Shown in pieces: positions 1-64,000 of a stretch of 64,000 nt of DNA (positions within the stretch are counted from its first letter, which is position 1; each line of letters begins with the position of its first letter). Position numbers and translations under genes: made by a program. The notes below the pieces were generated by a model. The model was given only the letters and a program-made list of their open reading frames with translations. It was not told the DNA's origin and did no database searches. This DNA comes from Myxococcota bacterium (lineage in GTDB: Bacteria > Myxococcota_A > UBA9160 > UBA6930), in contig JANQOX010000021.1 of assembly GCA_028285625.1 (NCBI GenBank), positions 124,001 through 188,000 on the forward strand. The letters are read 5' to 3'.

Positions 1-441
1 CGCCACCAGGTAGGGCGCGAAGCCGAAGCCGAAGCCCGCCAGCAGTGCGGCCCCGCCCGAGGCACCCAGCCGCCGGGCCAAGAGAAAGGCGCCGAGCGCG
101 GCGAGGGACAGGTGCAGGGCGAGGAACACCGGCCAGCGCAGACCGAACCCGTAGGCCACACGCTCGGGCAGGTAGGCGTCGGGGACGTGCAGCAGGCTTC
201 CGGGCCCCGGCATCCCCGCGAACAGGTGCGGAACCCAGAGCGACGCCTGGCCCGGTTCTTGCGTTCCGACGAGCCCGCGTGTGACCGCGCGTGGCGTGAG
301 GTCGTCCGCCGTGAGATAGCTGCCGCCTTCGGCGACGAGTTCGGCGAACAGCACGAGCACCAGCAGGACGAAGGCCGCACACGCACCGGCGGCCCACGAA
401 AGCGTCGGCAGCCAGCGCGTCGGCGCCTCGCGAGCGGGCAT
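1..441 (-). CDS. Polytopic membrane protein, N-terminal part only
   Basis: The gene runs off the left edge of the window; about 147 N-terminal residues are visible. The ATG at 441 opens MPAREAPTRWL, followed by a strongly hydrophobic segment (around residues 14-34) and a second one near residues 105-140. The stretch between them (LWVPHLFAGMPGPGSLLH) matches the region after the first helix of YfhO-like proteins, where the neighbouring gene at 477-2732 has PLWTPHQFSGHPHAANGQ. It is therefore probably a second YfhO-family integral membrane protein, in the same direction and 35 bp downstream of its neighbour, suggesting one operon. YfhO proteins are thought to glycosylate cell-wall or membrane polymers; the activity of this copy is unknown. 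The missing C-terminus prevents a firmer call. Confidence 0.75.
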   Translation of the reverse strand, partial: MPAREAPTRWLPTLSWAAGACAAFVLLVLVLFAELVAEGGSYLTADDLTPRAVTRGLVGTQEPGQASLWVPHLFAGMPGPGSLLHVPDAYLPERVAYGFGLRWPVFLALHLSLAALGAFLLARRLGASGGAALLAGFGFGFAPYLVA

Positions 442-476
442 GGCGCTGCGAGGATCGGGGTTCGGCGCGCGCGGTG

Positions 477-2732
477 TCAAGCCGCGCCCGCCCGCATTCG
501 CCGTCGCGCGTGGTCGATGGCAAGAACCCCAACGGCGAGCAGGCCCGCCCCGGAGAGAGCCGCGCCCAGGCGAAAGCTCCAGGGCGCGTATTCGAACACC
601 ACCTGGTGGTGGCCGGCCGGCACCGCCACGGTGCGCAGCACGTGGTAGGACGTCCAGATCGGGATCGGCTCGCCGTCGCGCGTGGCGCGCCAACCGGGAT
701 AAGCGAGCTCCGAGAGGGTGAGCAGCGCCGGTTCGCGGGTGTCGACGTCGAGCACCATGCGGTTGAGGGACTCGTCGGTCACGACGACGGTGCCATCGGG
801 CGCTGCGCCGCCGAGCGCAACCCCGGGGTCGGCCTCGAGCAGCACCACCTCGCGCGAGAAGGCGCCCAGGCGGATGCGTAGCAGGCGTGCCGGATCGTCG
901 GGCTCGATCTCGTAGCGCCCGCTCAGCCAGGCGCGCGGCGCCGCGTCGGCTGGCTCGAAGCGCCCTTGGGGTGTGAGGACCGTGCCTAGGCCCAGCAGCC
1001 GTGCTGCACCCGGACGCGGGCGGTCGACGAAGACGTGCTGGAGAAAGCCCGGACGCAGGTAGGGGTCGCCGTCCTCCTCGAGCGCATGCAGCAGCTCGCC
1101 GTAGCGCCGCCAGTGCATGGGCGCGTAGCCGTTCAGGCCGCGCAGGCCGTAGATCGTCTCGGAGTTGGGGTAGAGATTGCGCCCGATGGCGAGCACGCGC
1201 CCGTCGCGCGAGGCCCGGCGCAGCCGGTCGGTATCGGGGCGCGGTGCGTACCAGCCAGCACGAGGCTGCGTCATCTGGCCGGCATAGAGGTTCCAGATGG
1301 CGACGGTCGTGGTCGTGGCGACGATGTGGATCGCGAGGCCCACGGCAAAGCCCTGCGCCCCGAGCCAGCCTCGGTCACGCGCGATCCAGAGTGCGGCGAA
1401 CGCAACCACCGACGCGGTGAGCAGCTGGCCGTGGGCCTGCACGAGTTCGGCTGGATACGGCGTGGCGCCGGGCACCGCGATCGCTGCGTAGGCGAGGCCG
1501 ACGGCCAGCAGCGCGATGAGCGGCACGGCCAGCCTCGCCATGGGTGGCACGGCCTCGTCGCGCAGGGCGTCGAGTCGCGCGGTGGCGAGCACGACCATGG
1601 CCAGGACGAACACCACCTCGGCCTTGGCCGCGATCTGGAGCGTGGCGAGTGCGGGCAGCACGCCGGCGAGGAACGCCCGGATCGGATTCTCGAGCGCCAG
1701 CACGAGACCCACGGCCGCGGCCGCGCCGAAGAAGCCTAGGTCGCCCTGCTGTGCGGAGGGCATGGCCGTGCGGCCGCGCGTGACGAGGCGAGCGAGCTGC
1801 CAGCTTCCGAGTACGAGAACCGGCAGGGCCAGGTAGAGGGGCTCACGCTGGTGATGCGGGGCGTTGCTGAGCGGTGCGAACAGGCTCGACAGCTCGAGGG
1901 CGCCGGGCCACGCCCAGGACCAGCGCGTCACCGCCCAGAGATCGAGCCAGGCCGAAGCGCCGCCGGCCGTGCGCGCAGCCAGCCGCTGGCTGTGAACGGC
2001 CATCTCGGCCGACGGGAGCAGATGCACCGCCGCGACGAGCCCGCCCAACACGAACGCCGCGCCCAGGGCAACCCATGCGGGTGCGCGCTCTCCCGGCGGC
2101 CGCCGGAGCGTGAGCACCAGAGCGTACGCGCCCGCGTACAGCACGAAGATCGGGAGGGTGGTGAGGATGCCCGACGTGAGCTGCACGCCGATGCAGAGCG
2201 CCAACGCGGCGACCGCGCCGGGCGTGGGCGCACGGACGGCCCGCGCCACGAGCCATGTGGCCAGCGGAAACCAGATGGCGGTTGCGCCCACGAAAGCCGG
2301 CGCGGCGAGCGTCCCCAGGTGGAACCCGCAGAAGATCCATGCCCACGCGCCCAGCCCCGCCGCGACCGCACTCGCGCGCCGGCTCCGCAGCAACACGAAC
2401 ATCGCCAGCCAGCCGAGACCCGCATGCACCATGGCGTGCGCGCCCAACAGCGCGGGGCCGTCGAAGACGAGGCACACCAGCAGCTTGGGCAGGTAGTAGA
2501 TGCTGGCCTGTCCGTTGGCCGCATGGGGATGCCCCGAGAACTGGTGCGGTGTCCACAGCGGCCATTCGCCCTGGGCGATGGCGCGATCCAGGAAGTCGAT
2601 GAACGGGAACGAGATGCGGTAGACGTCGGTGTAGGGCGGCGAGAGTACGAGGTCGCCCACCACCACGGGGGCGAAGAACGCCGCGTAGCACGCGAGCGCA
2701 GCGAGCGGGAGCAGGGCGCGTCGCACCGGCAC
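477..2732 (-). CDS. YfhO-family integral membrane protein (putative glycosyltransferase)
   Basis: About 751 residues, with some ten or more hydrophobic helices in the first 480 residues and a soluble C-terminal domain ending in one last helix before a basic tail (DHARRRMRAGAA). Family hallmarks are the early motif GEWPLWTPHQFSGHPHAANG (around residues 57-76) and the late module LTLSELAYPGWRATRDGEPI followed by VPAGHHQVVFEYAPWSFRLG, which is the typical end of YfhO proteins. Members are proposed to transfer sugars from a lipid carrier to envelope polymers. The open frame continues upstream to 3002 but would overlap the oppositely oriented gene at 2815, and the extension is low-complexity, so I start at a GTG near 2732 (another GTG lies at 2726). 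It is followed by a second YfhO-like gene. The substrate cannot be inferred. Confidence 0.85.
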   Translation of the reverse strand: MPVRRALLPLAALACYAAFFAPVVVGDLVLSPPYTDVYRISFPFIDFLDRAIAQGEWPLWTPHQFSGHPHAANGQASIYYLPKLLVCLVFDGPALLGAHAMVHAGLGWLAMFVLLRSRRASAVAAGLGAWAWIFCGFHLGTLAAPAFVGATAIWFPLATWLVARAVRAPTPGAVAALALCIGVQLTSGILTTLPIFVLYAGAYALVLTLRRPPGERAPAWVALGAAFVLGGLVAAVHLLPSAEMAVHSQRLAARTAGGASAWLDLWAVTRWSWAWPGALELSSLFAPLSNAPHHQREPLYLALPVLVLGSWQLARLVTRGRTAMPSAQQGDLGFFGAAAAVGLVLALENPIRAFLAGVLPALATLQIAAKAEVVFVLAMVVLATARLDALRDEAVPPMARLAVPLIALLAVGLAYAAIAVPGATPYPAELVQAHGQLLTASVVAFAALWIARDRGWLGAQGFAVGLAIHIVATTTTVAIWNLYAGQMTQPRAGWYAPRPDTDRLRRASRDGRVLAIGRNLYPNSETIYGLRGLNGYAPMHWRRYGELLHALEEDGDPYLRPGFLQHVFVDRPRPGAARLLGLGTVLTPQGRFEPADAAPRAWLSGRYEIEPDDPARLLRIRLGAFSREVVLLEADPGVALGGAAPDGTVVVTDESLNRMVLDVDTREPALLTLSELAYPGWRATRDGEPIPIWTSYHVLRTVAVPAGHHQVVFEYAPWSFRLGAALSGAGLLAVGVLAIDHARRRMRAGAA

Positions 2733-2814
2733 CTCGTCGGAATGGGACGCGTGGCAGGGTAGACTGCTCTCACGCCCAGCCGCAGGTACGGGCGGTTCCC
2801 CCTTTGGAGGCGCC

Positions 2815-4020
2815 ATGGCAGCAAGCCTCGGACGCGCCCAGGGCGTCACCCGACCGGCTGCGGTCGCCCTGCTGTGCGCGGTCGGGGTGGCCCTGTTCGC
2901 GGGGTTGCGCGCCTTCGTCGGGGGCGGCGACCTGTCGCACTTCGTCATGGCCGGAGAACGGTTTGCCGATCCGGCCGCGCTTCCCTCGGGGGTTCGCCCC
3001 ATTCCGGGCGACGGCTACGACGGCCAGTTCTACTATCGGCTCGCGCTCGACCCGTGGCCCGATGAACCCGTGCAATACGGCATGGCCTTCGACGCACCGG
3101 TCTATCGCCACCAACGCATCCTGCTGCCTGCCCTCGCCCACGCGCTGAGTCTCGGGCGTCCCACCTGGGCGGCGCCGGCGATCGTCGCGATCGGTGGGGC
3201 CTGTCTGGTCGCGCTCGCCTGGATCTTCGCGACGCTCGCGCGCGCCCACGGGCTCGCACCGGCGTGGGGCCTGCTGCCGCCCCTGTTCGCACCGTTTCTC
3301 ATCCCCTTCGCGCGCACCACCAGCGAACTGCTCGCGGCCACGCTGCTGGCCGCTGCGATCCTGGCGTCGTCGCGCGCGCGACCCCGCACCACCAGCGCGC
3401 TGCTCGCCTTCGCGGTGCTCGCGCGCGAGACCGCGATCCTCGCGGCGGCCGCGCACGCCTGGGTGGCGCTGCGCGACGCCCACCCGTGGCACCGCGTTCG
3501 CGCACCGCGCGCCGCCCGGCTCGGCGTGCGGGCGGCGTGGCTCGCGCTCCCTTTCGCGGTGCTGGCGGCCTGGCAGTTCGCACTCTGGAACCACTGGGGT
3601 CGTCTGCCGACCGACGCGACACACGGATGGACGGCTCCGCTGCTCGGCCTGGCCCGCGCGCTCCCCGAACGGGCCTGGCTCGTGCGCCCCCATGGCGACG
3701 TGATGTTCGTCGGTGGGATCGCGTTCCTGTTCGGGTTCGCCCTCATGGCGCTCCCGGCGATGGTCTCCCGGCCGTCGGCGCCGCGTGGGTACACGCTGCG
3801 CTGGGTGCGCCTGACCTGGTTCGGGTGGACCGGTGTGCTGCTGTGCCTGCCCCAGTGGGCCTTTCCCGACCTCATGGCCTTCGGGCGCTACGCCGCCGAC
3901 TGGTGCGTGCTGGGGTTCGCTGCGTTGCTGCTGGCGGGTCGCGCGCCGCCCGTCTGGTTCGTTCTCGGGGCTTTAGGCTTCGGCGGGGCGGCCCTGGGCC
4001 GCCTGGTGCTATGGCCCTGA
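2815..4020 (+). CDS. Polytopic membrane protein of the lipid-linked glycosyltransferase type
   Basis: 401 residues, nearly all hydrophobic helices with short loops. Residues 67-77 read GYDGQFYYRLA, followed by a Tyr-Arg pair in APVYRHQRILLP; this Asp/Tyr/Arg-rich first loop is the expected position of the catalytic acidic loop in GT-C type membrane glycosyltransferases, although I cannot assign it to a named family with certainty. A GGAGG-like sequence precedes the ATG. It is divergent from the YfhO gene (about 80 bp shared upstream region) and followed 60 bp later by a GT2 glycosyltransferase in the same direction, so a role in surface glycan assembly is likely. The donor would be a polyprenyl-phosphate sugar if the GT-C reading is right. 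Confidence 0.7.
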   Translation: MAASLGRAQGVTRPAAVALLCAVGVALFAGLRAFVGGGDLSHFVMAGERFADPAALPSGVRPIPGDGYDGQFYYRLALDPWPDEPVQYGMAFDAPVYRHQRILLPALAHALSLGRPTWAAPAIVAIGGACLVALAWIFATLARAHGLAPAWGLLPPLFAPFLIPFARTTSELLAATLLAAAILASSRARPRTTSALLAFAVLARETAILAAAAHAWVALRDAHPWHRVRAPRAARLGVRAAWLALPFAVLAAWQFALWNHWGRLPTDATHGWTAPLLGLARALPERAWLVRPHGDVMFVGGIAFLFGFALMALPAMVSRPSAPRGYTLRWVRLTWFGWTGVLLCLPQWAFPDLMAFGRYAADWCVLGFAALLLAGRAPPVWFVLGALGFGGAALGRLVLWP

Positions 4021-4081
4021 GCGGGGGCGCTCGCAGAACGACCATTCGACTCTCGCGCCCCGAGGTGCCAAGGTGGCGCGG

Positions 4082-5071
4082 ATGTCGCGCACCGCCTGCA
4101 TCGTCATCCACCACGGCAGCCGTGAGGACACCGGCCGGGCACTACGGTCCCTCGCAGCGGTTCGCGGCTGCGAACGGGTCGTGCTCCTCGCCGTGGACAA
4201 CGATCCGCAGGTAGGGGATGACGAACCCGAGGAGAAGGCGCCGCAAGAGATGTCAGTCGAGTGGCTGCGCCCGTCCGAGAACCTGGGCTACGCGGGCGGC
4301 TGCAACCTGGGCATCGAGCGAGGACTCGCCCTCGGCTGCGATCGCTTCTGGCTGCTGAACAACGACGTGGTCGTCGAGCCCGGGGCCCTGGCCGCCCTGC
4401 TCGACGCCGCCGAACGGACGGGGGCGGCCCTGGTCGGCAGCGTCGTCTGCGAAGAGCCCGATCGCGATCGCCTGTGGTTCGCCGGCGGCCGAGTGATCGA
4501 GCCGTGGTACGTGGTGGGCCACCACGGCAAGGGGCGTGCACGCGCCGACGTGCCCCTGCCCTCCGAGCCCTTCGACACGCCCTTCGTGAACGGCTGCAGC
4601 ATGCTGCTCACGCCCGAGGCGATCGAGCAGCTCGGGCGCCTCGACGCCAGCTTCTTTCTCTACGGCGAGGATCTCGAGCTGTGCCTGCGCGCACGCGCGC
4701 TCGGGCTTCGTCAGGTCGTGGCCCCCGACTCGGTCGTCTACCACCGGGTTTCGCGTGCCATCGGCGGGTCCGCAAGCCCGATTCGCGAGTACTACCTGGC
4801 GCGCAACGGGCTCGAGACGATCCGCCGGCACGTCTCGGGCCGCGCCGTCCGCGCGTTCGCCTACGGGACGCGCACCGGCTGGCATGGGTTCCGCGCGGTT
4901 CGCGCAGCGATCGCCTCGGGTGGCCTCGCGGAGCGGCTCGGTTGGCTCGTGCGGGCGGTCCGCGACTTTCGGGCCGGCCGCCTGGGCCCGGCCGCGCACG
5001 ACCCGCGCACCGACGGCGCCGGCCGGGCCCAGGACCCGCGCACCGACGGTGCCGGCGGGACCCAAGGCTAG
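4082..5071 (+). CDS. Family 2 glycosyltransferase (rhamnosyltransferase-like)
   Basis: 329 residues with a GT-A fold. Visible GT2 marks are the N-terminal nucleotide-binding strand ACIVIHHGSR, the SENLGYAGGCNLGIE segment (around residue 65), the DxD-equivalent LLNNDVVVEPG near residue 92, and the acceptor/base motif YGEDLELCLRARALG near 195. It should transfer a sugar from a nucleotide donor to a growing surface polysaccharide in the cytoplasm. A GTG at 4073 could add three residues, but AAGG at 4070 is well spaced for the ATG at 4082. The last 23 residues are two copies of an 11-residue unit (DPRTDGAGRAQ, then DPRTDGAGGTQ), encoded by a 33-bp tandem duplication, and are probably not part of the fold. 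The next glycosyltransferase begins 8 bp after the stop. Confidence 0.88.
   Translation: MSRTACIVIHHGSREDTGRALRSLAAVRGCERVVLLAVDNDPQVGDDEPEEKAPQEMSVEWLRPSENLGYAGGCNLGIERGLALGCDRFWLLNNDVVVEPGALAALLDAAERTGAALVGSVVCEEPDRDRLWFAGGRVIEPWYVVGHHGKGRARADVPLPSEPFDTPFVNGCSMLLTPEAIEQLGRLDASFFLYGEDLELCLRARALGLRQVVAPDSVVYHRVSRAIGGSASPIREYYLARNGLETIRRHVSGRAVRAFAYGTRTGWHGFRAVRAAIASGGLAERLGWLVRAVRDFRAGRLGPAAHDPRTDGAGRAQDPRTDGAGGTQG
5000..5065 (+). repeat. 33-bp tandem repeat, two copies, at the 3' end of a coding region
   Basis: Copies at 5000-5032 and 5033-5065 differ at only a few bases and stay in frame, adding DPRTDGAGRAQ and DPRTDGAGGTQ just before the stop codon of the GT2 gene. One of several short tandem duplications that mark gene borders in this window. 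Confidence 0.9.
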
Positions 5072-5079
5072 GTCGCCGC

Positions 5080-6279
5080 ATGCGTGTGCTCTACCTCTCC
5101 CGCTGGGTGCCGTCGCCGCGAGCCGGCCACGGCGGCGCCGAGAGCACTTTTGCACTCCTCGCGGCGTTGGCTTCGCGTCACGAGGTCTCGCTGCTCTGCT
5201 ACGCCGACCGCGACGAACTCGCGCTGGCGGTCGACCTCGAAACCCAGGGCGTGGCCGTCCAGACGCTGGCGTACGATCGGGCGCCAGGCCGCCGCGACCT
5301 TCGCGCGGCCGCAGCCGGTGCGCTGCGCGCACTGGGAGGGATGCCCTTCTTCGCGGCGAAGTACCAGCGCCGCGGCTTTCGTCGAGCGCTCCAGCACAGG
5401 GTTGCGCAGTTTCGGCCGCAGGTACTGCATGCGGAATCGTCCGCGCTGGCGCCGTTTCTCGACGCGCACGGCGGCGCGCTGCGGGTGCTGACCCTGGGCG
5501 ACGTTCGGACGCGCCTGGCCGAGGCCCGGGTTGCGCCCGGTCTCCACAGGCCGTTTCGACAGCTGGCCGCGGACCGTTGGCGGCGATTCGAGCGGCGCGC
5601 CGTCGCGCGGGCCGACGCCGTCATCACCTTCACACCCGAGGATGCCGCCTGCGTGTCGGCTTGGGGCGGCGCGCCCGCCCCCCAGGTGATTCCCGCACCC
5701 GTACCCCTGCCCGCGGCGTCGCCGGGGGGCGGACGAGACTCGAATCTCCTGGTCTTCGCAGCGTCGTTCGACGACGCGCCGAATCTCGAGGCGCTCGACG
5801 CACTGCTCCGACAGGTCTTGCCGCCACTGCTGGCATCGCATCCGGCAGCTTCGTTGGTCGTGGCCGGGCGCCGGCTCCCGGCGTCCTGGGCGCAACGCAT
5901 CGCGGCGACACCCGGCGCGCACTACGCCGGCTTCGTCGACGACGTCGACGCACTACTGGCCGCCGCGTGCGTGTTCGTCGCGCCGCTGCGCGCGGGCTCG
6001 GGGCTCAAGATCAAGGTGGGGCGGGCGCTGGCCTGCGGAACGCCGGTCGTCACCACGGGGATCGGCGCCGAGGGCATCGCACTCGGGCCGGACGACGGGC
6101 TCTTCGTGGAGGATGACCCCGCGCGAATGGCGGAGCGCTGTGCCCAGCTGCTGGCCGCGCCCGAGACCGCGGGCGCATTGGGGGAACGCGCGCGCACGGG
6201 CGTGGCGGCACGGCTTTCTGGGGAGGTGGTGGCCGAAGCCCTGAGTGCGATCTACGCAACCGCGCGCCCTGTCCAATGA
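5080..6279 (+). CDS. Family 4 glycosyltransferase (GT-B, group 1)
   Basis: 399 residues. The N-terminus MRVLYLSRWVPSPRAGHGGAE is the typical GT-B opening with the glycine loop that holds the sugar acceptor. The C-terminal half carries the donor-binding region: FAASFDDAPNLEAL, AGFVDDVDALLAAACVFVAPLR and GSGLKIKVGRALACGTPVV (around residues 305-323), equivalent to the GSG-K-E-A-G-PVV signature of family 4. It is expected to retain anomeric configuration and to work in the cytoplasm on a membrane-linked glycan. It starts 8 bp after the preceding GT2 stop, so the two are almost surely cotranscribed. Immediately after its stop lies a 26-bp tandem array. Donor and acceptor cannot be read from sequence. 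Confidence 0.9.
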   Translation: MRVLYLSRWVPSPRAGHGGAESTFALLAALASRHEVSLLCYADRDELALAVDLETQGVAVQTLAYDRAPGRRDLRAAAAGALRALGGMPFFAAKYQRRGFRRALQHRVAQFRPQVLHAESSALAPFLDAHGGALRVLTLGDVRTRLAEARVAPGLHRPFRQLAADRWRRFERRAVARADAVITFTPEDAACVSAWGGAPAPQVIPAPVPLPAASPGGGRDSNLLVFAASFDDAPNLEALDALLRQVLPPLLASHPAASLVVAGRRLPASWAQRIAATPGAHYAGFVDDVDALLAAACVFVAPLRAGSGLKIKVGRALACGTPVVTTGIGAEGIALGPDDGLFVEDDPARMAERCAQLLAAPETAGALGERARTGVAARLSGEVVAEALSAIYATARPVQ

Positions 6280-6287
6280 GCGCCCGG

Positions 6288-6362
6288 CGCGGCCGATCCT
6301 CGGCACGCCCCCGCGCGGCCGATCCTCGGCACGCCCCCGCGCGGCCGATCCTCGGCACGCCG
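6288..6362. repeat. 26-bp tandem repeat, three copies, after a stop codon
   Basis: Units at 6288-6313, 6314-6339 and 6340-6362 share CGCGGCCGATCCTCGGCACG almost perfectly, and a decayed fourth copy (CCCGATCCTGGCAG) follows near 6369. The array occupies the space between the stop of the GT4 gene (6279) and the end of the convergent DUF2723 gene (6436). No spacer structure, so it is not CRISPR. Confidence 0.9.
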
Positions 6363-6435
6363 GCGTACGCCCGATCCTGGCAGCGCACGCGCGCGCCGGA
6401 CCCGGCGCGCACGATGGATGGGTACCGGCGTGGGG

Positions 6436-8556
6436 TCAGCGCGGAGACTGCGCAGCCAACGCGCGTAGCCGCGGGCCGAGTGCGGGGCAGCCGTCGAAGC
6501 GCGCGACCAGCCGGTCGAGTGCGAGGGCTTCGACCGCCACCCCGGGTTGTTCGGCGATCCGCACGATCCGCGCGGCGACGGGGTTGTCGCAACGGGCGTA
6601 GCGCACGACGCCTGGCCATGCGGTCACCACGGCCTCGCGCAGGCGCGCCGGGTCGCGCGCGAGCGCCGGGTCCACCTGCAATCGGGCGTGGAGCCGGCGT
6701 TCGAAGAGCACGGCCCAGGTGAGGGCGGGAAGCTCATGCTGGGCGACGTCGTCGGGCAGCGTCGCGAGATTGCGCAGCGCTTCGGCGTGTTCGCCCCGGT
6801 GGCTTGCCACCAGCCCCGAGGCCAAGCGACAGCGCGGATGCGCATCGAGCATCGGATGCGCGCGGTCGCGAAGCGCGAGTGCGCGGCACAGGCGTCCTAG
6901 GATCCGGCCTCGCTGGGAGGCGAACAGGACGCGCGAGGGCGGGTCGAGCTCTCGGGTGAGCACGGTCTCGATCTCGTCGAGCACCGGCTCCGCAAGCGCG
7001 GCCGAGCCGGGCTCGAGGCTGATGCGCTCGAGCAGTCCACTCGAGCGCGGTGCGCCGCGGCGCGCGCCCGCCTCGAGCAGCAGTCGCCCGGGAAACGTCG
7101 CCCACACCACCGGCTCCTCGCCGAGCAGCCGCTCGAAGGCGGTGACGGCATCGTTCCAGTCTGCGTGCATCGGATCGAACAGCCGGTCGGGCAGCAGCGC
7201 GGCGCTCTGAGACACGATCCGCACGTCGGGCCGGCGGCCCTCGACCTGGTGCGCGAACGCGATCGGTCCCAGGTCGACCGTGCTCTCGACCACGAGCACG
7301 GCGTCGGGCGGTAGCGCGTTCAGCACGAGCCGGGCGTAGTCGTGCGCCAGGCGTTCGCCCCGGCGGTCGTGGTCGCCCGCGTGCAACAGGGCGACGCTGG
7401 CGGTCAGGGCGAGTGCGAGAACCGTGGCGAGGCCTCGGCCCGGTAGCGGCCCTACGCGCTCGCGCCGCGCCACCGCCTGCACGCCGTGGGCGGCGAACAG
7501 GGCCAGCGCGGCGTACGGCACCACCTGGATCGCGAGAAACTGCTCGACACCGAGCGGGCTCACCTCGCCCGGCGCGAGCAGGCGAAAGAGGACCGAGGTC
7601 GAGATCAGCGACAGCGCCAGCGTCCAGAACGCCCGGCGCTCGCGAGCGAGCCACAGCGCGAAGACGCCCCCCACGGCTGCCAGGAACACGGGCCAGCCCA
7701 TCTCCTGGGTCAGACGGTCGAAGAAGAGGTTCAGGAAGGCGTAGGTGTCGATGGCCGTGGCCTGCTGCGCGGTCTCCATCGCGCGGTACCCGCGGCGCCC
7801 CACGTACCAGAGCAGATCGCCCAGGTTCTCGACGGGACCGAAGGTGGTGAGGGCGCCCGCTGCGGAGCGCAGCGGAAGCCACAGGTAGGGAACCAGGCCG
7901 AGGCCGAGCCACGCGAGCAGCCCGGGCGCGCGTCGCGCCACCACGCGCACGTGCGGCGCCATCACCACGACGAAGGGGAGCGACGCCAGAATCGTGATCG
8001 GCCAGTGGTTCGACAGGGCGAGTCCATAGGCGAGCGCGGCGAACCGAAGGCCGCGCAGCTCGGCGGGCCCGGCTCCCGGCTGCCCGGCGCGTCGTCTCGC
8101 CTCGAGCCCCAGGTTCACGCCGAGCAGCAGCGCGAGCACCGCGAGCCACAAGAAGGCGGCGAGCGTGTAGACCTCGGCCCCGGTGGCATGTACCCAGAAG
8201 GTGTCCGACAGGCCGTAGGCGAGCGCGGCCATGGCGGCCACCGCGGGCATCGCGCCCATCCGCCGCGCGCAGGCGAACAGGGCGCAGCACGCCGCCGCCC
8301 CCGCCGCCCCGCAGAACAAGTGGACGCCGAGTGCGACGTCCAGCCCCGGCAGGCGCGCGAACGCGCTCGCGAGCATCACCCAGAGCGGGTAGCCCGGGGG
8401 GTGCGCCACCCCCGCCGACCAGGCGGTGACCAGCAGCACCCCGGAATCTTCGAGGGTGACCGTACGCGCTGCGGTGACGGCATAGACGGCCCCCAGCGCC
8501 AGCACGATCGCGGCCATCCAGCCGGCGTCGGCAGCCCGATTCCGCGGGCCCGCCAC
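6436..8556 (-). CDS. DUF2723-family polytopic membrane protein (protein O-mannosyltransferase-like)
   Basis: 706 residues. The first 45 residues contain a helix, then LEDSGVLLVTAWSAGVAHPP with the AHPPGYPLW motif that defines DUF2723 and related GT-C proteins; the acidic pair ED just before it matches the catalytic loop position of protein O-mannosyltransferases. About ten further helices follow up to residue 390, then a soluble 300-residue C-terminal region with VVESTVDLGPIAF typical of the family. It probably moves sugars from a polyprenyl carrier to an exported acceptor, but no substrate is known for bacterial members. It starts at a GTG at 8556 (GAGG upstream); an ATG at 8517 is the alternative. 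It is divergent from the polyprenyl-phosphate glycosyltransferase at 8631, which could make its donor. Confidence 0.85.
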   Translation of the reverse strand: MAGPRNRAADAGWMAAIVLALGAVYAVTAARTVTLEDSGVLLVTAWSAGVAHPPGYPLWVMLASAFARLPGLDVALGVHLFCGAAGAAACCALFACARRMGAMPAVAAMAALAYGLSDTFWVHATGAEVYTLAAFLWLAVLALLLGVNLGLEARRRAGQPGAGPAELRGLRFAALAYGLALSNHWPITILASLPFVVVMAPHVRVVARRAPGLLAWLGLGLVPYLWLPLRSAAGALTTFGPVENLGDLLWYVGRRGYRAMETAQQATAIDTYAFLNLFFDRLTQEMGWPVFLAAVGGVFALWLARERRAFWTLALSLISTSVLFRLLAPGEVSPLGVEQFLAIQVVPYAALALFAAHGVQAVARRERVGPLPGRGLATVLALALTASVALLHAGDHDRRGERLAHDYARLVLNALPPDAVLVVESTVDLGPIAFAHQVEGRRPDVRIVSQSAALLPDRLFDPMHADWNDAVTAFERLLGEEPVVWATFPGRLLLEAGARRGAPRSSGLLERISLEPGSAALAEPVLDEIETVLTRELDPPSRVLFASQRGRILGRLCRALALRDRAHPMLDAHPRCRLASGLVASHRGEHAEALRNLATLPDDVAQHELPALTWAVLFERRLHARLQVDPALARDPARLREAVVTAWPGVVRYARCDNPVAARIVRIAEQPGVAVEALALDRLVARFDGCPALGPRLRALAAQSPR

Positions 8557-8630
8557 GGGCGCTAGGCCTCGCGGGGCGCCGTCGCCCCCCGGTGCCCGCC
8601 GCGCCGTCGGGGCTGATACCCTTTGGCGTC

Positions 8631-9599
8631 ATGGAGCCCCGCAGCGCCCAGCGCAGCCCGGGTGCCCGCCGTCCGGATCTCTCGGTCGTGGTGCCGCTGC
8701 TCGACGAGCGCGACACCCTCGAGCCGCTGCACGATCGCATCCAGAAGGCCCTGGCCCCCCTCGGCTGTGTCTACGAGGTGGTCTACGTGGACGACGGCAG
8801 CCGCGACGGCTCGTTCGACGTGCTCCGCAAGCTCCACGAGCGGTTCCCGGAGGTTTGCGTGGTGCAGCTGCGGCGCAACTTCGGCAAGGCGGCGGCCTAT
8901 CAGGCCGGCTTCGAACGCGCGCGCGGCGAGACGATCGTCACCCTCGACGCCGACCTGCAGGACGCACCCGAGGAGATCCCGAGCCTGCTGGCCGTACTCG
9001 ACGACAGCACCGACCTCGTGTGCGGCTGGCGACGACGGCGTGCCGACGCGCGCATCAAGGTGTGGCTGTCGCGGGGCTTCAATCTGCTCGCGCGCGCCCT
9101 GCTCGGCACGCGCCTGCACGACCTCAACTGCGGCCTGCGCGTGTTCCGGCGCGAGTTGGTCCGCGACCTCGCGCTCTATGGCGAGCTGCATCGGTTCATC
9201 CCGGTTCTCGCACAGGCGCAAGGATATCGGATCGCCGAGGTCGAGGTCCGCCACTACCCTCGCGCACACACGGCCTCGCGCTACGGAATCGCGCGCCTGC
9301 CCAAGGGCCTGCTCGACCTGGTCACGGTGTTCTTCCTTGGCCACTTTCGCGACCGTCCGCTCCACCTGTTCGGAGGTCTGGGCCTGGCTCTCGGTACGGC
9401 GGGCCTCGCCATCGACGCCTACGTGGCGACCCTTTGGTTGCGTTTCGGCGACATCCAGAGCCGACACCCGCTGTTGTTGTTGGGCATCCTGCTCACGGTG
9501 CTGGGGGTGCAGCTGGTGTGCACCGGCCTGCTCGCCGAGCTGCTGACCCAGCGTACGCGCTCAGCCGGCAGCGTCTCGGTGCGACGCATCCTCGACTGA
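8631..9599 (+). CDS. Polyprenyl-phosphate sugar transferase (GT2, DPM1/GtrB type)
   Basis: 322 residues: a GT-A domain (1-235) and two C-terminal membrane helices (about 240-265 and 280-305). Motifs are SVVVPLLDERDTLEPLHDRI, the nucleotide-binding VVYVDDGSRDGS, the LRRNFGKAAAYQAGFERA segment and the catalytic metal motif TLDADLQDAPEE near residue 105. This arrangement fits enzymes that load a sugar onto dolichyl/undecaprenyl phosphate for later use by membrane GT-C transferases. The neighbouring DUF2723 protein, divergently transcribed 74 bp away, is a plausible user. I chose the ATG at 8631 instead of an upstream GTG because family members begin just before the SVVVP strand. Its 3' end overlaps the convergent GT2 gene by 39 bp. 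Confidence 0.88.
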   Translation: MEPRSAQRSPGARRPDLSVVVPLLDERDTLEPLHDRIQKALAPLGCVYEVVYVDDGSRDGSFDVLRKLHERFPEVCVVQLRRNFGKAAAYQAGFERARGETIVTLDADLQDAPEEIPSLLAVLDDSTDLVCGWRRRRADARIKVWLSRGFNLLARALLGTRLHDLNCGLRVFRRELVRDLALYGELHRFIPVLAQAQGYRIAEVEVRHYPRAHTASRYGIARLPKGLLDLVTVFFLGHFRDRPLHLFGGLGLALGTAGLAIDAYVATLWLRFGDIQSRHPLLLLGILLTVLGVQLVCTGLLAELLTQRTRSAGSVSVRRILD

Positions 9600-10664
9600 G
9601 CCGCGCGCGACGGCCGGTCCGGCGCGGCCGCGCGCCGCCTCGAGGACTTCCGCAAAGGTGTGTCGGCCGCGCAGGAAGGCGTGGTAGGCCACCGAACGCG
9701 GTGCGAGGCCGGACGCGCGGCCCGCGCGACGGAAGGGCGCCGCCCGGCGCCGCTTCGCGATCAAGGTGTGGGGGTGCGTGAGCACCCACGCGTGTGCAGC
9801 GACGATGGCCGCCGCGTGCCGTGGGTCGCGCAGTGCGAGGGCGTAGCCGAGCGCCGCGATCTCGAGCAGCTCACGCACGAGCAGTCGCGGTAGCAGGCTT
9901 GCACCCGGGCTGTTCGCGAACAGCATCAGCAGCGAGTTGCGGTGGTTGAGGTAGTGCTTGAGGTACGCGTGGGGTGCCAGCGTTCCGCCGCCGTGGTGGT
10001 GCACCACGGCGGCGGGCTCCGCCCAGACCTCGCGCCCGAGCAGTGCGAGCCGCCAGCAAAGGTCCACCTCTTCCATGTGGGCGAAGAAGCTCCCGTCGAA
10101 GCCGCCGGCGGCCTCGAAGTCGGCCCGGCGGATGGCGAAGGCGGCGCCGCTGGCCCAGAACACGCGCGCCGGCCCGTCGTACTGGCCGCGATCGCGCTCG
10201 AGATTCTGGAAGATGCGTCCGCGCGCGTACGGAAAGCCGAGGGTGTCGAGATACCCGCCGCAGGCACCCGCGTAATCGAAGCGCCTGGGGTCTCGTGCCT
10301 GGACGAGCTTGGGCTGCACCGCGGCGATCTGCGGGTCGTCGTCGAGCCGGGCGAGCAGCAGGTCGAGCCAACCGGCCACGGGCTCGGTGTCGTCGTTCAG
10401 GAACACGAGGATGCCGCCGCCGGCGTGCCGCGCGCCCAGGTTGGCGCCGCCCGCAAAGCCCAGGTTGCGCTCGGAGCGGACGAAACGCACCTGCGGGTGT
10501 CGCGCGCGAACCGCTTCGAGATCGCCTGCGGATGCGTTGTCCACCACGACCACCTCGACCGAGTCGGGCAGGTCCGGGGATACGGCGTCCAGGCACGCGC
10601 TCAGCATCGCGGGATCGCGATGGTGCGGGATCACCACCGTGGCGCGCAGCCCAGGCGGATTCAT
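9561..10664 (-). CDS. Family 2 glycosyltransferase
   Basis: 367 residues. GT2 features in order: ATVVIPHHRDPAMLSACLDAV, VVVVDNASAGDLEAV, VRSERNLGFAGGANLGARHA, the metal motif LVFLNDDTEPVAGW, FWASGAAFAIRRADFE and the acceptor motif FFAHMEEVDLCWRLALLG with HHHGGGT downstream. These define the rhamnosyltransferase/WsaF-like branch that builds O-antigen or capsule. The ATG at 10664 overlaps the stop of the upstream GT4 gene as ATGA (10661-10664), so translation is coupled. A much longer open frame reaches 11018 but lies inside the GT4 gene. The last 13 codons overlap the convergent gene ending at 9599. Confidence 0.9.
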   Translation of the reverse strand: MNPPGLRATVVIPHHRDPAMLSACLDAVSPDLPDSVEVVVVDNASAGDLEAVRARHPQVRFVRSERNLGFAGGANLGARHAGGGILVFLNDDTEPVAGWLDLLLARLDDDPQIAAVQPKLVQARDPRRFDYAGACGGYLDTLGFPYARGRIFQNLERDRGQYDGPARVFWASGAAFAIRRADFEAAGGFDGSFFAHMEEVDLCWRLALLGREVWAEPAAVVHHHGGGTLAPHAYLKHYLNHRNSLLMLFANSPGASLLPRLLVRELLEIAALGYALALRDPRHAAAIVAAHAWVLTHPHTLIAKRRRAAPFRRAGRASGLAPRSVAYHAFLRGRHTFAEVLEAARGRAGPAVARGSVEDASHRDAAG

Positions 10665-11827
10665 GCCGCCGCCTGCTCGGCGAGGAAGGTCTCGATGCGA
10701 CGGGCCAGGGCCGGCGTCGCGCGCTCGCGGCGGCGCGCGGCCATCGCGTCCGCGAAGCCGGCGAGGTTCGCGTCGAGGAGTCGCAGCACCCCGCGAGCCA
10801 GGGCGTCGGGGTCTTCGGGCCGGACGAGTGCGCCCTGCACGCCGTCGCGAATCTCGTCGGGAAACGCGCCCACGCGCGTGGCCACCACCGGTCGGCCGTG
10901 GGCGAGTGCCGTCTCGAGCACACCGCTCTGTACACCGCGTCGGTAGGGGAGAACCACGCCGTCGGCAGCATCGAAGAGCAGCCGCATGCGCTCGTCCGGT
11001 ACGTACCCGGGCCACCACACCACCCGGGCGTGCGGCTGCGAGGCCAGCCGGTCGAGGCGTCGCGCCAGGCGCCGCTGCCCGGCCACCACCTCACCGGCCG
11101 CCACGAGCTGGAGGTCCGGGCGCTCGCGCCACACCGCGGGCAGGGCGTCGAGCAGCAGGTCGAGCCCCTTGTAGCCGCGAACGTGACCGAAGAAGAGCAG
11201 CGTCGGCCGGTCGGGTAGACCGAGCACCTGGCGCGCTTCGCGCGGAGATCGGAGGGGGTCGGGCGGGTCGGCGAGAGGGTGCCACGCAGCGAGCGTTGGC
11301 AGCTGCGGGCGTAGCGCGTGCGCTTCGCGGGCGACGGCTGCCGAGAGCGTCACGGCCGAGTCGCACGCGCCCAGCAGGCGCGCGACCAACGCGCGCCAAC
11401 CCGGAAGCGGCTCGTGCGGGCGAACGGTGTGGAGGAGCACGCTCACATGGGGCGGGGCGGGCGTACCGCGGCGCAGGGCGCGCAGCATGCCCAGATGGCT
11501 CGGCACCAGCAGCGGCTGCCAGTGCGCGAGCAGCACGGCGTCGGGGGACCACGCGGCCAGCTGCGCACCCGCCCGCAGCCAGCTGCTGGGCGAGAGGGCG
11601 TCGAGGATGCGGGCGGTGTCGTCGGGGCTGGCCGCTTCGACCGCCTGCGCCGGGGGGCGGCGGCGCAGCAGCCGGGGGTAGGTGCGCGAGAAGGTCAGCG
11701 TGCGCACCTCGATCTCCTGCGAGAGCGCGCCGCGCAGCCGGGCCGTCACGTGGGCGATGCCGCCGGGGTCGGGCGGCGCTGGACCCACGAGCGCGAGACG
11801 ACGGATCGACGGCAACGTGCGGAGCAT
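10661..11827 (-). CDS. Family 4 glycosyltransferase
   Basis: 388 residues with a GT-B fold. The N-terminal half starts RLALVGPAPPDPGGIAHVT, with the glycine loop typical of family 4. The C-terminal half shows LLFFGHVRGYKGLDLLLDAL, VVWWPGYVPDERMRLLFDAA, VVLPYRRGVQSGVLETALAH and GRPVVATRVGAFPD, i.e. the nucleotide-sugar site with Glu in the usual place. It should add one sugar to a polysaccharide intermediate in the cytoplasm. It overlaps the next gene by ATGA, forming a GT4-GT2 pair. The start at 11827 precedes the first beta strand by about ten residues; upstream sequence in this frame belongs to the separate PEP-CTERM region. Confidence 0.9.
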   Translation of the reverse strand: MLRTLPSIRRLALVGPAPPDPGGIAHVTARLRGALSQEIEVRTLTFSRTYPRLLRRRPPAQAVEAASPDDTARILDALSPSSWLRAGAQLAAWSPDAVLLAHWQPLLVPSHLGMLRALRRGTPAPPHVSVLLHTVRPHEPLPGWRALVARLLGACDSAVTLSAAVAREAHALRPQLPTLAAWHPLADPPDPLRSPREARQVLGLPDRPTLLFFGHVRGYKGLDLLLDALPAVWRERPDLQLVAAGEVVAGQRRLARRLDRLASQPHARVVWWPGYVPDERMRLLFDAADGVVLPYRRGVQSGVLETALAHGRPVVATRVGAFPDEIRDGVQGALVRPEDPDALARGVLRLLDANLAGFADAMAARRRERATPALARRIETFLAEQAAA

Positions 11828-11913
11828 ACCGACGGCGCGCGTATCGTTACGAGGTGTGCGACGACCGGGTTCGGTCGGGGCGGCAGGTCCGCAGGCGCGA
11901 GGTGGGGTCGAAC

Positions 11914-12876
11914 TCAGCGCTTGCCGAACCGACGCGCTCCTGCGAGGCCGATGACCACGCCGATCACCACCAGGGTGCCGAGCGAAGGCTCCGGGACCGC
12001 GACGTTGGCAAAGACCGACGACCCGGCGCCCGGAAGGATGCGGTATCGGAGCGTCTGGGTGAGGTCCGCGATGACCGTGAATACGGTGTCGTTCTGAGCG
12101 ACGAGCGACGACAGGTCGGCCGGGATGAGCTGGAGGGTATCGTCCGGCGGGTCGAGGTTGAAGAGGCCCGCGTCGGCGAAGGCGAGGAACTCGACCTCGT
12201 GCGCGCCCGCTGGAATCACGATCGGGATCGAGACGGTCTCGTCGTCCCATTCGGCCGTCACGAAGTCCGGCCCGACCCCCTGGCTCGTGGGCGGGTTGAA
12301 GGCGCCCGCGGTCTGGATCTGCCCGTCCGAGGCGACGCCGGCGAAGCCGCTCGCGCCCGCATGCGTGCCGATGCCGAGCGAGACCTGAAGCTGGGTGGCG
12401 AAGACGACGCTCAGCACGTTCGGGTCCATCGTGGTGAGCGTGCCATCGAGGACGATTTCGAGCTGGCCGACGAACTGTCCGGCGGGACCGTCGAACACAT
12501 ACTCCTGCTGGTTCTGGACGAACAGGTTGAGCAGCTGGTTCTGCGAGCCCGGCAGGACCACCTGCATGGTGTCCGCGCCGGCCGCGTACCCGTTCCAGCC
12601 GAGCGAGAGCTCGGTGAACTCCAACGGGTCCTGCGGTGGCGTGATCTGCAGGTCGAGCTGGAAGGTGACGTCGTTGGGACTGCCGGTGGCGCAGGCGAGT
12701 TCCGTGTTGAACACGACGATCTGTTGGTCGACGCCGCCCTGGTTGCCGCCGTTGGTACCGCCCGAACACGTCGCGAGGCTATCGGCGAAGGAGTTGGCAT
12801 CGGCGCGCAGCGGAAGCGCCAGCGCCAACAGGACGATCACCAGTCGAAGAGCTGAGACCACGCGCGTGACCTCCAT
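11914..12876 (-). CDS. Exported PEP-CTERM protein
   Basis: 320 residues. An N-terminal signal peptide (LVIVLLALALPLRADA, cleavage probably after residue 27 or so) is followed by a beta-rich, acidic, Gln/Asn-rich domain without cysteine clusters beyond two N-terminal Cys. The C-terminus reads VPEPSLGTLVVIGVVIGLAG and then ARRFGKR, which is the PEP-CTERM tripartite signal: Pro-Glu-Pro, a hydrophobic helix and a basic tail. Such proteins are handled by exosortase and usually end up in the envelope or exopolysaccharide matrix, which agrees with the surrounding glycosyltransferases. No exosortase gene is in the window. The function of the mature domain is not recognised. A 220-bp structured leader lies upstream. 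Confidence 0.85.
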   Translation of the reverse strand: MEVTRVVSALRLVIVLLALALPLRADANSFADSLATCSGGTNGGNQGGVDQQIVVFNTELACATGSPNDVTFQLDLQITPPQDPLEFTELSLGWNGYAAGADTMQVVLPGSQNQLLNLFVQNQQEYVFDGPAGQFVGQLEIVLDGTLTTMDPNVLSVVFATQLQVSLGIGTHAGASGFAGVASDGQIQTAGAFNPPTSQGVGPDFVTAEWDDETVSIPIVIPAGAHEVEFLAFADAGLFNLDPPDDTLQLIPADLSSLVAQNDTVFTVIADLTQTLRYRILPGAGSSVFANVAVPEPSLGTLVVIGVVIGLAGARRFGKR

Positions 12877-13097
12877 TCGGTAGGGGGGGTGCGGGGCGCA
12901 CCCACCCGGCTGGGTAGCACGCAAGTTCCGAGCCACTCCTTGGCCCCGAGGCCCCCATCTCCCCAGGGGCCGAAAAGCCATGCTGAATCCACGGGTTCTG
13001 GGGACCCGTCTCTGCGGCCCCCCTGCCACCGGGGGCATCCAGGGGAACGCCCCTTCCCATGCTGGGTAAACCCCTTCCGTGGGGCTGGGCGTTGCCC
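12877..13097 (-). other. Intergenic region rich in GC hairpins (exporter 3' end / PEP-CTERM leader)
   Basis: No convincing ORF. Four short perfect inverted repeats follow one another: GGCCCC (12942-12947) with GGGGCC (12966-12971); ACGGGT (12991-12996) with ACCCGT (13004-13009); AGGGG (13041-13045) with CCCCT (13050-13054) around an AACG loop; and GGGGC (13081-13085) with GCCCC (13094-13098). The last touches the stop of the ABC ATPase gene, so it may act as its terminator or attenuator; the others lie in the likely leader of the PEP-CTERM gene. No run of T follows any hairpin. Confidence 0.55.
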
Positions 13098-13865
13098 CTA
13101 GGCACCTCCGCCGAAGTAGCCCCTGGCGACGTCCGCGGCCGACCCCTCCTCCAGCAGCCGGCCGGCTTCGAGCAGCACGGCCCGGGTGGCCAGCCGCTCC
13201 ACGATCGGTGCCTCGTGGCTCGCGAACACGATGGTGCAGCCGGCATCGCGGAGCGCCGCGATGCGCTCGAGCGAGCGCTTCCGGAACGCGACGTCCCCCA
13301 CCGAGAGCACCTCGTCCACCAGCAGCACGTCCGGGTCGAGATGGACGGCGACCGAGAACCCCAGCCGGACCACCATTCCCGACGACAGTGTGCGCAGCGG
13401 GTCGGTCTCCCGGTCGGCGAGCCCGGCGAACGCCAGGATCGATCCGACGCGGGCCGCCGCCTCGCGCGGGGCGAGCCCGAGCAGCGCCGCATTCACGAGG
13501 ACGTTCTCGCGGGCGGTGAGCTCGTCGTGGAAGCCGGTACCCAGCTCGAGCAGGGTCGCCACGCGTCCGCGCGTGGCCACGCGCCCGGCGTCCGGCCGGT
13601 AGATGCCGGCCAGCAGTCGCAGCAGGGTGGTCTTGCCCGATCCGTTCGCACCGAGCAGCGCGAGGCACTCGCCACGTCGCACTTCGAGATCGACGTCGCA
13701 GAGCACCGCTCGGCGTTCATCGGCGCCGAGTCGGCCGGCGAGCAGTGCCTTGAGAGAGGGAGGGCGTCGCCCGCCGGGCGCCCGCGGAAAGGTCTTCGAC
13801 AGCGACTCCACGCGGATCACCACCGGTGCATCGCCGCCGCCCGGTACCGGCCCGGCCTCGCTCAC
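13098..13865 (-). CDS. ABC transporter ATPase for polysaccharide export (Wzt/TagH type)
   Basis: 255 residues. Walker A is LGANGSGKTTLLRLLAG (around residues 71-87), the ABC signature is TLSSGMVVRLGFSVAVHLDP and Walker B is DVLLVDEVLSVGD, followed by the H-loop VFASHEAPIV. The region between Walker A and signature (GTGFHDELTARENVLVNAALLG) is typical of polysaccharide and teichoic-acid exporters. Energises export of a lipid-linked glycan across the inner membrane together with the permease encoded just upstream. It is about as long as the ATPase core, so it lacks the C-terminal carbohydrate-binding domain of some Wzt proteins. The GTG start at 13865 overlaps the permease stop as GTGA. Confidence 0.92.
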   Translation of the reverse strand: MSEAGPVPGGGDAPVVIRVESLSKTFPRAPGGRRPPSLKALLAGRLGADERRAVLCDVDLEVRRGECLALLGANGSGKTTLLRLLAGIYRPDAGRVATRGRVATLLELGTGFHDELTARENVLVNAALLGLAPREAAARVGSILAFAGLADRETDPLRTLSSGMVVRLGFSVAVHLDPDVLLVDEVLSVGDVAFRKRSLERIAALRDAGCTIVFASHEAPIVERLATRAVLLEAGRLLEEGSAADVARGYFGGGA

Positions 13866-14713
13866 AGCTCTTCCATCGCGCGTTCGCGCAGCGCTTCGAA
13901 GACCAGTGCACCGACCGCGAGGCTCGCCACTGCGCTCGCGACGAGCACGCACCAGGTCGCCGGAGCCGGCGCCTCGCCGAGGGTGAAGACCGACCGATAG
14001 GCGTCGATCAGCCAGTGAAGCGGGTTCAGCGTCGCGCCGAGTCGAAGCGACTCGGGCACGCGCTCGAGCGGATAGACGATCGGGGTGAGGAAGAACAGCA
14101 TGCGCACGGCCGTGCCGAGCAGTTGCCGCAGGTCGCGAAACACGGTGCACAATGCGGCCGCGGGCAATGCGAGCCCGGCGACGATCCCCGCCTGGAGGAT
14201 CACGATGGCCGGCAGGCTCAGGAGCCCGAGCCAGGAGACGTGGCCTCCGGCCACGGCCACGATCAGGAGCAGCGAAAGCGTGAGGACGAAGCTCACCCCC
14301 TGAGCGCCGATCACGGCCAGCGGAAGCGTCTGCGGCGGCAGCGCCACGCGGGTGAGCAGCCGGCCGCTCTCGCGGAGCGAGTCGGAGGCATCCTCGATCG
14401 ACTGGGAGAGCCAGAGCCACGGCAGCAGGCCCGAGAGCAGGAACAGGCCGTAGCGCTCGACCCCCGTGTCGAAGAAGACGCCGAACACCAGCCCATACAC
14501 GGCGAAGAGCAGCGCCGGCGTGACCAGGGTCCAGCCGAAGCCGAGGATCGTGCCCTGGTAGCGCGCCCGGACCGAGCGCCGCACGAGGACGCCCACGACC
14601 GGGAGGTGGCGCAGCGTCTCGCGCGCGTGGTCCAGCGCTGCGCCCGGCCCGAAGCGCACGGGCTCGTGGACGCGCCAGCGCGCCGGCGCGCGGCCTGCGG
14701 ACGGGCTCGACAC
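13862..14713 (-). CDS. ABC-2 type permease for polysaccharide export (Wzm/TagG type)
   Basis: 283 residues with six predicted helices after a short cytoplasmic N-terminus. The segment VGVLVRRSVRARYQGTILGF and then GFGWTLVTPALLFAVYGLVF is the family signature at the start of the first helix; LFFLTPIVYPLERVPESLRL and the following LNPLHWLIDAYRSVF near the C-terminus are equally typical. It forms the channel for the ATPase whose gene overlaps its stop codon. A GTG at 14713 is used as start; the open frame runs on to 16471 but that part is antisense to the GT4 gene at 14825. The pair is divergent from that glycosyltransferase. Confidence 0.9.
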   Translation of the reverse strand: MSSPSAGRAPARWRVHEPVRFGPGAALDHARETLRHLPVVGVLVRRSVRARYQGTILGFGWTLVTPALLFAVYGLVFGVFFDTGVERYGLFLLSGLLPWLWLSQSIEDASDSLRESGRLLTRVALPPQTLPLAVIGAQGVSFVLTLSLLLIVAVAGGHVSWLGLLSLPAIVILQAGIVAGLALPAAALCTVFRDLRQLLGTAVRMLFFLTPIVYPLERVPESLRLGATLNPLHWLIDAYRSVFTLGEAPAPATWCVLVASAVASLAVGALVFEALRERAMEEL

Positions 14714-14824
14714 GCGAGCAGCTTCGCACAGCGAGCAGGGCCGGGCAGGCACCACCACGCCCACCGGCCGCACCCGCCGCCAGGCCCGCCCGGTCGCGCC
14801 TCCCGCCTGCCGTACTCTCGCAGG

Positions 14825-16114
14825 ATGTCCCGAGAGCCCGCGGACCGGCCCGCGACCGCAAGCGACCCGGGCGCGCAGCCCCTCCGCGTCGTGATGGACG
14901 CGCGGGTCCTGGGCGCCGGGATCGCCGAGGCGCATGCGCGAACCGGCATCTTCCGCATGGCCGAACGGCTGGCGCGCGGGCTGCTCGAGCGCGACGAGGT
15001 CGACCTGCGCTTCACCTCCACGGGGCATCTCGATCACGTCCACGCCGCGCGTGAGTTCGTGGCAGGCCGGCTCGATTCGGACGCGCGTTTCGAAGGCGAG
15101 GGCCTGATGCGATACGCGCGCGGGATCTCGTCCGCGAGCTTCTCGAATGCGCTGCGCCGCGTGCCGCTGGCCGGCAAGACCTGGCGCCTGCTCCAGCCAG
15201 GGCTGCGCATGCTGCGCGACCGGCCGGCGCCGGCCGACGTGTACTTCTCGCCCTACTCCGCACTGCCGCCGATCCGTCGAACCCGGGCCCGGGCGCGCGT
15301 GCTCGTCCTGAACGACGTGATTCCGGTGCTGCACCCCGAGTTCTTCGTGCGCCGCTCGGTAGGGGCCTTTCGCAAGATCCTGGCCTCGATCGAACCTTCG
15401 GACTGGGTGGTCGCCATCTCCGAGACGAGCCGCCGCGACTTTCTCGCCGCGCAGCCCCACGACCCGGGGCGCGTGGCAGTGATGCCCCTCGCCGCCGAGC
15501 CCGCCTTCGGCGCCCCCACGGCGCGGGAGCGCGTCGCGGCGGTCCGCGCGCGGTACGCACTGGGCGCCGAACCCTACGTCCTGTGCGTGTGCACGCGCGA
15601 GCCGCGCAAGAACCTGCCCCACCTGGTGCGGTGCTTCGCAGCCGCCGCGGATTCGCTCGGCGACCTGCGGCTCGTGCTGGCCGGCCCGTCCGGCTGGCTG
15701 GAAGAGCGGCTGCGGGACGAACTGGGCGCGAGCCCGGTGCGTGCGCGCATCTCCCTTCCGGGCTTCGTAGACGAAGAGGACCTGCCGGCTCTCTACGCCG
15801 GTGCACGGATCTTCGCATTTCCGTCCCACTACGAGGGGTTCGGTCTCCCCGTCCTCGAGGCGATGCAGTCGGGCGTGCCCGTCGTCACCTCGACGGCCGG
15901 CGCGCTTCCCGAACTGGTGGGCGAGGCGGGCCTGCAGGTCGACCCGGACGACGCGCCCGCCCTGTGCGAAGCGCTGGTGCGTCTGGCCACGGAGGCCCCG
16001 CTTCGCGATCGCCTGGCCGCCGCCGGCCTCGCCCGGGCCGCGGCCCACCGCTGGAGCGCGAGCGTCGACGCGCTCGAGGCCGTGTTCCAGCGGGCGGTGC
16101 GTGAGGCACGCTGA
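14825..16114 (+). CDS. Family 4 glycosyltransferase (mannosyltransferase-like)
   Basis: 429 residues. N-terminal domain: RVVMDARVLGAGIAEAHART, then GIFRMAERLARGLLER, the acceptor side of a GT-B enzyme. C-terminal domain: YVLCVCTREPRKNLPHLVRC, ISLPGFVDEEDLPALYAGAR and FAFPSHYEGFGLPVLEAMQS ending GVPVVTS; the EGFGLPVLEAM box with its two glutamates is the classic nucleotide-sugar motif of mannosyltransferases such as WbaZ/MtfB. It likely extends the chain exported by the divergent ABC pair (112 bp between start codons). The ATG at 14825 has AGG upstream. A 74-bp gap separates it from the LOG-family gene. Confidence 0.9.
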   Translation: MSREPADRPATASDPGAQPLRVVMDARVLGAGIAEAHARTGIFRMAERLARGLLERDEVDLRFTSTGHLDHVHAAREFVAGRLDSDARFEGEGLMRYARGISSASFSNALRRVPLAGKTWRLLQPGLRMLRDRPAPADVYFSPYSALPPIRRTRARARVLVLNDVIPVLHPEFFVRRSVGAFRKILASIEPSDWVVAISETSRRDFLAAQPHDPGRVAVMPLAAEPAFGAPTARERVAAVRARYALGAEPYVLCVCTREPRKNLPHLVRCFAAAADSLGDLRLVLAGPSGWLEERLRDELGASPVRARISLPGFVDEEDLPALYAGARIFAFPSHYEGFGLPVLEAMQSGVPVVTSTAGALPELVGEAGLQVDPDDAPALCEALVRLATEAPLRDRLAAAGLARAAAHRWSASVDALEAVFQRAVREAR

Positions 16115-16188
16115 AACAGGTCGGCCCGGAAGCGCACCGCCAGGCGTGTCAAACTGGCCCTGGCGGCAAGCAGCCGCGCGGGGGCCCG

Positions 16189-17067
16189 GTGGATCGATCG
16201 CGCAAAGAAGCGTTGCAGGACCGCATTCGAGCCGATGGCTCGCACGAGCGCGCCGACCGCGACCTGGCGCTCCTCGCCCGCCCCGAGCTGCGCTCGGTAC
16301 GGCTCCAGCTCGAGTTCCTGAAGCCCGAGCTCGATCTCGCCGACCACGGTGTCCAGCACACCATCGTCGTCTTTGGCGGTGCCAGGCTGATCGACACCGA
16401 GCGAGCCACCGCCCGGCTGGCCGCCGTGGAGGGGGACTCGGAAGCGACCGATGCAGATCTGTTGGGCGCACGCGCCGACCTGGAACGCAGCCGCTACTAC
16501 GAAGTGGGCCGCGAGCTGGGCGGTCTGATCGGAAGCTGGGGTACCGGTCCCCAGGACAACCGGCTCACGGTGGTGACCGGCGGCGGACCGGGCGGCATGG
16601 AGGCCGCCAACCGCGGTGCGCACGAAGCGGGTGCCGTGTCGGCGGGGTTCAACGTGGCGCTTCCGAGAGAGCAGCAGCCGAACCCTTACGTGACGCCGGG
16701 CCTGAGCTTCGAGTTCCGCTACTTCGCCCTGCGCAAGCTGCATTTCCTGCTGCGCGCGCGCGCGTTGGTGGCGCTGCCCGGGGGCTACGGCACGCTCGAC
16801 GAGTTGTTCGAGACGCTCTGCCTCATCCAGACCGGCAAGCGTGCGCCGCTTCCGGTGGTGCTGGTGGGGGAGCGCTTCTGGCGTCGCGTCGTCGATTTCG
16901 ACTACCTGGTCGAGCAGTGCATGATCGCTCCGGAGGATCTCGATCTGTTCGCGTTCGCCGAGACCGCGCAGGACGCCTGGCAGTGCATCCAGCAGTGGTA
17001 CGAGCAACGAGGTCGCGACCTCCTCGAGCCGTCGCCCGACCCCCATGCCCCCAACGGCGCCGAATGA
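16189..17067 (+). CDS. LOG-family (TIGR00730-like) nucleotide phosphoribohydrolase homologue
   Basis: 292 residues, GTG start. The Rossmann-fold family motifs are TVVTGGGPGGMEAANRGAHE (GGGxGGME, residues about 126-145) and LVALPGGYGTLDELFE (PGGxGTxxE, about 196-211), the latter holding the catalytic Arg/Glu environment of LOG enzymes, which release free cytokinin-type bases from nucleoside monophosphates. Many bacterial members have other or unknown roles and are often misnamed lysine decarboxylases. About 55 residues precede the usual start of the domain (HTIVVFGGARL), giving a longer N-terminus than short LOGs. Its stop overlaps the ATG of the beta-CASP nuclease gene (ATGA, 17064-17067), suggesting a nucleic-acid or nucleotide turnover link. 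Confidence 0.85.
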   Translation: MDRSRKEALQDRIRADGSHERADRDLALLARPELRSVRLQLEFLKPELDLADHGVQHTIVVFGGARLIDTERATARLAAVEGDSEATDADLLGARADLERSRYYEVGRELGGLIGSWGTGPQDNRLTVVTGGGPGGMEAANRGAHEAGAVSAGFNVALPREQQPNPYVTPGLSFEFRYFALRKLHFLLRARALVALPGGYGTLDELFETLCLIQTGKRAPLPVVLVGERFWRRVVDFDYLVEQCMIAPEDLDLFAFAETAQDAWQCIQQWYEQRGRDLLEPSPDPHAPNGAE

Positions 17068-18419
17068 AGCTCCGGTTTCTCGGCGCCACGGGAACGGTGA
17101 CGGGCTCGAAGTACCTGCTCGAGGCCGAGGGCCACCGAATCCTCGTGGACTGCGGTCTCTATCAGGGGGTGAAGCAGCTTCGCCTCCGCAACCGCGCGCG
17201 CCTGCCGATCGAGCCCGGCGACGTCGATGCCGTGCTGCTCACCCACGCGCACATCGACCACAGCGGTCACCTGCCGGCATTCGTGCGCGACGGGTTCGAG
17301 GGGCCGATCGTCTGTACGCCGCCGACGCTCGAGCTCTGTCGCATCCTGCTTCCCGACGCCGGCCGGCTGCAGGAAGAGGATGCCCACTTTGCGAACAAGC
17401 GTGGGACGTCTCGGCACCACCCTGCGCTCCCGCTCTACACCGAAGAAGATGCCGCCAAGGCGATCGAGCAGCTCTCGGCCCTTGCGTTCGATCGCTGGGC
17501 CGACGTCGGGCCGTTTCGGTACCGGCTGCGTCCGGCGGGTCACATCCTGGGCGCGGCGTCGGTCGAGGTGGAGCACCGCGGCCGCCGCATCCTGTTCTCG
17601 GGCGATCTCGGTACCGACGACGATCTGCTCATGCACCCGCCGGTGGCTCCCGAGCGACCCGACTGGGTCGTGATCGAGTCGACCTACGGCGATCGCCTGC
17701 ACGAGGCGGTCGATCCCCTGGCGGTGCTCGCCGAGGTGTTGACCCGCACGATCGAGCGCGGCGGCGTGCTGCTGATCCCGTCATTCGCCGTGGGGCGCAC
17801 CCAGGCCATGCTCTACTGCCTTCACGAGATCTTCCGCCAGGGCATGGCGCCCGCCGTCCCCGTCCACGTGGACAGCCCGATGGCAACCGACGTGACTCAG
17901 CTGTTTCGGCGGTCTTCGGAGTACCACCGGCTGTCGGCCGAGGCCTGCGAGTCGGTCTGTGCCATCGCGCACTACACGCGCTCGCCCGACGAGTCGAAGC
18001 GCCTGGTCGAGCGGGCCGCACCCGGTGTCGTCATCTCGGCCAGCGGCATGGCGTCGGGCGGCCGCGTGCTCCACCACCTGAAGGCGCGCGGGCCTGTGGC
18101 ACGCAACACCATCCTGTTCCCGGGTTTCCAGGCGCCCGGTACCCGTGGCGATGCGCTGGTTCACGGCGCCAAGCGCGTGAAGATCCACGGAGCGCAGATT
18201 CCCATCGAAGCCGAGGTGCTGCAGTTCGACGTGCTCTCGGCGCACGCGGATCAGGCGGGTCTCGTGGCTTGGCTCGGACGCGCCGAGGCCGCGCCGCGAG
18301 AGGTGTTCGTGACCCACGGCGAGCCGGTCCCCGCCGATACCCTGCGTCGCGAGATCCAGGACCAACTCGGCTACGCGGTGCGCGTTCCGGAGTATTTGGA
18401 GACCGTCGAGCTCGACTGA
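17064..18419 (+). CDS. Metallo-beta-lactamase fold beta-CASP RNA-processing nuclease
   Basis: 451 residues. The metallo-beta-lactamase core shows LRFLGATGTVTGSKYLLEAE, the zinc motif LTHAHIDHSGHLPAF (HxHxDH), PAGHILGAASVEVE and FSGDLGTDDDLLM. The beta-CASP cap follows (LIPSFAVGRTQAMLYCLHEI, VHVDSPMATDVTQLF) and the C-terminal part has ISASGMASGGRVLHHLK, FPGFQAPGTRGDALVHG, a His-containing SAHADQ and VFVTHGE. These are the CPSF-73/YSH1-like residues for two zinc ions, so endo- or exonuclease action on RNA in the cytoplasm is expected. It is coupled to the LOG-family gene by ATGA. The next gene converges with only 3 bp between stop codons. Confidence 0.92.
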   Translation: MKLRFLGATGTVTGSKYLLEAEGHRILVDCGLYQGVKQLRLRNRARLPIEPGDVDAVLLTHAHIDHSGHLPAFVRDGFEGPIVCTPPTLELCRILLPDAGRLQEEDAHFANKRGTSRHHPALPLYTEEDAAKAIEQLSALAFDRWADVGPFRYRLRPAGHILGAASVEVEHRGRRILFSGDLGTDDDLLMHPPVAPERPDWVVIESTYGDRLHEAVDPLAVLAEVLTRTIERGGVLLIPSFAVGRTQAMLYCLHEIFRQGMAPAVPVHVDSPMATDVTQLFRRSSEYHRLSAEACESVCAIAHYTRSPDESKRLVERAAPGVVISASGMASGGRVLHHLKARGPVARNTILFPGFQAPGTRGDALVHGAKRVKIHGAQIPIEAEVLQFDVLSAHADQAGLVAWLGRAEAAPREVFVTHGEPVPADTLRREIQDQLGYAVRVPEYLETVELD

Positions 18420-18422
18420 GGC

Positions 18423-19178
18423 CTAGCGATGGGCCGCGCCGGGCTCTGCTTCGGCGGGACGGCACACGAAGGTGGCTTCGGTGCAGAGTCCGGGAAAGCG
18501 CGCGCCGAGCCAGCGCTGCAGCCGGTACCACCACTGCTGGTCTTCCAGCCAGTTACCGGGAAGGGAGATCACGCGAAAGCCGCGCACGTTCTCGACGCGC
18601 AGGCCGTGGCGCGAGACCAGGTCGCGGAACGCATCGACGCTGAAGTGCTGGTGGTGCGAGCCGTGCTCGGACTGTCCGCGTCGGCGTCGGAGGGCGCTTC
18701 GCGTGCGCAGCACGATCGGCAGCACGGCGAGTACCAGCTTCGGGAACACGGGCACGCCCAGTACCGCGACGCCTCCGGGAGTGAGTGCACGCCGCACCTC
18801 GCCGAGTGCGGCAGTCACTTCGTCGTCGGTCAGGTGTTCCAGCACCTGCTCGCAGACCACGGCATCGACCGCGCCGTCGGGCGCGGGGATGCCGCGGGAC
18901 AGGTCACAGCGCACCAGCAGGTCGTAGCCCCGCGTGGCCGCCTGAGCGAGGCGATCGGGCGAGATGTCGAGTCCGACCAGGCGCGCCTTGGCCGACGGAG
19001 GAGCCCAGCGCTTCCAATAGAGGGGAAGTCGTCCTTTGCCGCAGCCCACGTCGAACACCGTGCTGGAGCCTTCGGGCAGGGCTTCGCCCAGGGCCTCGGG
19101 CAGGTAGCGGTAGCGCGCCAACCGCAGGCGGTAGCGGCGGTTCGAGGGTTCGGCCTCGAAGGCAAGGGGGCGACTCAC
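18423..19178 (-). CDS. Class I SAM-dependent methyltransferase
   Basis: 251 residues. Motif I is VFDVGCGKGRLPLYW (around residues 39-53), the acidic strand-2 end is LVGLDIS, and VDAVVCEQVLEHLTDDEVTA is motif post-I/II of the Methyltransf_11 group. Substrate unknown; the HHQHFSVDAFRDLVSRHGL segment is common in methyltransferases acting on glycans or lipids near cell-surface loci, which is only suggestive. The GTG at 19178 is taken as start because the frame upstream (to 19229) adds Ala/Arg-rich residues with no conserved content. It is in the same direction as, and 60 bp after, the kinase-like gene. Confidence 0.85.
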   Translation of the reverse strand: MSRPLAFEAEPSNRRYRLRLARYRYLPEALGEALPEGSSTVFDVGCGKGRLPLYWKRWAPPSAKARLVGLDISPDRLAQAATRGYDLLVRCDLSRGIPAPDGAVDAVVCEQVLEHLTDDEVTAALGEVRRALTPGGVAVLGVPVFPKLVLAVLPIVLRTRSALRRRRGQSEHGSHHQHFSVDAFRDLVSRHGLRVENVRGFRVISLPGNWLEDQQWWYRLQRWLGARFPGLCTEATFVCRPAEAEPGAAHR

Positions 19179-19238
19179 GGCGCGAAGCCTAGCCGCTGGC
19201 GCGTGGGGCACCCGTGAAGGCGTAACCACCAGGGGAGT

Positions 19239-19838
19239 CTAGTGGTGGGGCGCGAGCGGCCGCGCGCCCACCAGCCGGTCGAGGCTCGCCGCGATCTCGT
19301 CGGCGACACGCGATGCGTGTCGGTCCTCGGCGTCGAGGATGACCTGCGCTTCCTGAAGATGGGGCTCGCTGCGCTCGAGCAACTCGGCGAGCGAGTCGGT
19401 CGTGGTCGGTGCCCCCGCCAGGAACTCGGGCAGGCTCGCTGGCGCCTCGGCGAGGCGCGCCTGGATCCGGCGCAGCAGGACGTCCAGCGGGCGCCGCAGG
19501 TACACCAGCGTGCAGGCCTGGGGCAGCCACCCGCGCACGCCAGGGGCTTCGAGGCAGCGCGTCCCCAGAACGACCACGCCGCTGGGTCGCCGTCCAATCG
19601 CGCGCCGCAGGGCGCGCGCCTCGAGATCGCGAAGCGCCTCGGGCCCGTCCTCCACCAGCACCCGAGCGCGGGAGCGACCCGCAGTCGCCTCGGCGTCGCG
19701 ATCCACGTGGTTGAACGCGAGGCCCGTGGTCGCGCAGAGCGCGTGGCCCACCTGCGCCACACCCGATCCGGGGTGGCCCACCAGAGCCAGCGGCTCTTCC
19801 AGGCTCAGCCGCGGGTACGGGTCGTAGTAGTCGCTCAA
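19239..19838 (-). CDS. Shikimate-kinase-like P-loop protein with degenerate Walker A
   Basis: 199 residues. The layout resembles shikimate kinase/AroK: LALVGHPGSGVAQVGHALC at the P-loop position (residues 18-35), FNHVDRDAEATAG at the shikimate-binding DxD position, ARALRRAIGRRPSGVVVLGT as the helix-strand that carries the middle Arg and Gly residues, and LVYLRRPLDVLLRRIQARL as the strand with the adenine/lid region. In the P-loop, GxxGxGKST has become GHPGSGVAQ, so the essential lysine and hydroxyl residues are gone. Catalysis is therefore doubtful; a regulatory or structural paralogue is more likely. The TTG at 19838 overlaps the stop of the DUF3080 gene as TTGA, which I use as the start. 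Confidence 0.7.
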   Translation of the reverse strand: MSDYYDPYPRLSLEEPLALVGHPGSGVAQVGHALCATTGLAFNHVDRDAEATAGRSRARVLVEDGPEALRDLEARALRRAIGRRPSGVVVLGTRCLEAPGVRGWLPQACTLVYLRRPLDVLLRRIQARLAEAPASLPEFLAGAPTTTDSLAELLERSEPHLQEAQVILDAEDRHASRVADEIAASLDRLVGARPLAPHH

Positions 19839-20968
19839 CCGGTTGCCTCTGCGGCGAGTGGCTGGTGTGAAGCCTCGACGGTCGGAAGCGGCTGAGGTCG
19901 TTCGCCCTCGACGGTCGCGAGCGGCTGAGGTCGTTCGGCCTCGACGGAGGGCAGCCGGTCGCAGGCCCGCAGCACCGGCTCCCACGCGCGGGCGTGACGG
20001 ACGCTCGCCCGGCGGTGACGCTGCCACACGCCCGCTTCGTCCGTGGGACTGAGCATGCGGGCGTGGTAGCGCGCCATGGCTTCGGGCGCTTGGTCGAGCC
20101 GCCCGGCGCTAGCCCTGTAGATGGCGTCGAGATGGCCCAGCGCAGGGCCCACGTCGCGATCGAGTTCGACGATCGCCGCCTGGGCGGGCAGGTAGTGCTG
20201 ATCGAAGGCCCGCGCGAGTCGCGCGTTGTCGGTGCCGCAGGCATCGGCCGGCTGTCGCTCGAGCCGGGCGGACACGGTCTCTAGGGAGAGGGCGATGCGC
20301 TCGAGCTGGCGCAGGGCCAGACCGAGGGGAGGCTCGTCGCGCAGGTCGCCCAGCGCGAGTTCCAGCTCGCGGCCGGCCTCGGGATCGAGACGCTCGGCCT
20401 CGAGCACCCTGGCGGCTACGGCAAGCGAAAGGTGTGCGGTGCCATCGGGGGCATCGGCCGTCGGCGAGGCGCCGATCGCGAGGTAGCGCTCCATGGGCTC
20501 CGAAGTCCAGACCGCATTCCAGACGTGCCGGCCCATTTCAGTGCGCTTCGCATGGAGGACGGCTTCGAGCCGCGCGCGACGCTCGGTCTCGAGCGCGTCG
20601 ACGCAGGCGCGAGCCGTGTCGAGTACCGAGAGCTCGTAGCGCAGTCTCTGGGTGGGGCCCTGGACACGCCCGAGTTGGCTGTTGCGCTCCCCTGCGAGTC
20701 GACCCAGTGAGCAGCCCTGGAGAGCGAGAAAGTCGAATGCGCCGATCCGATGATCAGCGGTCCCGAGAGCGCGGTCGCGCCGACTCGGAAGGTGGGTCGC
20801 TTCGCTCGAGGGCTGCGCCGAGAAAGTCTCGCCGAGCGCGACCTCGAGGGCCGCGTGGTAGGCCTCGATCCGCTGGGCAGGGCCGGCGGCGCGACAGGCC
20901 GTGGTCCAGACCAGCAGCAGGGCCAGGCCGCCGCGGGCGGCACATCGAAGGGCGTAGCGGCTTCGCAT
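19835..20968 (-). CDS. DUF3080-like lipoprotein with repetitive C-terminus
   Basis: 377 residues. N-terminal signal with a cysteine after GLALLLVWTTAC, so it may be lipidated, although the lipobox is not ideal. The segment IGAFDFLALQGCSLGRLAGE and then RNSQLGRVQGPTQRLRYEL fits the DUF3080 family (mostly gammaproteobacterial, unknown function). The rest is helical with many Leu/Arg/Glu heptads. The C-terminal 30 residues are a short repeat (SVEAERPQPLA, TVEGERPQPLP, TVEASHQPLA) encoded by a 33-bp tandem duplication at 19873-19938. The gene leads a likely operon with the kinase-like and methyltransferase genes. Function unknown. Confidence 0.75.
   Translation of the reverse strand: MRSRYALRCAARGGLALLLVWTTACRAAGPAQRIEAYHAALEVALGETFSAQPSSEATHLPSRRDRALGTADHRIGAFDFLALQGCSLGRLAGERNSQLGRVQGPTQRLRYELSVLDTARACVDALETERRARLEAVLHAKRTEMGRHVWNAVWTSEPMERYLAIGASPTADAPDGTAHLSLAVAARVLEAERLDPEAGRELELALGDLRDEPPLGLALRQLERIALSLETVSARLERQPADACGTDNARLARAFDQHYLPAQAAIVELDRDVGPALGHLDAIYRASAGRLDQAPEAMARYHARMLSPTDEAGVWQRHRRASVRHARAWEPVLRACDRLPSVEAERPQPLATVEGERPQPLPTVEASHQPLAAEATG
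19873..19938 (-). repeat. 33-bp tandem repeat, two full copies plus a partial, at a coding 3' end
   Basis: Copies at 19873-19905 and 19906-19938 are nearly identical, and a decayed third begins at 19939. They stay in frame in the DUF3080-like gene and give the repeated EGERPQPL-type tail just before the stop. Confidence 0.9.
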
Positions 20969-21079
20969 GGTGGGTCTCGGGCCGATCGGGGAACGGCGGA
21001 GGCGCGGCCCTCGAGGGAGGGGAGGGGTGGGGACGCGCCCCCGCCGAACCGGGGCTCCTACGCGAAGGCGTGGGAGCGC

Positions 21080-21244
21080 CTACCGACTTCGGGCCGGAAC
21101 CGGGGCCGGGCGCATTTCCCGGCTGCTTCGGATCCGGATCTTCTTCGGGCCGGACTCGTAACGCGCACGCGCGTAGACGTAGGCGCCGGCCACCGCGAGG
21201 AACGTGACGCCGCAACCGAAGGCGGCGATGCCTGCATCAGTCAT
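21080..21244 (-). CDS. Small single-helix membrane protein (54 aa)
   Basis: Encodes 54 residues: MTDAGIAAFGCGVTFLAVAG begins the protein with a single hydrophobic helix (about residues 5-24), followed by a basic, Arg-rich cytoplasmic tail (ARARYESGPKKIRIRSS...). Its ATG overlaps the stop of the upstream small gene within ATGACTGA (21237-21244), and the sequence CAGGAGAGAACC just before it supplies a good Shine-Dalgarno site. The pairing of two tiny membrane proteins under a MerR-type regulator suggests an accessory or stress role, perhaps a regulatory subunit, but no family is recognised. Confidence 0.65.
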   Translation of the reverse strand: MTDAGIAAFGCGVTFLAVAGAYVYARARYESGPKKIRIRSSREMRPAPVPARSR

Positions 21245-21452
21245 GGTTCTCTCCTGCGAAGAGCAGCGCGCCGGCGGCGAGGATCGAGGGCACCCAGAGC
21301 CCGACGAACAGGCCCTCCTCCCTGGCTCCGGTGAACCACAGGGCGATCGAGCCCAGGAAGGACAGCGTGGCTGCGGAAAAGATCAGGGCCTTGCCGCGGG
21401 TCTGTGCGGCCTGGATCTCCTGGCTTCGGTCTCGTGAGGTCGTGGCTTCCAT
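21237..21452 (-). CDS. Small two-helix membrane protein (71 aa)
   Basis: 71 residues with two hydrophobic helices, ALIFSAATLSFLGSIALWF and GLFVGLWVPSILAAGALLFA, separated by a short TGAREE loop; the N-terminal 20 residues are hydrophilic (MEATTSRDRSQEIQAAQTRG). AAGGAG spaced 6 bp before the ATG at 21452 fixes the start over the longer frame from 21509. A TTGACT/TAATAT promoter lies upstream (21482-21509, minus strand). It overlaps the following 54-residue gene by 8 bp, and it is divergent from the MerR gene, which is the natural candidate regulator. No family recognised. Confidence 0.7.
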   Translation of the reverse strand: MEATTSRDRSQEIQAAQTRGKALIFSAATLSFLGSIALWFTGAREEGLFVGLWVPSILAAGALLFAGENHD

Positions 21453-21481
21453 GGCCAACTCCTTGTTTCGAGGACGTCCAG

Positions 21482-21509
21482 ATATTATCGGGACAAGATC
21501 GGGAGTCAA
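21482..21509 (-). promoter_or_regulatory. Sigma-70-like promoter for the small membrane protein pair
   Basis: Reading the minus strand, TTGACT (21509-21504) and TAATAT (21487-21482) are separated by 16 bp. The start site would fall near 21475, about 20 nt before the ATG at 21452. The region is strikingly AT-rich for this genome. Confidence 0.6.
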
Positions 21510-21527
21510 TTAGATATACAGAAAAAA

Positions 21528-21555
21528 TTGAGAAATTTTGTGAACAGGTTAGATT
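21528..21555 (+). promoter_or_regulatory. Sigma-70-like promoter for the MerR gene
   Basis: TTGAGA (21528-21533), a 16-bp spacer and TAGATT (21550-21555) precede the MerR ATG by about 40 bp. It diverges from the other promoter, with the two -35 boxes 18 bp apart, so a protein bound between them (AT-rich 21510-21527) could affect both. Confidence 0.5.
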
Positions 21556-21596
21556 CCCTCTGTCCCACCCCGCAGGCAGCACAGGAGCCAGATTCA

Positions 21597-22577
21597 ATGT
21601 CGAGCCAGGACGCAGAACGAGCCCCGCAGGGCTTCTCGATCGGGACGGTCGCCGGGCTCACCGGGCTCGATCCGCACACCATCCGTGCCTGGGAACGGCG
21701 GCATGCGGCGGTCGTCCCCGGCCGCAGCCCGGGCGGGACCCGTCGATATGACGACAGCCACGTGCTGCGGCTGCAACTCCTGAAGGGGTTGGTCGACCAG
21801 GGCGAGGCGATCGGCCGAGTCGCCCACCTCGACGAACCGGCCCTGCGCGAGCGCCTGGGGAGGATTGCGGGCATGGCCGGCGGGGAGGCGCGCCAGGCGG
21901 TTCGCGGCCGGCCGGCGGTGGCGTGGCTGGCGCCGAACGTCGAGGCCCAGCTCGATGCCGACCCGGCCGCGGACGCGGATCTCGACCGGGTCCTGTCCGC
22001 CGACGACCTCGACACACTCCTCGCCGGGTTGCCCGGCATCGAAGTCGATTCCGTGGTGGTCGAGCTCGAGCGCCTGGGCCCTGACCCCGAGCAGGCCCTC
22101 GCCGCCCTTCGCGTCGCGGCCGACGGGGCCGAGGTGCTGGTCGTCTACAACTTCGCCGCGGCCGCCGCGCTGGCCCGCCTCGTGCGCGTCGGCGCGCGCC
22201 TTCTGCGCGCCCCTCTGCGTGGCGCCGAGATTCGCCAGGCCGTCGTGGCGACCCATCCGCGAGAGCCGCGGGCCAAGGCCGTGCCGGCCGCGCTGGGCTC
22301 GAGTCCGGCCGGCGAGGCCCACGAGCCCCGTTTCGACGACACCCAGCTTGCCCGGCTGATGGAGATGCAGACCGCCATTGCCTGCGAATGCCCGAGCCAT
22401 CTGGCCGCCCTGGTTTCGAGCGTCGGGGCCTTCGAGCGCTACTCGCGCACCTGCGAGAGCCGCGGCGACGAAGACGCCCTGCTCCACCGCCGGCTCGCCC
22501 TCGAGTCCGGGCGCATCCGCAGCCAGCTCGAGACCCTGCTCGAGCAGGTCTGCCGGCACGACGGCCTGGCGATCTAG
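21597..22577 (+). CDS. MerR-family transcriptional regulator with a long sensor domain
   Basis: 326 residues. An N-terminal winged helix-turn-helix (FSIGTVAGLTGLDPHTIRAWERRHAAV, then PGGTRRYDDSHVLRLQLL, residues 13-65) is clear MerR. The middle domain (about 100-225) looks Rossmann-like (VDSVVVELERLGPDPEQALA, AEVLVVYNF) and occupies the place of the cobalamin domain in LitR/CarH regulators, but I see no DxHxxG cobalt-binding motif, so B12/light sensing is unlikely. The C-terminal domain (CECPSHLAALVSSVGAFERY, then SRTCESRGDEDALLHRRL) has two cysteines and recurs in MerR proteins of this type. Start at 21597 is preferred over 21528 because of AGGAG upstream and the promoter position. It is divergent from two small membrane-protein genes. 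Confidence 0.85.
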   Translation: MSSQDAERAPQGFSIGTVAGLTGLDPHTIRAWERRHAAVVPGRSPGGTRRYDDSHVLRLQLLKGLVDQGEAIGRVAHLDEPALRERLGRIAGMAGGEARQAVRGRPAVAWLAPNVEAQLDADPAADADLDRVLSADDLDTLLAGLPGIEVDSVVVELERLGPDPEQALAALRVAADGAEVLVVYNFAAAAALARLVRVGARLLRAPLRGAEIRQAVVATHPREPRAKAVPAALGSSPAGEAHEPRFDDTQLARLMEMQTAIACECPSHLAALVSSVGAFERYSRTCESRGDEDALLHRRLALESGRIRSQLETLLEQVCRHDGLAI

Positions 22578-22653
22578 GCGGCGGCGTCGGCGCCGACGCG
22601 TCACCCTTCCCGGGGCCGCCCTTCTCGCCGCCCTCGGAGCGCCTGCCTCGACC

Positions 22654-23235
22654 ATGCTTGCAAGAGATGTCCTCGCCTACTGGCTCGGCCCCGCGTCCGA
22701 CCGCGATGCGCCCTCGGAGTCGGTTTCCAAGAAGTGGTTCTCGGGCGGGGCCGACGTCGACGACGTCATCCGCGAACGGTTCGGCCAGGCCGTGGAGCGC
22801 GCGCTGGCTGGCGAGCTCGACGAATGGGCCGACACACCTCGGGGTCGCGTGGCGCTGGTGATCCTCCTCGATCAATTCACGCGCAACCTGTATCGCGGCG
22901 ATGCCCGCTCCTACGCCGGTGATGCGAAGGCGCTCGACCTCGCGCGCCAGGGCCTGGTGGATGGCCACGAAAGCGAGCTGGCGCCCACCGAGCGCTACTT
23001 CCTGTACATGCCATTCATGCATGCCGAGGATCCGGTGGCGCAGGCGCGAAGCGTGGCGCTGTTCTCGGCGCTGGCGCGAGAGGGCCCCTCGCGCATCGAC
23101 GGTTCGCGCTGGGCCGAGCGCCACTGCGCCGTGGTCGAGCGGTTCGGGCGATTCCCCTCGCGCAACGCCGTGCTCGGGCGCGAGAGCACGCCCGAAGAGC
23201 GCGCGTTCCTCGAAGAGAACCCGACCGGGTTCTGA
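22654..23235 (+). CDS. DUF924-family protein
   Basis: 193 residues, the normal size for DUF924. Typical segments are VLAYWLGPASDRD, KKWFSGGADVDDVIRERFG, VILLDQFTRNLYRG (LLDQFPRNxYRG in most members), RYFLYMPFMHAEDPVAQ and VVERFGRFPSRNAVLGREST ending FLEENPTGF. The fold is all-helical and TPR-like; no biochemical function is established. Soluble and cytoplasmic. Sits alone between the MerR gene and the large AAA regulator, same direction, with gaps of 76 and 36 bp, so cotranscription with either is possible. Confidence 0.9.
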   Translation: MLARDVLAYWLGPASDRDAPSESVSKKWFSGGADVDDVIRERFGQAVERALAGELDEWADTPRGRVALVILLDQFTRNLYRGDARSYAGDAKALDLARQGLVDGHESELAPTERYFLYMPFMHAEDPVAQARSVALFSALAREGPSRIDGSRWAERHCAVVERFGRFPSRNAVLGRESTPEERAFLEENPTGF

Positions 23236-23271
23236 TCCGGGGGCCACGCGCCCCGCGGCTACAATGGCCCC

Positions 23272-26200
23272 ATGCGGTTCCGGTTCGCCGACTTCGAGGT
23301 GGACGAAGAGGCGTTCGCGCTTCGTCACGGGGGAGAGCCCATCGAGATCGCGCCGCTGCCCCTGCGACTGCTGATCCACCTGCTGCGCTGCCACCCCACG
23401 GCGCCGTCGAAGAACGAGCTCCTCGAGACCCTCTGGCCCGACACCGTCGTGGGCGAGGCGAGTCTCTCGAAGGCGGTGCGTCAGGCGAGGGCCGCGCTCG
23501 GCGAGGGTGCATCGGACGAGGGCGTGCTGCGCACGGTGCGCGGTCGGGGGTTTCGGATCGGCGTCCCGGTGGTGGCGGTCGACCCGGATCTCGGCGATGC
23601 GGAGGCGGCGCCGCGCGTCACGCTGTTCGGTCGCGACGCCGAGCTCGCCGCATGCGATCGGGCGCGTGCGGCCTCCGAGCAGGGAAGCCTTCAGGCGCTG
23701 CTCCTCGCCGGAGAGCCCGGCATCGGGAAGACGGGCCTGGCCGAGGAGGTCGCTGCACGCGCTGCGGCTGAGGGTGCGCTGGCGTTGTTCGGGCGTTGCT
23801 CCGAACTCGCGGGCGCGCCGGCCTACTGGCCCTGGTCGCAGATCCTCGGCGACTACGCGGCGCGCCGCGACGAGGCGGTGCTGCGCCGCGAGCTGGGGCG
23901 GGCAGCCACGCTGGTGGCCGACGTGGTGCCCGAGATCGGCGAGCGCCTGGGTCTGTCGGAGGCTCCCGAGCGAACGCCATCGCCGCAGGATCGATTCCGC
24001 TTCTTCGAGGGCGTGGCGCGCTTCGTCCGACGTGCGAGCGAGGAGCGGCTCTTGCTCTTCGTGTTCGACGACCTGCACTGGGCAGACGAGCCGTCGCTGC
24101 TGTTGCTGACCTTCCTGGTGCGCGAGGCGGCGGCGGCGAGGCTCCTGCTCGTGGTGACCTACCGCGACGTCGAGCTCGTGCCCGGTTCGCCCTGCGAACA
24201 GGCGCTGGCCGCGCTCGCGCGCACACAGCGCGTGGCAACCACGCTCGAGCTGGGCGGGCTCGACCGCGCCGCCATCGGCCAGCTGGTGGGGAGCGACCTG
24301 GGGCGCGAGGCCAGCGATGCCTTCGTGGACGAGGTGCTCGAGCGGACTGGTGGCAACCCGTTCTTCGCGCACGAGCTGGCGCGCGGAGAAACCACGGGGG
24401 CTGCGGTGCCCGCCGGCGTGCAGCAGGTGATCTCGCGCCGAATGGGCGACCTGCCCACAGCCTGCGGCGCGCTGTTGCGATGTGCAGCCGTGGTCGGGCG
24501 CGAGGCCGACGTTCCGCTGCTCGCCCTGGCGGTCGACACCACGCCGGCCGAGGCACTCGCCGCGCTCGAACCCGCCGAGCGGGCACGGCTCGTGCGCGTG
24601 GAGCCGGGCGCCGGCCGTGTGCGCTTCGCGCACGACCTGATCCGCGAGACCCTGCTCTCGGGGCTGGCGGCCCACGAGCGCACGGCGTGGCACGCGCGGG
24701 TGGCCCAGGCGCTCGAACGGCAGCACGGCGCCCACCCCGACCCGGTGCTGTCGGAGCTGGCGACGCACCACGCCGCGTCGCTACCGGTCGGCGATCCCGC
24801 GCGTGCGGTGCACTGGGCCATGCAGGCCGCCGAGCAGGACATGCGGCGACTCGCTTTCGAGCCTGCGGCCGAGCACGCAGCGCTTGCCCTCGACGGGGTC
24901 GACCGGGGCGACGCGAGCCTGGCTCCGGCGCGCGCGGGCGCGCTCGATCTGCAGGCCGAGGCGCTCTTCCGCGCGGGTCGCCGCGAGGCCGCGCTCTCGG
25001 CGCGCTGGCGCCAGGTGGAGGTGGCCCGCGCGACGGACGATGCCGAGCAGCTGGCTCGGGCCGCCATCGGCATCGCCACGGCCCACGTGCTCACCGCAGG
25101 GAAACAGGGCGACGTGGCCCGCCTGCTGCGCGACGCACTGCGTACCCTCGGTCGTGGTCGACCGGGTCTGCGCGCCCAGGCGCTCTGCTGGCTGGCGAGA
25201 CAGCTGACATGGTCGGACGAGGCCGAGGATCCGGTGGCGCTCACCCAGCAGGCGGTCGACCTCGCGCAGGAGGCCGAAGACCCCGACACGCTCGCCGAGG
25301 TGCTCGGCGCACGGGGCAGCATCCTCGAGATGGGCGGCACCGACGCGGATCGCACGCAGACCTACGAGGCTTTGCTGCGGCTCGGCCGAGAGCGCGGCGC
25401 GCCCCACTTCGAGGCCGACGCGCTTTCGCTTCGTCTGCAGCACCGCATGGAGCTCGGCGACCCGGTGGGCATCGACCGCGACCTCGAAACGTGTGCGGAT
25501 CTCGCGGAGGCCTCGGCGCATCCCTTCCACCGCGCTCACCTGGCGCGAAGCCGCGCCATGCGTGCGCTCTGGCGCGGGGATCTCGACGAGGCCGAGCGCC
25601 GCGTGGGTGAGGCGGCCGCGCTGGGCGCCGAGGTCGACGCGGACCATGCGGGACTCGTCGCATCGGCCCAGCTCGGCGCGCTGCGGCGTTTGCAGGCGCG
25701 CAGCGAAGAGATCGAGGCGGGTGCGCGGGCGGCGGCCGAGGCCCATCCGGCGATGCTCTCGTTCCGTTGCGGCCTTGCCGCCATCGCCCTCGACGCCGGT
25801 CGCGAGGACGAGGCGCGCGAGACCCTGCTGCGTCTGGCCCGGCGCGGCTTCGCCGACCTGCGGCCACGCGACCCGAACCTCGCGTTGCAGTTGGCACTGC
25901 TGGCCGAGGTGGCAGTGGCGCTGGGCGAGGCCGAGGCGGCCGAGGCCCTGGCTCCCTGGCTCGATGCCTATGCCGGGCGCGTGCTCAGCGTTCCGAACGT
26001 GCTCACGGTGGGCGCCGCCGATCGCCACCGGGGTGCGATCGCGGGCCTGATCGGCGACCCGGACGCCGGGGAGGCCCACCTCACCCAGGCCATCGAGATC
26101 GAGCGTCGCATGGAGGCAGGCCCCTGGCTCGCCCACGCCCTGGTCGATCGCGCCCGCATCCGGCGGGCCCGGGGCCGCGACGACGCGCAGGCCGATCTCG

Positions 26201-26289
26201 CCGAAGCGAAGGCGCTGGCGGACCAGGGGCGCTGGCCGGGACTGGCCCGGCGGGTCGAACGCGTCGCGTCCGAGCGGACGCCGGCCTAG
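23272..26289 (+). CDS. Winged-helix / AAA ATPase / TPR transcriptional regulator
   Basis: 1005 residues. Residues 1-100 form an OmpR/CadC-type winged helix (VDEEAFALRHGGEPIEIAPL, LETLWPDTVVGEASLSKAVR, RTVRGRGFRIGVPV). A STAND-type AAA module follows: VTLFGRDAELAACDRAR, Walker A LLLAGEPGIGKTGLAEEV (about 143-160) and Walker B LLLFVFDDLHWADEPSLLLL (about 260-279), then the sensor region GGNPFFAHELARGET. From about residue 500 the sequence is TPR/helical repeat up to the end. Such proteins read a ligand or partner through the repeat domain and use ATP-dependent assembly to control transcription. No transmembrane segment. The target genes are unknown; nothing nearby is an obvious regulon. Confidence 0.9.
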   Translation: MRFRFADFEVDEEAFALRHGGEPIEIAPLPLRLLIHLLRCHPTAPSKNELLETLWPDTVVGEASLSKAVRQARAALGEGASDEGVLRTVRGRGFRIGVPVVAVDPDLGDAEAAPRVTLFGRDAELAACDRARAASEQGSLQALLLAGEPGIGKTGLAEEVAARAAAEGALALFGRCSELAGAPAYWPWSQILGDYAARRDEAVLRRELGRAATLVADVVPEIGERLGLSEAPERTPSPQDRFRFFEGVARFVRRASEERLLLFVFDDLHWADEPSLLLLTFLVREAAAARLLLVVTYRDVELVPGSPCEQALAALARTQRVATTLELGGLDRAAIGQLVGSDLGREASDAFVDEVLERTGGNPFFAHELARGETTGAAVPAGVQQVISRRMGDLPTACGALLRCAAVVGREADVPLLALAVDTTPAEALAALEPAERARLVRVEPGAGRVRFAHDLIRETLLSGLAAHERTAWHARVAQALERQHGAHPDPVLSELATHHAASLPVGDPARAVHWAMQAAEQDMRRLAFEPAAEHAALALDGVDRGDASLAPARAGALDLQAEALFRAGRREAALSARWRQVEVARATDDAEQLARAAIGIATAHVLTAGKQGDVARLLRDALRTLGRGRPGLRAQALCWLARQLTWSDEAEDPVALTQQAVDLAQEAEDPDTLAEVLGARGSILEMGGTDADRTQTYEALLRLGRERGAPHFEADALSLRLQHRMELGDPVGIDRDLETCADLAEASAHPFHRAHLARSRAMRALWRGDLDEAERRVGEAAALGAEVDADHAGLVASAQLGALRRLQARSEEIEAGARAAAEAHPAMLSFRCGLAAIALDAGREDEARETLLRLARRGFADLRPRDPNLALQLALLAEVAVALGEAEAAEALAPWLDAYAGRVLSVPNVLTVGAADRHRGAIAGLIGDPDAGEAHLTQAIEIERRMEAGPWLAHALVDRARIRRARGRDDAQADLAEAKALADQGRWPGLARRVERVASERTPA

Positions 26290-27305
26290 TCGCGCGCCGC
26301 GAGTCGGCGGCGTGTCATGCGCCGGGCGAACACCCACACCGGTGCCAGCAGCGCGATCTCCGCACCCAGGCCACAGGCCCGTGTACGGCGTTCTGTGTTG
26401 TCGCCACCGTTCGAGCATTGCGGGTCGGCCGTGCCGAGGGGCGTGCCGCCGTTCACGCTGGCGCCGCCATCGAAGTCGATGTGGCCGTCGCCGTCGTCGT
26501 CCAGGCCGTTCTGGCATTCGGGATCTTCGAAGGTGCGGTTGGCAAAGCCGTTGCAGCCCGGGTCGGCGAGATCGACGAGGCCGTCGCCGTCGTCGTCGAT
26601 CCCATCCGAGCAGGCGGGCAGGTTCGCCTCGAGTACCAGGTCGCCTTCGAACAGCAGCCAGACCGGCGGACAGTCGAGCAGGGCCGGCTCCGCTGCCTGC
26701 ACCGGGATCGTGATCGTCACGGCGAGTCCCGTCGCAATGGGCACCGTGTCGATCGTGGCGACCGCGCCGGTCGCGGCGTCGTTCTCCACGACCTCGGGGT
26801 TGCTGGCGAGGTTGCGCGGGGGGAACGACTCGATCAAGCAGGCTTCACCGCTCGGTGCCAGCATGCCCGCCGTGGCCTCGAACTGGATGGCATCGGCCGG
26901 CACCACCGACCGGTTCGCCCCGGTCGGGGTCGCGGTCAGCAGCGGGCTCGTGAGCGTCACCGCGACGTTCGTGAGCGTCACCGTCACCTCGTCGTTGGGC
27001 CCGACGGCGTCGAGCGTGACGTTCTGCGCCGGGAGCACACCCGGTCCGATGGTGATCGAAGTCGCGACCGGCCCCGGGCCGATCCCCAGCGTGATGGGAA
27101 CGCTGCCCGAGGGCTGCAGCGGGGCCACGTCCTCGGCGGCGACCACTCTCAGGCGCACGGCCGTGGTGGTCGCGGCGCCGTCGGGCTGCACCGTGAGATC
27201 GAGCGCGCGCGAAGCCGGCGATGCGAGCCCGAGGGCGAGGACGACCAGAAGGGTCGACCACCGTGCCGCGCGTCGGCGGCCCATGGGTGCGGGCGCCGCG
27301 ATCAT
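26286..27305 (-). CDS. Exported protein with calcium-type repeats and MYXO-CTERM-like tail
   Basis: 339 residues. The signal peptide is LLVVLALGLASPASRA. The middle is Val/Thr/Pro-rich beta structure. Near the C-terminus are two Asp-rich loops, DGIDDDGDGLVDLADPGC and NGLDDDGDGHIDFDGG, thrombospondin-3/EF-like calcium loops frequent in myxobacterial secreted proteins. The protein ends ACGLGAEIALLAPVWVFARR plus a basic tail: one cysteine, a hydrophobic helix and an Arg cluster, as in MYXO-CTERM (GC_trans_RRR) anchors. The ATG at 27305 overlaps the stop of the upstream gene by ATGA; a second ATG at 27284 is possible. The 3' end overlaps the convergent regulator by 4 bp. Probably on the cell surface; binding partner unknown. 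Confidence 0.8.
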   Translation of the reverse strand: MIAAPAPMGRRRAARWSTLLVVLALGLASPASRALDLTVQPDGAATTTAVRLRVVAAEDVAPLQPSGSVPITLGIGPGPVATSITIGPGVLPAQNVTLDAVGPNDEVTVTLTNVAVTLTSPLLTATPTGANRSVVPADAIQFEATAGMLAPSGEACLIESFPPRNLASNPEVVENDAATGAVATIDTVPIATGLAVTITIPVQAAEPALLDCPPVWLLFEGDLVLEANLPACSDGIDDDGDGLVDLADPGCNGFANRTFEDPECQNGLDDDGDGHIDFDGGASVNGGTPLGTADPQCSNGGDNTERRTRACGLGAEIALLAPVWVFARRMTRRRLAARD

Positions 27306-27961
27306 CGTCGCCCCCGCATGCGGCGCGCGACGGCCACCGCCAGCAGGGCCTCGATCCCCAGCAGGCCGCAGCTCGATCCGCCCAGCACGGGCTCGAGCGG
27401 TACGCGCACGGTCTCGATGACGGCATCCACGTCGAGGGTGGCGACGAGACCGTCTCCGGGCGCCGGCAGCTCCAGGCAGATGGCCTGGGTGGGCAGGTAC
27501 CACGTGAAGCAGCACTCGTTGGTGTGCTCGGCCGGGCCCAGACTGGCGTCGGGCACCATGCGCGCCTCGTCGGGCTGGGGGAGGCTGCACGTCACCGAAG
27601 CGCCGCTGCCGTAGCTGCGCTCGTCGACGTCGCGGATCTCCCACGGCCCCGGTGCGCCCTGCTGGTCGACTTCGTCGAGGTAGAAGTCGGCCTCGATCGT
27701 GCGCGAGGTGCCGCCGGTGTTGTCGAGCACGAAGCAGTGGGTCTGCTCCCACTCGTCGCCCAGGTCGACGGCACTGCTCTCGGTGACCAGCAGGCCGACG
27801 TCGTCCGAGTGGATCACCGGGGGAACCACCACGAGCCCGTCGCACGTTGCTGCGTTCGAGGCGGCCGGGGCAAGTGCCAGCGCCAGCATCACGAGCAGCG
27901 GCGCGAGCCGTTGCGGGCTGGACGGGGGAGCGAACCGCAGGGGAGCAGGAGGGGACGACAT
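27302..27961 (-). CDS. Exported cysteine-containing protein with MYXO-CTERM-like tail
   Basis: 219 residues: signal peptide (LLVMLALALAPAASNA), a beta-rich domain with several cysteines (TCDG, THCFVLDNTGG, VTCSLPQPDEARMV, NECCFTWYLPTQAICLE) likely to form disulfides after export, and a C-terminal tag SSCGLLGIEALLAVAVARRM ending in RGRR. That tail has the same plan as the neighbouring protein (Cys-Gly-Leu, helix with an early Glu, Arg cluster), so both should use one sorting system. Translation is coupled to the next gene by ATGA. No enzymatic motif is seen; an adhesin or surface structural role is plausible. Confidence 0.75.
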   Translation of the reverse strand: MSSPPAPLRFAPPSSPQRLAPLLVMLALALAPAASNAATCDGLVVVPPVIHSDDVGLLVTESSAVDLGDEWEQTHCFVLDNTGGTSRTIEADFYLDEVDQQGAPGPWEIRDVDERSYGSGASVTCSLPQPDEARMVPDASLGPAEHTNECCFTWYLPTQAICLELPAPGDGLVATLDVDAVIETVRVPLEPVLGGSSCGLLGIEALLAVAVARRMRGRR

Positions 27962-28009
27962 CTGGCTCGGTCTCCAACGGGAGCATACCGCGATCGCCGG
28001 GCGCGCCCC

Positions 28010-28165
28010 TCAGCGGAGCCGGCGCCGTGTGCGCAGTGCCGCCCAGCCGATCGCGGCCGCGAACTCGAGGGCAAGCTGCGTACGCTGGTTCTCTTGCACG
28101 CCGTCGCTTGGGGACGAGCGCGGCATGCGCGTCGGGCACGTCGAGGTCTGGTGCGATTCGGGCAT
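28010..28165 (-). CDS. Possible small protein (51 aa)
   Basis: A 51-residue frame (MPESHQTSTCPTRMPRSSPS at its start; ends AAIGWAALRTRRRLR). The sequence AGGAG lies 6 bp before the ATG, an unusually good Shine-Dalgarno site. It lies upstream of and in the same direction as the two MYXO-CTERM-like genes, 48 bp ahead. The N-terminal half is Ser/Pro/Thr-rich and the C-terminal half a basic amphipathic helix. No family recognised, and base composition alone cannot separate it from chance. Confidence 0.4.
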   Translation of the reverse strand: MPESHQTSTCPTRMPRSSPSDGVQENQRTQLALEFAAAIGWAALRTRRRLR

Positions 28166-28245
28166 GGGCCTCTCCTGGCCGGGGCTTCTTCGGGCGTGGT
28201 GCCGGGCCGTTCGGGAGTGGCCTCACGCTACGGCCGCAGCGCGCG

Positions 28246-28288
28246 GGTCACTTGACCGCCCCCGAACCATTGCCTGACCCCCGGGTCA
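28246..28288. promoter_or_regulatory. Pair of palindromes with GGTCA half-sites
   Basis: GGTCA-CT-TGACC (28246-28257) and TGACCC-CC-GGGTCA (28275-28288) are perfect inverted repeats with 2-bp centres spaced 30 bp apart, about three helical turns. Four copies of the same half-site in 43 bp are unlikely to be random and suggest a dimeric regulator. They lie between the 51-residue frame (minus) and the SRPBCC gene (plus, start 28375). Nothing else was identified between 28166 and 28374. Confidence 0.5.
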
Positions 28289-28374
28289 TCCCTCGGCGGT
28301 CTCGGCGCCGCGTGCGCTTCGCCACCACGAGGGCGCCGGGCCCCATCACGACCCATTGATAAGCTCCACGGGCG

Positions 28375-29121
28375 ATGCGAGTCCTCCCCATGGCCTGCTG
28401 GCCCGCGTGGCGAGCTCGACCGCCAAGCGCGCCACGCCGGCTCTTCCTGCTCGCTTGGATCGCGTCGCTTGCCGGGCTGGCGACCGCGGTTTCGAGCCAG
28501 CCCGCCGTCCCCGGCCGCTCCGTCAACGAGCCCGCTCCCCTCGCCGGCGACCGCTGCCTCGCGCTGCTCGACGCCTTCGACGAGCTCGAGTGGGAGCAGC
28601 TCGAACGACGCGAGATCCTGTTGCGCGAGCTGCCTTCGGTTCGCGAGGGAGGCCTGGCCTTCTGCGCGGTGCGCGTGATGGCCGTCCCGCCGGAGCGGGT
28701 GTGGCCGGTGTTGCGCGACTGTCACCGCTTCGACGAGTTCATGCCGCGCGTGCTCGAGGCCGAGCAGCGCGCGACCCCGGACGGTACGCCCACCTGTCGC
28801 ATGCTGACCGACATGCCCATTCCCCTGGGCGACGTCGAGAGCGAGGTTCGGATGCTGTTCGACGATCTCGAAGGGCGCGGCCACCGCCGCCGGTACGACC
28901 TGGTGCGGGGGGACTACCACCACAACCGGGGCGCCTGGATGGTGCTGCCCTGGCCTGCAGACCGAGAGATGTCGCTCGTCTTACAGGAGGCCGACGCACG
29001 GGCGAAGTCGTCGGTGCCCGCCTTCGTGGTGCGCGCCGCGCGCCACCGGCAGCTAAGGGTCGGATGGCGTGCCCTCGAAGCGCGTGCTCGCGATCAGGCA
29101 GGCACCGAGCCCAAGCCCTGA
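28375..29121 (+). CDS. SRPBCC (START/polyketide cyclase-like) family protein, probably exported
   Basis: 248 residues. The first 45 residues are basic then hydrophobic (RRLFLLAWIASLAGLATAVS), a signal peptide or anchor. The SRPBCC fold begins near residue 85 with FCAVRVMAVPPERVWPVLRD followed by CHRFDEFMPRV, the characteristic strand and cap helix; MLTDMPIPLGDVESEVRMLF and YDLVRGDYHHNRGAWMVLPW follow. These proteins bind a hydrophobic ligand in a helix-grip cavity. With a signal, it may shuttle lipid or sterol in the periplasm, but this is inference. The family's usual long C-terminal helix is short and basic. A second ATG at 28390 could be used. Confidence 0.75.
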   Translation: MRVLPMACWPAWRARPPSAPRRLFLLAWIASLAGLATAVSSQPAVPGRSVNEPAPLAGDRCLALLDAFDELEWEQLERREILLRELPSVREGGLAFCAVRVMAVPPERVWPVLRDCHRFDEFMPRVLEAEQRATPDGTPTCRMLTDMPIPLGDVESEVRMLFDDLEGRGHRRRYDLVRGDYHHNRGAWMVLPWPADREMSLVLQEADARAKSSVPAFVVRAARHRQLRVGWRALEARARDQAGTEPKP

Positions 29122-29229
29122 CGGGTGTCCCGGTACGCCCCACATGGATTCCCGGTTTCGCCGCATCCTCAGCGTGCGAACTCGCCTGCACATGGCACAA
29201 TGGCGAGGTCCCACAAGGAGAGTTTCGCC

Positions 29230-29727
29230 ATGGCAGCTCGCAAGAAGAAGACCACTCGTCGCAAGACCACCCGCAAGAAGGCCGCGCGCAGGCCCACGGG
29301 CGCCGACCTGCTGAAGGCGATCGACAAGGAGCTGCAGGATCTCCAGAAGACCATCGACAAGCGCCTGGCTCCGCTCCGCAAGGAGATCGAGAAGGCCGAG
29401 CGCCGGGCCGGCAGCGAGGGCGCGCGCCTGCTTCGCCAGGCCCGCAGGCGGCTGAACGACGTGGAGATCCGGGGTCACTCGGACTGGACGGCGTTCTTGC
29501 GCAAGAGCCGGCGCGATCTATCGAAGGCGATGAGCGAGCTCGAGACTGCCATGCGGCCCAAGCGCAAGACCGCCGCGAAGAAGGCGCGCAAGACCACCAC
29601 GCGCAAGAAGACCAAGGCGACGCGAAAGGCTACGGCCCGCAAGAAGGCTACCGGCCGAAAGAAGACCGCGACCCGCAAGAAGGCCGCTCGGAAGAAGACC
29701 ACGACCCGCAAGAAGGGCGCGAGGTAG
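29230..29727 (+). CDS. Histone H1-like lysine/arginine-rich DNA-binding protein
   Basis: 165 residues. N- and C-terminal tails are made almost entirely of Lys, Arg, Ala and Thr (RKKKTTRRKTTRKKAARR at the start; repeating TTRKK/ARKK units for the last 60 residues), enclosing a helical core (ADLLKAIDKELQDLQKTIDK, RLLRQARRRLNDVE). The tails resemble eukaryotic H1 and bacterial AlgP/HctB proteins, which compact DNA without sequence specificity. AAGGAG 9 bp before the ATG at 29230 decides the start over an upstream frame. Because the tails are encoded by near-repeats of AAGAAG/CGCAAG they are prone to length change. It probably acts on the nucleoid. Confidence 0.85.
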   Translation: MAARKKKTTRRKTTRKKAARRPTGADLLKAIDKELQDLQKTIDKRLAPLRKEIEKAERRAGSEGARLLRQARRRLNDVEIRGHSDWTAFLRKSRRDLSKAMSELETAMRPKRKTAAKKARKTTTRKKTKATRKATARKKATGRKKTATRKKAARKKTTTRKKGAR

Positions 29728-29737
29728 TCGAGCGCCC

Positions 29738-30076
29738 CTAGGCGCCGCGACCGCGGCGGTTGGTCGGCGCGTCGAGGTCGACCCACACCGCGTCGTCTTC
29801 GACGCGCACGGCAAAGCAGGGGATCGGAAACCCGTCGGCGTCTTCGGGCGGGTGCCCCGTGCGCACGTCGAAGCGCCAGCCGTGGGCGGTGCAGGTCACG
29901 ACGCAGCCCTCGAGGGATCCTTCGCTCAAGGGAAGGCCCGCGTGCGGGCACGCGTTCTCCATGGCGTAGACGTCGTCGCCGACGCGAAACAACCCGACCT
30001 CGATGCCCTGCAGCGTGACGCGCAGCCCGCGGCCCGCGGGCAGCGCGTCGAGTCGGGCTACCCGCTCGAAGGCCAT
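29738..30076 (-). CDS. Rieske [2Fe-2S] ferredoxin (NirD/NagB type)
   Basis: 112 residues, a free-standing Rieske domain. Cluster ligands are in NACPHAGLPLSEG (C-x-H) and VVTCTAHGWRFDVRTG (C-x-x-H), spaced 17 residues as in small soluble Rieske ferredoxins; FPIPCFAVRVEDDAVWVDL is the usual last strand pair. It should transfer electrons to an oxygenase or reductase in the cytoplasm. It ends convergently 10 bp from the histone-like gene and is 16 bp downstream of the 428-residue gene in the same direction. No oxygenase partner is adjacent, so its redox partner is unknown. Confidence 0.9.
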   Translation of the reverse strand: MAFERVARLDALPAGRGLRVTLQGIEVGLFRVGDDVYAMENACPHAGLPLSEGSLEGCVVTCTAHGWRFDVRTGHPPEDADGFPIPCFAVRVEDDAVWVDLDAPTNRRGRGA

Positions 30077-30092
30077 GGTGGGATGCCGCGGG

Positions 30093-31379
30093 TCACTGGG
30101 GTTTGGTGATTCGCGGGACCAACTCACCTTCGTGCAGCGCCCAGCCGGCGGCCGCCAGGTTCTTGCGGCAAAGCGGCGACACCCTTCCGCTCAGCCAGAC
30201 CTCGCGGCTGGGAACGTCCGGAAAGCTCGTGGCGAACTCGGAGATGCGCCTGGTCCAGGACACGTAGTCCGCAGGGGCCAGCACCACCAACCCTCCGTCG
30301 TGGCGCCTCGCGGTCAACGGCCCCGGGGCATGCACGTCGGCCACCGGAGCCACCTCCTCGTGGTATCGCCCCAGCATGCGAACCGCGAGGACCACGAAGC
30401 GCGCCTCGTCCTCGGTGCGCGCGGCCAGGGCCCAGTCGAGCAGGCCGAGGTGCCCCGACACGCCCGATACGCTGCGCAGCGCATCGAACAAGGTGGCTTG
30501 CAGCGTGAGCGTGTAGGCCGGGTGCCGAAGCAGCGCATCGATGCTTGCCTGGGGCGCGCCCAGCGAGCGGAGCCCCTCGTCGATGGCGACGCGCAGGTCG
30601 CCAGGCGGCTTGTCCCAGACCCACTGCGTGGCCGTCTGTGTTGCGCTGACGACCATCGAGCCGGGAATCTGTGCGAACCCGATGCGAAGCCCGACCGACC
30701 CCGCAAAGGCCACGCTGGCGACCTCGTCGAGCCGGCTCGAGAGCAGTTCGTTCGTGGTGTAGGGATCGACGCGAAGCTCCTTGGCGAGCTTGCGGCGCTG
30801 CTCGTCCATGCCCAGCACGTCGGCGGTCACGTGTGCGGCCTGTCCCGCGACCTCGGTCGCCTCGTCGGTTCCGAACGACTCGCCGCTGGCCTGTTGTTCC
30901 GACACGCGGTCCTGAACCTTCTGGGCGCCCGTCACGCCCGCGCGCTTCACGCGACCGAAGAAGCGGCCGACCCCTTCCGGGAGCCCTTCGAGGGTCTCTC
31001 GGGGGTGCTGGGCGGCCTGCTTGAGCGCGCTGGCCTTCTTCACGGCCTCGCTCTGCAGCGCTTCGACGAACACGTCGCTCTTGCGGATGGCCTCGAGCTC
31101 GTGCAGCGCGTGGATTTCGCCGAGCCGGATGTCGAGCATGCCCGGGCCGCGCGCCTCGAACGTCCCGTAGGCCGAGTCGATCACGAACTGGAACAGGAAG
31201 CCGTGGGTCTGGACGGCATCCTGCACGGCGTAGAACTCGCCCCGAAGCTTGCCGGGCTCCACCAGGTCGGCGGCCTGCAGCACCGGCGGCGTCTCGAAGG
31301 GGCCCTGGGCCGCAGTGGCGCCAGGAAGCGCGACCATGGCGAAGAGTAGAGCCAGCAGGAGTCGGCGAGGTCGATGCAT
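30093..31379 (-). CDS. Exported protein of unknown function
   Basis: 428 residues with a clear signal peptide (LLLALLFAMVALPGATA). The mature part is largely helical. Recognisable blocks are LRGEFYAVQDAVQTHGFLFQ and FVIDSAYGTFEARGPGMLDI, then a basic segment with FGRVKRAGVTGAQKVQDRVS and a C-terminal part with RRISEFATSFPDVPSREVWL and CRKNLAAAGWALHE. I have seen no catalytic signature. The single C-terminal cysteine is unlikely to be structural alone. It is the first gene before the Rieske gene in the same direction and may share its transcript. No family name can be given. Confidence 0.7.
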   Translation of the reverse strand: MHRPRRLLLALLFAMVALPGATAAQGPFETPPVLQAADLVEPGKLRGEFYAVQDAVQTHGFLFQFVIDSAYGTFEARGPGMLDIRLGEIHALHELEAIRKSDVFVEALQSEAVKKASALKQAAQHPRETLEGLPEGVGRFFGRVKRAGVTGAQKVQDRVSEQQASGESFGTDEATEVAGQAAHVTADVLGMDEQRRKLAKELRVDPYTTNELLSSRLDEVASVAFAGSVGLRIGFAQIPGSMVVSATQTATQWVWDKPPGDLRVAIDEGLRSLGAPQASIDALLRHPAYTLTLQATLFDALRSVSGVSGHLGLLDWALAARTEDEARFVVLAVRMLGRYHEEVAPVADVHAPGPLTARRHDGGLVVLAPADYVSWTRRISEFATSFPDVPSREVWLSGRVSPLCRKNLAAAGWALHEGELVPRITKPQ

Positions 31380-31503
31380 CGCTGCATTCTCGGGGCTGGA
31401 CGGGTCGACGGCAACCGGGAGGCGCGCCAGGGAACCGCTGTGGCGAAGCCGCCCACTTCGACCGCAGTCCGTCTCGACATCGACCGCTCGCAGGGACGCC
31501 CGC

Positions 31504-31920
31504 CTAAGGTTTGCGCGGGTCGAGGCGGTAGATGAACCGGTCGGCGTCGAAGCCGTCGAGCTCGCCGGGTCGTCCGACCAGGACGGCGGTGAGCGGGTAG
31601 ACGCGGCCCGAGAAGCGCGCGCGCACCCGGGGGTCTTCGCGGATGTAGGTGAGCCAGCGCCGGTCTTCTGCCGGGTCGATGTAGAGGTGGCCGTCGCGGA
31701 CGATGTAGTTGAGCTCGACCGAGTAGGGCTGCTCGGGCCGCACCTCGAGGTCGACGAAAGCGTCGTCCACGAAGGACCAGTCGGTCACGGGCTCCGTGAC
31801 CACCTCGCCCGAGAGCGCGCCGCCGGGGATCAGCAGGAAGGGTCCTCCGCAGCCCGGAGCCAGTGAGAGCAGCAGGATGGCGGTGAGCGCGAGCAAGGGA
31901 CGAGGGGCAGCGGTTCGCAT
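31504..31920 (-). CDS. Lipoprotein with a split-barrel (PPOX/FDR-like) domain
   Basis: 138 residues. Signal peptide with lipobox LAPGCGG, so it is probably membrane-anchored in the periplasm. The domain (DGHLYIDPAEDRRWLTYIRE then DPRVRARFSGRVYPLTAVLV) resembles the nitroreductase/FMN split-barrel family used by F420- or flavin-binding proteins, in a shortened form. GAGGAG before the ATG at 31920 fixes the start over a longer frame to 32007. Divergent from the DoxX gene at 32010 with an 89-bp AT-containing control region. Binding of a cofactor is inferred only from fold resemblance. Confidence 0.6.
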   Translation of the reverse strand: MRTAAPRPLLALTAILLLSLAPGCGGPFLLIPGGALSGEVVTEPVTDWSFVDDAFVDLEVRPEQPYSVELNYIVRDGHLYIDPAEDRRWLTYIREDPRVRARFSGRVYPLTAVLVGRPGELDGFDADRFIYRLDPRKP

Positions 31921-32009
31921 GGGACTCTCCTCGGGCGCCGATCGGGGTTGACCTTGAGCGGACGCATAATACCATTGTTCGATCGTATAACGCGCCCCAA
32001 AGGACACTC

Positions 32010-32396
32010 ATGGACCGCAAGACCCTTGGCTACTGGCTCGCGACCGCCCCTTTCGCCCTGATGCTCACGATCAGCGGCGTGGCACACCTGGTCCGGGTGG
32101 AGCCCATCGCCGAGAGCATGGTCGGACTCGGCTACCCCCTCTACGTGATGACGATCCTGGGCGTGGCCAAGCTTCTGGGCGTGGCCGCGTTGGTGGTGCC
32201 AGGCCGTCCGCTGCTCCGCGAGTGGGCGTACGCGGGGTTCACCTTCCACCTGATCGGCGCCACGGCGTCGCACCTGTTCGCGGGCGATCCGCTCGGGCCG
32301 ACGCTGCCGCCGGTGGTGCTCCTCGGGCTGCTGGTCGCGTCGTATCGGCTGCGGCCCGACGACCGCCGGCTCCCGCTCTCGCCCATCGCCGCCTGA
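32010..32396 (+). CDS. DoxX-like four-helix membrane protein
   Basis: 128 residues with four helices: ATAPFALMLTISGVAHL, YPLYVMTILGVAKLLGVAAL, AYAGFTFHLIGATASHLF and PPVVLLGLLVASYRL. This is the DoxX-like architecture with a conserved Gly/Phe pattern in the second helix. Members affect quinone or thiol redox in the inner membrane, but many remain uncharacterised. Divergent from the lipoprotein gene and convergent with the CHAT gene 27 bp downstream. A related DoxX protein occurs at 50287-50670. Confidence 0.8.
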   Translation: MDRKTLGYWLATAPFALMLTISGVAHLVRVEPIAESMVGLGYPLYVMTILGVAKLLGVAALVVPGRPLLREWAYAGFTFHLIGATASHLFAGDPLGPTLPPVVLLGLLVASYRLRPDDRRLPLSPIAA

Positions 32397-32422
32397 GCGT
32401 GCGAAAGGCCCCGGCAACCGGC

Positions 32423-35023
32423 CTAGCGGCCGACGAGCACGAACGCCGCCCAGTAGAACGGGTGCGAGGTGTCGTTGGCCGGCGTCACGTCCTTCGTGAC
32501 GACGAGACCCCGCCGCGCGCTCGCGGAGCCGGGGTCGGCGGCACCGCCTGGTCGATGGCGCGTCCCATCGCGCAGCTCGTGCTTGGCATCGCGCAGGGCT
32601 TCGGCCGCGGGCGCGCCGGCGCGCAGCCGCCGGTAGAAGGCGACCATCAGCGCCTCGGTGGCCTTCGAGTCCACCTCCCACAGCGAAACCAGCACCGAGC
32701 GACTCCCCGCCAGCAAGAACGCGCGGCTCATTCCCATGACGCCCTCGCCACTCACGAGCTCGCCGGTGCCGGTCTTGCAGGCCGAGAGCACCGTGAGCTC
32801 GGCCCGGAGGTCGAGACGCATGGCCTCGCTCGCCAGCAAGAACCCGTCCTCCCCGCGCTCCTCGGCCAGCACCAGCGCCGGCTCGGCGATCCCCGGAAGG
32901 TCGCCGCCGAGGATGCCGTGGGTCGCGAGATGCACGAACCGGTACGGGGCGAGGTCGCGCTCCTTGAAGGTCGACTCGCGGGCCGCCGAGCCCAGCAGTA
33001 CGTCGACCGGCTCATCTCCGAAGAGCGTTCCGATCGACGCGACTTCGGTGCGCGTGGCCGGTAGCGGGGCGATGCTGCTGCGCACCGGGCCCAGGCTGCG
33101 CAGCGCGGCATCCGGCGCGGCCTCGGGCGCGGCTCCTGGGGTTGCCGGCGCGCCTCGGAACTGCGGGTCGGCGACCGCGAACAGGCCACGGGTGGGCTCG
33201 GCCTCGGCCGAGCGCGCAGCCAGATAGCGAAGCGACGGCGCCGTGCGAACGACGCGGGTCTCGTGAAGCGCCTGCTGGTCGGTCGGATCGATCAGCAGGT
33301 CGAAGGGCACCAGAGCGAGGGCGCCATCCGGCAGCACCAGCAGGCGTCGCTTGCCTCGCAGCAGGTCGCCCAGGTCCCAGAGGAAGAACGAGCCCGCCTC
33401 CTCGAGTTCACGGGTGAGCGCGGCCGTGTCGCTCTTGGGGTCGGCGAGCGCGGCGACCAGTTCGCGCAGTCGATTCGATGCGCCCGGTCCATCGTGGGCG
33501 CGTACCTGCGCCACGAACCGATCGCGGTCCCACGCCAGCAGCACCAGGTGATGCGACATCAGCACGTAGGTGAGGACGGCCTCGTCCGGTGCAAGCTGCG
33601 CGCGCAGCGCGGCCAGGCGATCGGGCGAGATCGAGGCCAGGTCGTCGCGGCCCAACAGGTCGCCCAGTTGGCGGCTGCGCATGTGCTCGCTGGCCTCGAT
33701 GGCCCGGAGCAGGTCGGCGTCGGCCCCGCTCGCGGCCGCCTGGAGCGCCGTCACGCGAATCAGGCCCCAATGGGCCGCGCGCACGTTGCCGCGGTAGAAG
33801 CCTGCGCGATCGGCCACCGAGTAGCTGGTGCGCAAGCGCTCGGCCTGCCGCGCCGCGCGCAGGTAGACCTCCTTGGCCTCGGCGTAGCGTCCGACGCCTT
33901 CGAGGGCTTCGCCGCGCAGGCGCAGGTCGAGGATGCCGGGTGCGGGCTGCTCCGAGAGGCAGTGGGCGGACAGCGGCTCGGCCGCCTCGGGCGAACCCTC
34001 GGCCAGCAGCAGCTCGGCCTGGCGGCACGCGATGTACCAATCGTCCGGGTCCTGCCCTTCGGACTTGGCGGTCTCTCTCGCGCGATCGAGCAGGTCCCGC
34101 GCGTCCTCGAAGGCGCGCGCCTGGCTGCTCACGCTCGAGGCGCGTGCCCAGTGCCAGAAGCGCGGGCCGGGCAGCATCTCCGTGATCATCTCGAACATCG
34201 AGAACGGAAAGCCGGTTTCGGGGTATCGGCCGCTGGTGGCCAGGTCGTTCATCCGCTTGAAGTAGAGCTCGCGGATGCGGTCGATCTTGCGCAGCTGCAC
34301 CTTGGCCCCCATCGCGTCCGTCGCGACCGGCTCCGCTTCGCTCCCGCCCGGCATGTGGGCCTCGGCGGCGGCGAGCGCCAGCTCGCGGTGATGGTCGCGC
34401 AGGGCGAGCTGACCGATGTCGGCGTACATGCCCGCGAGCAGGTCGTGCGCATCGAGCCGGTCGTAGGCGCTGCCGTACTTCTGGACCACCTGCAGCTGCC
34501 GCTCGGCGTAGATCGAAGCGAAGCCGTTGCGCCCGGTCTGGGCGAAGTACGCGGCGTACGCGCCGTCGAGGGCGGCCCGGGTGAGCGGATCGGGGGCGAG
34601 GGCACGGCCCTCCAGCACCAGGCGCCGCGCCTCGTCGTCGGACTGCGTGCCGAGCTGGAGCTGCTGGGAGCGCGCCCCGTGCATTCGGACGAGCATGGCG
34701 CGCACCTGGGCGGGCCAGTAGGGCATGTCGACGCTGGGTTCGGTGAGTTCGAGCACGAGCAGGTCCATGGCCCGCTGGCTCTCTTCCTTCTCGACCGCCT
34801 CGAGGATGTCGTGGACGCGCACGCGCTTGTCCTCGGGGACCTCGGCCAGCTCGTGCCAGGCCGGGCCGCCGCCCTCCCCGCCCCGCAGCAGGCGGTAGCC
34901 CTCCTCGAAGTCACCGCGCTCGAAGGCCTCTTCGGCCCGCGCGAAATCCTCGTCACTGGGTTGGGCCGCCGTCGAGAGGGGCAGCACCGAGAGCAGAAGC
35001 AGGAGCAGCAGCGCGCGGGCCAT
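32423..35023 (-). CDS. Exported TPR-CHAT domain protease
   Basis: 866 residues. Signal peptide ALLLLLLLSVLPLSTAAQP, then TPR-like helices to about residue 580, then a C-terminal CHAT domain. Active-site pieces: RLLVLPDGALALVPFDLLID, FVHLATHGILGG with His702, LTVLSACKTGTGE with Cys749, then GVMGMSRAFLLAGSRSVLVS and the closing block SHPFYWAAFVLVG. The His/Cys pair 47 residues apart matches CHAT caspase-like peptidases, which cut at specific sites when triggered. A predicted export signal is unusual for CHAT proteases, which are mostly cytoplasmic defence or developmental effectors. The start at 35023 begins the signal peptide; the longer frame to 35137 overlaps the divergent gene. Substrate unknown. 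Confidence 0.88.
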   Translation of the reverse strand: MARALLLLLLLSVLPLSTAAQPSDEDFARAEEAFERGDFEEGYRLLRGGEGGGPAWHELAEVPEDKRVRVHDILEAVEKEESQRAMDLLVLELTEPSVDMPYWPAQVRAMLVRMHGARSQQLQLGTQSDDEARRLVLEGRALAPDPLTRAALDGAYAAYFAQTGRNGFASIYAERQLQVVQKYGSAYDRLDAHDLLAGMYADIGQLALRDHHRELALAAAEAHMPGGSEAEPVATDAMGAKVQLRKIDRIRELYFKRMNDLATSGRYPETGFPFSMFEMITEMLPGPRFWHWARASSVSSQARAFEDARDLLDRARETAKSEGQDPDDWYIACRQAELLLAEGSPEAAEPLSAHCLSEQPAPGILDLRLRGEALEGVGRYAEAKEVYLRAARQAERLRTSYSVADRAGFYRGNVRAAHWGLIRVTALQAAASGADADLLRAIEASEHMRSRQLGDLLGRDDLASISPDRLAALRAQLAPDEAVLTYVLMSHHLVLLAWDRDRFVAQVRAHDGPGASNRLRELVAALADPKSDTAALTRELEEAGSFFLWDLGDLLRGKRRLLVLPDGALALVPFDLLIDPTDQQALHETRVVRTAPSLRYLAARSAEAEPTRGLFAVADPQFRGAPATPGAAPEAAPDAALRSLGPVRSSIAPLPATRTEVASIGTLFGDEPVDVLLGSAARESTFKERDLAPYRFVHLATHGILGGDLPGIAEPALVLAEERGEDGFLLASEAMRLDLRAELTVLSACKTGTGELVSGEGVMGMSRAFLLAGSRSVLVSLWEVDSKATEALMVAFYRRLRAGAPAAEALRDAKHELRDGTRHRPGGAADPGSASARRGLVVTKDVTPANDTSHPFYWAAFVLVGR

Positions 35024-35076
35024 GCGGGCCAGCGTAGCGAGCCGTTGGAACCCCGGCGGTCGTAGGCGTCGGCGCC

Positions 35077-36741
35077 GTGAAACCGTCGGCGGCCTTCGGA
35101 ATCCAAGTGGACATGCCCGAAGGAGCCGGAGCCTCACCCTTCCACGAAGGCGAGCAGCGCGTGCAGGAGCGCATGGGCGTTCGCGACGCGATCGAGCCCT
35201 TCGCCCGCCGCGTGGTTCGGCCTTTTCTCACCGAACAGCACCAGCAGTTCTATGGGGCTCAGCCGTTCCTGGTGCTCGCCGCCCGGGACGAACGCGGGCG
35301 CCCTTGGGCCACGATCGTGGCGGGCGACCCCGGCTTCGCGACTTCGCCCGAGCCCGGCCGGCTCGCGATCGGCGCGCAGCCTGCGTTGGGCGATGCCCTG
35401 GACGGCGCGCTCGCCGACGGGGCGGACGTCGGCGTGCTCGGGCTCGAGTTCGCGACGCGGCGGCGCAACCGCGTGAACGGCCGCATCGCTGCGAGCGAGA
35501 ACGGTGGCCTCGAACTCGCCGTCGAGCAGAGCTTCGGCAACTGCCCCCAGTACATCCACGAGCGCGAGTGGACGCGGGCCGAGCCGGCGCGCCCTCCCAA
35601 GCGTACGGAGCACGACGCACTGGTGGCCGCTCACGTCGCCGCCATCGAGGGTGCCGACACCTTCTTCATCGCCAGTGGCCACCGTGGCGAAGGCGAAAGC
35701 ACGAGCTTCGGCATGGACGCATCGCACCGGGGCGGAGAGCCCGGCTTCGTGCAGGTGCTGGGTGACCGAGAGATCGTGTTCCCGGACTACGCGGGCAACG
35801 ACCACTACAACACCATCGGCAACCTGGTGCTCGACCCGCGTGTGGGTCTGCTGTTCGTCGACTTCGAGGCGGGGAGCCTGCTGCAGCTCACCGGGACGGC
35901 ACGGGTGGACTTCGAGCCCGACGCCGCGGCGCAGGTGCGCTTCCCCGGCGCACGTCGCATGGTGTCCATCGACGTCGAACGCGTGATCTCGCTCGAGGCC
36001 GCGTTGCCCCTGCGGTTCGGTGCGACTGCGGGCTCCGTACGATCGCTGCGCCTCGTGGCGCGCCAGGCCGAGAGCGCCGACGTGACCTCGTTCGTGTTCG
36101 CGTCCCGCGATGGTGGGCCGCTACCCGGCCATCGGGCGGGTCAGCACCTGCCGATCGAGCTGCGCCTCGCCGACGGCACGAGGGTCTCGCGCACCTACTC
36201 GCTCTCGGGTGCGCCGAGCGAGAGGCACTACCGCATCAGTGTCAAACGCCACGAACAGGGCCTGGCCTCGCGGTTGTTGCACGACCATGTCGAGATCGGA
36301 GCGATCCTCGATGCCCGCGCGCCCGCCGGCGACTTCGTGATACGCGAGGGCGACCGGCCGGTGGTGCTGGTGAGCGCGGGCGTAGGCGTCACGCCGATGG
36401 TGTCCATGGCGCACGAGTTGGTGGACGGGGGCGACCCGCGGCCGCTCTGGTTCGTGCACGGCGTGCGCGACGCAGCGCATCGGCCGCTGGCGGGCGAGGT
36501 GGAGGCGCTGGCGGCGCGTGCCCCGAACCTGCAGGTGCACACCCGGGCCAGCCGACCGCGGCGCGGAGACGAGGGCCACGACGACTGCGGTCGCGTCGAT
36601 GCCGCGCTGCTCGAGCGGCTGGTGCCCGGGCTCGATGCCGACTTCTACCTGTGCGGACCGCCCGGCTTCCTTGCCGACGTGATCGGCGGACTCGAGGACG
36701 CGGGTGTGCCGGACGAACGCATCCACCAGGAGGCGTTCTAG
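35077..36741 (+). CDS. PPOX-type split barrel fused to a flavin reductase (FNR-like)
   Basis: 554 residues. The N-terminal half holds a pyridoxamine-phosphate-oxidase-like FMN split barrel (FVQVLGDREIVFPDYAGNDHYNTIGN region). From about residue 325 a ferredoxin reductase module follows: FAD motif RVSRTYSLSGAP, AGQHLPIELRLADG, then NAD site VSAGVGVTPMVSMAHEL and the closing DADFYLCGPPGFLADVIGGL. It ends at HQEAF and lacks the C-terminal [2Fe-2S] domain that many homologues have, so electrons would pass NAD(P)H to FAD to FMN only. An oxidoreductase for quinone, nitro or haem substrates is possible. The start is 53 bp from the divergent CHAT gene; an in-frame ATG at 35113 is an alternative. Confidence 0.8.
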   Translation: MKPSAAFGIQVDMPEGAGASPFHEGEQRVQERMGVRDAIEPFARRVVRPFLTEQHQQFYGAQPFLVLAARDERGRPWATIVAGDPGFATSPEPGRLAIGAQPALGDALDGALADGADVGVLGLEFATRRRNRVNGRIAASENGGLELAVEQSFGNCPQYIHEREWTRAEPARPPKRTEHDALVAAHVAAIEGADTFFIASGHRGEGESTSFGMDASHRGGEPGFVQVLGDREIVFPDYAGNDHYNTIGNLVLDPRVGLLFVDFEAGSLLQLTGTARVDFEPDAAAQVRFPGARRMVSIDVERVISLEAALPLRFGATAGSVRSLRLVARQAESADVTSFVFASRDGGPLPGHRAGQHLPIELRLADGTRVSRTYSLSGAPSERHYRISVKRHEQGLASRLLHDHVEIGAILDARAPAGDFVIREGDRPVVLVSAGVGVTPMVSMAHELVDGGDPRPLWFVHGVRDAAHRPLAGEVEALAARAPNLQVHTRASRPRRGDEGHDDCGRVDAALLERLVPGLDADFYLCGPPGFLADVIGGLEDAGVPDERIHQEAF

Positions 36742-36757
36742 CCGGCAGGCCCTTCGC

Positions 36758-37768
36758 TCAGCGCGGGCGCCGCGCGGCGCCCCAGCGGTACGCGAAGCCG
36801 ATGACCGGCCCGTGCATGACGAGGTCGATCGCGTTGCGGTCGACGCCCAGGGCGCGGTAACCGCCGATCAGCGACCAGGCTTCGCCGAAGTGCCAGGCCA
36901 CCAGTCCGGCCGTCTCCCAGCTGAAGTCGGCGGCCGACCCGATCCCGAATCCGCCGACGTCGCCGAACACTGTGAGTGTCCAGTTGGCTGCGGGGTCGTA
37001 GCGGAAGCGCAGGCCCAGGATGGGGTCGACCCACTGCTGGGTGTCCTTGAACGTCTGATTGATGCCGCCCACGTTCACGCCGCCGAGTCTCACGTTGCCC
37101 AGGTCGATCGTGCGACCCAGCGGTCCCATCGCGCTCGCGCTCACGTTGAAGCCCGGGATCTTCACGGGCGGGATCTCCACGTCGATCTCGTTCTTCAGGT
37201 ACCAGTAGCGACCGCCGGCGTAGGCATCGAAGGTGAAGCGGCGCGGGTCGTCCGGCGTCTCGCCGAGCGCGCGCGAGACGATGCGGTAGCCGCCCGCGAA
37301 CTTGACCAACACCATGGTGGTGTCGACGTCCACCTCGGCCGGCCCCACGGTGGCCTGCACGCGCGGCACGTTCACCGTCACGGGCCCCTGCGAGAACGAG
37401 GCGGGACCGAACCCGACGGTGCGGGTGTCGCTCTTGTTCTCGTCCGAGAGCCAGCTGGCGTTCACGTCGATCAGACCGAAGAAGCGACCCTTGCGCGCTT
37501 CGAACTTGCCGAAGAGGCCCATGTTGAGCATGTCGAGGATGTCCTTGAACGGGACGTCCACGTCCGCCGTCGTTCCCTTCGCCTCGATCTCACCCTCGAG
37601 CGACAACGCCCAGATGTAGGGCGCAAAGTCGAAGGCCCAGCCCTCGTCCGGGTTGACCGCGGCGGCGGCCGAGACGGCCGGTTCGTCCTCGGCATGGCCG
37701 GACACGGCGGCCCCCAAGATCGTCGCGGCGAGTGCGCAGGCGAGTGCGCGCGCGGTACGAGCTGTCAT
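36758..37768 (-). CDS. Outer-membrane beta-barrel protein
   Basis: 336 residues. Signal peptide (LACALAATILGAAVSGHA), then alternating hydrophobic/aromatic strands with turn residues: DFAPYIWALSLEGEIEAKG, DAYAGGRYWYLKNEIDVEIP, LGLRFRYDPAANWTLTVFGD, ETAGLVAWHFGEAWSLIGGY and the end MHGPVIGFAYRWG. The C-terminal strand finishes with a basic tail instead of a terminal Phe. It resembles DUF481/outer-membrane channel-like proteins of about 12-16 strands, but a family cannot be fixed. Convergent with the flavin enzyme gene, 16 bp apart. Confidence 0.75.
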   Translation of the reverse strand: MTARTARALACALAATILGAAVSGHAEDEPAVSAAAAVNPDEGWAFDFAPYIWALSLEGEIEAKGTTADVDVPFKDILDMLNMGLFGKFEARKGRFFGLIDVNASWLSDENKSDTRTVGFGPASFSQGPVTVNVPRVQATVGPAEVDVDTTMVLVKFAGGYRIVSRALGETPDDPRRFTFDAYAGGRYWYLKNEIDVEIPPVKIPGFNVSASAMGPLGRTIDLGNVRLGGVNVGGINQTFKDTQQWVDPILGLRFRYDPAANWTLTVFGDVGGFGIGSAADFSWETAGLVAWHFGEAWSLIGGYRALGVDRNAIDLVMHGPVIGFAYRWGAARRPR

Positions 37769-37844
37769 CGGATCCCCCTCCAGGCCCGAAGGCCGCCGAG
37801 ATCCTAGGGAAGATGGCCCGCCTGTCGCTTGCTCGGGCTTTCCC

Positions 37845-38513
37845 CTACGGGCCTTCTGGTGGGGTCCCGTGCGAATCGTGCATCCCCAGCTCTCGGAGCC
37901 GTGTACGCAGCGCCGGGAGCACGCGCTGCTCGAACCACGGATTACGCCGCAGCCAGAGCAGGTTGCGCGGCGACGGGTGTGGCAGCGGCAGCAGGTCGGG
38001 TGCGTAGCGCCGCCAGCTGCGCACGGTCTCGGTCAGGTTCTTGCCCGCCCGCTCGCCCAGGTGGTAGCGCTGGGCGTACTGTCCGATCACCAGCGTGAGC
38101 GAGAGGTTGGGCAGCGACTCCAGCAAGCGCGCGCGCCAGGTCTCGGCGCACTCCGGCCGCGGGGGCAGATCGCCGGACCGGCCCGTGCCGGGGTAGCAGA
38201 AGCCCATGGGGAGGAACGCCACGCGCTTGGGGTCGTAGAAGGCCTCGCTCGTGACGCCCATCCAGTCGCGCAGCCGATCGCCGCTGGGATCTTGGAATGG
38301 CACCCCCGACGCGTGGACCCGGCGCCCGGGCGCCTGCCCCGCGATCAGTACGCGGGCTCTCGGGTCGACCTGCAGAACCGGGCGCGGGCCCTCGGGCAGG
38401 TGCGCCTCACAGAGGCGACATGTGCGCACTTCACGCACCAGTTCGCGAACGCCGGCTTGCGTGACGCGCGACTTGCGCCCGGGCTTCGGGGTCGAGGCGG
38501 ATCCGAGGGCCAT
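37845..38513 (-). CDS. Uracil-DNA glycosylase superfamily protein
   Basis: 222 residues. CRLCEAHLPEG, then VLIAGQAPGRRVHASGVPFQ and DPSGDRLRDWMGV (with GxxPG and D/S contacts), ending with PLPHPSPRNLLWL: the glycine-rich opening and the late HPSPRN block match UDG-superfamily active-site and minor-groove elements. The paired cysteines near residue 32 resemble family 4/5 Fe-S ligands, but I count only two, so cluster binding is uncertain. Probably removes uracil or a related damaged base. The frame continues to 38615 upstream; the ATG at 38513 is the natural start. Divergent from the carboxylesterase. Confidence 0.8.
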   Translation of the reverse strand: MALGSASTPKPGRKSRVTQAGVRELVREVRTCRLCEAHLPEGPRPVLQVDPRARVLIAGQAPGRRVHASGVPFQDPSGDRLRDWMGVTSEAFYDPKRVAFLPMGFCYPGTGRSGDLPPRPECAETWRARLLESLPNLSLTLVIGQYAQRYHLGERAGKNLTETVRSWRRYAPDLLPLPHPSPRNLLWLRRNPWFEQRVLPALRTRLRELGMHDSHGTPPEGP

Positions 38514-38575
38514 GGAGGTTGGATGCCAGCGCCTCGGGCGCGTCACCCGCGGCCTTGGCGGGGCGGGCGCCGGCC

Positions 38576-38647
38576 GGCGTATCTTCCCCAATCCCGGGAG
38601 GCGTATCCTGCTCACCCCCGGTCGGCGTGTCCTCCCCGCCGCCGTCG
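38576..38647. repeat. 24-bp tandem repeat, three diverged copies, in a divergent promoter region
   Basis: Units at 38576-38599, 38600-38623 and 38624-38647 each begin GGCGTATC or GGCGTGTC. As 24 is a multiple of three, forward frames read GVSSPIPG, GVSCSPPV, GVSSPPPS without a stop, but the array ends only 15 bp before the esterase ATG (38663) and is more likely control DNA than protein. Confidence 0.8.
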
Positions 38648-38662
38648 ATTCTGGAGAAGCCC

Positions 38663-40186
38663 ATGCCCCCCATCGTCGAGACCCGCAGCGGAAAGGTCGA
38701 AGGCGCCGTCGAGGACGACGTCCAGGTCTTTCGCGGCATCCCCTACGCCAAGCCCCCGGTGGACGCCCTGCGCTTCGCCGCGCCCGAGCGCGAAGAGCCC
38801 TGGCGTGGCGTGCTCGAGGCCAAGGCCTTCGGCGCGAGCGCGCCCCAGCGGCCGGCCATGCTTCCCCTACCCGGGATGGACGTGGGTGCGATGGACGAGG
38901 ACTGCCTCTTCCTGAACGTGTTCACGCCGGCGGCCGACCAGGCGAAGCGGCCCGTGATGGTGTGGATCCACGGCGGGGGCTTCGTCATCGGCTCGGCATC
39001 CCAGACCCTCTACGGCGGCGCGCCCATCACCGCCCGCGGCGACGTGGTGCTGGTGACGATCAACTACCGGCTCGGGCCGCTGGGCTTCCTGCACCTGGGA
39101 GACCTGTGTCCCGACCTGCCCGGCGCGGTGGCCAACGCCGGCATTCGCGATCAGGTGGCGGCGCTCGAGTGGGTCCGGGAGAACATCTCGTCGTTCGGGG
39201 GCAACCCCGACGACGTCACGATCTTCGGCGAGTCGGCCGGGGGCATGAGCGTGGGCACACTGCTCGGGATGCCGAGCGCCCGCGGTCTCTTCCACCGCGC
39301 CATCCCGCAGAGCGGTGCCGCGCACAACGCCCACACGCGCGAGACCGCCACCGAGGTGGCGCGCCAGTTCCTCGCCGACGTGGGCTTCTCTCCGGCCGAC
39401 GCTCACAAGCTGCGCGAGGTGCCGCCGGACAAGCTGCTCGACATCCAACAGCAGACGGTGCTCAAGCTCGGGAGCACTGCGGGGCTCCTGCCCTTCCAGC
39501 CCGCCGTGGATGGGGACTCGCTGCCCGAGCCGGCCATCGATGCGGTGACGGCGGGGTCGGCAGCGGGCGTCGACCTGCTGACCGGCACCACGCGCGACGA
39601 GTGGCGGCTGTTCGGAATGCTCGACCCCGAGGTGGCGAAGCTCGATCTCGCGGGCCTGGTGCGCAGGCTGGCGGATCAGGTCGGCGGCGCGGCGGCTGCG
39701 GCCGAGGTGGTGGACGTGTATCGGCGCCATCGAGAGCCTTCGGGAAACGCCAGCCCCCAGGATCTCTACTTCGCGATCGAGACCGATCGGGTGTTTCGCA
39801 TCCCCGCGCTGCGGCTGATCGATGCCCAGCGCGCCCACTGCGAAGCCGCCTTCCTCTACCAGTTCACGTGGGCCTCGCCGGCCATGGGGGGTGCACTGGG
39901 CGCCTGTCACGCCATCGAGCTGCCGTTCGTGTTCGGGCAGACGCGCGCCGAGGGCGCCGAGTTCTTCATCGGTACGGGTCCCGAAGCCGACGCCCTGGCC
40001 GAGGTCACCATGGATGCCTGGACGGCCTTCGCGCGCTCTGGCGATCCGAGTCACCCGGGGCTTCCAGGAGGGCGCTGGCCCGCCTACGACGATGCCCGCC
40101 GCAGCACCATGTGCCTGGGCGCCGAATCGATCTGCGAGGTCGATCCCGAAGACCCCGAGCGCGCCGTCTGGGACGAGATCCTCTAG
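38663..40186 (+). CDS. Type-B carboxylesterase (alpha/beta hydrolase)
   Basis: 507 residues, the normal size for carboxylesterase type B. FRGIPYAKPPVDALRFAAPE, EDCLFLNVFTP, the oxyanion loop MVWIHGGGFVIGSAS, and the nucleophile elbow FGESAGGMSVG with Ser191. ALPFV-like GACHAIELPFVFGQ contains the catalytic His and ATTRDEW-type GTTRDEWRLFG the acid region. Hydrolyses carboxylic esters, possibly of xenobiotics; cellular location cytoplasmic because there is no signal. GGAG lies 8 bp before the ATG at 38663, which fixes the start. The 35 bp around its stop codon is tandemly duplicated downstream. Confidence 0.92.
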   Translation: MPPIVETRSGKVEGAVEDDVQVFRGIPYAKPPVDALRFAAPEREEPWRGVLEAKAFGASAPQRPAMLPLPGMDVGAMDEDCLFLNVFTPAADQAKRPVMVWIHGGGFVIGSASQTLYGGAPITARGDVVLVTINYRLGPLGFLHLGDLCPDLPGAVANAGIRDQVAALEWVRENISSFGGNPDDVTIFGESAGGMSVGTLLGMPSARGLFHRAIPQSGAAHNAHTRETATEVARQFLADVGFSPADAHKLREVPPDKLLDIQQQTVLKLGSTAGLLPFQPAVDGDSLPEPAIDAVTAGSAAGVDLLTGTTRDEWRLFGMLDPEVAKLDLAGLVRRLADQVGGAAAAAEVVDVYRRHREPSGNASPQDLYFAIETDRVFRIPALRLIDAQRAHCEAAFLYQFTWASPAMGGALGACHAIELPFVFGQTRAEGAEFFIGTGPEADALAEVTMDAWTAFARSGDPSHPGLPGGRWPAYDDARRSTMCLGAESICEVDPEDPERAVWDEIL

Positions 40187-40225
40187 CGCCCGACCGCGCC
40201 GTCGGGGACGAGATCCTCTAGCGCC
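40156..40225 (+). repeat. 35-bp tandem duplication of the esterase stop-codon region
   Basis: 40156-40190 (last codons, TAG and 4 bp) and 40191-40225 differ at two positions. The second copy is non-coding and repeats the segment GGACGAGATCCTCTAG. Confidence 0.92.
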
Positions 40226-40336
40226 GCCGGGTACGCCCTGCTCTCGCGGCGCGGTGGCCCCTAGACCATGTCGATGAGCATCTCGTGAAGGGGTGACCCT
40301 TGCGCGGGCGCCGGACGGTCACGAGCCTGTTCCGCC

Positions 40337-41416
40337 ATGCTTGGCAAGATCGCTCTACTCATGGCATCGCTCCTCTTCGCGCTGTTCCTGGCGGAGATGG
40401 TGTTTCGCCTGAACCTCGCGCCCGAGCCGGCCTATGTCGTGTCCAGCGAGTGGTGGAAGGACCGGTGGCTGCGAAAGCGCAAGGGCAAGAACCCGAAGGA
40501 GTTCGTGGAGCTCGATCGCGAGCTCGGCTGGATTCCCGCGGCAGAGCTCGATGACCACCCGTACCAGGGCGCCCACATCAGCACCAACTCGGCGAACATG
40601 CGCGGCGCGCGCGAGTACACGCTCGAGCGCACCGGCGCGCCGCGCATCGTGACGGTCGGCGACTCCTACACGTTCGGCCAGTGCGTGAACGACGACGAAG
40701 TCTATGGCGGCGTGCTCGAAGAACTCCTGCCCGGGTCCGAGGTGCTGAACCTGGGTGTCATGGGCTATGGCCAGGATCAGGCGCTGATACGGCTTCGCCG
40801 GGAGGGGCTTCCGTACCGGCCCGACGTGGTGGTGTTCGGCTTCCACGGAAGCAACATGCGCCGCAACCTGCTCTCGTTCCGCGACTACGCGAAGCCTCGC
40901 ATGCGGCTGGTCGATGGCGAACTGGTCACGGAGAACGTGCCCCTGCCGACCCCCATGCAGGTGATCCTGGACCCGTGGCCCCCGCGCATGTGGGACTACT
41001 ACGTGATGGCGGGCCAGAAGGACATCCTGAAGCGGCCGGAAGTGCGCGAAGAGATGGAGGCCCTCTCCGAGGCCATCGTCCACCAGATGGCGGCAGACGC
41101 GGCCGAGGTGGGCGCCCGCCTCGCCGTCATCCACCTGCCGCATCCGGCCTGGTTGAAGGGCGACGACCCGTTCGGTCTGCCGATCATCAAGCGGCTGTGC
41201 GAGGGCGAGAACCCCTCGAACCTGATCTGCCCCACGGCCCTCGACCGGTTCCGGGAGATCGTGGTGGACAAGCAGACCCAGAGCATCCACTACGAGTGCC
41301 ACTTCTCGCCGCAGCTCCAGCGGGCGGTGGGCGAGGCGATCGTCGAGTCGTTGCGCGAGGAGATGCCCGAAGTCTTCGGGCCCGCGCCGGCGCCCGAGGT
41401 GGCGACGGCGGGCTGA
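40337..41416 (+). CDS. Membrane-anchored SGNH/GDSL hydrolase
   Basis: 359 residues. An N-terminal hydrophobic helix (LLMASLLFALFLAEMVFRL) anchors the protein. IVTVGDSYTFGQCVNDDEVY has block I of SGNH hydrolases (GDS with the nucleophile Ser), EVLNLGVMGYGQDQALIRL block II (Gly) and VVVFGFHGSNMRRN block III (the usual Asn is in this area). The catalytic His is probably in IHYECHFSPQ near the C-terminus. It may act on acyl or acetyl groups of a polysaccharide, as similar membrane SGNH proteins do, but the substrate is inferred. The start ATG lies 150 bp after the esterase stop. The gene ends convergently 22 bp from the phosphotransferase gene. Confidence 0.82.
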   Translation: MLGKIALLMASLLFALFLAEMVFRLNLAPEPAYVVSSEWWKDRWLRKRKGKNPKEFVELDRELGWIPAAELDDHPYQGAHISTNSANMRGAREYTLERTGAPRIVTVGDSYTFGQCVNDDEVYGGVLEELLPGSEVLNLGVMGYGQDQALIRLRREGLPYRPDVVVFGFHGSNMRRNLLSFRDYAKPRMRLVDGELVTENVPLPTPMQVILDPWPPRMWDYYVMAGQKDILKRPEVREEMEALSEAIVHQMAADAAEVGARLAVIHLPHPAWLKGDDPFGLPIIKRLCEGENPSNLICPTALDRFREIVVDKQTQSIHYECHFSPQLQRAVGEAIVESLREEMPEVFGPAPAPEVATAG

Positions 41417-41437
41417 CGCCCCTCGCGGCGGACGGGG

Positions 41438-42484
41438 TCAGGATGCGCGAATGCGCTGGAGGGCGCGCTCGAAGAGTCCCACCGTGGTGGCGTGCAGCAC
41501 GTCGCCCGTGGTCTTCGGGGCCTTGCCCGCGAAAGCGCGCGCGTGGGTGCCCTCGAGGATGATCCCGAGCTTGTAGCAGGCGAGTACGACGTACCACGCC
41601 ACGGTGTCGATCCCGCGGGTCGCCCGCTCGGCGTAGCGCGCCAGCAGCTCGGGCTCGGTGGGAAAGCCATCCCAGGGTTGGATGCCGATGCTGCCGAGGC
41701 CTCCGCCTTCGGGTGCCGGCCAGGTGGCGAGCAGCCAGCCGAGGTCGAGCAGCGGATCGCCGATGGTCGAAAGCTCCCAGTCGACCAGCGCCGCGAGCTC
41801 GGGGCCGTCGAGCTCGAACATCACGTTGGCCAGATGGAAGTCGCCGTGGATGATGCCCGGCAGGAACGTCGCCGGGCGGTTCGCCTCGAGCCAGGTCGCG
41901 ACCTCTTCGACGCCCGGGATCTCGGGCCCCGGATAGCCCTCGAACGACGCATAGCCCTCGAGCTGCGAACGCCAGCGCGCGACCTGCCGTTCGAGATAGC
42001 CCTCGGGCCGCCCGAACCCCTCGAGGCCTACCTCGCGGTAGTCGAGCGCGCCGAGGGCGGCGATGGCGTCGACCATCGAAAGCCCCATGCGGTGGCGGAT
42101 GGCGGGGTCGCCCGCGTGGAGCGCCGGCAGCTCGACGGTGGGCGTGAAGCCGCGCACCGGTTCCATCAGGTAGAAGGCGGCGCCGATCACCTCGGTGTCG
42201 CCGCAGGCCGCGATCAACGCCGCATGGGGCACGTCCGAGCCGGCCAGTGCTCCCAGCACCCGGGCCTCACGTCGCATGGTCTCGTCGCTGTTGGCGCGCT
42301 TGTGAACCGGTGGACGGCGCAACACGTAGGTGCGGCCGCCCCGGCGAAACCGCAGCAGGATGTTCTGGGTCCCGCCGCCCAGCTGCTCGGGGGCTTCGAT
42401 GGGACCGGGGGCAAGACCCTGGCCGTCCATCCAGGCACCGAGGGCGTCGAGGTCGACGCCGGGAATCGTCGTGGCGTCGCTCAT
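41438..42484 (-). CDS. APH-type phosphotransferase (ACAD10/11-like)
   Basis: 348 residues. Kinase-like (choline/aminoglycoside) fold: LGGGTQNILLRFRRGGRTYV for the nucleotide loop, then the catalytic IIHGDFHLANVMFEL (HGDxHxxN) and the metal Asp in ALVDWELSTIGDPLLDLGWL. Homologues fused to acyl-CoA dehydrogenases phosphorylate 4-hydroxy acyl-CoAs so that they can be dehydrated; in bacteria the free protein usually sits next to SDR and ACAD genes. Here the SDR gene overlaps its start as TGATG, supporting a role in fatty-acid or hydroxy-acid breakdown. Cytoplasmic. Confidence 0.87.
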   Translation of the reverse strand: MSDATTIPGVDLDALGAWMDGQGLAPGPIEAPEQLGGGTQNILLRFRRGGRTYVLRRPPVHKRANSDETMRREARVLGALAGSDVPHAALIAACGDTEVIGAAFYLMEPVRGFTPTVELPALHAGDPAIRHRMGLSMVDAIAALGALDYREVGLEGFGRPEGYLERQVARWRSQLEGYASFEGYPGPEIPGVEEVATWLEANRPATFLPGIIHGDFHLANVMFELDGPELAALVDWELSTIGDPLLDLGWLLATWPAPEGGGLGSIGIQPWDGFPTEPELLARYAERATRGIDTVAWYVVLACYKLGIILEGTHARAFAGKAPKTTGDVLHATTVGLFERALQRIRAS

Positions 42485-43278
42485 CAAGCGGCCGGATACG
42501 CGGCGCCGCCGTCCACCTTGAGGATGGCGCCGGTGGTGTAGCTCGAAGCCGGGCTCGCCAGGTAGAGCGCGGCTCCCACGATCTCGGCGGCGCGTCCCCC
42601 GCGGCCGAGCGGCACGCTGCGTTCGAGCGCGTCGATGGCCGCCTGGGGCCACGCCTTGCTGATGTCCGTCATGAACGGGCCCGGCATGATGCAGTTCACG
42701 CGCACCTTCGGTGCGAAGGCGCGGGCCATCGAGAGCGTCAGGTTGTGCAGCCCCGCCTTGGCGGCGCCGTAGGGCGCCTCGATGGGTGTGGGTTGCACCG
42801 CGGCGACGCTGCTCACGTTCACGATGCTGCCCCCCTCGCCCGCCGCCATGCGCGTCCCGATGAGAGACGACAGGCGAAACGGTCCCTTCAGGTTCACCGC
42901 GATCACCTTGTCCCAGAGGTCTTCGGCGACCTCGTCCAGGGAGGGGTAGAGCGGCGACATGCCGGCGTTGTTGACCAACACGTCCACGCGACCGAAGGCG
43001 TCGTAGGCCTGTTCGGTCAGGGCGTCGCAGTCCTCCCAGCGCCCCACGTGGCAGCCCACGGCCAGCGCGCGACGCCCGGTGGCTTCTTCGACCTCGCGCG
43101 CCAGGGCCTCGCACGCCTCGCGCTTGCGGCTGGCGATCACGACGTGCGCCCCCGCGCGCGCGAAGGCCTGCACCATCTCGCGCCCCAGCCCGCGGCTTCC
43201 CCCGGTCACGATGGCGACCCGGTCGGTCAGGTCGAAGAGCCCGGTCGGGTCCGGGTACGCAGCGGGGCTGGGCGGCAT
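42484..43278 (-). CDS. Short-chain dehydrogenase/reductase
   Basis: 264 residues. VAIVTGGSRGLGREMVQAF gives the TGxxxGxG cofactor loop, VDVLVNNAGMSPLYPS the NNAG strand, VNVSSVAAVQPTPIEA the catalytic Ser and YGAAKAGLHN the YxxxK. C-terminal LKVDGGAAYPAA is the usual SDR end. Classical 3-oxoacyl reductase-like SDR, cytoplasmic, substrate unknown. TGATG junction with the phosphotransferase gene shows coupling; together they suggest degradation of a 3- or 4-hydroxy acid. ATG at 43278. Confidence 0.92.
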   Translation of the reverse strand: MPPSPAAYPDPTGLFDLTDRVAIVTGGSRGLGREMVQAFARAGAHVVIASRKREACEALAREVEEATGRRALAVGCHVGRWEDCDALTEQAYDAFGRVDVLVNNAGMSPLYPSLDEVAEDLWDKVIAVNLKGPFRLSSLIGTRMAAGEGGSIVNVSSVAAVQPTPIEAPYGAAKAGLHNLTLSMARAFAPKVRVNCIMPGPFMTDISKAWPQAAIDALERSVPLGRGGRAAEIVGAALYLASPASSYTTGAILKVDGGAAYPAA

Positions 43279-43424
43279 CGGCGGTCCTCCGGGGCCGAGG
43301 ATGCTCCCACCGACGGCGAGGGGGGTCAAGGTCGGGGGTTTTCTCGATGTCGGCGGCGTGGCCGCCCTCGTATACTCGCGGCCGGGCGTCGCGCCCCGTC
43401 GTGCCCGCCCCCCGGAGACGCGCT

Positions 43425-46400
43425 TTGCTCTGCTCGAGTTGCCAGAGAGAGAATCCGCCCGGCGCCCGCTTCTGCAACGGCTGCGGCGCGGCACTCGCCA
43501 ACGTCTGTCCGTCGTGCCAGAACGAGAACCCGGCCGACGCCTCGTTCTGCAACGCCTGCGGCACGCGCCTGGTGGCGCCGAGCGCCGAGGCTCCGGCCCA
43601 CGGCGCCGCGCCCACCACCGACGTCGACGAGGCTTCGAGCCCCGCCCCCTCCGCCGACCAGGATCCGCGGGCCTACACACCGGCTCATCTGGCCGCCCGC
43701 ATCCTGCAGACGCGCAGCGCCCTCGAGGGCGAGCGCAAGCACGTGACCGTCCTCTTCCTCGACCTCGCCGACTCCACGCCCATCGCCGAGCGCCTCGGTC
43801 CCGAGGCCATGCACGAGATCATGGACCGCTGCTTCGGCGTGATCCTCGCCCAGGTGCATCACTACGAGGGCACCGTGAACCAGTTTCTGGGCGACGGGGT
43901 GATGGCGCTGTTCGGCGCGCCGATCGCGCTCGAAGACGCTCCGCATCGCGCGATCCGTTCGGCCCTGGCGATCCACCGCGCGCTCGAACCGCTCGCCGAC
44001 GACGTGCGCCGCCGCTACGGCGTGGAGTTTCGCATGCGCATGGGCGTGCACTCGGGCCCGGTGGTGGTCGGGCGCATCGGCGACGACCTGCGCATGGACT
44101 ACACCGCCGTGGGCGACACCACCAACCTGGCGTCGCGTCTTCAGGGGCTGGCGCGCCCGGGCATGGTGCTGATCTCGGAAGCCACCGCCAGCCTGGTGGA
44201 GGGCTACTTCGACTTCGAGCCGCTCGGCGAGCTCGACGTGAAGGGCCGCGCCGAGCCGGTTCTCGGCCATCGCGTGGTGGCCGAGCGCCAGGTGCTCGAG
44301 CGTGTCGAGGCACAGGCGGCCTCCGGTCTCACGCCGCTGGTGGGCCGCGGGCCCGAGCTCGCTGCCCTCGAGCGCGCATTCGCCATGGCGCGGGACGGCC
44401 ACGGTCAGGTCGTGTTCCTGGTCGGCGACGCCGGGATCGGCAAGTCGCGGCTCCGCTACGAGCTGCAGCAGCGGCTCGCTGACGAGCCCCACCACTGGGT
44501 CGAGGGGCGCTGCATGACCTATGCGCGCGACTTCCCGTTCCACCCCATCGTCGATGGGCTTCGGCGCCTGTTCGGCATCGATGCCAACGACGATGACGTG
44601 TCGGCCCTGGCCAAGATCGAGTCCGTCGAGCGCAAGCGCGGGGGAGACCTGGCCTGGACGCTTCCGTACGTCCGCCTGCTGCTCTCACTGCCCAGTGGGG
44701 ACCCGGACGTCGACGCCATGGACGCGGCCACCCGTCGAGGCGAGACCTTCCGCGCGCTCGCGGCCCGCAACCAACGCCTGTCCGAAGGGGTCCCGTTGGT
44801 GCTGGTGATCGAGGACATCCACTGGATCGATCGTGCGTCGGAGGAGTACCTGGCGACGCTGATCGACGCGATCCCGCGCAGCCGGACGCTGTTGATCCTC
44901 ACGCATCGCCCGGGCTACGAGCAGCCGTTCGGAGACCGCAGCTACCACCTGCGCCTGGCGCTCCAGCCGCTCTCGCAGCGGGAGATGGGCGACATGGCGC
45001 GCGCCCTGCTCGCCTCGGCCGAGATTCCCGACGCGCTGCGCACGCTGATCGCCTCGCGCGCCGAGGGCAACCCGTTCTTCGTGGAGGAGGTGACCCACTC
45101 CCTCCTCGAAGAGGGCGCGCTGCAGGTGGAGGACGGCCGCATCACCCTGGCGCGTGATCTGTCGACCATCAGCGTTCCCGACTCGATCCAGGACGTGCTG
45201 ATGGCGCGTCTCGATCGGCTCGGCGACGAGCCCAAGCGCGCGCTGCAGATCGGAGCCGTGATCGGACGCGAGTTCGCCCTCAAGCTGCTGGCACGCATCG
45301 TCGAGCGCGGCGACGAACTCGGGCCGGTGATCGACGAGCTTCGGGCGCTCGAGCTGATCTACGAGAAGACCACGCACCCCGAGCTGGCGTTCATGTTCAA
45401 GCACGCGCTCACGCGCGACGTGGCCTACGACAGCGTGCTGGTGGGACGCCGCAGGGCGCTACACCGCATCGTGGCGTTGGCGATCGAGGAGCTCTACCGC
45501 GATCGACTGGCCGAGCAGGTGGAGCATCTCGCGCACCATTTCGGCGAGGCCGAGGAGTGGGGCAAGGCTCTGGAGTACCGCATCCGCGCCGCTGGAAAGG
45601 CCGCTGACGCCTTCGCCAACCAGGCGGCGGTGGAGCACGCGCAGCGGGCGCTCGAGATCGCAGATCGGGTCGGCGAGTCGGTGCCGGAGCCAACCCGCAT
45701 CGAGCTTCTCGAGTTGCTCGGCGCCGCGGCGGGCGCGCTCTCGGAGTTCCAGAAGTCCGGAGACGCGTTTCGAGAGGCGGCCGACCTCTGTGAGCCGGAG
45801 CGCGCTTCGTTGAACTACGGCCGAGCCGCGCACAGCTACTTCTGGGGCCACGCCTACGAGGACCTGGCGGCCGCGACCGACGCCTGCGAGGAGGTCTCCA
45901 TGGCGCATGGCCTGCGCGACGGCGTCGCCATGAGTCTGATCATGCGCGCGTTCACGGACGCGATCCACGGAGAACACGAGAGCGCCGGGGCGCGCATGGC
46001 CCAGGTGCTGGAGCTCGAGCCCGAGCATCCCGAGGTGCGGATCGTGAAGGGCTACGTGCTCGGTCAGGCGTGCGAGTGGGCAGGTGCCTACGAGCAGGGT
46101 GCACGGGAGCCGCTGGAGAGCATCGAGCTGGGCAAGAAGCACCGGCAGCCCGGCCTGCTGATCCCGGCGCAGTGGTTCCGCGCCAAGGCACTGTGTTGCC
46201 TCGGGCGCTACGGAGAGGGCCTCGTTGAGCTGCGCGAGGCCTACGAGCTCTCCGTGCGGATCGGGGACCGTGCCCAGCGGGCACGCATCCTGAACACACT
46301 CGGCTGGGTCCACGCCGAGCTGGGCAGCGACGAGCAGGCGGTGGAGTACAACGTGCGCTCCGCGCAGGTGGCGGAAGAGATGCTCGAGCTGGGCCTGGTG

Positions 46401-46973
46401 GCCGGGACGCCCGAGATCCACGGCAACGCCTCGATCAACCTGGCCCTCAACCGCATCGTCCTTGGCGACCTCGGCGCAGCCGAGGAGGCGCTGGGCTCCG
46501 TTCGGGCCGACCTCGGCGAGGACGGCGATCCCTGGATGCGCTGGCGCTACAGCCTCCACCACCGGGATGCCGAAGCGCGCCTGCTGCTGGTGCGGGGCGA
46601 GCCCGAGCAGGCGCTCCCCTGGCTCGAGCGCGAGATCGAGGGCGCGCGAGCCTTCGACGCTCCGAAGATCGAGGCGCGCGGGCTCGAGATGCAGGGTCGT
46701 GTGCTGCTCGCCATGGACGATCGCGACGCCGCCGAGGCGTCGCTGCGTGAGGCCATCGGCGTGGCCGAACGCATCGGCTACCCGCCCGTCCAATGGCGCG
46801 CATGGGCGCTGCTCGGCGAGCTGGCCCGCCGCCGGGGAGCGGGTGACGCCGACGCGCTGGTGGCGCGAGGTCTCGGCATGCTGGAATCGCTGGCCCCCAC
46901 GCTCGAGGACGAGGGCCTGCGGCGCCGGTTCCTCGCCCTGGGCGAAGGTCTCCGTTCGGCGACGCTGCGCTAG
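43425..46973 (+). CDS. Zinc-ribbon / class III adenylate cyclase / AAA / TPR protein
   Basis: About 1182 residues. A double zinc ribbon (CSSCQRENPPGARFCNGCG, then CPSCQNENPADASFCNACG) is followed by a class III cyclase domain: the substrate/metal segments ERKHVTVLFLDLADSTPIAE and FLGDGVMALFGAP, and the transition-state NLASRLQGLA after MDYTAVGDTT. All key residues appear present, so cAMP or cGMP formation is plausible. Then come a STAND-type ATPase (Walker A VFLVGDAGIGKSRLRYEL, Walker B LVIEDIHWIDRASEEYL) and about 500 residues of TPR. I use the TTG at 43425, 7 bp after GGAGA and right before the zinc ribbon; an ATG at 43347 would add 26 residues with no conserved content. Likely a large signalling hub; ligand unknown. 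Confidence 0.9.
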   Translation: MLCSSCQRENPPGARFCNGCGAALANVCPSCQNENPADASFCNACGTRLVAPSAEAPAHGAAPTTDVDEASSPAPSADQDPRAYTPAHLAARILQTRSALEGERKHVTVLFLDLADSTPIAERLGPEAMHEIMDRCFGVILAQVHHYEGTVNQFLGDGVMALFGAPIALEDAPHRAIRSALAIHRALEPLADDVRRRYGVEFRMRMGVHSGPVVVGRIGDDLRMDYTAVGDTTNLASRLQGLARPGMVLISEATASLVEGYFDFEPLGELDVKGRAEPVLGHRVVAERQVLERVEAQAASGLTPLVGRGPELAALERAFAMARDGHGQVVFLVGDAGIGKSRLRYELQQRLADEPHHWVEGRCMTYARDFPFHPIVDGLRRLFGIDANDDDVSALAKIESVERKRGGDLAWTLPYVRLLLSLPSGDPDVDAMDAATRRGETFRALAARNQRLSEGVPLVLVIEDIHWIDRASEEYLATLIDAIPRSRTLLILTHRPGYEQPFGDRSYHLRLALQPLSQREMGDMARALLASAEIPDALRTLIASRAEGNPFFVEEVTHSLLEEGALQVEDGRITLARDLSTISVPDSIQDVLMARLDRLGDEPKRALQIGAVIGREFALKLLARIVERGDELGPVIDELRALELIYEKTTHPELAFMFKHALTRDVAYDSVLVGRRRALHRIVALAIEELYRDRLAEQVEHLAHHFGEAEEWGKALEYRIRAAGKAADAFANQAAVEHAQRALEIADRVGESVPEPTRIELLELLGAAAGALSEFQKSGDAFREAADLCEPERASLNYGRAAHSYFWGHAYEDLAAATDACEEVSMAHGLRDGVAMSLIMRAFTDAIHGEHESAGARMAQVLELEPEHPEVRIVKGYVLGQACEWAGAYEQGAREPLESIELGKKHRQPGLLIPAQWFRAKALCCLGRYGEGLVELREAYELSVRIGDRAQRARILNTLGWVHAELGSDEQAVEYNVRSAQVAEEMLELGLVAGTPEIHGNASINLALNRIVLGDLGAAEEALGSVRADLGEDGDPWMRWRYSLHHRDAEARLLLVRGEPEQALPWLEREIEGARAFDAPKIEARGLEMQGRVLLAMDDRDAAEASLREAIGVAERIGYPPVQWRAWALLGELARRRGAGDADALVARGLGMLESLAPTLEDEGLRRRFLALGEGLRSATLR

Positions 46974-46990
46974 CGACCCACGCCGGTGGC

Positions 46991-47809
46991 CTAGGGCAGC
47001 GACTGGAGCCAGCTCGGGTCCTTGAACCAGAAGGAGCGGGCCTTCTCGAGCGCACCGGTGTTCTCGAGGGCGTCGAAGTAGTTCTCCAGCATGTTCTGCA
47101 GCAGGGTCTCGCCCGGCGGAAGCGCGATGCCGATGGGCTCGACGGTCAACGGCCGGCTCAGGGTCTGCAGTTCGGGGTGGCGAAGCGTCGCCACGACGCA
47201 GGTCTCGCGGTCGGCAACCACGGCATCCACGCGGTCGGCCAGCAGCATCTGCACGGCCTCCTCGGGCGTCTGCGACGTCACGAGCTTGGCGGCCGACAGG
47301 TTGCGCCGCACGAAGCGCTCGCTGGTCGAACCCAGCAGGGCCGCGTAGCGCACGTTCGGCTGGTTGAGCTCCTTGGCCGACTGCACCCGCGCCAGGGTGG
47401 TCTTGCGCGTGAGAATCGACTTGCCCGACACGAAGTAGGGACCGGCGAAGACGGCGCGCAGGTTGCGCTCGGGGGTGATCGCCATGCCCGACATCACGAT
47501 GTCCACCTCGCCCGCTTCGAGCGCGTCGAGCAGCCCGGCGAAGGGAAGCTCCACGAGCTCGGCCCGCACGCCGAGGTTTGCGGCGAGCACGTTCACCAGC
47601 GCGACCTCGAGCCCGAAGAGCTCGCCCTCCTTGCTGCGCATGTTGAAGGGCGGCTGATCGCCCGACATGCCCACGCGCATCTCGCCCGTGCGGACGATCC
47701 GTGCGAGCGCCTCGCCGCCCTGGGCGCCGGACGGGCCGCCGCCCGACAGCGATGCGCAGCCCGGAAGGAGCGCGAGCGTCAGCGCGAAGAGAAGGATGAG
47801 TCGTTTCAT
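46991..47809 (-). CDS. Periplasmic solute-binding lipoprotein (family 3, amino-acid type)
   Basis: 272 residues. Lipobox LALLPGCAS, then a family 3 binding fold: TGEMRVGMSGDQPPFNMRSK, EGELFGLEVALVNVLAANLG (the typical GxxxDxA region, with Glu in place of Asp), VDIVMSGMAITPERNLRAVF and YFVSGKSILTR, followed by TSQTPEEAVQMLLADRVDAV. The ligand would be an amino acid or similar polar compound; no permease gene is adjacent, so it may feed a distant transporter or a sensor. Convergent with the cyclase gene. The next small gene lies 18 bp upstream in the same direction and may be in the same operon. Confidence 0.87.
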   Translation of the reverse strand: MKRLILLFALTLALLPGCASLSGGGPSGAQGGEALARIVRTGEMRVGMSGDQPPFNMRSKEGELFGLEVALVNVLAANLGVRAELVELPFAGLLDALEAGEVDIVMSGMAITPERNLRAVFAGPYFVSGKSILTRKTTLARVQSAKELNQPNVRYAALLGSTSERFVRRNLSAAKLVTSQTPEEAVQMLLADRVDAVVADRETCVVATLRHPELQTLSRPLTVEPIGIALPPGETLLQNMLENYFDALENTGALEKARSFWFKDPSWLQSLP

Positions 47810-47827
47810 GAGGGGCTGGGCTCCGGT

Positions 47828-48304
47828 CTAGGTAAGGATGCTGTCCAGATAGTCGGCGCTGCGCTCTTCGAGTTCGGCACAGACGAGCAGCTCTTTCTGG
47901 ATGGCCGGGTCCGACGTGGCTTCGGCGAGGCCCCGCCATGCCGCGGCACCCTGGCGCTCGGCATGGGCCTGGATGCGCTGCTGGTCGCGGGTGTCGTGGG
48001 GCGAGAAGACCGCCATGAAGGCCTCGCGCGCCGCTGGGAGCGTCTCGTCCACGCGCGTGCGTGCTTCGGCGCCCAGCGGAAAGAGCCTGGCCACACGCGC
48101 CGCGATCTCTTCTTCGCGGTCCGCGCATGCGAGCAGCCCCGCTTTCTGGTCGGCGTCGGTGCTCGCTTCGGCCCAGGCCCGGTAGCGGCTCGCTGCAGCG
48201 ACCTCGAGACCCGAAAGCAGGGCGGGGACGAACTCCTGGGGCAGGTCACCGATCACCGGTGCCAGCACCACTGCGAACTGGGGAATCTCGAGATCGCTCG
48301 CCAT
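47828..48304 (-). CDS. Helical protein of unknown function, ferritin-like in appearance
   Basis: 158 residues. Four long helices with acidic and histidine residues in repeating positions: LLSGLEVAAASRYRAWAEAS, QKAGLLACADREEEIAARVA, FSPHDTRDQQRIQAHAERQG and QKELLVCAELEERSADYLDS. The pattern E...YR..W and C.(x)REEEIA...R resembles rubrerythrin/ferritin-like four-helix bundles, but canonical ExxH iron ligands are not clear, so I do not name it. The ATG at 48304 is preferred over an upstream frame to 48430 that runs into a tandem repeat. It shares direction with the solute-binding gene and is divergent from the ArsR gene. Confidence 0.6.
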   Translation of the reverse strand: MASDLEIPQFAVVLAPVIGDLPQEFVPALLSGLEVAAASRYRAWAEASTDADQKAGLLACADREEEIAARVARLFPLGAEARTRVDETLPAAREAFMAVFSPHDTRDQQRIQAHAERQGAAAWRGLAEATSDPAIQKELLVCAELEERSADYLDSILT

Positions 48305-48382
48305 GGGGTCCCTCCACGCGCCGGGCCGCAGTCCTGCACAGCTGAGCGCGGGCGCACAACGTCCGGAACTTCGGCCTCGAAA

Positions 48383-48446
48383 GCAACGGCCCCCCGTCTG
48401 CGCTGCAACGGCCCCCCGTCTGCGCTGCAACGGCCCGCCGGTTCGG
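48383..48446. repeat. 22-bp tandem repeat, three copies, between divergent genes
   Basis: Units at 48383-48404, 48405-48426 and 48427-48446 (last one diverged) share GCAACGGCCCCCCGTCTGCG. The array lies between the start of the helical-protein gene (48304) and the ArsR gene (48508), about 60 bp upstream of the latter. Confidence 0.9.
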
Positions 48447-48507
48447 GGGGCATTCGTTATTTTGAGGATTCTGGAAGGTTGTGTGCAACCCGCAGCAGGA
48501 GCCCATC

Positions 48508-48840
48508 GTGGACAAACAGGACGCCCTCGCCACCCTGGCCGCTCTCGGCCAGGAAACGCGGCTCGACGTGTTTCGCCTGCTGGTGCCTGCGGCGCCCGCG
48601 GGCCTGCCGGCCGGAGAGATCGCCGAGGCCCTGGGCGTCGCCCCGGCCACGCTCTCGTTCCACCTGAAGGAGCTCAAGAACGCGGGTGTCGTGCGCGTTC
48701 GTCGCGAGGGGCGGTCGTTGCACTATGCGCCGCGCTTCGACGCCATGCGTGAACTGGTGGCCTACCTGACCGAGAACTGCTGCGAGGGCGTCCCTTCGGC
48801 CGCGAAGCGGCACCGGGCACCCACGACGCGTCAGGCTTGA
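48508..48840 (+). CDS. ArsR-family winged-helix regulator with C-terminal CC motif
   Basis: 110 residues. ALAALGQETRLDVFRLLVP, EIAEALGVAPATLSFHLKEL and LKNAGVVRVRREGRSLHYAP form the winged helix. Near the C-terminus YLTENCCEG carries adjacent cysteines, as in the branch that binds arsenite or similar thiophilic metalloids at C-terminal cysteines. A GTG at 48508 with CAGGAG 7 bp upstream is a better start than the GTG at 48481. No arsenic-resistance, transport or thioredoxin gene flanks it, so the target is elsewhere or is the divergent small gene. It likely acts as a derepressed repressor. Confidence 0.87.
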   Translation: MDKQDALATLAALGQETRLDVFRLLVPAAPAGLPAGEIAEALGVAPATLSFHLKELKNAGVVRVRREGRSLHYAPRFDAMRELVAYLTENCCEGVPSAAKRHRAPTTRQA

Positions 48841-48841
48841 G

Positions 48842-49552
48842 CTAGGCGGCGGTCGCCTGGCGCGCGGCCTCTCCGTCGTCCGACAGCATCGCCTCGTACG
48901 TCGGCGGCGCGCCGACCCCCGTGATGCGGCGCACCTCGTCGAGCGGGCGCGGCAGCAGGTCTTCCCAGTCGGCGGCGCTCAGCCAGGCACACCGCTTGCC
49001 GCGTTCCCAGGCTGCGCGCACCAGGGCGCGCTCTTCGGGCCCGCCGGTCAGCGTGGCCATGCCCACGATGAAGGCGATGCCGTGGTGCCATTGCTGGGCG
49101 GTGTCGAAGGCGAGCAGCGCGAGTTCGCCGCGCAGGTCGCGGCCGTAGCCGGTCACCACGTGCTCCAGATCGTGGCAGTCGCGCAGCCGCTCGAAGAAGC
49201 GGCGCTGATCGGGGGTCGCGTCGTCCCGGCGGCCGGGCGTGGTCTCGCTGGCGGCCACCAGGCCGTCGGCGCTGATCTGCTCGCGCGCGGTGAAGTCGTG
49301 GTAGGTGCGGCCGAGCGAGCCCTCGGGCATCGCCGCGAGCGCCTCGCGGTCCTGCAGGATCTCGAGGAGGTCGCGCTCCTCGCGCAGTACGCGCTGGCCG
49401 GTTTCCGAGTCGACGAAGCGACGGTAGGCGCGCTCACCGGAACGCCCCGAGAGCGCGTCGATGATCTCGAACACGACCCCGGTGTCGTCGGGGTCGGCGG
49501 AAAGGCGCTTCCATGCGCGGTAGGCCTCGATCGGTCGGAAACTGCGGTCCAT
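48842..49552 (-). CDS. Coq4-family protein
   Basis: 236 residues from an ATG at 49552. The family zinc motif HDxxH...GE is present in RLRDCHDLEHVVTGYGRDLRG and the following E; RPIEAYRAWKRLSADPDDTG and VFEIIDALSGRSGERAYRRF are typical of the N-terminus. Coq4 organises or catalyses ring modification (C1 decarboxylation/hydroxylation) in ubiquinone synthesis, but bacterial homologues also occur in other loci. A longer frame begins at 49600, but a TTGACA/TAATGT promoter overlaps it, so the shorter start with GAGG 11 bp upstream is preferred. Divergent from the TetR gene. Confidence 0.85.
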   Translation of the reverse strand: MDRSFRPIEAYRAWKRLSADPDDTGVVFEIIDALSGRSGERAYRRFVDSETGQRVLREERDLLEILQDREALAAMPEGSLGRTYHDFTAREQISADGLVAASETTPGRRDDATPDQRRFFERLRDCHDLEHVVTGYGRDLRGELALLAFDTAQQWHHGIAFIVGMATLTGGPEERALVRAAWERGKRCAWLSAADWEDLLPRPLDEVRRITGVGAPPTYEAMLSDDGEAARQATAA

Positions 49553-49596
49553 CGCGGGTCCCTCTTCGGGCGGCTTGCGGTTCGGAGCAGTTGCTG

Positions 49597-49625
49597 ACAT
49601 TATTGTAAGTAACGGAGTCTGTCAA
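49597..49625 (-). promoter_or_regulatory. Consensus-like promoter for the Coq4-family gene
   Basis: On the minus strand TTGACA (49625-49620) and TAATGT (49602-49597) are 17 bp apart. TGACA (49595-49599) and TGTCA (49620-49624) form inverted arms flanking the spacer, a possible operator for the divergent TetR protein. Confidence 0.6.
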
Positions 49626-49627
49626 GC

Positions 49628-50251
49628 ATGCCCGCTCGTACCGCCTCGCGCCGCCGTCGGACCGCCGGAGAGGCCAAGAGACTGATCCTGGAAGCCGCCG
49701 AGAAGCGCCTGATGGAGGGCGGGCCCGAGGCGATCCGCCTGCAGGACGTGGCGGCCGACGTCGGCGTCTCGCACCCGGCGATTCTCCACCACTTCGGAAG
49801 CCGCGAAGGGCTGATGCTCGCGCTCGAGAACCGGGCGCTCACGCGGCTGCGCGACGACCTGCTGGGCTCGGCCGACGCGTCGACCCAGGAGGTGCTCGAT
49901 CAGGTGTACGCGACGCTCGGCGACAAGGGCTACGCGCGGCTCCTCAACTGGGCCGTGCAGCGTGGGCTCGTCGGGCCCGAGGGTGCGGCCGCGGCCGCAG
50001 ACGGATCCGGCGAGCACATGATCCGCGATCTCGCCGACGCATGGCACGCCTCGCGCTGTGAGGACGCCGACGCGACGGGTCTCGCCGCGCCCGATCGTGA
50101 GGACACCGACTTCGCCGTACGCCTGGCGGCCACCGCCATGTTCGGCGAGGCGTTGATCGGGCCCCTGCTCACGCGCAGCGCTGGGCTCGGGGACGACGCT
50201 CAGGTGCGACGGCGGTTTCGCCGCTGGCTCGGCGAGCTGCTCTCGGACTGA
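49628..50251 (+). CDS. TetR/AcrR-family transcriptional regulator
   Basis: 207 residues. N-terminal HTH: LILEAAEKRLMEGGPEAIRL, QDVAADVGVSHPAILHHFGS and REGLMLALE. The C-terminal ligand domain is helical and unassigned. It shares an intergenic stretch of under 80 bp with the Coq4 gene, and the inverted TGACA/TGTCA arms in that stretch are the obvious binding site, so it probably controls both itself and Coq4. The ligand could be a lipid or quinone-type molecule (inference from the neighbour). GGAG lies 10 bp before the ATG. Confidence 0.9.
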   Translation: MPARTASRRRRTAGEAKRLILEAAEKRLMEGGPEAIRLQDVAADVGVSHPAILHHFGSREGLMLALENRALTRLRDDLLGSADASTQEVLDQVYATLGDKGYARLLNWAVQRGLVGPEGAAAAADGSGEHMIRDLADAWHASRCEDADATGLAAPDREDTDFAVRLAATAMFGEALIGPLLTRSAGLGDDAQVRRRFRRWLGELLSD

Positions 50252-50286
50252 GCGCCGAGTCTCCGCCCCGCTCACTCGGCGTCGGA

Positions 50287-50670
50287 TCAGTCCCGCGTGT
50301 ACCACCATGCCCAGAGGATGAAGACGGCCTGGAACGGTAGGCGCACCCAGTTCGCGATCTCATTGCCGGTGCCGGGGCCGCCCGTGCCGATGTTCTCCTG
50401 CGCCACGTAGACGTTGGCCGGGAAGACCGCGATCAGCAGCGCGATGATCCCCCAGGCGGCGTACACGCGCGTGCGCGGCTCGAGCAGGAAGACGCCGAGC
50501 ACGATCTCGGCGAGGCCCGAGAGCACGTTGAGCCACTCGGGGTTCGGCAGCTCCGGGGGCATGATCGCCACGTAGAAGGCCGGGTTCATCAGGTGGTTGT
50601 ACCCGGCGAACATGTAGAGGATGGCCATCAACCAGAGCAGGACGGTCTTGGCGCGCTTCATGGCGGGCAT
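50287..50670 (-). CDS. DoxX-family membrane protein
   Basis: 127 residues with four helices: VLLWLMAILYMFAGYNHLMN, WLNVLSGLAEIVLGVFLL, YAAWGIIALLIAVFPANVYV and FQAVFILWAWWYTRD. The first helix with its AGxNHL and the FPANVYVA loop are hallmarks of the DoxX/YphA group. Two Met starts are possible (50670 and 50661). Convergent with the TetR gene. Inner-membrane location; substrate or partner unknown. Confidence 0.87.
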   Translation of the reverse strand: MPAMKRAKTVLLWLMAILYMFAGYNHLMNPAFYVAIMPPELPNPEWLNVLSGLAEIVLGVFLLEPRTRVYAAWGIIALLIAVFPANVYVAQENIGTGGPGTGNEIANWVRLPFQAVFILWAWWYTRD

Positions 50671-50755
50671 TCTGCACGTCCCGGGTGTGCAGGTAAAGCG
50701 ATGCCTGCGCCAGGTGCGAAAGACCTACCCCGACCCAGCGCGTTCAGCGCGCGGT

Positions 50756-51523
50756 TCAGGCGGGTCGATGCGCGAGAAACACGAAGAACCCGGCGTCGTC
50801 CGCTGCGGTGTGTCCGTCCGCACCCACTGCATGAATGCCCTCGAAGCCCGTCTCACTGAGCAGCGTTCGGAACTGCTGCTGCGTCCACCAGCTGCGTACC
50901 CAGTCGCGCTCGAGCGACTCGACGCTCCCGTCGGCGGCGACCCGCTCGTAGCGCAGGGTGGTGCGGTAGCTCCGGGTCGCCGGGTCCACCGCCAGGGCGA
51001 GGATGTGGAGGCGGAGGCGGCTGCCATCCGGTCCGGGGGTCTCGCGCACGATCGGCGCGTCGAGCCGGAGGCCCGCATCGGGAACCTCCAGCGGGATCAG
51101 GACGCGGCCACCCGGCTCGAGGTGCGCCGCCATGGCCTGCAGCGCGCGGCGCGCGTCGTCGTCGTGGGTGAGCAGGGTGAAGCTGCCCCCGGCGAGGAAC
51201 ATCGACCGGTAGCGGTGGGGCACGCGCAGGTCCTGCATGCGTTGCTCGAACAGCGTCACCGAGAGCCCGCGTCGCCCTGCCTCGGCGCGGCAGCGATCGA
51301 GCATGTCGGCCGAGGCGTCGAGACCGTGGACGTCGTAGCCCCGTTCGAGCAGGTCGAGCATGGGCAGGCCCGATCCGCAGCAGAGTTCGAGGGTCGGGCC
51401 GCCGGCGGCGTCGAGAAAACCCACGTAGTCGTCGGCGTTGGCTCGCTCGCCGAGCAGCGGCTCGTAGAGGTCCGCGACGAGGCCGGAGTAGAACTGTGCA
51501 GCGTCGCTGGGCTCGGGGCTCAT
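50756..51523 (-). CDS. SAM-dependent methyltransferase
   Basis: 255 residues. TLELCCGSGLPMLDLLERGY is motif I with strand and loop, VHGLDASADMLDRCRAEAGR has the acidic residue, and MFLAGGSFTLLTHDDDARRA the post-I strand. LEPGGRVLIPLEVPD is a typical later strand. Substrate unknown. Overlaps the CoA-transferase gene by ATGA at 51520-51523, so the two are coupled; a role in fatty-acid, steroid or aromatic metabolism is possible by association. Confidence 0.87.
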   Translation of the reverse strand: MSPEPSDAAQFYSGLVADLYEPLLGERANADDYVGFLDAAGGPTLELCCGSGLPMLDLLERGYDVHGLDASADMLDRCRAEAGRRGLSVTLFEQRMQDLRVPHRYRSMFLAGGSFTLLTHDDDARRALQAMAAHLEPGGRVLIPLEVPDAGLRLDAPIVRETPGPDGSRLRLHILALAVDPATRSYRTTLRYERVAADGSVESLERDWVRSWWTQQQFRTLLSETGFEGIHAVGADGHTAADDAGFFVFLAHRPA

Positions 51524-52914
51524 GCCTCGAAGCTCGGCGGGTGGCTGCCGAGCGGCGACGGCGCCACGTCCCATCGCGGCGGCGTCTCGCTCATCTGCGT
51601 GACCGGCGCCAGGTGCGAGAGCCGCCCCCAGGCGCCTTCGCAGGTCTGCATGCGCGTCGCGACGTCGCCCACGCCGATGGCCGCGTCGCCTTCGAGCGAG
51701 CCGCCCATGCGCAGGATCCAGCCCGCGGTCTGACACAGCGAGGCGCGCACGTGCCAGCTGCCTCCACTCCGGGCGCGCTCGGCGAGCGCCGCGATCACGC
51801 CGTAGGCCGCGAGGTAGCCCGTGGTGTAGTCGGTCGCGGCGGCGGGGACGAGGGCGGGGGTGGCCTCGCCGCCGTGCAGATGGGCCATGCCGCTCGTGGA
51901 TTGGGCGAGCTGCTCCCATCCCGCGCGACCCGTGAAGGGACCGCCGGGTCCGTAGCAGTCGATCGTCACGTAGACGATGCCGGGCCGAAGCGCCGCGAGT
52001 TCGTCCGGTCCGAAGCCGCGGCGCGAGAGCCGGCCGGGCCGGTAGCCCTGGGTGAAGACGTCGGCCTGCCCCACGAGCTCGCGCAGGCTCGCGACGTCGT
52101 CCGGCCGGTCGAGATCGAGAAACGCGTTGCGCTTGCCTCGGCCGGTGTCGGCGACGAAGGGCTCGATCGAAGGGAGCTTCGATGCGCCCACGCGAAGCAC
52201 CCGCGCCCCGTGCTCGGCCAGCGTGCGACCGCAGGTCGGCCCCGCGAGGACCCGCGTGAGGTCGAGGGCCCGGACGCCCGCGAGGGGCCGGTCGTCGCCG
52301 GAAGGCGGGGTCTCGGGCGGCGCATCCCCGATGCGCTCGACCACGACGGCGGGGAGCGGTTCGAGCGCGCGGCCGTGGGGATGCGCGAGCCACTCGTCCC
52401 GGCTGCGCACCCGGGCTGCACACAGGCCGCGTTCGGCAGCGGCATCCTCGAGTTCCTGCGCGTCCCAGCGCGCTACGGCGGCGGCGACGCCGTCGCGTCC
52501 GCAGCCGAGCAGGTCGAGCATGCCCTGCTCCAGGTGCGCGAAGCCGCCGTGCAGGTGGATCGTGCGCTCGTCGCGGGTCCGGAAGATCGCCGTCACCGGG
52601 TTCTCGTGGCGACGCAGGTCGAAGCCCTGGTCCGAAGACTGGAACAGGAACCCGAGCAGCGTGGTCGCGGCCGCCTGGGTGTCGACGGTCACCTGCTGTG
52701 TCGTGCCCGTGCGCAGCGCGTGCAGGTCGGCGGCCGCGCAGCCGACCAGGCCGAGGGCCGTCGCCGCGACCTCGCCCACGGCGAGCGACGTGCCCAGCAC
52801 CGGGTCGCGCCCCGTGACGGTGAGCCTTGCATCCTTCGGCAGTGCGAGGCGCGCCGCGCCGAGGATCTCGGCTACGCGTTCTGCGGGGAGCGGCTCGGCG
52901 GGCGTGTCGGACAC
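51520..52914 (-). CDS. Class III CoA-transferase (CaiB/BaiF type) with permuted halves
   Basis: 464 residues. The core N-terminal signature of the family occurs late: LAGVRALDLTRVLAGPTCGR, TGRGKRNAFLDLDRPDD, FTQGYRPGRLSRRGFGPDEL and IVYVTIDCYGPGGPFTGRAG begin only near residue 210. The first 200 residues instead resemble the usual C-terminal part (VDTQAAATTLLGFLF, FRTRDERTIHLHGGF, LEDAAAERGLCAARVRSRDE, WLAHPHGRALEPLPAVVVER). The domain order is therefore reversed compared with CaiB. The catalytic Asp of the family cannot be placed with confidence. GTG start at 52914. Linked to the methyltransferase by ATGA. Confidence 0.8.
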   Translation of the reverse strand: MSDTPAEPLPAERVAEILGAARLALPKDARLTVTGRDPVLGTSLAVGEVAATALGLVGCAAADLHALRTGTTQQVTVDTQAAATTLLGFLFQSSDQGFDLRRHENPVTAIFRTRDERTIHLHGGFAHLEQGMLDLLGCGRDGVAAAVARWDAQELEDAAAERGLCAARVRSRDEWLAHPHGRALEPLPAVVVERIGDAPPETPPSGDDRPLAGVRALDLTRVLAGPTCGRTLAEHGARVLRVGASKLPSIEPFVADTGRGKRNAFLDLDRPDDVASLRELVGQADVFTQGYRPGRLSRRGFGPDELAALRPGIVYVTIDCYGPGGPFTGRAGWEQLAQSTSGMAHLHGGEATPALVPAAATDYTTGYLAAYGVIAALAERARSGGSWHVRASLCQTAGWILRMGGSLEGDAAIGVGDVATRMQTCEGAWGRLSHLAPVTQMSETPPRWDVAPSPLGSHPPSFEA

Positions 52915-52985
52915 GGCGCCTAGCTTACGCGATCCCAGGCGATCGGGAACACGGCGCGTTCCGGTGGGCACTTGCCGAGGCGGCG

Positions 52986-53037
52986 CTCAGGAGGGCTCGT
53001 AGCCGAGGCGTCTCAGGAGGGCTTGTACCCGAGCGCC
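52986..53037 (-). repeat. 26-bp tandem duplication of the sulfotransferase stop region
   Basis: Copies 52986-53011 and 53012-53037 share CTCAGGAGGGCT and GTA-CCGAG. Read in the gene direction they give LGYKPS-stop followed by LGYEPS-stop; only the first is in the protein. Confidence 0.85.
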
Positions 53038-53930
53038 GGGTCGAGCCGCTCGGCGAGCATGGCCTCGAGCTCGCGCGCCTGCTCTTGGGTGAAGTCTTCG
53101 AGGTAGCCGCCGACCCGGGCGCGGCGCACCTTGAGCGTGTCCGGGTCGCTCCCGTCTCGCAGGCTCAGCGACTTGTTCTTGAAGTAGCCGTCGCGCTCGA
53201 GCCCGCGCATGTGGTCGACCGAGCCGAACGCGACGGCGTCGGCGATGGTGTCGTCGTCGAAGTCCTCTTCCAGGAACTCGGCGAGTCGTCGAAGGGCCCC
53301 GGCCGTGTCGCCGCGCAGGTCCTCGTAGGAGAGCACGAGCGCCGACGGGTGCTGCTGGGCCAGCTTCCACCACAGGTTGTGGTAGCGGATCACGTGGGGC
53401 AGCCCGATCTCTTCGTGCCGCACGAACGTCATCCGGTCGATGGTCTCGCGGTCGATGGGCGACTGCATCTCGGCCAGCAGCATTTCGCGCTTCATGGCGC
53501 TGGTGCGCTTGGTGAACTGGTTGTACCAGGACGTCGCGACGTCGATCGGGTGGCGCGGCATGAACAGGAGCTTCTTGCCGCGCAGGGTCGCGTCACTCGT
53601 GATGCGATCGACGAGGGGGCGCTCCCACGAGAGGTATCCGCTGCTGGTCAGGAAGCTCGGCAGGCCAGCGCGCGCCGAAGACAGCTCGTCGTAGCGGACC
53701 ACGCGATCCGACGGCAGGCCGTACTTGCGCGCATAGAGCCGCGTGATGAGGGCCCGCAGCCAGGTCCCGCCCGTCTTCGGGTGCCGCACGAACAGCACGT
53801 CCGCGCGAGACGCGATGCGCAGGTGCCAGCGCGAGAGCGCCGCATGGCGGCTGGCCACGCGAAGCCGGGCGGGGAGCACCGCGGTCGCGCCGAGGATCAA
53901 CGCACGCTCTTTGCGCTGGATGCCGGCCAC
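53013..53930 (-). CDS. PAPS-dependent sulfotransferase
   Basis: 305 residues. The 5'-phosphosulfate loop is FVRHPKTGGTWLRALITRLY (around residues 47-66) and the 3'-phosphate site includes FMPRHPIDVATSWYNQFTKR. DPDTLKVRRARVGGYLEDFT near the C-terminus is the usual end of Sulfotransfer_1 enzymes, with RxGxxxD contacts. It transfers sulfate from PAPS to an alcohol or amine on a glycan or lipid, which fits the sugar genes around it; a second, related sulfotransferase is encoded at 59166-60038. Soluble, cytoplasmic. The stop region is tandemly duplicated. Confidence 0.9.
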   Translation of the reverse strand: MAGIQRKERALILGATAVLPARLRVASRHAALSRWHLRIASRADVLFVRHPKTGGTWLRALITRLYARKYGLPSDRVVRYDELSSARAGLPSFLTSSGYLSWERPLVDRITSDATLRGKKLLFMPRHPIDVATSWYNQFTKRTSAMKREMLLAEMQSPIDRETIDRMTFVRHEEIGLPHVIRYHNLWWKLAQQHPSALVLSYEDLRGDTAGALRRLAEFLEEDFDDDTIADAVAFGSVDHMRGLERDGYFKNKSLSLRDGSDPDTLKVRRARVGGYLEDFTQEQARELEAMLAERLDPALGYKPS

Positions 53931-54020
53931 GAAGGCAAGGTAGGTGGGCCGGTACCGCCCGCAACCTGTCGAGACTGAGGTGGTGCGCGGCCCATTTCGG
54001 CCAGGGGCCCGCGCCGCCGG

Positions 54021-56300
54021 CTACCGGAAGATGTGAAGCCGTCTGCCCATCACGAGGCTCGCCACGAGGAACAGGAAGGCCGGAGAGAAGGCAGCGAGGG
54101 GGGCGGGCAACGTGCCGCCGTAGCCGAGGCTGGCGCCGAGCCCCGTGAGCAGGATCCAGGTCACCGCCACCGTCGCGCTGAACACGAGCGTCGCGGAGGT
54201 GCTCGGGTGGGGGGGCCCGCCCAGCGAGAAGAAGAGGGCGAGGGCCGGCAGCAGCAGGCAGGCCAGCGGCGTCGCGAGCTTGGTCCACAGATCGACCCGA
54301 AAGCGCGTCGCGTCGACGCCGCTTCGCTCGAGGACGCCGATCTCGCGGCGCAGCTCGCCCACCGACAGGTGACGGGTGTCCACGTTCTGGGGCAGCTCGC
54401 TGCCCATGCGCGCCATGGGTTCGTCGCGCACCACGTCGAGATCGAGCCCGCCCTCGTAGCCCACGCGCACGCGGTCTTCCATGCGCCAGAGGCCCTCGCC
54501 CACGTGCAATGCCGACGAGGCATCGGTGCGCGCCAGCGGCAGCCCGCTGGCGTCGAGCTCGTAGTAGATCAGCTGGCTCGCGACACCGGCCTCGGGGTCG
54601 AAGCGCTCGGCCTCGTAGAAGGCGTCGCCCTCGCGGTACCAGACGTTGGCGCCGACGTTGCCGGTGGGCCGGTCCTTGATCAGGTCGTTGATGCGATCGG
54701 CGAGTGCCGTGGTCCTGGGAATGACGCGATCGTTGAGCAAGAAGAAGGTCGGCACGGCCAAAGCACTCACCAGCAGGATCGGCATCAAGCCGCGCCAGGC
54801 CGGCACGCCGCAGGCCCGCATGCCGACCAGCTCGCCGCGGCTGCCCAGGATCGACACGGTCAGCGCAGTCGCCACCAGCATGGCGAGGGGGACCACGCGC
54901 GACGCAAGGAGCGGCAGACGCGCGGCATAGAACCGGATCAGGTCGACTGCGGGCGGCGCGTAGCGCACGAAGCGGTCGAGTCGCTGGAAGACGTCGACGA
55001 TCAGGTAACAGACCAGCAGGCCGGCCAGGCAGAGCAGCAGTGTGCCCAGGAAGCTCTGGGCCACGTAGCGCCCCAACGGCCGTCGCCGTGCGCGCAGGGC
55101 GCGGTCGCTTCGTCGCCAGCGCAGCCGCTCGCGCCACTTGGAAGGCTCGGGCCGAGGCTGGAAGCTCGGCCGGTCGTTGAGCCCGAGCGGAAGCACGAGC
55201 ACCGCCACCGCGACCACGAGATTGGGAAGCCACGCCGCCACCCAGGGCGATACGCTGCCCGACCAGAGCAGGCCGTTCGCTCCCTGGACCAGGCCCTGGT
55301 AGACGACCATCACCACCACGCCCAGCATCAGGCCGCCCGAGCGGGACACGCGGGCGCCGCGAACGAAAAGGGGAACCGACAGCAGTCCGAACAGCACGGC
55401 CGCCACCGGCCACGTGAACCTGCGGTGCAGGGCCACGCGCGCTTCGCGGTCGCCGCGTTCCTTCAGCTCGCCCAGGCTCATCCCGCCCATCTGCTCGACG
55501 TCGGTGCGCACGAGGTCGGAGCCGCTCCCGGGGAGCCACGTCACCAGCTCGTCCACGTGCAGGACGCGCGCCTCTTCGCGCGGGTCGAGCAGGGCGCGGC
55601 CTCGCGAGAGCCGCAGCAGGATGCGGCCGTCGTCGGCCGGTTCGAGCGCGCCGGTCTCGGCGAAGACGGTCTCGCCCAGAGACGGCATGTAGAGCTGTAC
55701 GTCGGTGAGGCGGTCGCCGCTGCTGGCGATCTCGCGCGCGGTGAGCTTGTAGTCGCCGAAGCGGTGGACCACACCGGGCATCAGCGTTGCCCAGGGTTTC
55801 TCCACCGCCATGCGCGCGAGCCGCGCGTCGAGTCGGCGGTTCGCTCCGGGCGCGCCGTCGAGCGAGAGCCAGAGGCCGACGCCCGCCATCAGCAGGGCGA
55901 ACAGGCCGAACGGCACCATCAACCGCAGGACCGAGATGCCCGACGCCTCGATCAGGAAGAGTTCGGTGTCGGACGAGAGCTTGCCGAGCGCGACCAGGCA
56001 GCCGAGCAGCGTGGCGAACGGCACCATCCACGCGAGCGCCGGGATGGCGCGATCGATGGCCAACGCGGCCACCGATCCCGCTTCGAGCCCGCGGTTCATC
56101 ACCAGGTCCGAGAAGGCCAGCATGTCCTGGGTGAGCACCACGATGGTGAGCACGGCCAGGATGAAGAGTGCCGGGCCCGGGAGGGTCGATCCGATGTGAC
56201 GCAGCAGCGTGGGCCCGGGGATGCGCTGGCGGCGCGCGTCGGCGGGATCGGGCGGGTCGAGAGCCGGGTCCTTCCCCGTTGTCGCGGCGACCGAGGACAT
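54021..56300 (-). CDS. LptF-LptG fusion, lipopolysaccharide export permease
   Basis: 759 residues, twice the size of a normal LptF or LptG. Two YjgP/YjgQ modules in tandem: first LPGPALFILAVLTIVVLTQD (about 40-60), the FLIEASGISVLRLMVPFGLF helix near 115 and a beta-jellyroll, ending in the helices around 330-375; then, after an Arg-rich linker (about 380-410), a second module with RYVAQSFLGTLLLCLAGLLV, GELVGMRACGVPAWRGLMPI (the family's ELxAMxAxGxS block) and final helices to residue 755. It should form the transmembrane part of the LptB2FG extractor, moving LPS to the LptC/A bridge. Separate LptF and LptG genes are usual; LptB is not in the window. Confidence 0.92.
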   Translation of the reverse strand: MSSVAATTGKDPALDPPDPADARRQRIPGPTLLRHIGSTLPGPALFILAVLTIVVLTQDMLAFSDLVMNRGLEAGSVAALAIDRAIPALAWMVPFATLLGCLVALGKLSSDTELFLIEASGISVLRLMVPFGLFALLMAGVGLWLSLDGAPGANRRLDARLARMAVEKPWATLMPGVVHRFGDYKLTAREIASSGDRLTDVQLYMPSLGETVFAETGALEPADDGRILLRLSRGRALLDPREEARVLHVDELVTWLPGSGSDLVRTDVEQMGGMSLGELKERGDREARVALHRRFTWPVAAVLFGLLSVPLFVRGARVSRSGGLMLGVVVMVVYQGLVQGANGLLWSGSVSPWVAAWLPNLVVAVAVLVLPLGLNDRPSFQPRPEPSKWRERLRWRRSDRALRARRRPLGRYVAQSFLGTLLLCLAGLLVCYLIVDVFQRLDRFVRYAPPAVDLIRFYAARLPLLASRVVPLAMLVATALTVSILGSRGELVGMRACGVPAWRGLMPILLVSALAVPTFFLLNDRVIPRTTALADRINDLIKDRPTGNVGANVWYREGDAFYEAERFDPEAGVASQLIYYELDASGLPLARTDASSALHVGEGLWRMEDRVRVGYEGGLDLDVVRDEPMARMGSELPQNVDTRHLSVGELRREIGVLERSGVDATRFRVDLWTKLATPLACLLLPALALFFSLGGPPHPSTSATLVFSATVAVTWILLTGLGASLGYGGTLPAPLAAFSPAFLFLVASLVMGRRLHIFR

Positions 56301-56379
56301 GCTGCTCGCGGAGGCTAGCCCGCACGCTGCGCGCCGGCCGATGCGTCGGGCCGGGCGCCGCGCGACGCGACCTCGCCCG

Positions 56380-58758
56380 CTATTGCTCCGTCTTGGGCTC
56401 GTCGACGCCCATCAGTTCGCGTACGCGCACGGCGATCTGCGCGGACTCGATGTAGGGCCGGGCGCGCCGCAGCTCGCAGCTGCCATCGAACGGGCGTGCC
56501 ACCCCGTTCTCGAAGAGGCTCTCATGGAGCTTCTCGATGTCGGGGCTCGGTCGCACCCAGCCCTCTGCCAGCAGCCGGGCGCAGAGGTGTTCGATGCCCT
56601 TCTGCGGGCGTGCGATGCCGCGGCGGTTGTGGGGTTGGGCGAGTGCGCGGTCGTGGATGGCCGCCGTCACCCCTCGTACGAACCGTCGCCACAGGCCGAG
56701 CGGCCCCCGTGCGCTGCGCGGCAGCGGCATCACGTAGAGCGGCTTTCCGGTCGCGCCGGCCTCGGCCAGCATCGAGGCACTGTCGCCGGTCGCGACCAGG
56801 ACGTCGGCAAGCGCCAGGTAGCCCATGTACGGGTTCTCGTCGGCGGCCTGGTTGGCGACCCAGCGGTGGAAGTGCGCGGTGACATCGCCTAGCGCCGTCT
56901 GCAGCGCATCGGCCGCGGCCGGCGCGGTGCGACGGCTCGTGGTGACGAAGACCGAGCCCGACACCGAACGCGCCGTCTCGGCCACGCGGTACCCCATGCG
57001 CTGAGCCACGTCGGGCGTGAGCGAGTGCTCGGGGCTGCCGCCCCCTACCAGCAGTGCGATGCGCGGCGCCGTGCCGCGCTCGAGTCGCGTCTTCCAGCGC
57101 TGTGCGGCGATGTCGAGCGACTGCGCGCGCACCCGAGTGAGCGGAAGCACGGTGTCGATGCGCCGCGAATCCGGGTACAGGCCCGCGTACGCAGGGGCCA
57201 CCGCCAGGTCGAGCTCGTCTCGCAGGCTCGAGCCCATGCGTCCCATCTGGACGGTGCGCGTGGCACCGCCCGAGCGCTCGCGGATCCAGCCCGCGACCGG
57301 CGAGCTGCGCCGACCGGTAGCGATCACGAGGTCCGGCCAGGGCGGCGCGATGCCTCGGGCCGCGCTCTTGGTGAGCCCACGCAGCGTCGGCCCCGCGAGC
57401 TGCAGCGGCAGCTCGGCCATCAGGTTGTACGAGAGCTGGCGGATCTCGTAGGGCCAGCCGAGCTCCTCGGCCAGGCCCACGCACTGGGTGGTGTGGCCCG
57501 GCTTGTGGTCGGTCAGCACCCAGACCGTGGGCGGGTCCTCGCCGAGCCAGGCGCCGCCTTGCACCACCTTGAGCGTGCCGCTTTCCAGAGGCTCGCCCTC
57601 GGTGAAGCGGATCTCCCAGTGCACGTCGGGGTTGCGCGCGGCGGCGGCCCGGACGGCCCAGGCCCACCATTCGGGTCGGCCCACCGTGCCCTTGGGCGGC
57701 AGGCCGATGCGGCGCCGCGGCGGCGGCTTGTCCATGCGCACGGCGAGCACGACGAAGCGTCGCGCCCGGTCGAAGAGTCGATCGACGACCCAGGGCACGT
57801 CGGCCTCCGGCAGGGCGTCGAGCCCCTCGGTGCAGACCACGCCATCGTGCGTCGCGCGCAGCGGCTCTCCGAAGGCCAGGTCGAGCAGGCGTTCGCGGTC
57901 GGTTCCCGGGGCTGCCTCGTCGCCGTCGAAGTTCGGCGCGATCTCGAGCACGCCCTGCAGGTCGTCGCTGTGCGAAATCAGTTCGCCGATGCGGTGCTGA
58001 AGCTCAGGCCGTCGCGGTCGGGCGGGGGTGGGCCGGCTCCAGCGCATGCGATCGCGCAGTGCCTGGCTAGGCCGGTCGGGCCCCCGCATGTGGAACCCGG
58101 CCTGGTTCGCCTCGCGCTCGAGTTCGAACCAGAGCTCGCCCTGGGGGTTCGGCTGGTAGTAGAACCGCTCGGGGAAAGGGTGCCAGGGCTGCATGTGCAG
58201 CGTGGTGTAGTGGAGGAGCTTCGACTCGCCAGGCACGTACTCGGCGTCGCGGGCGTTCCAGCCCTGCTCGAGCGGGCCGCGCGCGTTCGGAATCGACTGG
58301 GCGGCATCGATCAGCCGGTACTTGCGGCGGCTGCGGGCGGCGGAAACCGACCACACCCCGGCCATGCGCGCACAGTCGATCAGCATCACCGACGTGTCGG
58401 TCGCGCTCACCGCGAGGAATCCGTGATCGCCCATGTCGCGATCGAAGAGTTCGGCCGGGTCGGCCAGGTAGATCTGGTCGACGTCGTTGTAGATCGCGCG
58501 CCCGTGCCCGCCGGCGAGCTCGGGGATCGCGAAGCGATAGTTCGTGAACGAGGTGTTCCAACCGAGCGGCCGAAATCCCGCCATGCCGCGCATCAGGTGG
58601 ATCTCGTAGGTGCGCGCGGGGTCACGGACCTTCTGGATCGACCACAGGAACACGCGCTCCGCGCGATACTGCGCGGGCTCGGTCCCGAGGAAGATGCGAA
58701 CCGCGGGACGGTCGCTGGGGGTACATCCCGGCTCGGGGGCGAGCAGGATGCGCTCCAC
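56380..58758 (-). CDS. Three-part protein: GT8-like, methyltransferase-like and ELM1-like domains
   Basis: 792 residues from a GTG at 58758; frames extend to 58956 but cross a 13-bp hairpin. N-terminal part: VRIFLGTEPAQYRAERVFLW, GRAIYNDVDQIYLADPAELF with a DxD, resembling GT8-like glycosyltransferases. The middle (about 285-460) contains VCTEGLDALPEADVPWVVDR and EWWAWAVRAAAARNPDVHWE, as in methyltransferases, but no clear glycine-rich SAM loop. From residue 465 it matches ELM1-like (DUF1022) proteins: VWVLTDHKPGHTTQCVGLAE, WPDLVIATGRRSSPVAGWIR, LDLAVAPAYAGLYPDS and LLVGGGSPEHSLT. ELM1-like proteins bind nucleotide sugars in a GT-B-like fold. A large glycosyltransferase fusion for the surface glycan is likely. 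Confidence 0.75.
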   Translation of the reverse strand: MERILLAPEPGCTPSDRPAVRIFLGTEPAQYRAERVFLWSIQKVRDPARTYEIHLMRGMAGFRPLGWNTSFTNYRFAIPELAGGHGRAIYNDVDQIYLADPAELFDRDMGDHGFLAVSATDTSVMLIDCARMAGVWSVSAARSRRKYRLIDAAQSIPNARGPLEQGWNARDAEYVPGESKLLHYTTLHMQPWHPFPERFYYQPNPQGELWFELEREANQAGFHMRGPDRPSQALRDRMRWSRPTPARPRRPELQHRIGELISHSDDLQGVLEIAPNFDGDEAAPGTDRERLLDLAFGEPLRATHDGVVCTEGLDALPEADVPWVVDRLFDRARRFVVLAVRMDKPPPRRRIGLPPKGTVGRPEWWAWAVRAAAARNPDVHWEIRFTEGEPLESGTLKVVQGGAWLGEDPPTVWVLTDHKPGHTTQCVGLAEELGWPYEIRQLSYNLMAELPLQLAGPTLRGLTKSAARGIAPPWPDLVIATGRRSSPVAGWIRERSGGATRTVQMGRMGSSLRDELDLAVAPAYAGLYPDSRRIDTVLPLTRVRAQSLDIAAQRWKTRLERGTAPRIALLVGGGSPEHSLTPDVAQRMGYRVAETARSVSGSVFVTTSRRTAPAAADALQTALGDVTAHFHRWVANQAADENPYMGYLALADVLVATGDSASMLAEAGATGKPLYVMPLPRSARGPLGLWRRFVRGVTAAIHDRALAQPHNRRGIARPQKGIEHLCARLLAEGWVRPSPDIEKLHESLFENGVARPFDGSCELRRARPYIESAQIAVRVRELMGVDEPKTEQ

Positions 58759-59090
58759 CCCGCACGCGCGGGCAGCCTCCGTGCGCTCGGTCCAGGGCTC
58801 GGGGTTGCGCTTGCTCTCGGCCGGAATGGGCGTGCTCCCGACGGAGGGGCCGCTCCCAGGGGGGAGCCCCAAGTTACCGGATCGAGCCCCGGCCGGTAGC
58901 CCGCGGAGCCCCCCTCGGGGAATCTTGTTTCCCCGAGGGGGCATGAAGAGGCCCAAGGCGTGGGGTTTGACCGCGGCCCAGCCCCCTTGCTATCGCCTCC
59001 CCACCCTCCCCCTGGCCCTCCGATCTCCGGTCCGCGAATGCGGCCCGGGTTCCACCTCCTGGAGGCGGCCCCATGCCCGTGAGGGTCCCG
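58759..59090. other. Intergenic region before the second sulfotransferase operon
   Basis: No supported gene. It holds the perfect hairpin at 58910-58941, then GC-rich sequence. Frames cross it in both directions, but the codon content is proline/glycine/arginine-rich without recognisable similarity. The tandem start-region array begins at 59091. Confidence 0.5.
58910..58941. terminator. 13-bp perfect inverted repeat, possible terminator or regulatory hairpin
   Basis: Arms 58910-58922 (CCCCCTCGGGGAA) and 58929-58941 (its reverse complement) enclose a 6-bp loop TCTTGT. It lies between divergent transcription units, so a simple terminator is not expected; a protein-binding or attenuation element is equally possible. 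Confidence 0.6.
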
Positions 59091-59187
59091 CGCTGATGTC
59101 CCTGCTTCCCCGAACCGAGGGGCTGCGCTGATGTCCCTCGTACCCCGAGCCGAGGGGCTGCGCTGATGTCCCTCGTACCCCGAGCGG
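59091..59187 (+). repeat. 35-bp tandem array carrying three translation-start units
   Basis: Units at 59091-59125, 59126-59160 and 59161-59187 (truncated) each contain GCTGATGTCCCT and, in the first two, GAGGGG 8 bp before the next ATG. ATGs fall at 59096, 59131 and 59166. The first two open 11-residue frames, MSLLPRTEGLR and MSLVPRAEGLR, whose stop TGA overlaps the next ATG as TGATG. The third ATG begins the sulfotransferase. Confidence 0.92.
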
Positions 59188-60038
59188 TCCGGGTCGGCGC
59201 CGCCCATGCGCTTCGCGGCCATCGCGAGCGCAGCAAGGCCCGGCGCTGCGACGTCATGGTGCTCTCGCGAGCGAAGAGCGGTCGCACCTGGCTGCGCGCC
59301 ATGCTGTCGCGCCTGTACCAGCAGCACTACGGCCTGCCCGAGGCCCAGTTGATCGAGTTCGACAACTTCCACCGCCAGTGCGAGGCGGTGCCCCGCATCC
59401 TGTTCACCCACGGCTTCTACCTGCGCGACCTGCTGGCCAGCGACGCCGGTCGTCGCCGCTTCGCGGACAAGAAGGCGCTGTTCCTCGTGCGCCATCCTTG
59501 CGACGTGGCCGTCTCCGAGTACTTCCAGTCGACGCGTCGCGCGAGCGAGCACAAGCGCGACCTCTACGGCGTGGACGAGGGTGCGGCGATGTTCGACTTC
59601 GTGATGGGCGGGGCGCTCGGCCTTCCCGGCATCCTCGAGTACCTGAACGCGTGGACGCCCGTGGTGTCGGCGCTGCCTCAGGCGAGGATCCTGCGGTACG
59701 AAGACCTGCGTGCCCGCCCGGCCGAGATGCTGGCGCCCGCGCTCGAGTTGCTCGGGGCGCCGTTCTCGGAGCAGACGGTCGACGAGGCGGTGGCGTTCAC
59801 GTCCTTCGACAACCTGAAGGAGCTCGAGCGGACCGACTTCTACAAGAACAGTCGGCTCAAGCCCAAGGACCCGAGCGATCCCGATTCGTTCAAGGTGCGC
59901 CGGGGCAAGGTGGGCGGGTACCGCGACTACTTCACGCCCGAGCAGGTGCGCGCCATGGAAGAGCTGGTGCGCACGCGTCTGGCTCCGAGCCTCGGTTACG
60001 GCCACGACGTCGCCACGGCGCCCGTGGAGCCGAGCTGA
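59166..60038 (+). CDS. PAPS-dependent sulfotransferase (second copy)
   Basis: 290 residues. LSRAKSGRTWLRAMLSRLYQ is the 5'-phosphosulfate loop (Lys replaced context SGRTW), FLVRHPCDVAVSEYFQSTRR the 3'-phosphate site and DPDSFKVRRGKVGGYRDYFT the C-terminal motif. It is related to the enzyme encoded at 53013-53930 (same length class and same end block), suggesting two acceptor positions or glycans. The ATG at 59166 is the third start unit of the tandem array. Its stop overlaps the next ATG as TGATG at 60036-60040. It is the first gene of a coupled operon with the surface carbohydrate protein, PhyH, oxidoreductase and cytidylyltransferase. Confidence 0.9.
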   Translation: MSLVPRAVRVGAAHALRGHRERSKARRCDVMVLSRAKSGRTWLRAMLSRLYQQHYGLPEAQLIEFDNFHRQCEAVPRILFTHGFYLRDLLASDAGRRRFADKKALFLVRHPCDVAVSEYFQSTRRASEHKRDLYGVDEGAAMFDFVMGGALGLPGILEYLNAWTPVVSALPQARILRYEDLRARPAEMLAPALELLGAPFSEQTVDEAVAFTSFDNLKELERTDFYKNSRLKPKDPSDPDSFKVRRGKVGGYRDYFTPEQVRAMEELVRTRLAPSLGYGHDVATAPVEPS

Positions 60039-61441
60039 TGCGCGGCGAGATGCTCCTGCTGCCGTGCGAGACCCAGGCCCGCGAGTTCGACGCCAAGCTC
60101 CTGCTGGCTGCCGCCGCCGCCGAGCGCGGGATCACTGCGATCGTGGGGGCCAAGAAGGAACTCGATCGCTGTCTCGGGTCGTTCCGTCGCGGCACGTATC
60201 TCTCGAAGAGCCTCACCGACCGCAATCTCGTCACCTACGAGCTTCTCCGGCGCCAGGGATTTGCCGTGGTGTGCGGCGACGAGGAGGGCCTGGTCTGGCC
60301 TTCGCCCGCCTCCTACCTGCACGCCAAGGTGAACGACGAGACCATGCGCAAGGCCGACCTGCTGCTGGCGTGGGGCGAAGAGAACGCGCGGGTGTGGCGC
60401 GAGTCACCGGGATTCTGCGGCCAGCCGATCGCGTCGGTGGGCAACGCCCGTGTCGACCTGCTGCGCCCCGAGCTTCGCGGTCTGCACCAGCCCACGGCAC
60501 AGGCGCTGCGGAAGCGGTTCGGCCGCTTCGTGCTCGTGAACACCAACTTCAGCCGGCTCAACCACTACCTGCCGCGGCAGAATCGCCAGCAGCGCAAGCT
60601 CGACGAAGCCCGCCGCGCCGCCGGGCCCGTGGACCCGAACGACCTCGACCTGGGTCTCGCGGCGCACAAGGCCGAGCTGTTCGCGGCGTTCAAGCGCATG
60701 CTGCCGGCCCTGGCCGACGCGCTGCCCGACCACCGGATCGTCGTGCGCCCCCACCCCTCCGAGCGCCAGGCGACCTGGACCGAGGCGGTGGCGGGACGCC
60801 CGAACGTGCAGGTGGTGTACGAAGGCAGCGTGGTCCCCTGGCTGCTCGCCGCCGAGGCCGTGGTCCACAACGGTTGCACCACGGCCGTCGAGGCCTATCT
60901 GCTCGACGCCCAGGCGATCGCCTACCAACCCGCGACCAGCGAGCGCTTCGACCTCCAGCTTCCGAACCTGATGTCGAAGCGCACCTTCGACCAGGAATCG
61001 CTGATCGAAGCGGTTCGCGCGCGGGTGGCCGGAGGCCCGGTGGTCGACCCCAACGAGCACGCCAAACAGGAAGAGCTGATCGACCAGTACGTGGCCTCGC
61101 GACGCGGCGCGCTGGCCGTGGACCGCATCCTCGACGCGCTCGCCGAGTTCGAAACCGGCAGTCGCGTCCATCAGCGCGTCGATGCGTTGCCCGCGCTCGG
61201 CGCGCGGACGGTGGTGGCGGGCCGGCGCATCATGCGGCTCGTGGAAGCGCGCATCCCCGGCCACCACAACAGCCGCCCCTACCTGCGGCACATGTTCCCC
61301 GGCGCGACCCGGTCCCAGGTCGAGTCGCGGATCGCCGCCTACGGCAGTGCCCTCGGGCGATTCTCGGGCCTTCGCGTGAGAGAGCGATTCGAGAACGTCT
61401 TCGAGGTGGGACCGGCGGTCGGCTCTGGAGCCGGGGCATGA
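60038..61441 (+). CDS. Surface carbohydrate biosynthesis protein (GT-B-like)
   Basis: 467 residues. MRGEMLLLPCETQAREFDAK opens a GT-B-like N-terminal domain of the surface carbohydrate biosynthesis family; the C-terminal half shows RIVVRPHPSERQATWTEAVA and AEAVVHNGCTTAVEAYLLDA, the nucleotide-sugar loop of CDP-glycerol/polysialyltransferase-type enzymes. It probably builds or modifies a capsule-like polymer. Translation is coupled on both sides (TGATG with the sulfotransferase, ATGA with the PhyH-like gene), so the products are needed together. It has no membrane helix. Exact donor unknown; a CMP- or CDP-linked sugar is plausible given the cytidylyltransferase two genes further. Confidence 0.82.
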   Translation: MRGEMLLLPCETQAREFDAKLLLAAAAAERGITAIVGAKKELDRCLGSFRRGTYLSKSLTDRNLVTYELLRRQGFAVVCGDEEGLVWPSPASYLHAKVNDETMRKADLLLAWGEENARVWRESPGFCGQPIASVGNARVDLLRPELRGLHQPTAQALRKRFGRFVLVNTNFSRLNHYLPRQNRQQRKLDEARRAAGPVDPNDLDLGLAAHKAELFAAFKRMLPALADALPDHRIVVRPHPSERQATWTEAVAGRPNVQVVYEGSVVPWLLAAEAVVHNGCTTAVEAYLLDAQAIAYQPATSERFDLQLPNLMSKRTFDQESLIEAVRARVAGGPVVDPNEHAKQEELIDQYVASRRGALAVDRILDALAEFETGSRVHQRVDALPALGARTVVAGRRIMRLVEARIPGHHNSRPYLRHMFPGATRSQVESRIAAYGSALGRFSGLRVRERFENVFEVGPAVGSGAGA

Positions 61442-62409
61442 GCTCCGCCGACCCCGGGCCCCGAAGCGCCCCGGTCTCGCTCCGGCCGATTCCGCGACCG
61501 GTTCGGGGACGGAGCCTGCACAAGCTGCTCTGGAAGAAGCTGCACTTGCCTCGCGCCTGGGTGCACCCGCTGCTCTCGGGCGCCAAGCATCTCGCCTCGC
61601 CCGCCGAGGTGCGGCTGCGCCGTGAACTGGCGCAGAGTCTCGACCCGAGCCTGGCGGCGGGGGGCATCGGTGGGATCCCCGAGGAGCGCGGCTTCCTGCT
61701 GCCCGCGACGGGCGCGATCCCGGGCATGGACGCCGCCGTGGCGCGATCCGTCGAGCTCTTCGAAGAGCGACGGGCCCACGAGACCGGCCGCGTCTTCAAT
61801 GCCAGCAAGGGGGGCTTCCTGCTCTCGGTCCTTTCGGGCGACGACTTCGCGGCCCATCCCGAACTGCTGCGCTTCATGGTGGGCCGGCCGCTGCTCGACG
61901 CGGTGAGCGCGTACTTCGGCGCGGTGCCTCTGTTGGCGGGCGCCGTGATCTGGTGGTCGCCGCCGAATCAGTCTGCGACGTCGAGCCAGCTCTACCACCT
62001 CGACAACGAGGACGCGCGCCAGGTCAAGGTGTTCGTGAACCTGTTCGACACCACGCCCGACCACGGACCCTTCACGTTCCTGCCGGCGGATGCTTCGCGT
62101 GCCGCGCAGTCGGCCCTGCGCGAGGGGCGCGGCCGGCTCGGCGACGACGAGGTCGCGCGCCTGGGTGGCCTGGCCGAGCAGCGCTCTCTGGTCGGGCCCG
62201 CGGGCACCGCCGGCTTGATCGATACGTCGCGCTGCCTCCACTACGGCAGCCGGGCCAACCGAGAGGGCCGTCTGGTGCTGGTCTTCCAATTCCTGCGCTT
62301 CGAGTCGCCCAGCGAGTCGACCTTCGGTTTCAGCCGGCCGCCGCTGCTTTGCGGCGAAGGGCTCGACGTCCACCAGCAGCTGGCGCTCGGCGTGCGAGCT
62401 GCAATGTGA
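61438..62409 (+). CDS. Phytanoyl-CoA dioxygenase-like Fe(II)/2-oxoglutarate enzyme
   Basis: 323 residues. The iron-binding H-x-D is in SSQLYHLDNEDARQVKVFVN and the second His with the 2-oxoglutarate Arg in SRCLHYGSRANREGRLVLVF, the spacing of the PhyH family. FDTTPDHGPFTFLPADAS lies between. It should hydroxylate a sugar, lipid or small molecule. Within this operon it may modify the glycan or its precursor, an inference. ATGA overlap with the previous gene. A gap of 86 bp follows. Confidence 0.82.
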   Translation: MSSADPGPRSAPVSLRPIPRPVRGRSLHKLLWKKLHLPRAWVHPLLSGAKHLASPAEVRLRRELAQSLDPSLAAGGIGGIPEERGFLLPATGAIPGMDAAVARSVELFEERRAHETGRVFNASKGGFLLSVLSGDDFAAHPELLRFMVGRPLLDAVSAYFGAVPLLAGAVIWWSPPNQSATSSQLYHLDNEDARQVKVFVNLFDTTPDHGPFTFLPADASRAAQSALREGRGRLGDDEVARLGGLAEQRSLVGPAGTAGLIDTSRCLHYGSRANREGRLVLVFQFLRFESPSESTFGFSRPPLLCGEGLDVHQQLALGVRAAM

Positions 62410-62495
62410 GCGGATCCGACCTCGACCCCCGAGGGGTTCCCTTCATCCAACCCAACGGCCCGAGACACGCGTTTCGGTAGCCTGAGCCGCCCATC

Positions 62496-63605
62496 ATGAC
62501 TGACCGCCCCCGCATCAAGATCTACGGCGCCGGATCGATCGGCAATCACCTCGCACACGGCTTTCGACGCCGCGATGCGGCGGTGGTGATCTGCGACCTC
62601 GACCCGGACGCGCTGCGCCGGACCCGCGACGAGATCCAGCCCGATCGTTACGGCGCCTTCGACTCCGAGATCCGCCTGGAGTCGTGTGACGCCGTGGCCG
62701 ACGAGACCGCCGACGTGGTGGTGGTGGGCACGCCGCCCGACACGCACCTGGCGATCGCCCGCGATCAGATCGCCCGCATCGCTCCGCGCGCGCTGGTGAT
62801 CGAAAAACCGCTGGCCACGCCCGACCTCGAGGGCTGCCAGGCGCTGGCCACGGCCGCCCGTGAAGCCGGGACGCGGGTCTACGTCGGCTACAACCACACG
62901 CTCACGCCCCACACCGTGCGGGCCGAGCAGTGGCTGCGAGAGCGTCCCATCGGCGCCGTCACCACGCTCTCGGCGCTGTTCCGCGAGCACTGGGGCGGCA
63001 TCTTCGGCGCGCATCCCTGGCTGTCGGGGCCGAAGGACACCTATCTCGGCTTCACGTCGCGTGGCGGCGGTGCCATTGGCGAGCACTCGCACGCGATCAA
63101 CATCTGGCAGCACTTCGCCCACGCCGCCGGGCTCGGCCGCGTGGCCGAGGTCTCGGCCATGCTCGACGTCGTCGAAGCCGATGGCGCGCGCTACGACCGC
63201 GTGGCCCAGCTCTCCGTTCGCAGCGAGTCGGGCTGCGTCGGCACCATCGTGCAGGACGTGGTGACGCGCCCCGCGCTCAAGTGGCTTCGCGTGCAGGGCA
63301 GCGACGGCTTCCTCGAGTGGGAGGTGAACGCCGGGCCCAGCCACGACGCCGTGCGCAGCGCGGCCGCCGACGGGGAGGTCGCCGAAGAGACCTTCGAGAA
63401 GACCCGACCCGACGACTTCCAACCCGAGGTCGATCACCTGCTCTCGGAGCTCGAAGCGCCCAGTGATGCCTCGCCGATCTCCCTCGAACGCGGCCTCGAG
63501 ACCATGTTGGTGGTCGCAGCGGCCTGGCGATCGCACGAGACCGGCCGGAACGTCCGGATCGACTGGGATCGCGGCTGCACGCTCGAGGCACTGGTCTCGT
63601 CGTGA
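62496..63605 (+). CDS. Gfo/Idh/MocA-family oxidoreductase
   Basis: 369 residues. IKIYGAGSIGNHLAHGFRRR is the Rossmann loop with AGSIG, VVVVGTPPDTHLAIARDQIA the following strand and RALVIEKPLATPDLEG the EKP motif with the catalytic Lys; VYVGYNHTLTPH begins the C-terminal sheet domain. NAD(P)-dependent oxidation or reduction of a sugar or nucleotide sugar. Its stop overlaps a GTG start for the cytidylyltransferase (GTGA), pointing to a shared role in making an unusual sugar such as a nonulosonic acid. Confidence 0.9.
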   Translation: MTDRPRIKIYGAGSIGNHLAHGFRRRDAAVVICDLDPDALRRTRDEIQPDRYGAFDSEIRLESCDAVADETADVVVVGTPPDTHLAIARDQIARIAPRALVIEKPLATPDLEGCQALATAAREAGTRVYVGYNHTLTPHTVRAEQWLRERPIGAVTTLSALFREHWGGIFGAHPWLSGPKDTYLGFTSRGGGAIGEHSHAINIWQHFAHAAGLGRVAEVSAMLDVVEADGARYDRVAQLSVRSESGCVGTIVQDVVTRPALKWLRVQGSDGFLEWEVNAGPSHDAVRSAAADGEVAEETFEKTRPDDFQPEVDHLLSELEAPSDASPISLERGLETMLVVAAAWRSHETGRNVRIDWDRGCTLEALVSS

Positions 63606-64000
63606 GAAACGAACGACGCATCCTGGCCGTGGTCCCCGCGCGCGGCGGTAGCAAGGGCGTGGCCACCAAGAACCTGCGTCCGGTCCTCGGCGTGCCGCTG
63701 GTGGTGCGCGCCGGACAGATCGCGGCCGAGCTCGACTGGGTCGATCGTGCGGTCTGCTCCACCGATCACGGTGGCATCACCCGCGCCGCGCACGACGCCG
63801 GGCTCGAGACGCCCTTCTTCCGGCCCCCGGAGCTGTCCGGCGATCGCGTGGGCGACCTCGAGGTGCTGACCCACGCGTTGCGCGAGACCGAGGCCGACGA
63901 CGGGACCCGCTACGACGTGGTGGTGATGCTCCAGCCCACGTCGCCGCTGCGCCGCCCCGAGCACGTGACCGCCACCGTGGACCGCCTGATCGCCGACGAT
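63602..64000 (+). CDS. NeuA-like acylneuraminate cytidylyltransferase, N-terminal part
   Basis: Cut by the right edge; 133 residues visible. ILAVVPARGGSKGVATKNLR holds the signature of CMP-nonulosonate synthetases (PARGGSKG with a lysine-rich loop), followed by AVCSTDHGGITRAAHDAGLE and VVVMLQPTSPLRRPEHV, which bind CTP and the sugar. It should activate a sialic-acid-like sugar as the CMP form for a glycosyltransferase. A GTG at 63602 overlaps the previous stop. The symbol is not given because the exact sugar and enzyme branch cannot be told. Confidence 0.85.
   Translation, partial: MRNERRILAVVPARGGSKGVATKNLRPVLGVPLVVRAGQIAAELDWVDRAVCSTDHGGITRAAHDAGLETPFFRPPELSGDRVGDLEVLTHALRETEADDGTRYDVVVMLQPTSPLRRPEHVTATVDRLIADD

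Follow-up and report, generated by a model that had tools for sequence, protein, structure and literature searches.

Which signal is answered by a MerR-type regulator that shares a divergent control region with two very small membrane proteins, and do the three genes form a module of their own? This question is raised by the locus around positions 21453-21596 of the window, by which we mean the whole 64-kb stretch of DNA analysed, part of a draft genome of 5.67 Mb. The control region (21453-21596, assigned to no strand) extends over the 144 bp between the MerR gene and the first small gene, p71, contains 53% A+T and includes the most AT-rich 60 bp of the window, which start at 21481 and reach 68%, against 52% for the best stretch outside the region, at 49581. 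Using a consensus scan of positions 20500-23300, we found exactly two sigma70-like sites (mean in shuffled sequences, 0.1): the predicted p71/p54 promoter, TTGACT-N16-TAATAT, on the minus strand at 21482-21509 and the predicted merR promoter, TTGAGA-N16-TAGATT, on the plus strand at 21528-21555, with an 18-bp spacer between their -35 boxes (21510-21527). An earlier sequence-only reading had proposed this AT-rich region, its two promoters with 16-bp spacers and the 18 bp between the -35 boxes, all of which we confirmed by composition, by the scan and directly from the sequence; its description of the promoters as face-to-face was wrong, as they are divergent, back to back. No direct or inverted short repeats were detected by a repeat search of 21440-21620.

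On the minus strand, p71 (21237-21452) encodes 71 residues with two predicted membrane segments and p54 (21080-21244) encodes 54 residues with one; the two genes overlap by 8 bp, and ORFs and hydropathy agree here with what had been read from the sequence. Neither product has a match in Pfam or NCBIfam and the pair is absent from the literature titles searched, so that the word "undescribed" rests on that limited search and on these two databases. A 5-row p71 profile retrieved 24 solid copies in 19 of the 90 genomes of the class (20 counting one marginal match), and a 24-row profile gave a match in 36 of the 377 genomes of the phylum, one of them marginal. Thirteen columns are invariant across the 24 rows. 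By script, 15 of the 24 p71 copies are followed by a p54 that overlaps them slightly, by 8 bp in 11 of these 15; two more pairs, at L031 and L088, escaped the script pattern and were found by eye. Two weak p71 matches in plasmids (Halobaculum, E 4e-3; Rubrobacter, E 2e-3) were set aside, and no light gene was recognised in the annotation near them.

The regulator itself (P0003; 21597-22577, plus strand) is a 326-aa ORF matched by Pfam MerR_1 at 1.8e-15, and its HTH (21633-21827, plus strand) is the only part that Pfam and NCBIfam recognise. Searching 97 genomes, we obtained 15 full-length matches including that of the window (E <= 8.1e-56), below which there is a clear gap to HTH-only matches at E 2.3e-22 and weaker; the nearest ortholog is in a genome of the same genus. 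The AF2 model (mean pLDDT 84.5) comprises the HTH, a five-stranded alpha/beta domain at residues 107-219 and helices at 248-321, the placement of these domains being unreliable because pTM is only 0.44. The predicted receiver-like domain lies at 21915-22256 (plus strand), and the predicted fold of residues ~103-230 matches receiver domains with Z up to 14.1 and an rmsd of 2.4 over 115 residues. This fold is shared with response-regulator receivers, but the phosphoreceiver residues differ: in the 15-row alignment no row is acidic at both 112 and 113, position 156 is Glu in nine rows and Asp in one, and Tyr184 and Arg204 are invariant where Thr/Ser and Lys would be expected. With the acidic pair and the phospho-Asp, Thr/Ser and Lys positions all unkept, an active phosphoreceiver was ruled out.

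The C-terminal part (22338-22559, plus strand, from the AF2 model), folded alone, gives a confident hairpin (pLDDT 93.4) for which Foldseek returned no match at E <= 0.001; the best VIA score was Z 8.4, and no fold was assigned because such a value is common among helical hairpins. It had been noted from the sequence alone that this end of the protein carries a cysteine pair. C263 and C265 are indeed present, but the 15-ortholog alignment shows them to be only part of a larger conserved Cys/His set, C263, C265, H268, C286, H297 and C319 (22383-22553, plus strand), in which all 15 orthologs share C263, C265, C286 and H297, and C319 and H268 are each kept in 14. The triplet C263-E264-C265 and the HTH core are also invariant in this alignment. 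Named genomes scanned with a profile of the C-terminal part yielded 22 loci, several of which overlap the 15 orthologs; by title, most belong to Myxococcota or deltaproteobacterial drafts; Plesiocystis pacifica SIR-1 is also among them, and the rest include one draft labelled Planctomycetota, one Verrucomicrobiales and two uncultured proteobacterium. C263, C265, C286 and H297 are invariant in 25 aligned C-terminal domains (15 orthologs and 10 new), an alignment from which L106 was omitted although it too carries the CECP motif.

The sequence-only reading had left the regulator unplaced among MerR proteins; it instead fits the LitR/CarH light repressors. In a search of solved structures its HTH is best matched by CarH (5c8d and 3whp, E 8.6e-6), with 2jml, which we take to be the CarA DNA-binding domain, at E 8.6e-4, and the top whole-chain Foldseek match of the model is full-length CarH (E 7.1e-7, with low TM-scores of 0.25-0.29). 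Within its own genome it is nearest to two paralogues, both LitR/CarH proteins of the B12 type and 49-50% identical to it across the HTH. The match to the NCBIfam CarH model is confined to the HTH, at 1e-7 and far under the cut-off, and the MlrA and HspR models score slightly better; a heavy-metal MerR was considered and rejected, as the metal-type NCBIfam models match the HTH alone, again far under cut-off.

The window MerR shares this HTH type and the Foldseek top match with CarH and the class I LitR proteins of Thermus, Bacillus and Myxococcus; unlike them, it has no B12-binding domain, no Wx9EH and no ExHxxG. The AdoB12-binding domain that defines class I was not found by Pfam, in line with the earlier remark that no B12 motif is visible, and Wx9EH is absent from all 15 ortholog rows. 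A regular expression for ExHxxG finds nothing in P0003 and matches two of the 15 rows (L031 and L032), at the end of strand 3. In CarH the B12 motif comes after the first strand, and the two matches were rejected as B12 motifs on account of their position. The class II proteins PmlR2/PplR1 of Pseudomonas, which have a short LOV anti-repressor, appear in the excerpted literature as B12-independent repressors, as we read the window MerR to be; they retain the B12-binding_2 helical domain, whereas P0003 has no PF02607 match at E up to 1. The sequence evidence fits a LitR/CarH-type repressor that lacks the B12 part.

Class III LitR, reportedly described in Burkholderia multivorans by Sumi et al. 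in 2018 in J. Bacteriol., is likewise a MerR-type repressor without a B12 domain, a likeness drawn from descriptions of the class. Using tblastn against plasmids, we found whole-protein relatives of the window MerR in Methylomagnum, Burkholderia anthina, B. arboris and Caballeronia (two strains, with the match split in two pieces), and the B. anthina relative aligns over the full length. C263, C265, H268, C286 and H297 are common to the B. anthina, Caballeronia and Methylomagnum relatives, at 30-35% identity. The B. anthina gene has as neighbours DUF1365, cyclopropane synthase (cfa), chalcone isomerase, DUF2256, GTP cyclohydrolase I (folE), sigma-70, SDR, FAD oxidoreductase and photolyase genes, and the Caballeronia relative lies near folE and sigma-70. 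B. multivorans is said to possess a light-inducible litR cluster with folE2, cfaB, litS, phrB2 and cryB, to which the B. anthina neighbourhood presumably corresponds. The B. anthina plasmid (L112), which bears this LitR-like light-response cluster, is typed as conjugative. Since the context and motif of the Burkholderia relatives and the descriptions of class III agree, the window MerR resembles a class III LitR, a resemblance that falls short of proof; it differs in that the window merR diverges from p71/p54 and in its identity of 30-32% to the Burkholderia/Caballeronia proteins. Genes divergent from the Methylomagnum MerR show, by eye, no likeness to p71/p54.

In the available parts of the literature, class III LitR is light-responsive and needs a chromophore other than B12 (PMC9758184, PMC6739363), none being named in those parts of either source, and its C terminus resembles no functional domain, yet the protein as such shows absorption shifts in light (PMC9758184). 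The Cys/His set, which Burkholderia and Myxococcota have both retained, is a direct target for mutation.

Returning to the orthologs, we found that divergent p71/p54 adjoin the MerR gene in three of the 14 other genomes (L031, L033 and L034); in a fourth (L032) the pair lies ~5 kb from the MerR ortholog, between a photolyase-related gene (PF04244) and ftsH (PF01434/PF00004). The fetched neighbourhoods of the remaining 10 orthologs, some on short contigs, contain no credible p71/p54 match, and four of these 10 genomes (G011, G022, G028 and G062) have p71 elsewhere. Partial matches to the p54 tail near orthologs (best E 2e-4, L040) were judged to be chance. The small gene pair is thus conserved beside MerR homologues, and the proposal of a MerR-regulated membrane module stands as far as this recurrence goes; it does not stand as an exclusive association, because 10 of the 14 orthologs are without a match and six p71 copies adjoin a B12-type LitR. 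The module idea is partly supported, and a putative LitR-type light switch that does without B12, together with an undescribed membrane pair, is the more fitting description of the locus.

To consider the surroundings of p71 more widely, we collected 40 loci, 24 in the class (window included) and 16 outside it, leaving out the marginal matches of G072 (E 6.5e-4) and G180 (8.4e-4). These were compared with 20 controls from the same contigs as p71 copies (13 genomes), mostly ~45-55 kb away and at the nearest ~17 kb, the p71 regions averaging 8.4 kb and thus being shorter than the 10.2-kb controls. Genes of the relatives were called by GC-by-codon-position, and many neighbours were named by eye, a subset being checked with Pfam. 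At least one gene of a light panel (LitR-type MerR, photolyase, photolyase-related or rhodopsin) is present within 5 kb at 21 of the 40 loci and in none of the 20 controls (Fisher 2.4e-5), a panel picked after the neighbourhoods had been seen and with several queries taken from those same loci. The count is 20 of 40 (3.5e-5) if the "phr" of L171, which has no Pfam match, is dropped. LitR-type MerR alone accounts for 14 of 40 against 0 of 20. Without the five seed loci (window and L031-L034) the panel is found at 16 of 35 (1.5e-4) and LitR alone at 9 of 35 (0.019). At the other 19 of the 40 loci no core light gene lies that close, and apart from the MerR itself the window has no panel gene within 5 kb.

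Rhodopsin genes confirmed by Pfam lie within 5 kb of p71 at L083 (3781-4536), L165 (3183-3968), L168 (921-1706) and L170 (4675-5463), all four in Myxococcota genomes; the L165 locus also has, between p71 and the rhodopsin, P0006, a MerR of class III-like type with the motif CECPNHL. Rhodopsins occur in only six of the 90 class genomes, in two of the six on the contig of p71, one being a partial match with an inner stop. A PF04244 gene is present in 10 of 20 genomes with a p71 match (marginal G072 included) against 5 of 70 without, kinship ignored. Among the MerR orthologs, that of L037 adjoins a photolyase and a TudS-DUF1722 gene (Pfam), a gene type common in light-responsive operons according to the part of PMC11417400 available. 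The recurrent siting of p71/p54 near genes for rhodopsins, photolyase-related proteins and LitR makes their function testable, and with this family the bacterial light response would gain a membrane component that annotation has so far missed.

Upstream of the 23 other p71 copies, the most enriched hexamer is TAGACA/TGTCTA, found in 12 of 23 against 1.25 expected from dinucleotide shuffles. In a set of 28 upstream regions (these 23 and five of MerR orthologs) the half-sites recur as 11-bp direct repeats (7), 15-bp inverted repeats (4, strict) and 26-bp inverted repeats (4), whereas in 300 shuffles of the 28 regions no spacing occurred more than once in any shuffle. By reading, the downstream half-site of the homologous upstreams often could be the -35 box, with a TA-rich -10 some 16-18 bp further on. 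The 11-bp direct repeats of the p71 promoters match the published CarH operator consensus, tandem 11-bp repeats nnnnTnnACAn that in Thermus include the -35 box (PMC9304148, in the excerpt available). As in CarH and class I LitR, TnnACA half-sites in an 11-bp register fall on the -35 box in the homologous promoters, where they are clear; in the window the candidate sites are weaker and degenerate. For class II PmlR2/PplR1, the excerpted part of PMC9758184 gives TGTACA as half-site, with one site on the -35 box.

A matrix made from ten sites of other loci, none from the window, predicts three operators in the control region. The first (21473-21497, minus strand) covers the p71 -10 and its 13.3 bits are the top score of both strands of the 64 kb; the second (21502-21526, minus strand; a weak 5.5 bits) covers the p71 -35 and contains TGTATA-N5-TTGACT, an 11-bp direct repeat; the third (21513-21537, plus strand; also weak, 6.4 bits) covers the merR -35. 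The ten best matrix positions of the 64 kb all lie in the control region, the best elsewhere scoring -4.7. When the 144 bp were shuffled, 4 of 2000 sequences reached 13.3 bits and, with the half-site columns alone, 68 of 2000 did as well; because shuffles sometimes equal it, the score must partly reflect AT content and the sites are taken as degenerate. The predicted operators are nevertheless likely to be present in the window. An idealised operator searched genome-wide has none of its matches in the control region, and no regulon was called because it gave 12 matches against 18 for the backward control.

Architecture, conservation, promoters and operator-like sites were observed, as was the placement in the family from HTH and genome context; beyond these, we regard as probable an autoregulated divergent light-response switch, in which the B12-free LitR-type MerR controls both itself and p71-p54. 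By analogy with the family, in the dark MerR would bind TnnACA-type sites over the -35 and -10 boxes, keeping merR and p71-p54 low. The signal, either UV-A/blue light or photo-oxidative stress arising from it, may act on the C-terminal Cys/His hairpin, or alternatively on a chromophore or partner bound at the hairpin or at the receiver-like domain. The repressor would then leave the DNA, allowing p71-p54 to be expressed as members of a photoprotection regulon, which in other genomes would extend to photolyases, photolyase-related and antioxidant proteins and rhodopsins; the two proteins might shield or maintain the membrane during illumination.

The alternative that survives best, which we still consider unlikely, is that the MerR is a redox or metal sensor whose Cys3His set binds a metal or Fe-S or forms a disulfide, directly reporting oxidants, including those made by light. 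The invariance of C263, C265, C286 and H297 in the C-terminal domain sets and plasmid relatives would suit such a sensor, as would a receiver-like domain without phosphoreceiver residues and the SOD, Dps-like ferritins and AhpC-TSA_2 fusions among p71 neighbours; the LitR-type, photolyase, photolyase-related and rhodopsin genes found near p71 point to light instead, and no metal-transport genes were noticed by eye in the neighbourhood lists.

The genome of the window also contains two B12-type LitR/CarH genes with ExHEIG motifs, of which the L116 protein, the only one of the two tested, has a Pfam B12-binding_2 match, while the L117 gene lies near a Pfam-confirmed photolyase and, by reading, a cyclopropane synthase-like gene. 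Epimerase-like and sigma-factor-like genes were also seen by eye at L117 (4720-12830), and this is perhaps the organism's own light cluster. The genome has one PF04244 gene, on the contig of the window, and no rhodopsin match. With two B12-type LitR genes, one near a photolyase, a light regulon probably exists in the source organism, and cross-regulation among the LitR paralogues is possible. These two genes, together with the six other p71 copies beside a B12-type LitR, mean that B12-type proteins could own the window operators, whose half-site type fits the CarH consensus as excerpted from PMC9304148. That one of them controls p71-p54 and merR, the window MerR being a secondary or degenerate paralogue, seems to us distinctly improbable, as the window MerR is an intact protein that 15 genomes have kept, many of its residues without change. 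Divergent autoregulated pairs, moreover, usually answer to the neighbouring regulator.

Least probable of all is a reading in which there is nothing special about the promoters or the AT-rich stretch, the MerR responds to some unrelated signal, and the light genes elsewhere are close through hitch-hiking in a shared stress island. The 10 of 14 orthologs without p71/p54 nearby and the 19 of 40 p71 loci without a core light gene would allow it; the contrast of 21 of 40 with 0 of 20 controls, the operator spacing common to homologous promoters and the presence in Burkholderia of a light-type cluster with a regulator of this kind all speak against it.

The light-switch reading can be widened, tentatively and with the odds against it, to a B12-free photoreceptor-repressor made of a pseudo-receiver and a Cys3His hairpin, spread in Myxococcota and other phyla, that together with B12 relatives would control p71/p54 as a core photoprotective pair linked, in a physical or a functional sense, to rhodopsins, photolyase-related proteins or quality control by FtsH in cells exposed to sunlight. 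ftsH was seen near p71/p54 or a MerR ortholog at L032 (14228-16063), L036 (11575-13446) and L115 (4782-6698), and those of L032, L036 and the Methylomagnum plasmid give a weak hint of membrane protein quality control.

A class III-like MerR is present in four of the six rhodopsin-bearing class genomes (G016, G062, G066 and G069) and in 11 of the 84 without rhodopsin, a post hoc comparison that ignores kinship. A fusion of AhpC-TSA_2 with a short-chain dehydrogenase (Pfam; L084, 6214-7596) has relatives near p71, so that it is found at 8 of 40 loci (L072, L073, L074, L075, L079 and L085, with a weak match at L077), and may be another member of the light regulon. In the window, downstream of merR and on the same strand, a 1005-aa ORF (23272-26289) looks by eye like a winged-helix regulator with an ATPase part.

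Follow-up and report, generated by a model that had tools for sequence, protein, structure and literature searches.

The question raised by this locus is why a sulfotransferase gene should be preceded by tandem copies of its own start, each of which closes exactly on the next. In the window, by which we mean the whole 64,000-nucleotide stretch of Myxococcota DNA that was analyzed and whose numbering is used below, these copies form a plus-strand array of 2.7 units of 35 bp (59090-59185; TRF score 164, 93% matches), the top-scoring array among 72 TRF rows. As a dinucleotide-resampled 268-kb contig yielded a single array of the same grade, whereas 71 were counted in 815 kb of the real DNA, the array is not attributable to chance.

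Anatomy of the array and the natural start of the gene

Direct reading together with a script identified three plus-strand mini-ORFs leading into the gene: a leader (mini-ORF 0, MPVRVPR*, 59073-59096), whose stop lies in a TGATG (59094-59098) shared with the next ATG; mini-ORF 1 (MSLLPRTEGLR*, 59096-59131), whose TGA overlaps the next ATG in the TGATG at 59129; and mini-ORF 2 (MSLVPRAEGLR*, 59131-59166), whose TGA overlaps the sulfotransferase ATG in the TGATG at 59164. The three junctions are stop/start overlaps of the 1- or 4-nt kind that serves as the criterion for coupled gene overlaps. A prior sequence-only reading had correctly described the 35-bp array, both 11-residue ORFs and the TGATG junctions, but the GAGGGG with an 8-nt spacer that it placed before each ATG precedes copies 2 and 3 only, copy 1 having GAGGGT and 9 nt upstream; likewise, the two upstream starts it described are present, but it overlooked a third, the ATG at 59073 with its mini-ORF and junction. 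Copies 1 and 2 are identical at 31 of 35 positions, and copy 3 matches copy 2 over 26 bp before running into the gene. Since the period of 35 equals 2 mod 3 and the frame is open, each mini-ORF ends exactly on the next start. Taken at one locus, such exact termination is a one-in-three coincidence that becomes meaningful only through a genome-wide pattern. One in three random periods would indeed produce it under a neutral explanation, which has translation begin directly at 59166 via its own GAGGGG and treats the copies further upstream as dead. The period of 2 mod 3 would then reflect chance, or else codon-phase microhomology arising at overlapping junctions with their 2 mod 3 difference between the frames of the two genes. 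We regard this as a possible but on balance doubtful account, and weigh it below against the wider data.

The gene itself (59166-60038, plus strand) encodes a member of the Sulfotransfer_1 family (PF00685, E 4.6e-23; 82.4 bits against a cut-off of 22). Its orthologs, at 69% identity in a species of the same genus and 60-64% in three other genomes (G035, G024, G059), align from residue 2-4 onwards, and mostly carry S-L-[VI]-P-[RK] near the N-terminus: S-L-I-P-K or D-L-V-P-Q stands opposite the S-L-V-P-R of the window protein, with the same-genus protein diverging there. This S-L-[VI]-P-like N-terminus at the matching place indicates that the third ATG, at 59166, is the natural start, and both 11-codon mini-ORFs are thus the duplicated head of the sulfotransferase gene followed by a short tail to the next TGA. 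No repeat was found at the gene start in any of the four near orthologs checked, which makes the array a derived, local feature. When the organism's whole genome was searched at the DNA level with the array region, only the sulfotransferase locus itself was recovered; the region upstream of the array gave no alignment with the same-genus relative, and neither a sigma-70 promoter nor an intrinsic terminator was found near the array.

These comparisons bear on two regulatory interpretations. According to the first, unit number sets sulfotransferase output and slippage alters it, making the array a copy-number regulator or phase-variable switch. A near-identical 35-bp array could in principle change its copy number, and the 26-bp match between copies 2 and 3 suggests an event more recent than the split of copies 1 and 2; nevertheless, the array is lacking from all four near orthologs, the relay would be kept with each unit gained or lost, such that expression need not change, and the same architecture occurs at housekeeping junctions such as SecY-Adk, an unlikely site for switching. 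We consider this reading improbable. The earlier proposals that copy number tunes the sulfotransferase and that slippage switches it accordingly lack support, given orthologs without the array and mini-ORFs that are simply a duplicate of the gene's head, and the comparison of array copy number among relatives that had been envisaged found no repeat in the four near orthologs. The second interpretation, in which the mini-ORFs specify small functional peptides or an amino-acid-sensing attenuator, can draw on their being open and having plausible ribosome sites, but they are pieces of the enzyme's own N-terminus, they contain no regulatory codon run, and the region has an ordinary fold and no Rfam family at its gathering score; this we judge very improbable indeed.

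Our preferred reading, to which we assign a probability of roughly 0.57, is that the array is a self-made duplication of the start region that has been tolerated because its phase keeps termination-reinitiation intact, rather than having been selected as a regulator. The sulfotransferase's own start region (ribosome site, ATG and about eight codons) would have been duplicated in tandem in this lineage by the kind of short duplication that occurs commonly in this genome, and with a period of 2 mod 3 and a TGATG within the unit, every extra copy would become a mini-ORF ending in a stop that overlaps the start after it.

Ribosome sites and RNA structure

Building on this anatomy and phase, and on the genome-wide bias described below, we infer that the mini-ORFs are translated and that reinitiation follows at each junction. 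Ribosomes would load mainly at the ATG at 59073, or at any copy, and step from one TGATG junction to the next, three in all, until they reach the sulfotransferase. The leader has the best Shine-Dalgarno match, a TGGAGG at 59060-59065 on the plus strand (GGAGG at 59061), whose duplex with the 16S tail (-10.2 kcal/mol) is stronger than those of 81% of the called starts in the genome sample and is the strongest of the four at the locus, the others having -6.2 (59096), -7.7 (59131) and -7.7 kcal/mol (59166). With a genome median of -7.1 kcal/mol the site of 59166 is about average, as would suit direct initiation in the neutral account. All predicted Shine-Dalgarno sites at the locus, including that of the leader, are buried in structure. 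A predicted plus-strand hairpin at 59133-59158 (GUCCCUCG/CGAGGGGC, -13.2 kcal/mol) sequesters the copy-3 Shine-Dalgarno by pairing it to the opening codons of mini-ORF 2, and might be opened by translation of that mini-ORF. Its z-score ranges from -1.2 to -2.0 with the segment chosen, and the fold of the wider array region is ordinary (z -0.17).

Passage from stop to restart, as the sequence-only reading had supposed, gains plausibility from the coupling demonstrated by experiment at overlapping TGATG/ATGA junctions in other prokaryotes (PMC6728339, PMC10666635) and from the phased duplications found throughout this genome. In reporter work coupling is all but lost at a spacing of about 20 nt, and it needs no more of the upstream gene than its final 15 nt (PMC10666635); inserts of 20-38 nt should therefore break coupling unless they relay. 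Weaker effects of distance are reported in other studies covered by a review (PMC12548453). At the sulfotransferase locus the need for coupling is less clear than where two genes meet, because there is no upstream cistron, just the 7-residue leader ORF. TGATG junctions are normal in this operon, as the sulfotransferase itself ends in a TGATG (60036-60040) on the next gene (60038-61441, plus strand; no Pfam match).

Period phase of duplications across the genome

The survey covered 2.40 Mb (42%) of the same genome, with 1984 genes called by a home-made, heuristic codon model. It contains 161 arrays of period 15-100, i.e. 6.7 per 100 kb, compared to 1.6 in Sinorhizobium pSymB. Arrays are rarer inside genes (79 observed versus 134 expected) and enriched at gene ends and between genes. 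By period mod 3 (classes 0/1/2) they number 76/1/2 within genes, 13/8/9 covering a stop only, 20/7/7 in intergenic DNA, 3/0/4 covering a start only and 4/0/7 at stop/start junctions. The start-only and stop/start arrays taken together, at 7/0/11, thus differ from the 33/15/16 of the stop-only and intergenic arrays in both class 2 (Fisher p 0.009) and class 1 (p 0.033), figures to be read knowing that the phase hypothesis arose from the first 815 kb and that later data contributed just a few arrays. An independent scan of the 1984 starts for an upstream copy placed 11 of 14 cases in class 2, against 11/13/9 at stops (Fisher p 0.0013); the sole class-1 period in it is 52, that is, two 26-bp units.

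The commonest gene spacings in this genome are -4 (248 pairs) and -1 (37 pairs). A 2 mod 3 duplication at an ATGA or TGATG would create a unit running from the downstream gene's head to the upstream gene's tail and terminating on the next start, whereas a 0 mod 3 duplication would lengthen the downstream protein, and after a 1 mod 3 duplication a ribosome that had restarted would be out of frame and run on beyond the true start. Among 13 stop/start arrays, ten relay stop to start, two are in-frame extensions and one is a failure; when 282 plain junctions were duplicated at random in silico, 41-43% of the products relayed (p 0.009-0.015 versus 10/13), although a generous definition of relaying does not by itself discriminate, being satisfied by 12 of 13 arrays and by about 0.75 of the random duplications.

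About a dozen further gene junctions of this genome have the same phased arrangement, which suggests that duplications survive where ribosomes can still step through. Junction arrays lie between real gene pairs, for example SecY-Adk, PrfA-PrmC, RelA/SpoT-GT2 (glycosyltransferase), DnaJ-MerR_2 and two ABC pairs; their units differ from one another, and examples of their mini-ORFs are MSVEPAA*, present twice, and MSRAGVRG* followed by MSRAGARG*. At C2:119163 (L071:19163-19315) the spacings are unequal (37, 35 and 38 nt) and the internal ATGs are lost, yet the stop/start chain between the two genes is still perfect; at C10:103803 the relay survives spacings of 33 and then 26. The single junction array that breaks the rule, L145:12703-12763, repeats 30 bp from the tail of the upstream gene and leaves the next start outside the unit. 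Relay mini-ORFs are also seen in housekeeping operons, at L124:9269-9357 between SecY and adenylate kinase and at L124:4091-4129 directly before ribosomal protein L29. No start duplications were seen in the small samples taken from G035 (200 kb) and G001 (110 kb).

The neutral explanation has several points in its favor here. Duplications flank genes also where a relay is impossible, for instance behind stops: at 40154-40225 the final codons of a gene together with its stop (DEIL*) are repeated in tandem with a 35-bp unit, and at 52974-53033 a 26-bp tandem copy repeats the 3' end (LGYxPS*) of another sulfotransferase gene, which lies on the minus strand (53013-53930). The main doubt is a mutational one: across these junctions coding periodicity likewise makes 2 mod 3 the favored class for microhomology, and null models requiring 5-8 bp of it make class 1 rarer, the 8-bp null, with few distinct sites, having no class 1 at all. 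On the other hand, 5-6 bp microhomology gives only about 0.36-0.39 of class 2 against the 12 of 15 observed, and the phase bias remains in gaps that show neither repeat similarity nor coding composition. Two out-of-frame arrays were also noted in the window, one of 26 bp x 4.5 in intergenic DNA (6281-6395) and one of 22 bp x 2.6 (48383-48440) lying some 40 bp upstream of an ORF at 48481, by eye an ArsR-type regulator.

The gap analysis took same-strand gaps of 8-100 nt without a detectable repeat and asked in which phase a linking ORF would have its start overlap the upstream stop and its stop overlap the downstream start. Of 47 linkable gaps 31 are in the relay phase and 11 and 5 in the others (p 5e-6 versus one third). 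Because the size of the in-frame class depends on which starts are chosen, the fair contrast is between relay and out-of-frame gaps, at 31:5; alternative rules for picking starts give 31:7 to 13:5. No phase bias is seen in control gaps of 101-300 nt (4:2:4), nor in the gaps of Sinorhizobium pSymB with the same gene caller (7:7:9; Fisher p 0.01 versus this genome). The bridging ORFs are not coding-like in composition, and codon composition ruled out their being frameshifted gene tails or missed small genes; a possible excess of 41-nt gaps revealed no common motif. These apparently decayed, non-repeat gaps favor, without proving, selection over a mutational origin of the phase bias. More tentatively, at somewhat under even odds, short tandem duplication may be frequent at stop/start junctions throughout this lineage, with selection for ribosome hand-over keeping mainly those of 2 mod 3, such that the genome would be dotted with relay mini-ORFs, many decayed beyond repeat detection.

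Relationship to known systems and the surrounding operon

The closest parallel is with the mycobacterial MIRUs, short repeats at gene starts with a stop/start-coupled ORF, which is thought to make their insertion harmless to expression (review PMC12548453, citing its ref. 77). Like them, the array carries ORFs overlapping stop-to-start with what follows (59094, 59129, 59164). MIRUs are, however, described there as apparently mobile and common to many loci (PMC12548453), whereas this array occurs at its own locus only and the other junction arrays have unrelated units; as there is no shared dispersed sequence, it is best viewed as functionally similar to a MIRU without being one. Known ATGA/TGATG termination-reinitiation overlaps use the same motifs, with -4 and -1 being the commonest spacings there too (PMC6728339, PMC10666635), but join two genes directly, whereas the array interposes extra stop/start units. 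In leader peptide reinitiation and with ORF-11 of the integron attI1 (PMC4833913; PMC8876359), a short ORF likewise hands ribosomes to the next start. These are single leader ORFs, unlike the serial copies of a gene's own start seen here. Synthetic bicistronic designs similarly have a leader mini-cistron that stops where the target gene begins, but they are engineered and have one unit. A limited literature search found no paper on phased self-duplications at gene junctions.

Were the phase filter real, sequence alone would tell which junctions depend on stop-restart translation, and very short, non-coding-like relay ORFs of 5-20 codons would be maintained between genes, among them housekeeping pairs like SecY-Adk. 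It would further offer an evolutionary answer on ribosome scanning past junctions, as free scanning over 20-40 nt would make the duplication period irrelevant, and the lineage would represent a natural genome-wide test of termination-reinitiation.

Upstream of the array, in the interval that separates the sulfotransferase operon from a divergent gene of the ELM1 family, lies a perfect palindrome (58910-58941; 13-bp arms, 6-nt loop) that is unique in the sampled genome and has no T run after it. An overlapping sub-threshold Rfam match to HIV_FS2 (58907-58943) was judged to be a GC-rich hairpin rather than a family member. Downstream, the operon at 59166-64000, comprising the sulfotransferase, two ORFs without Pfam matches, a GFO/IDH/MocA oxidoreductase and a cytidylyltransferase, resembles those for surface polysaccharide synthesis.
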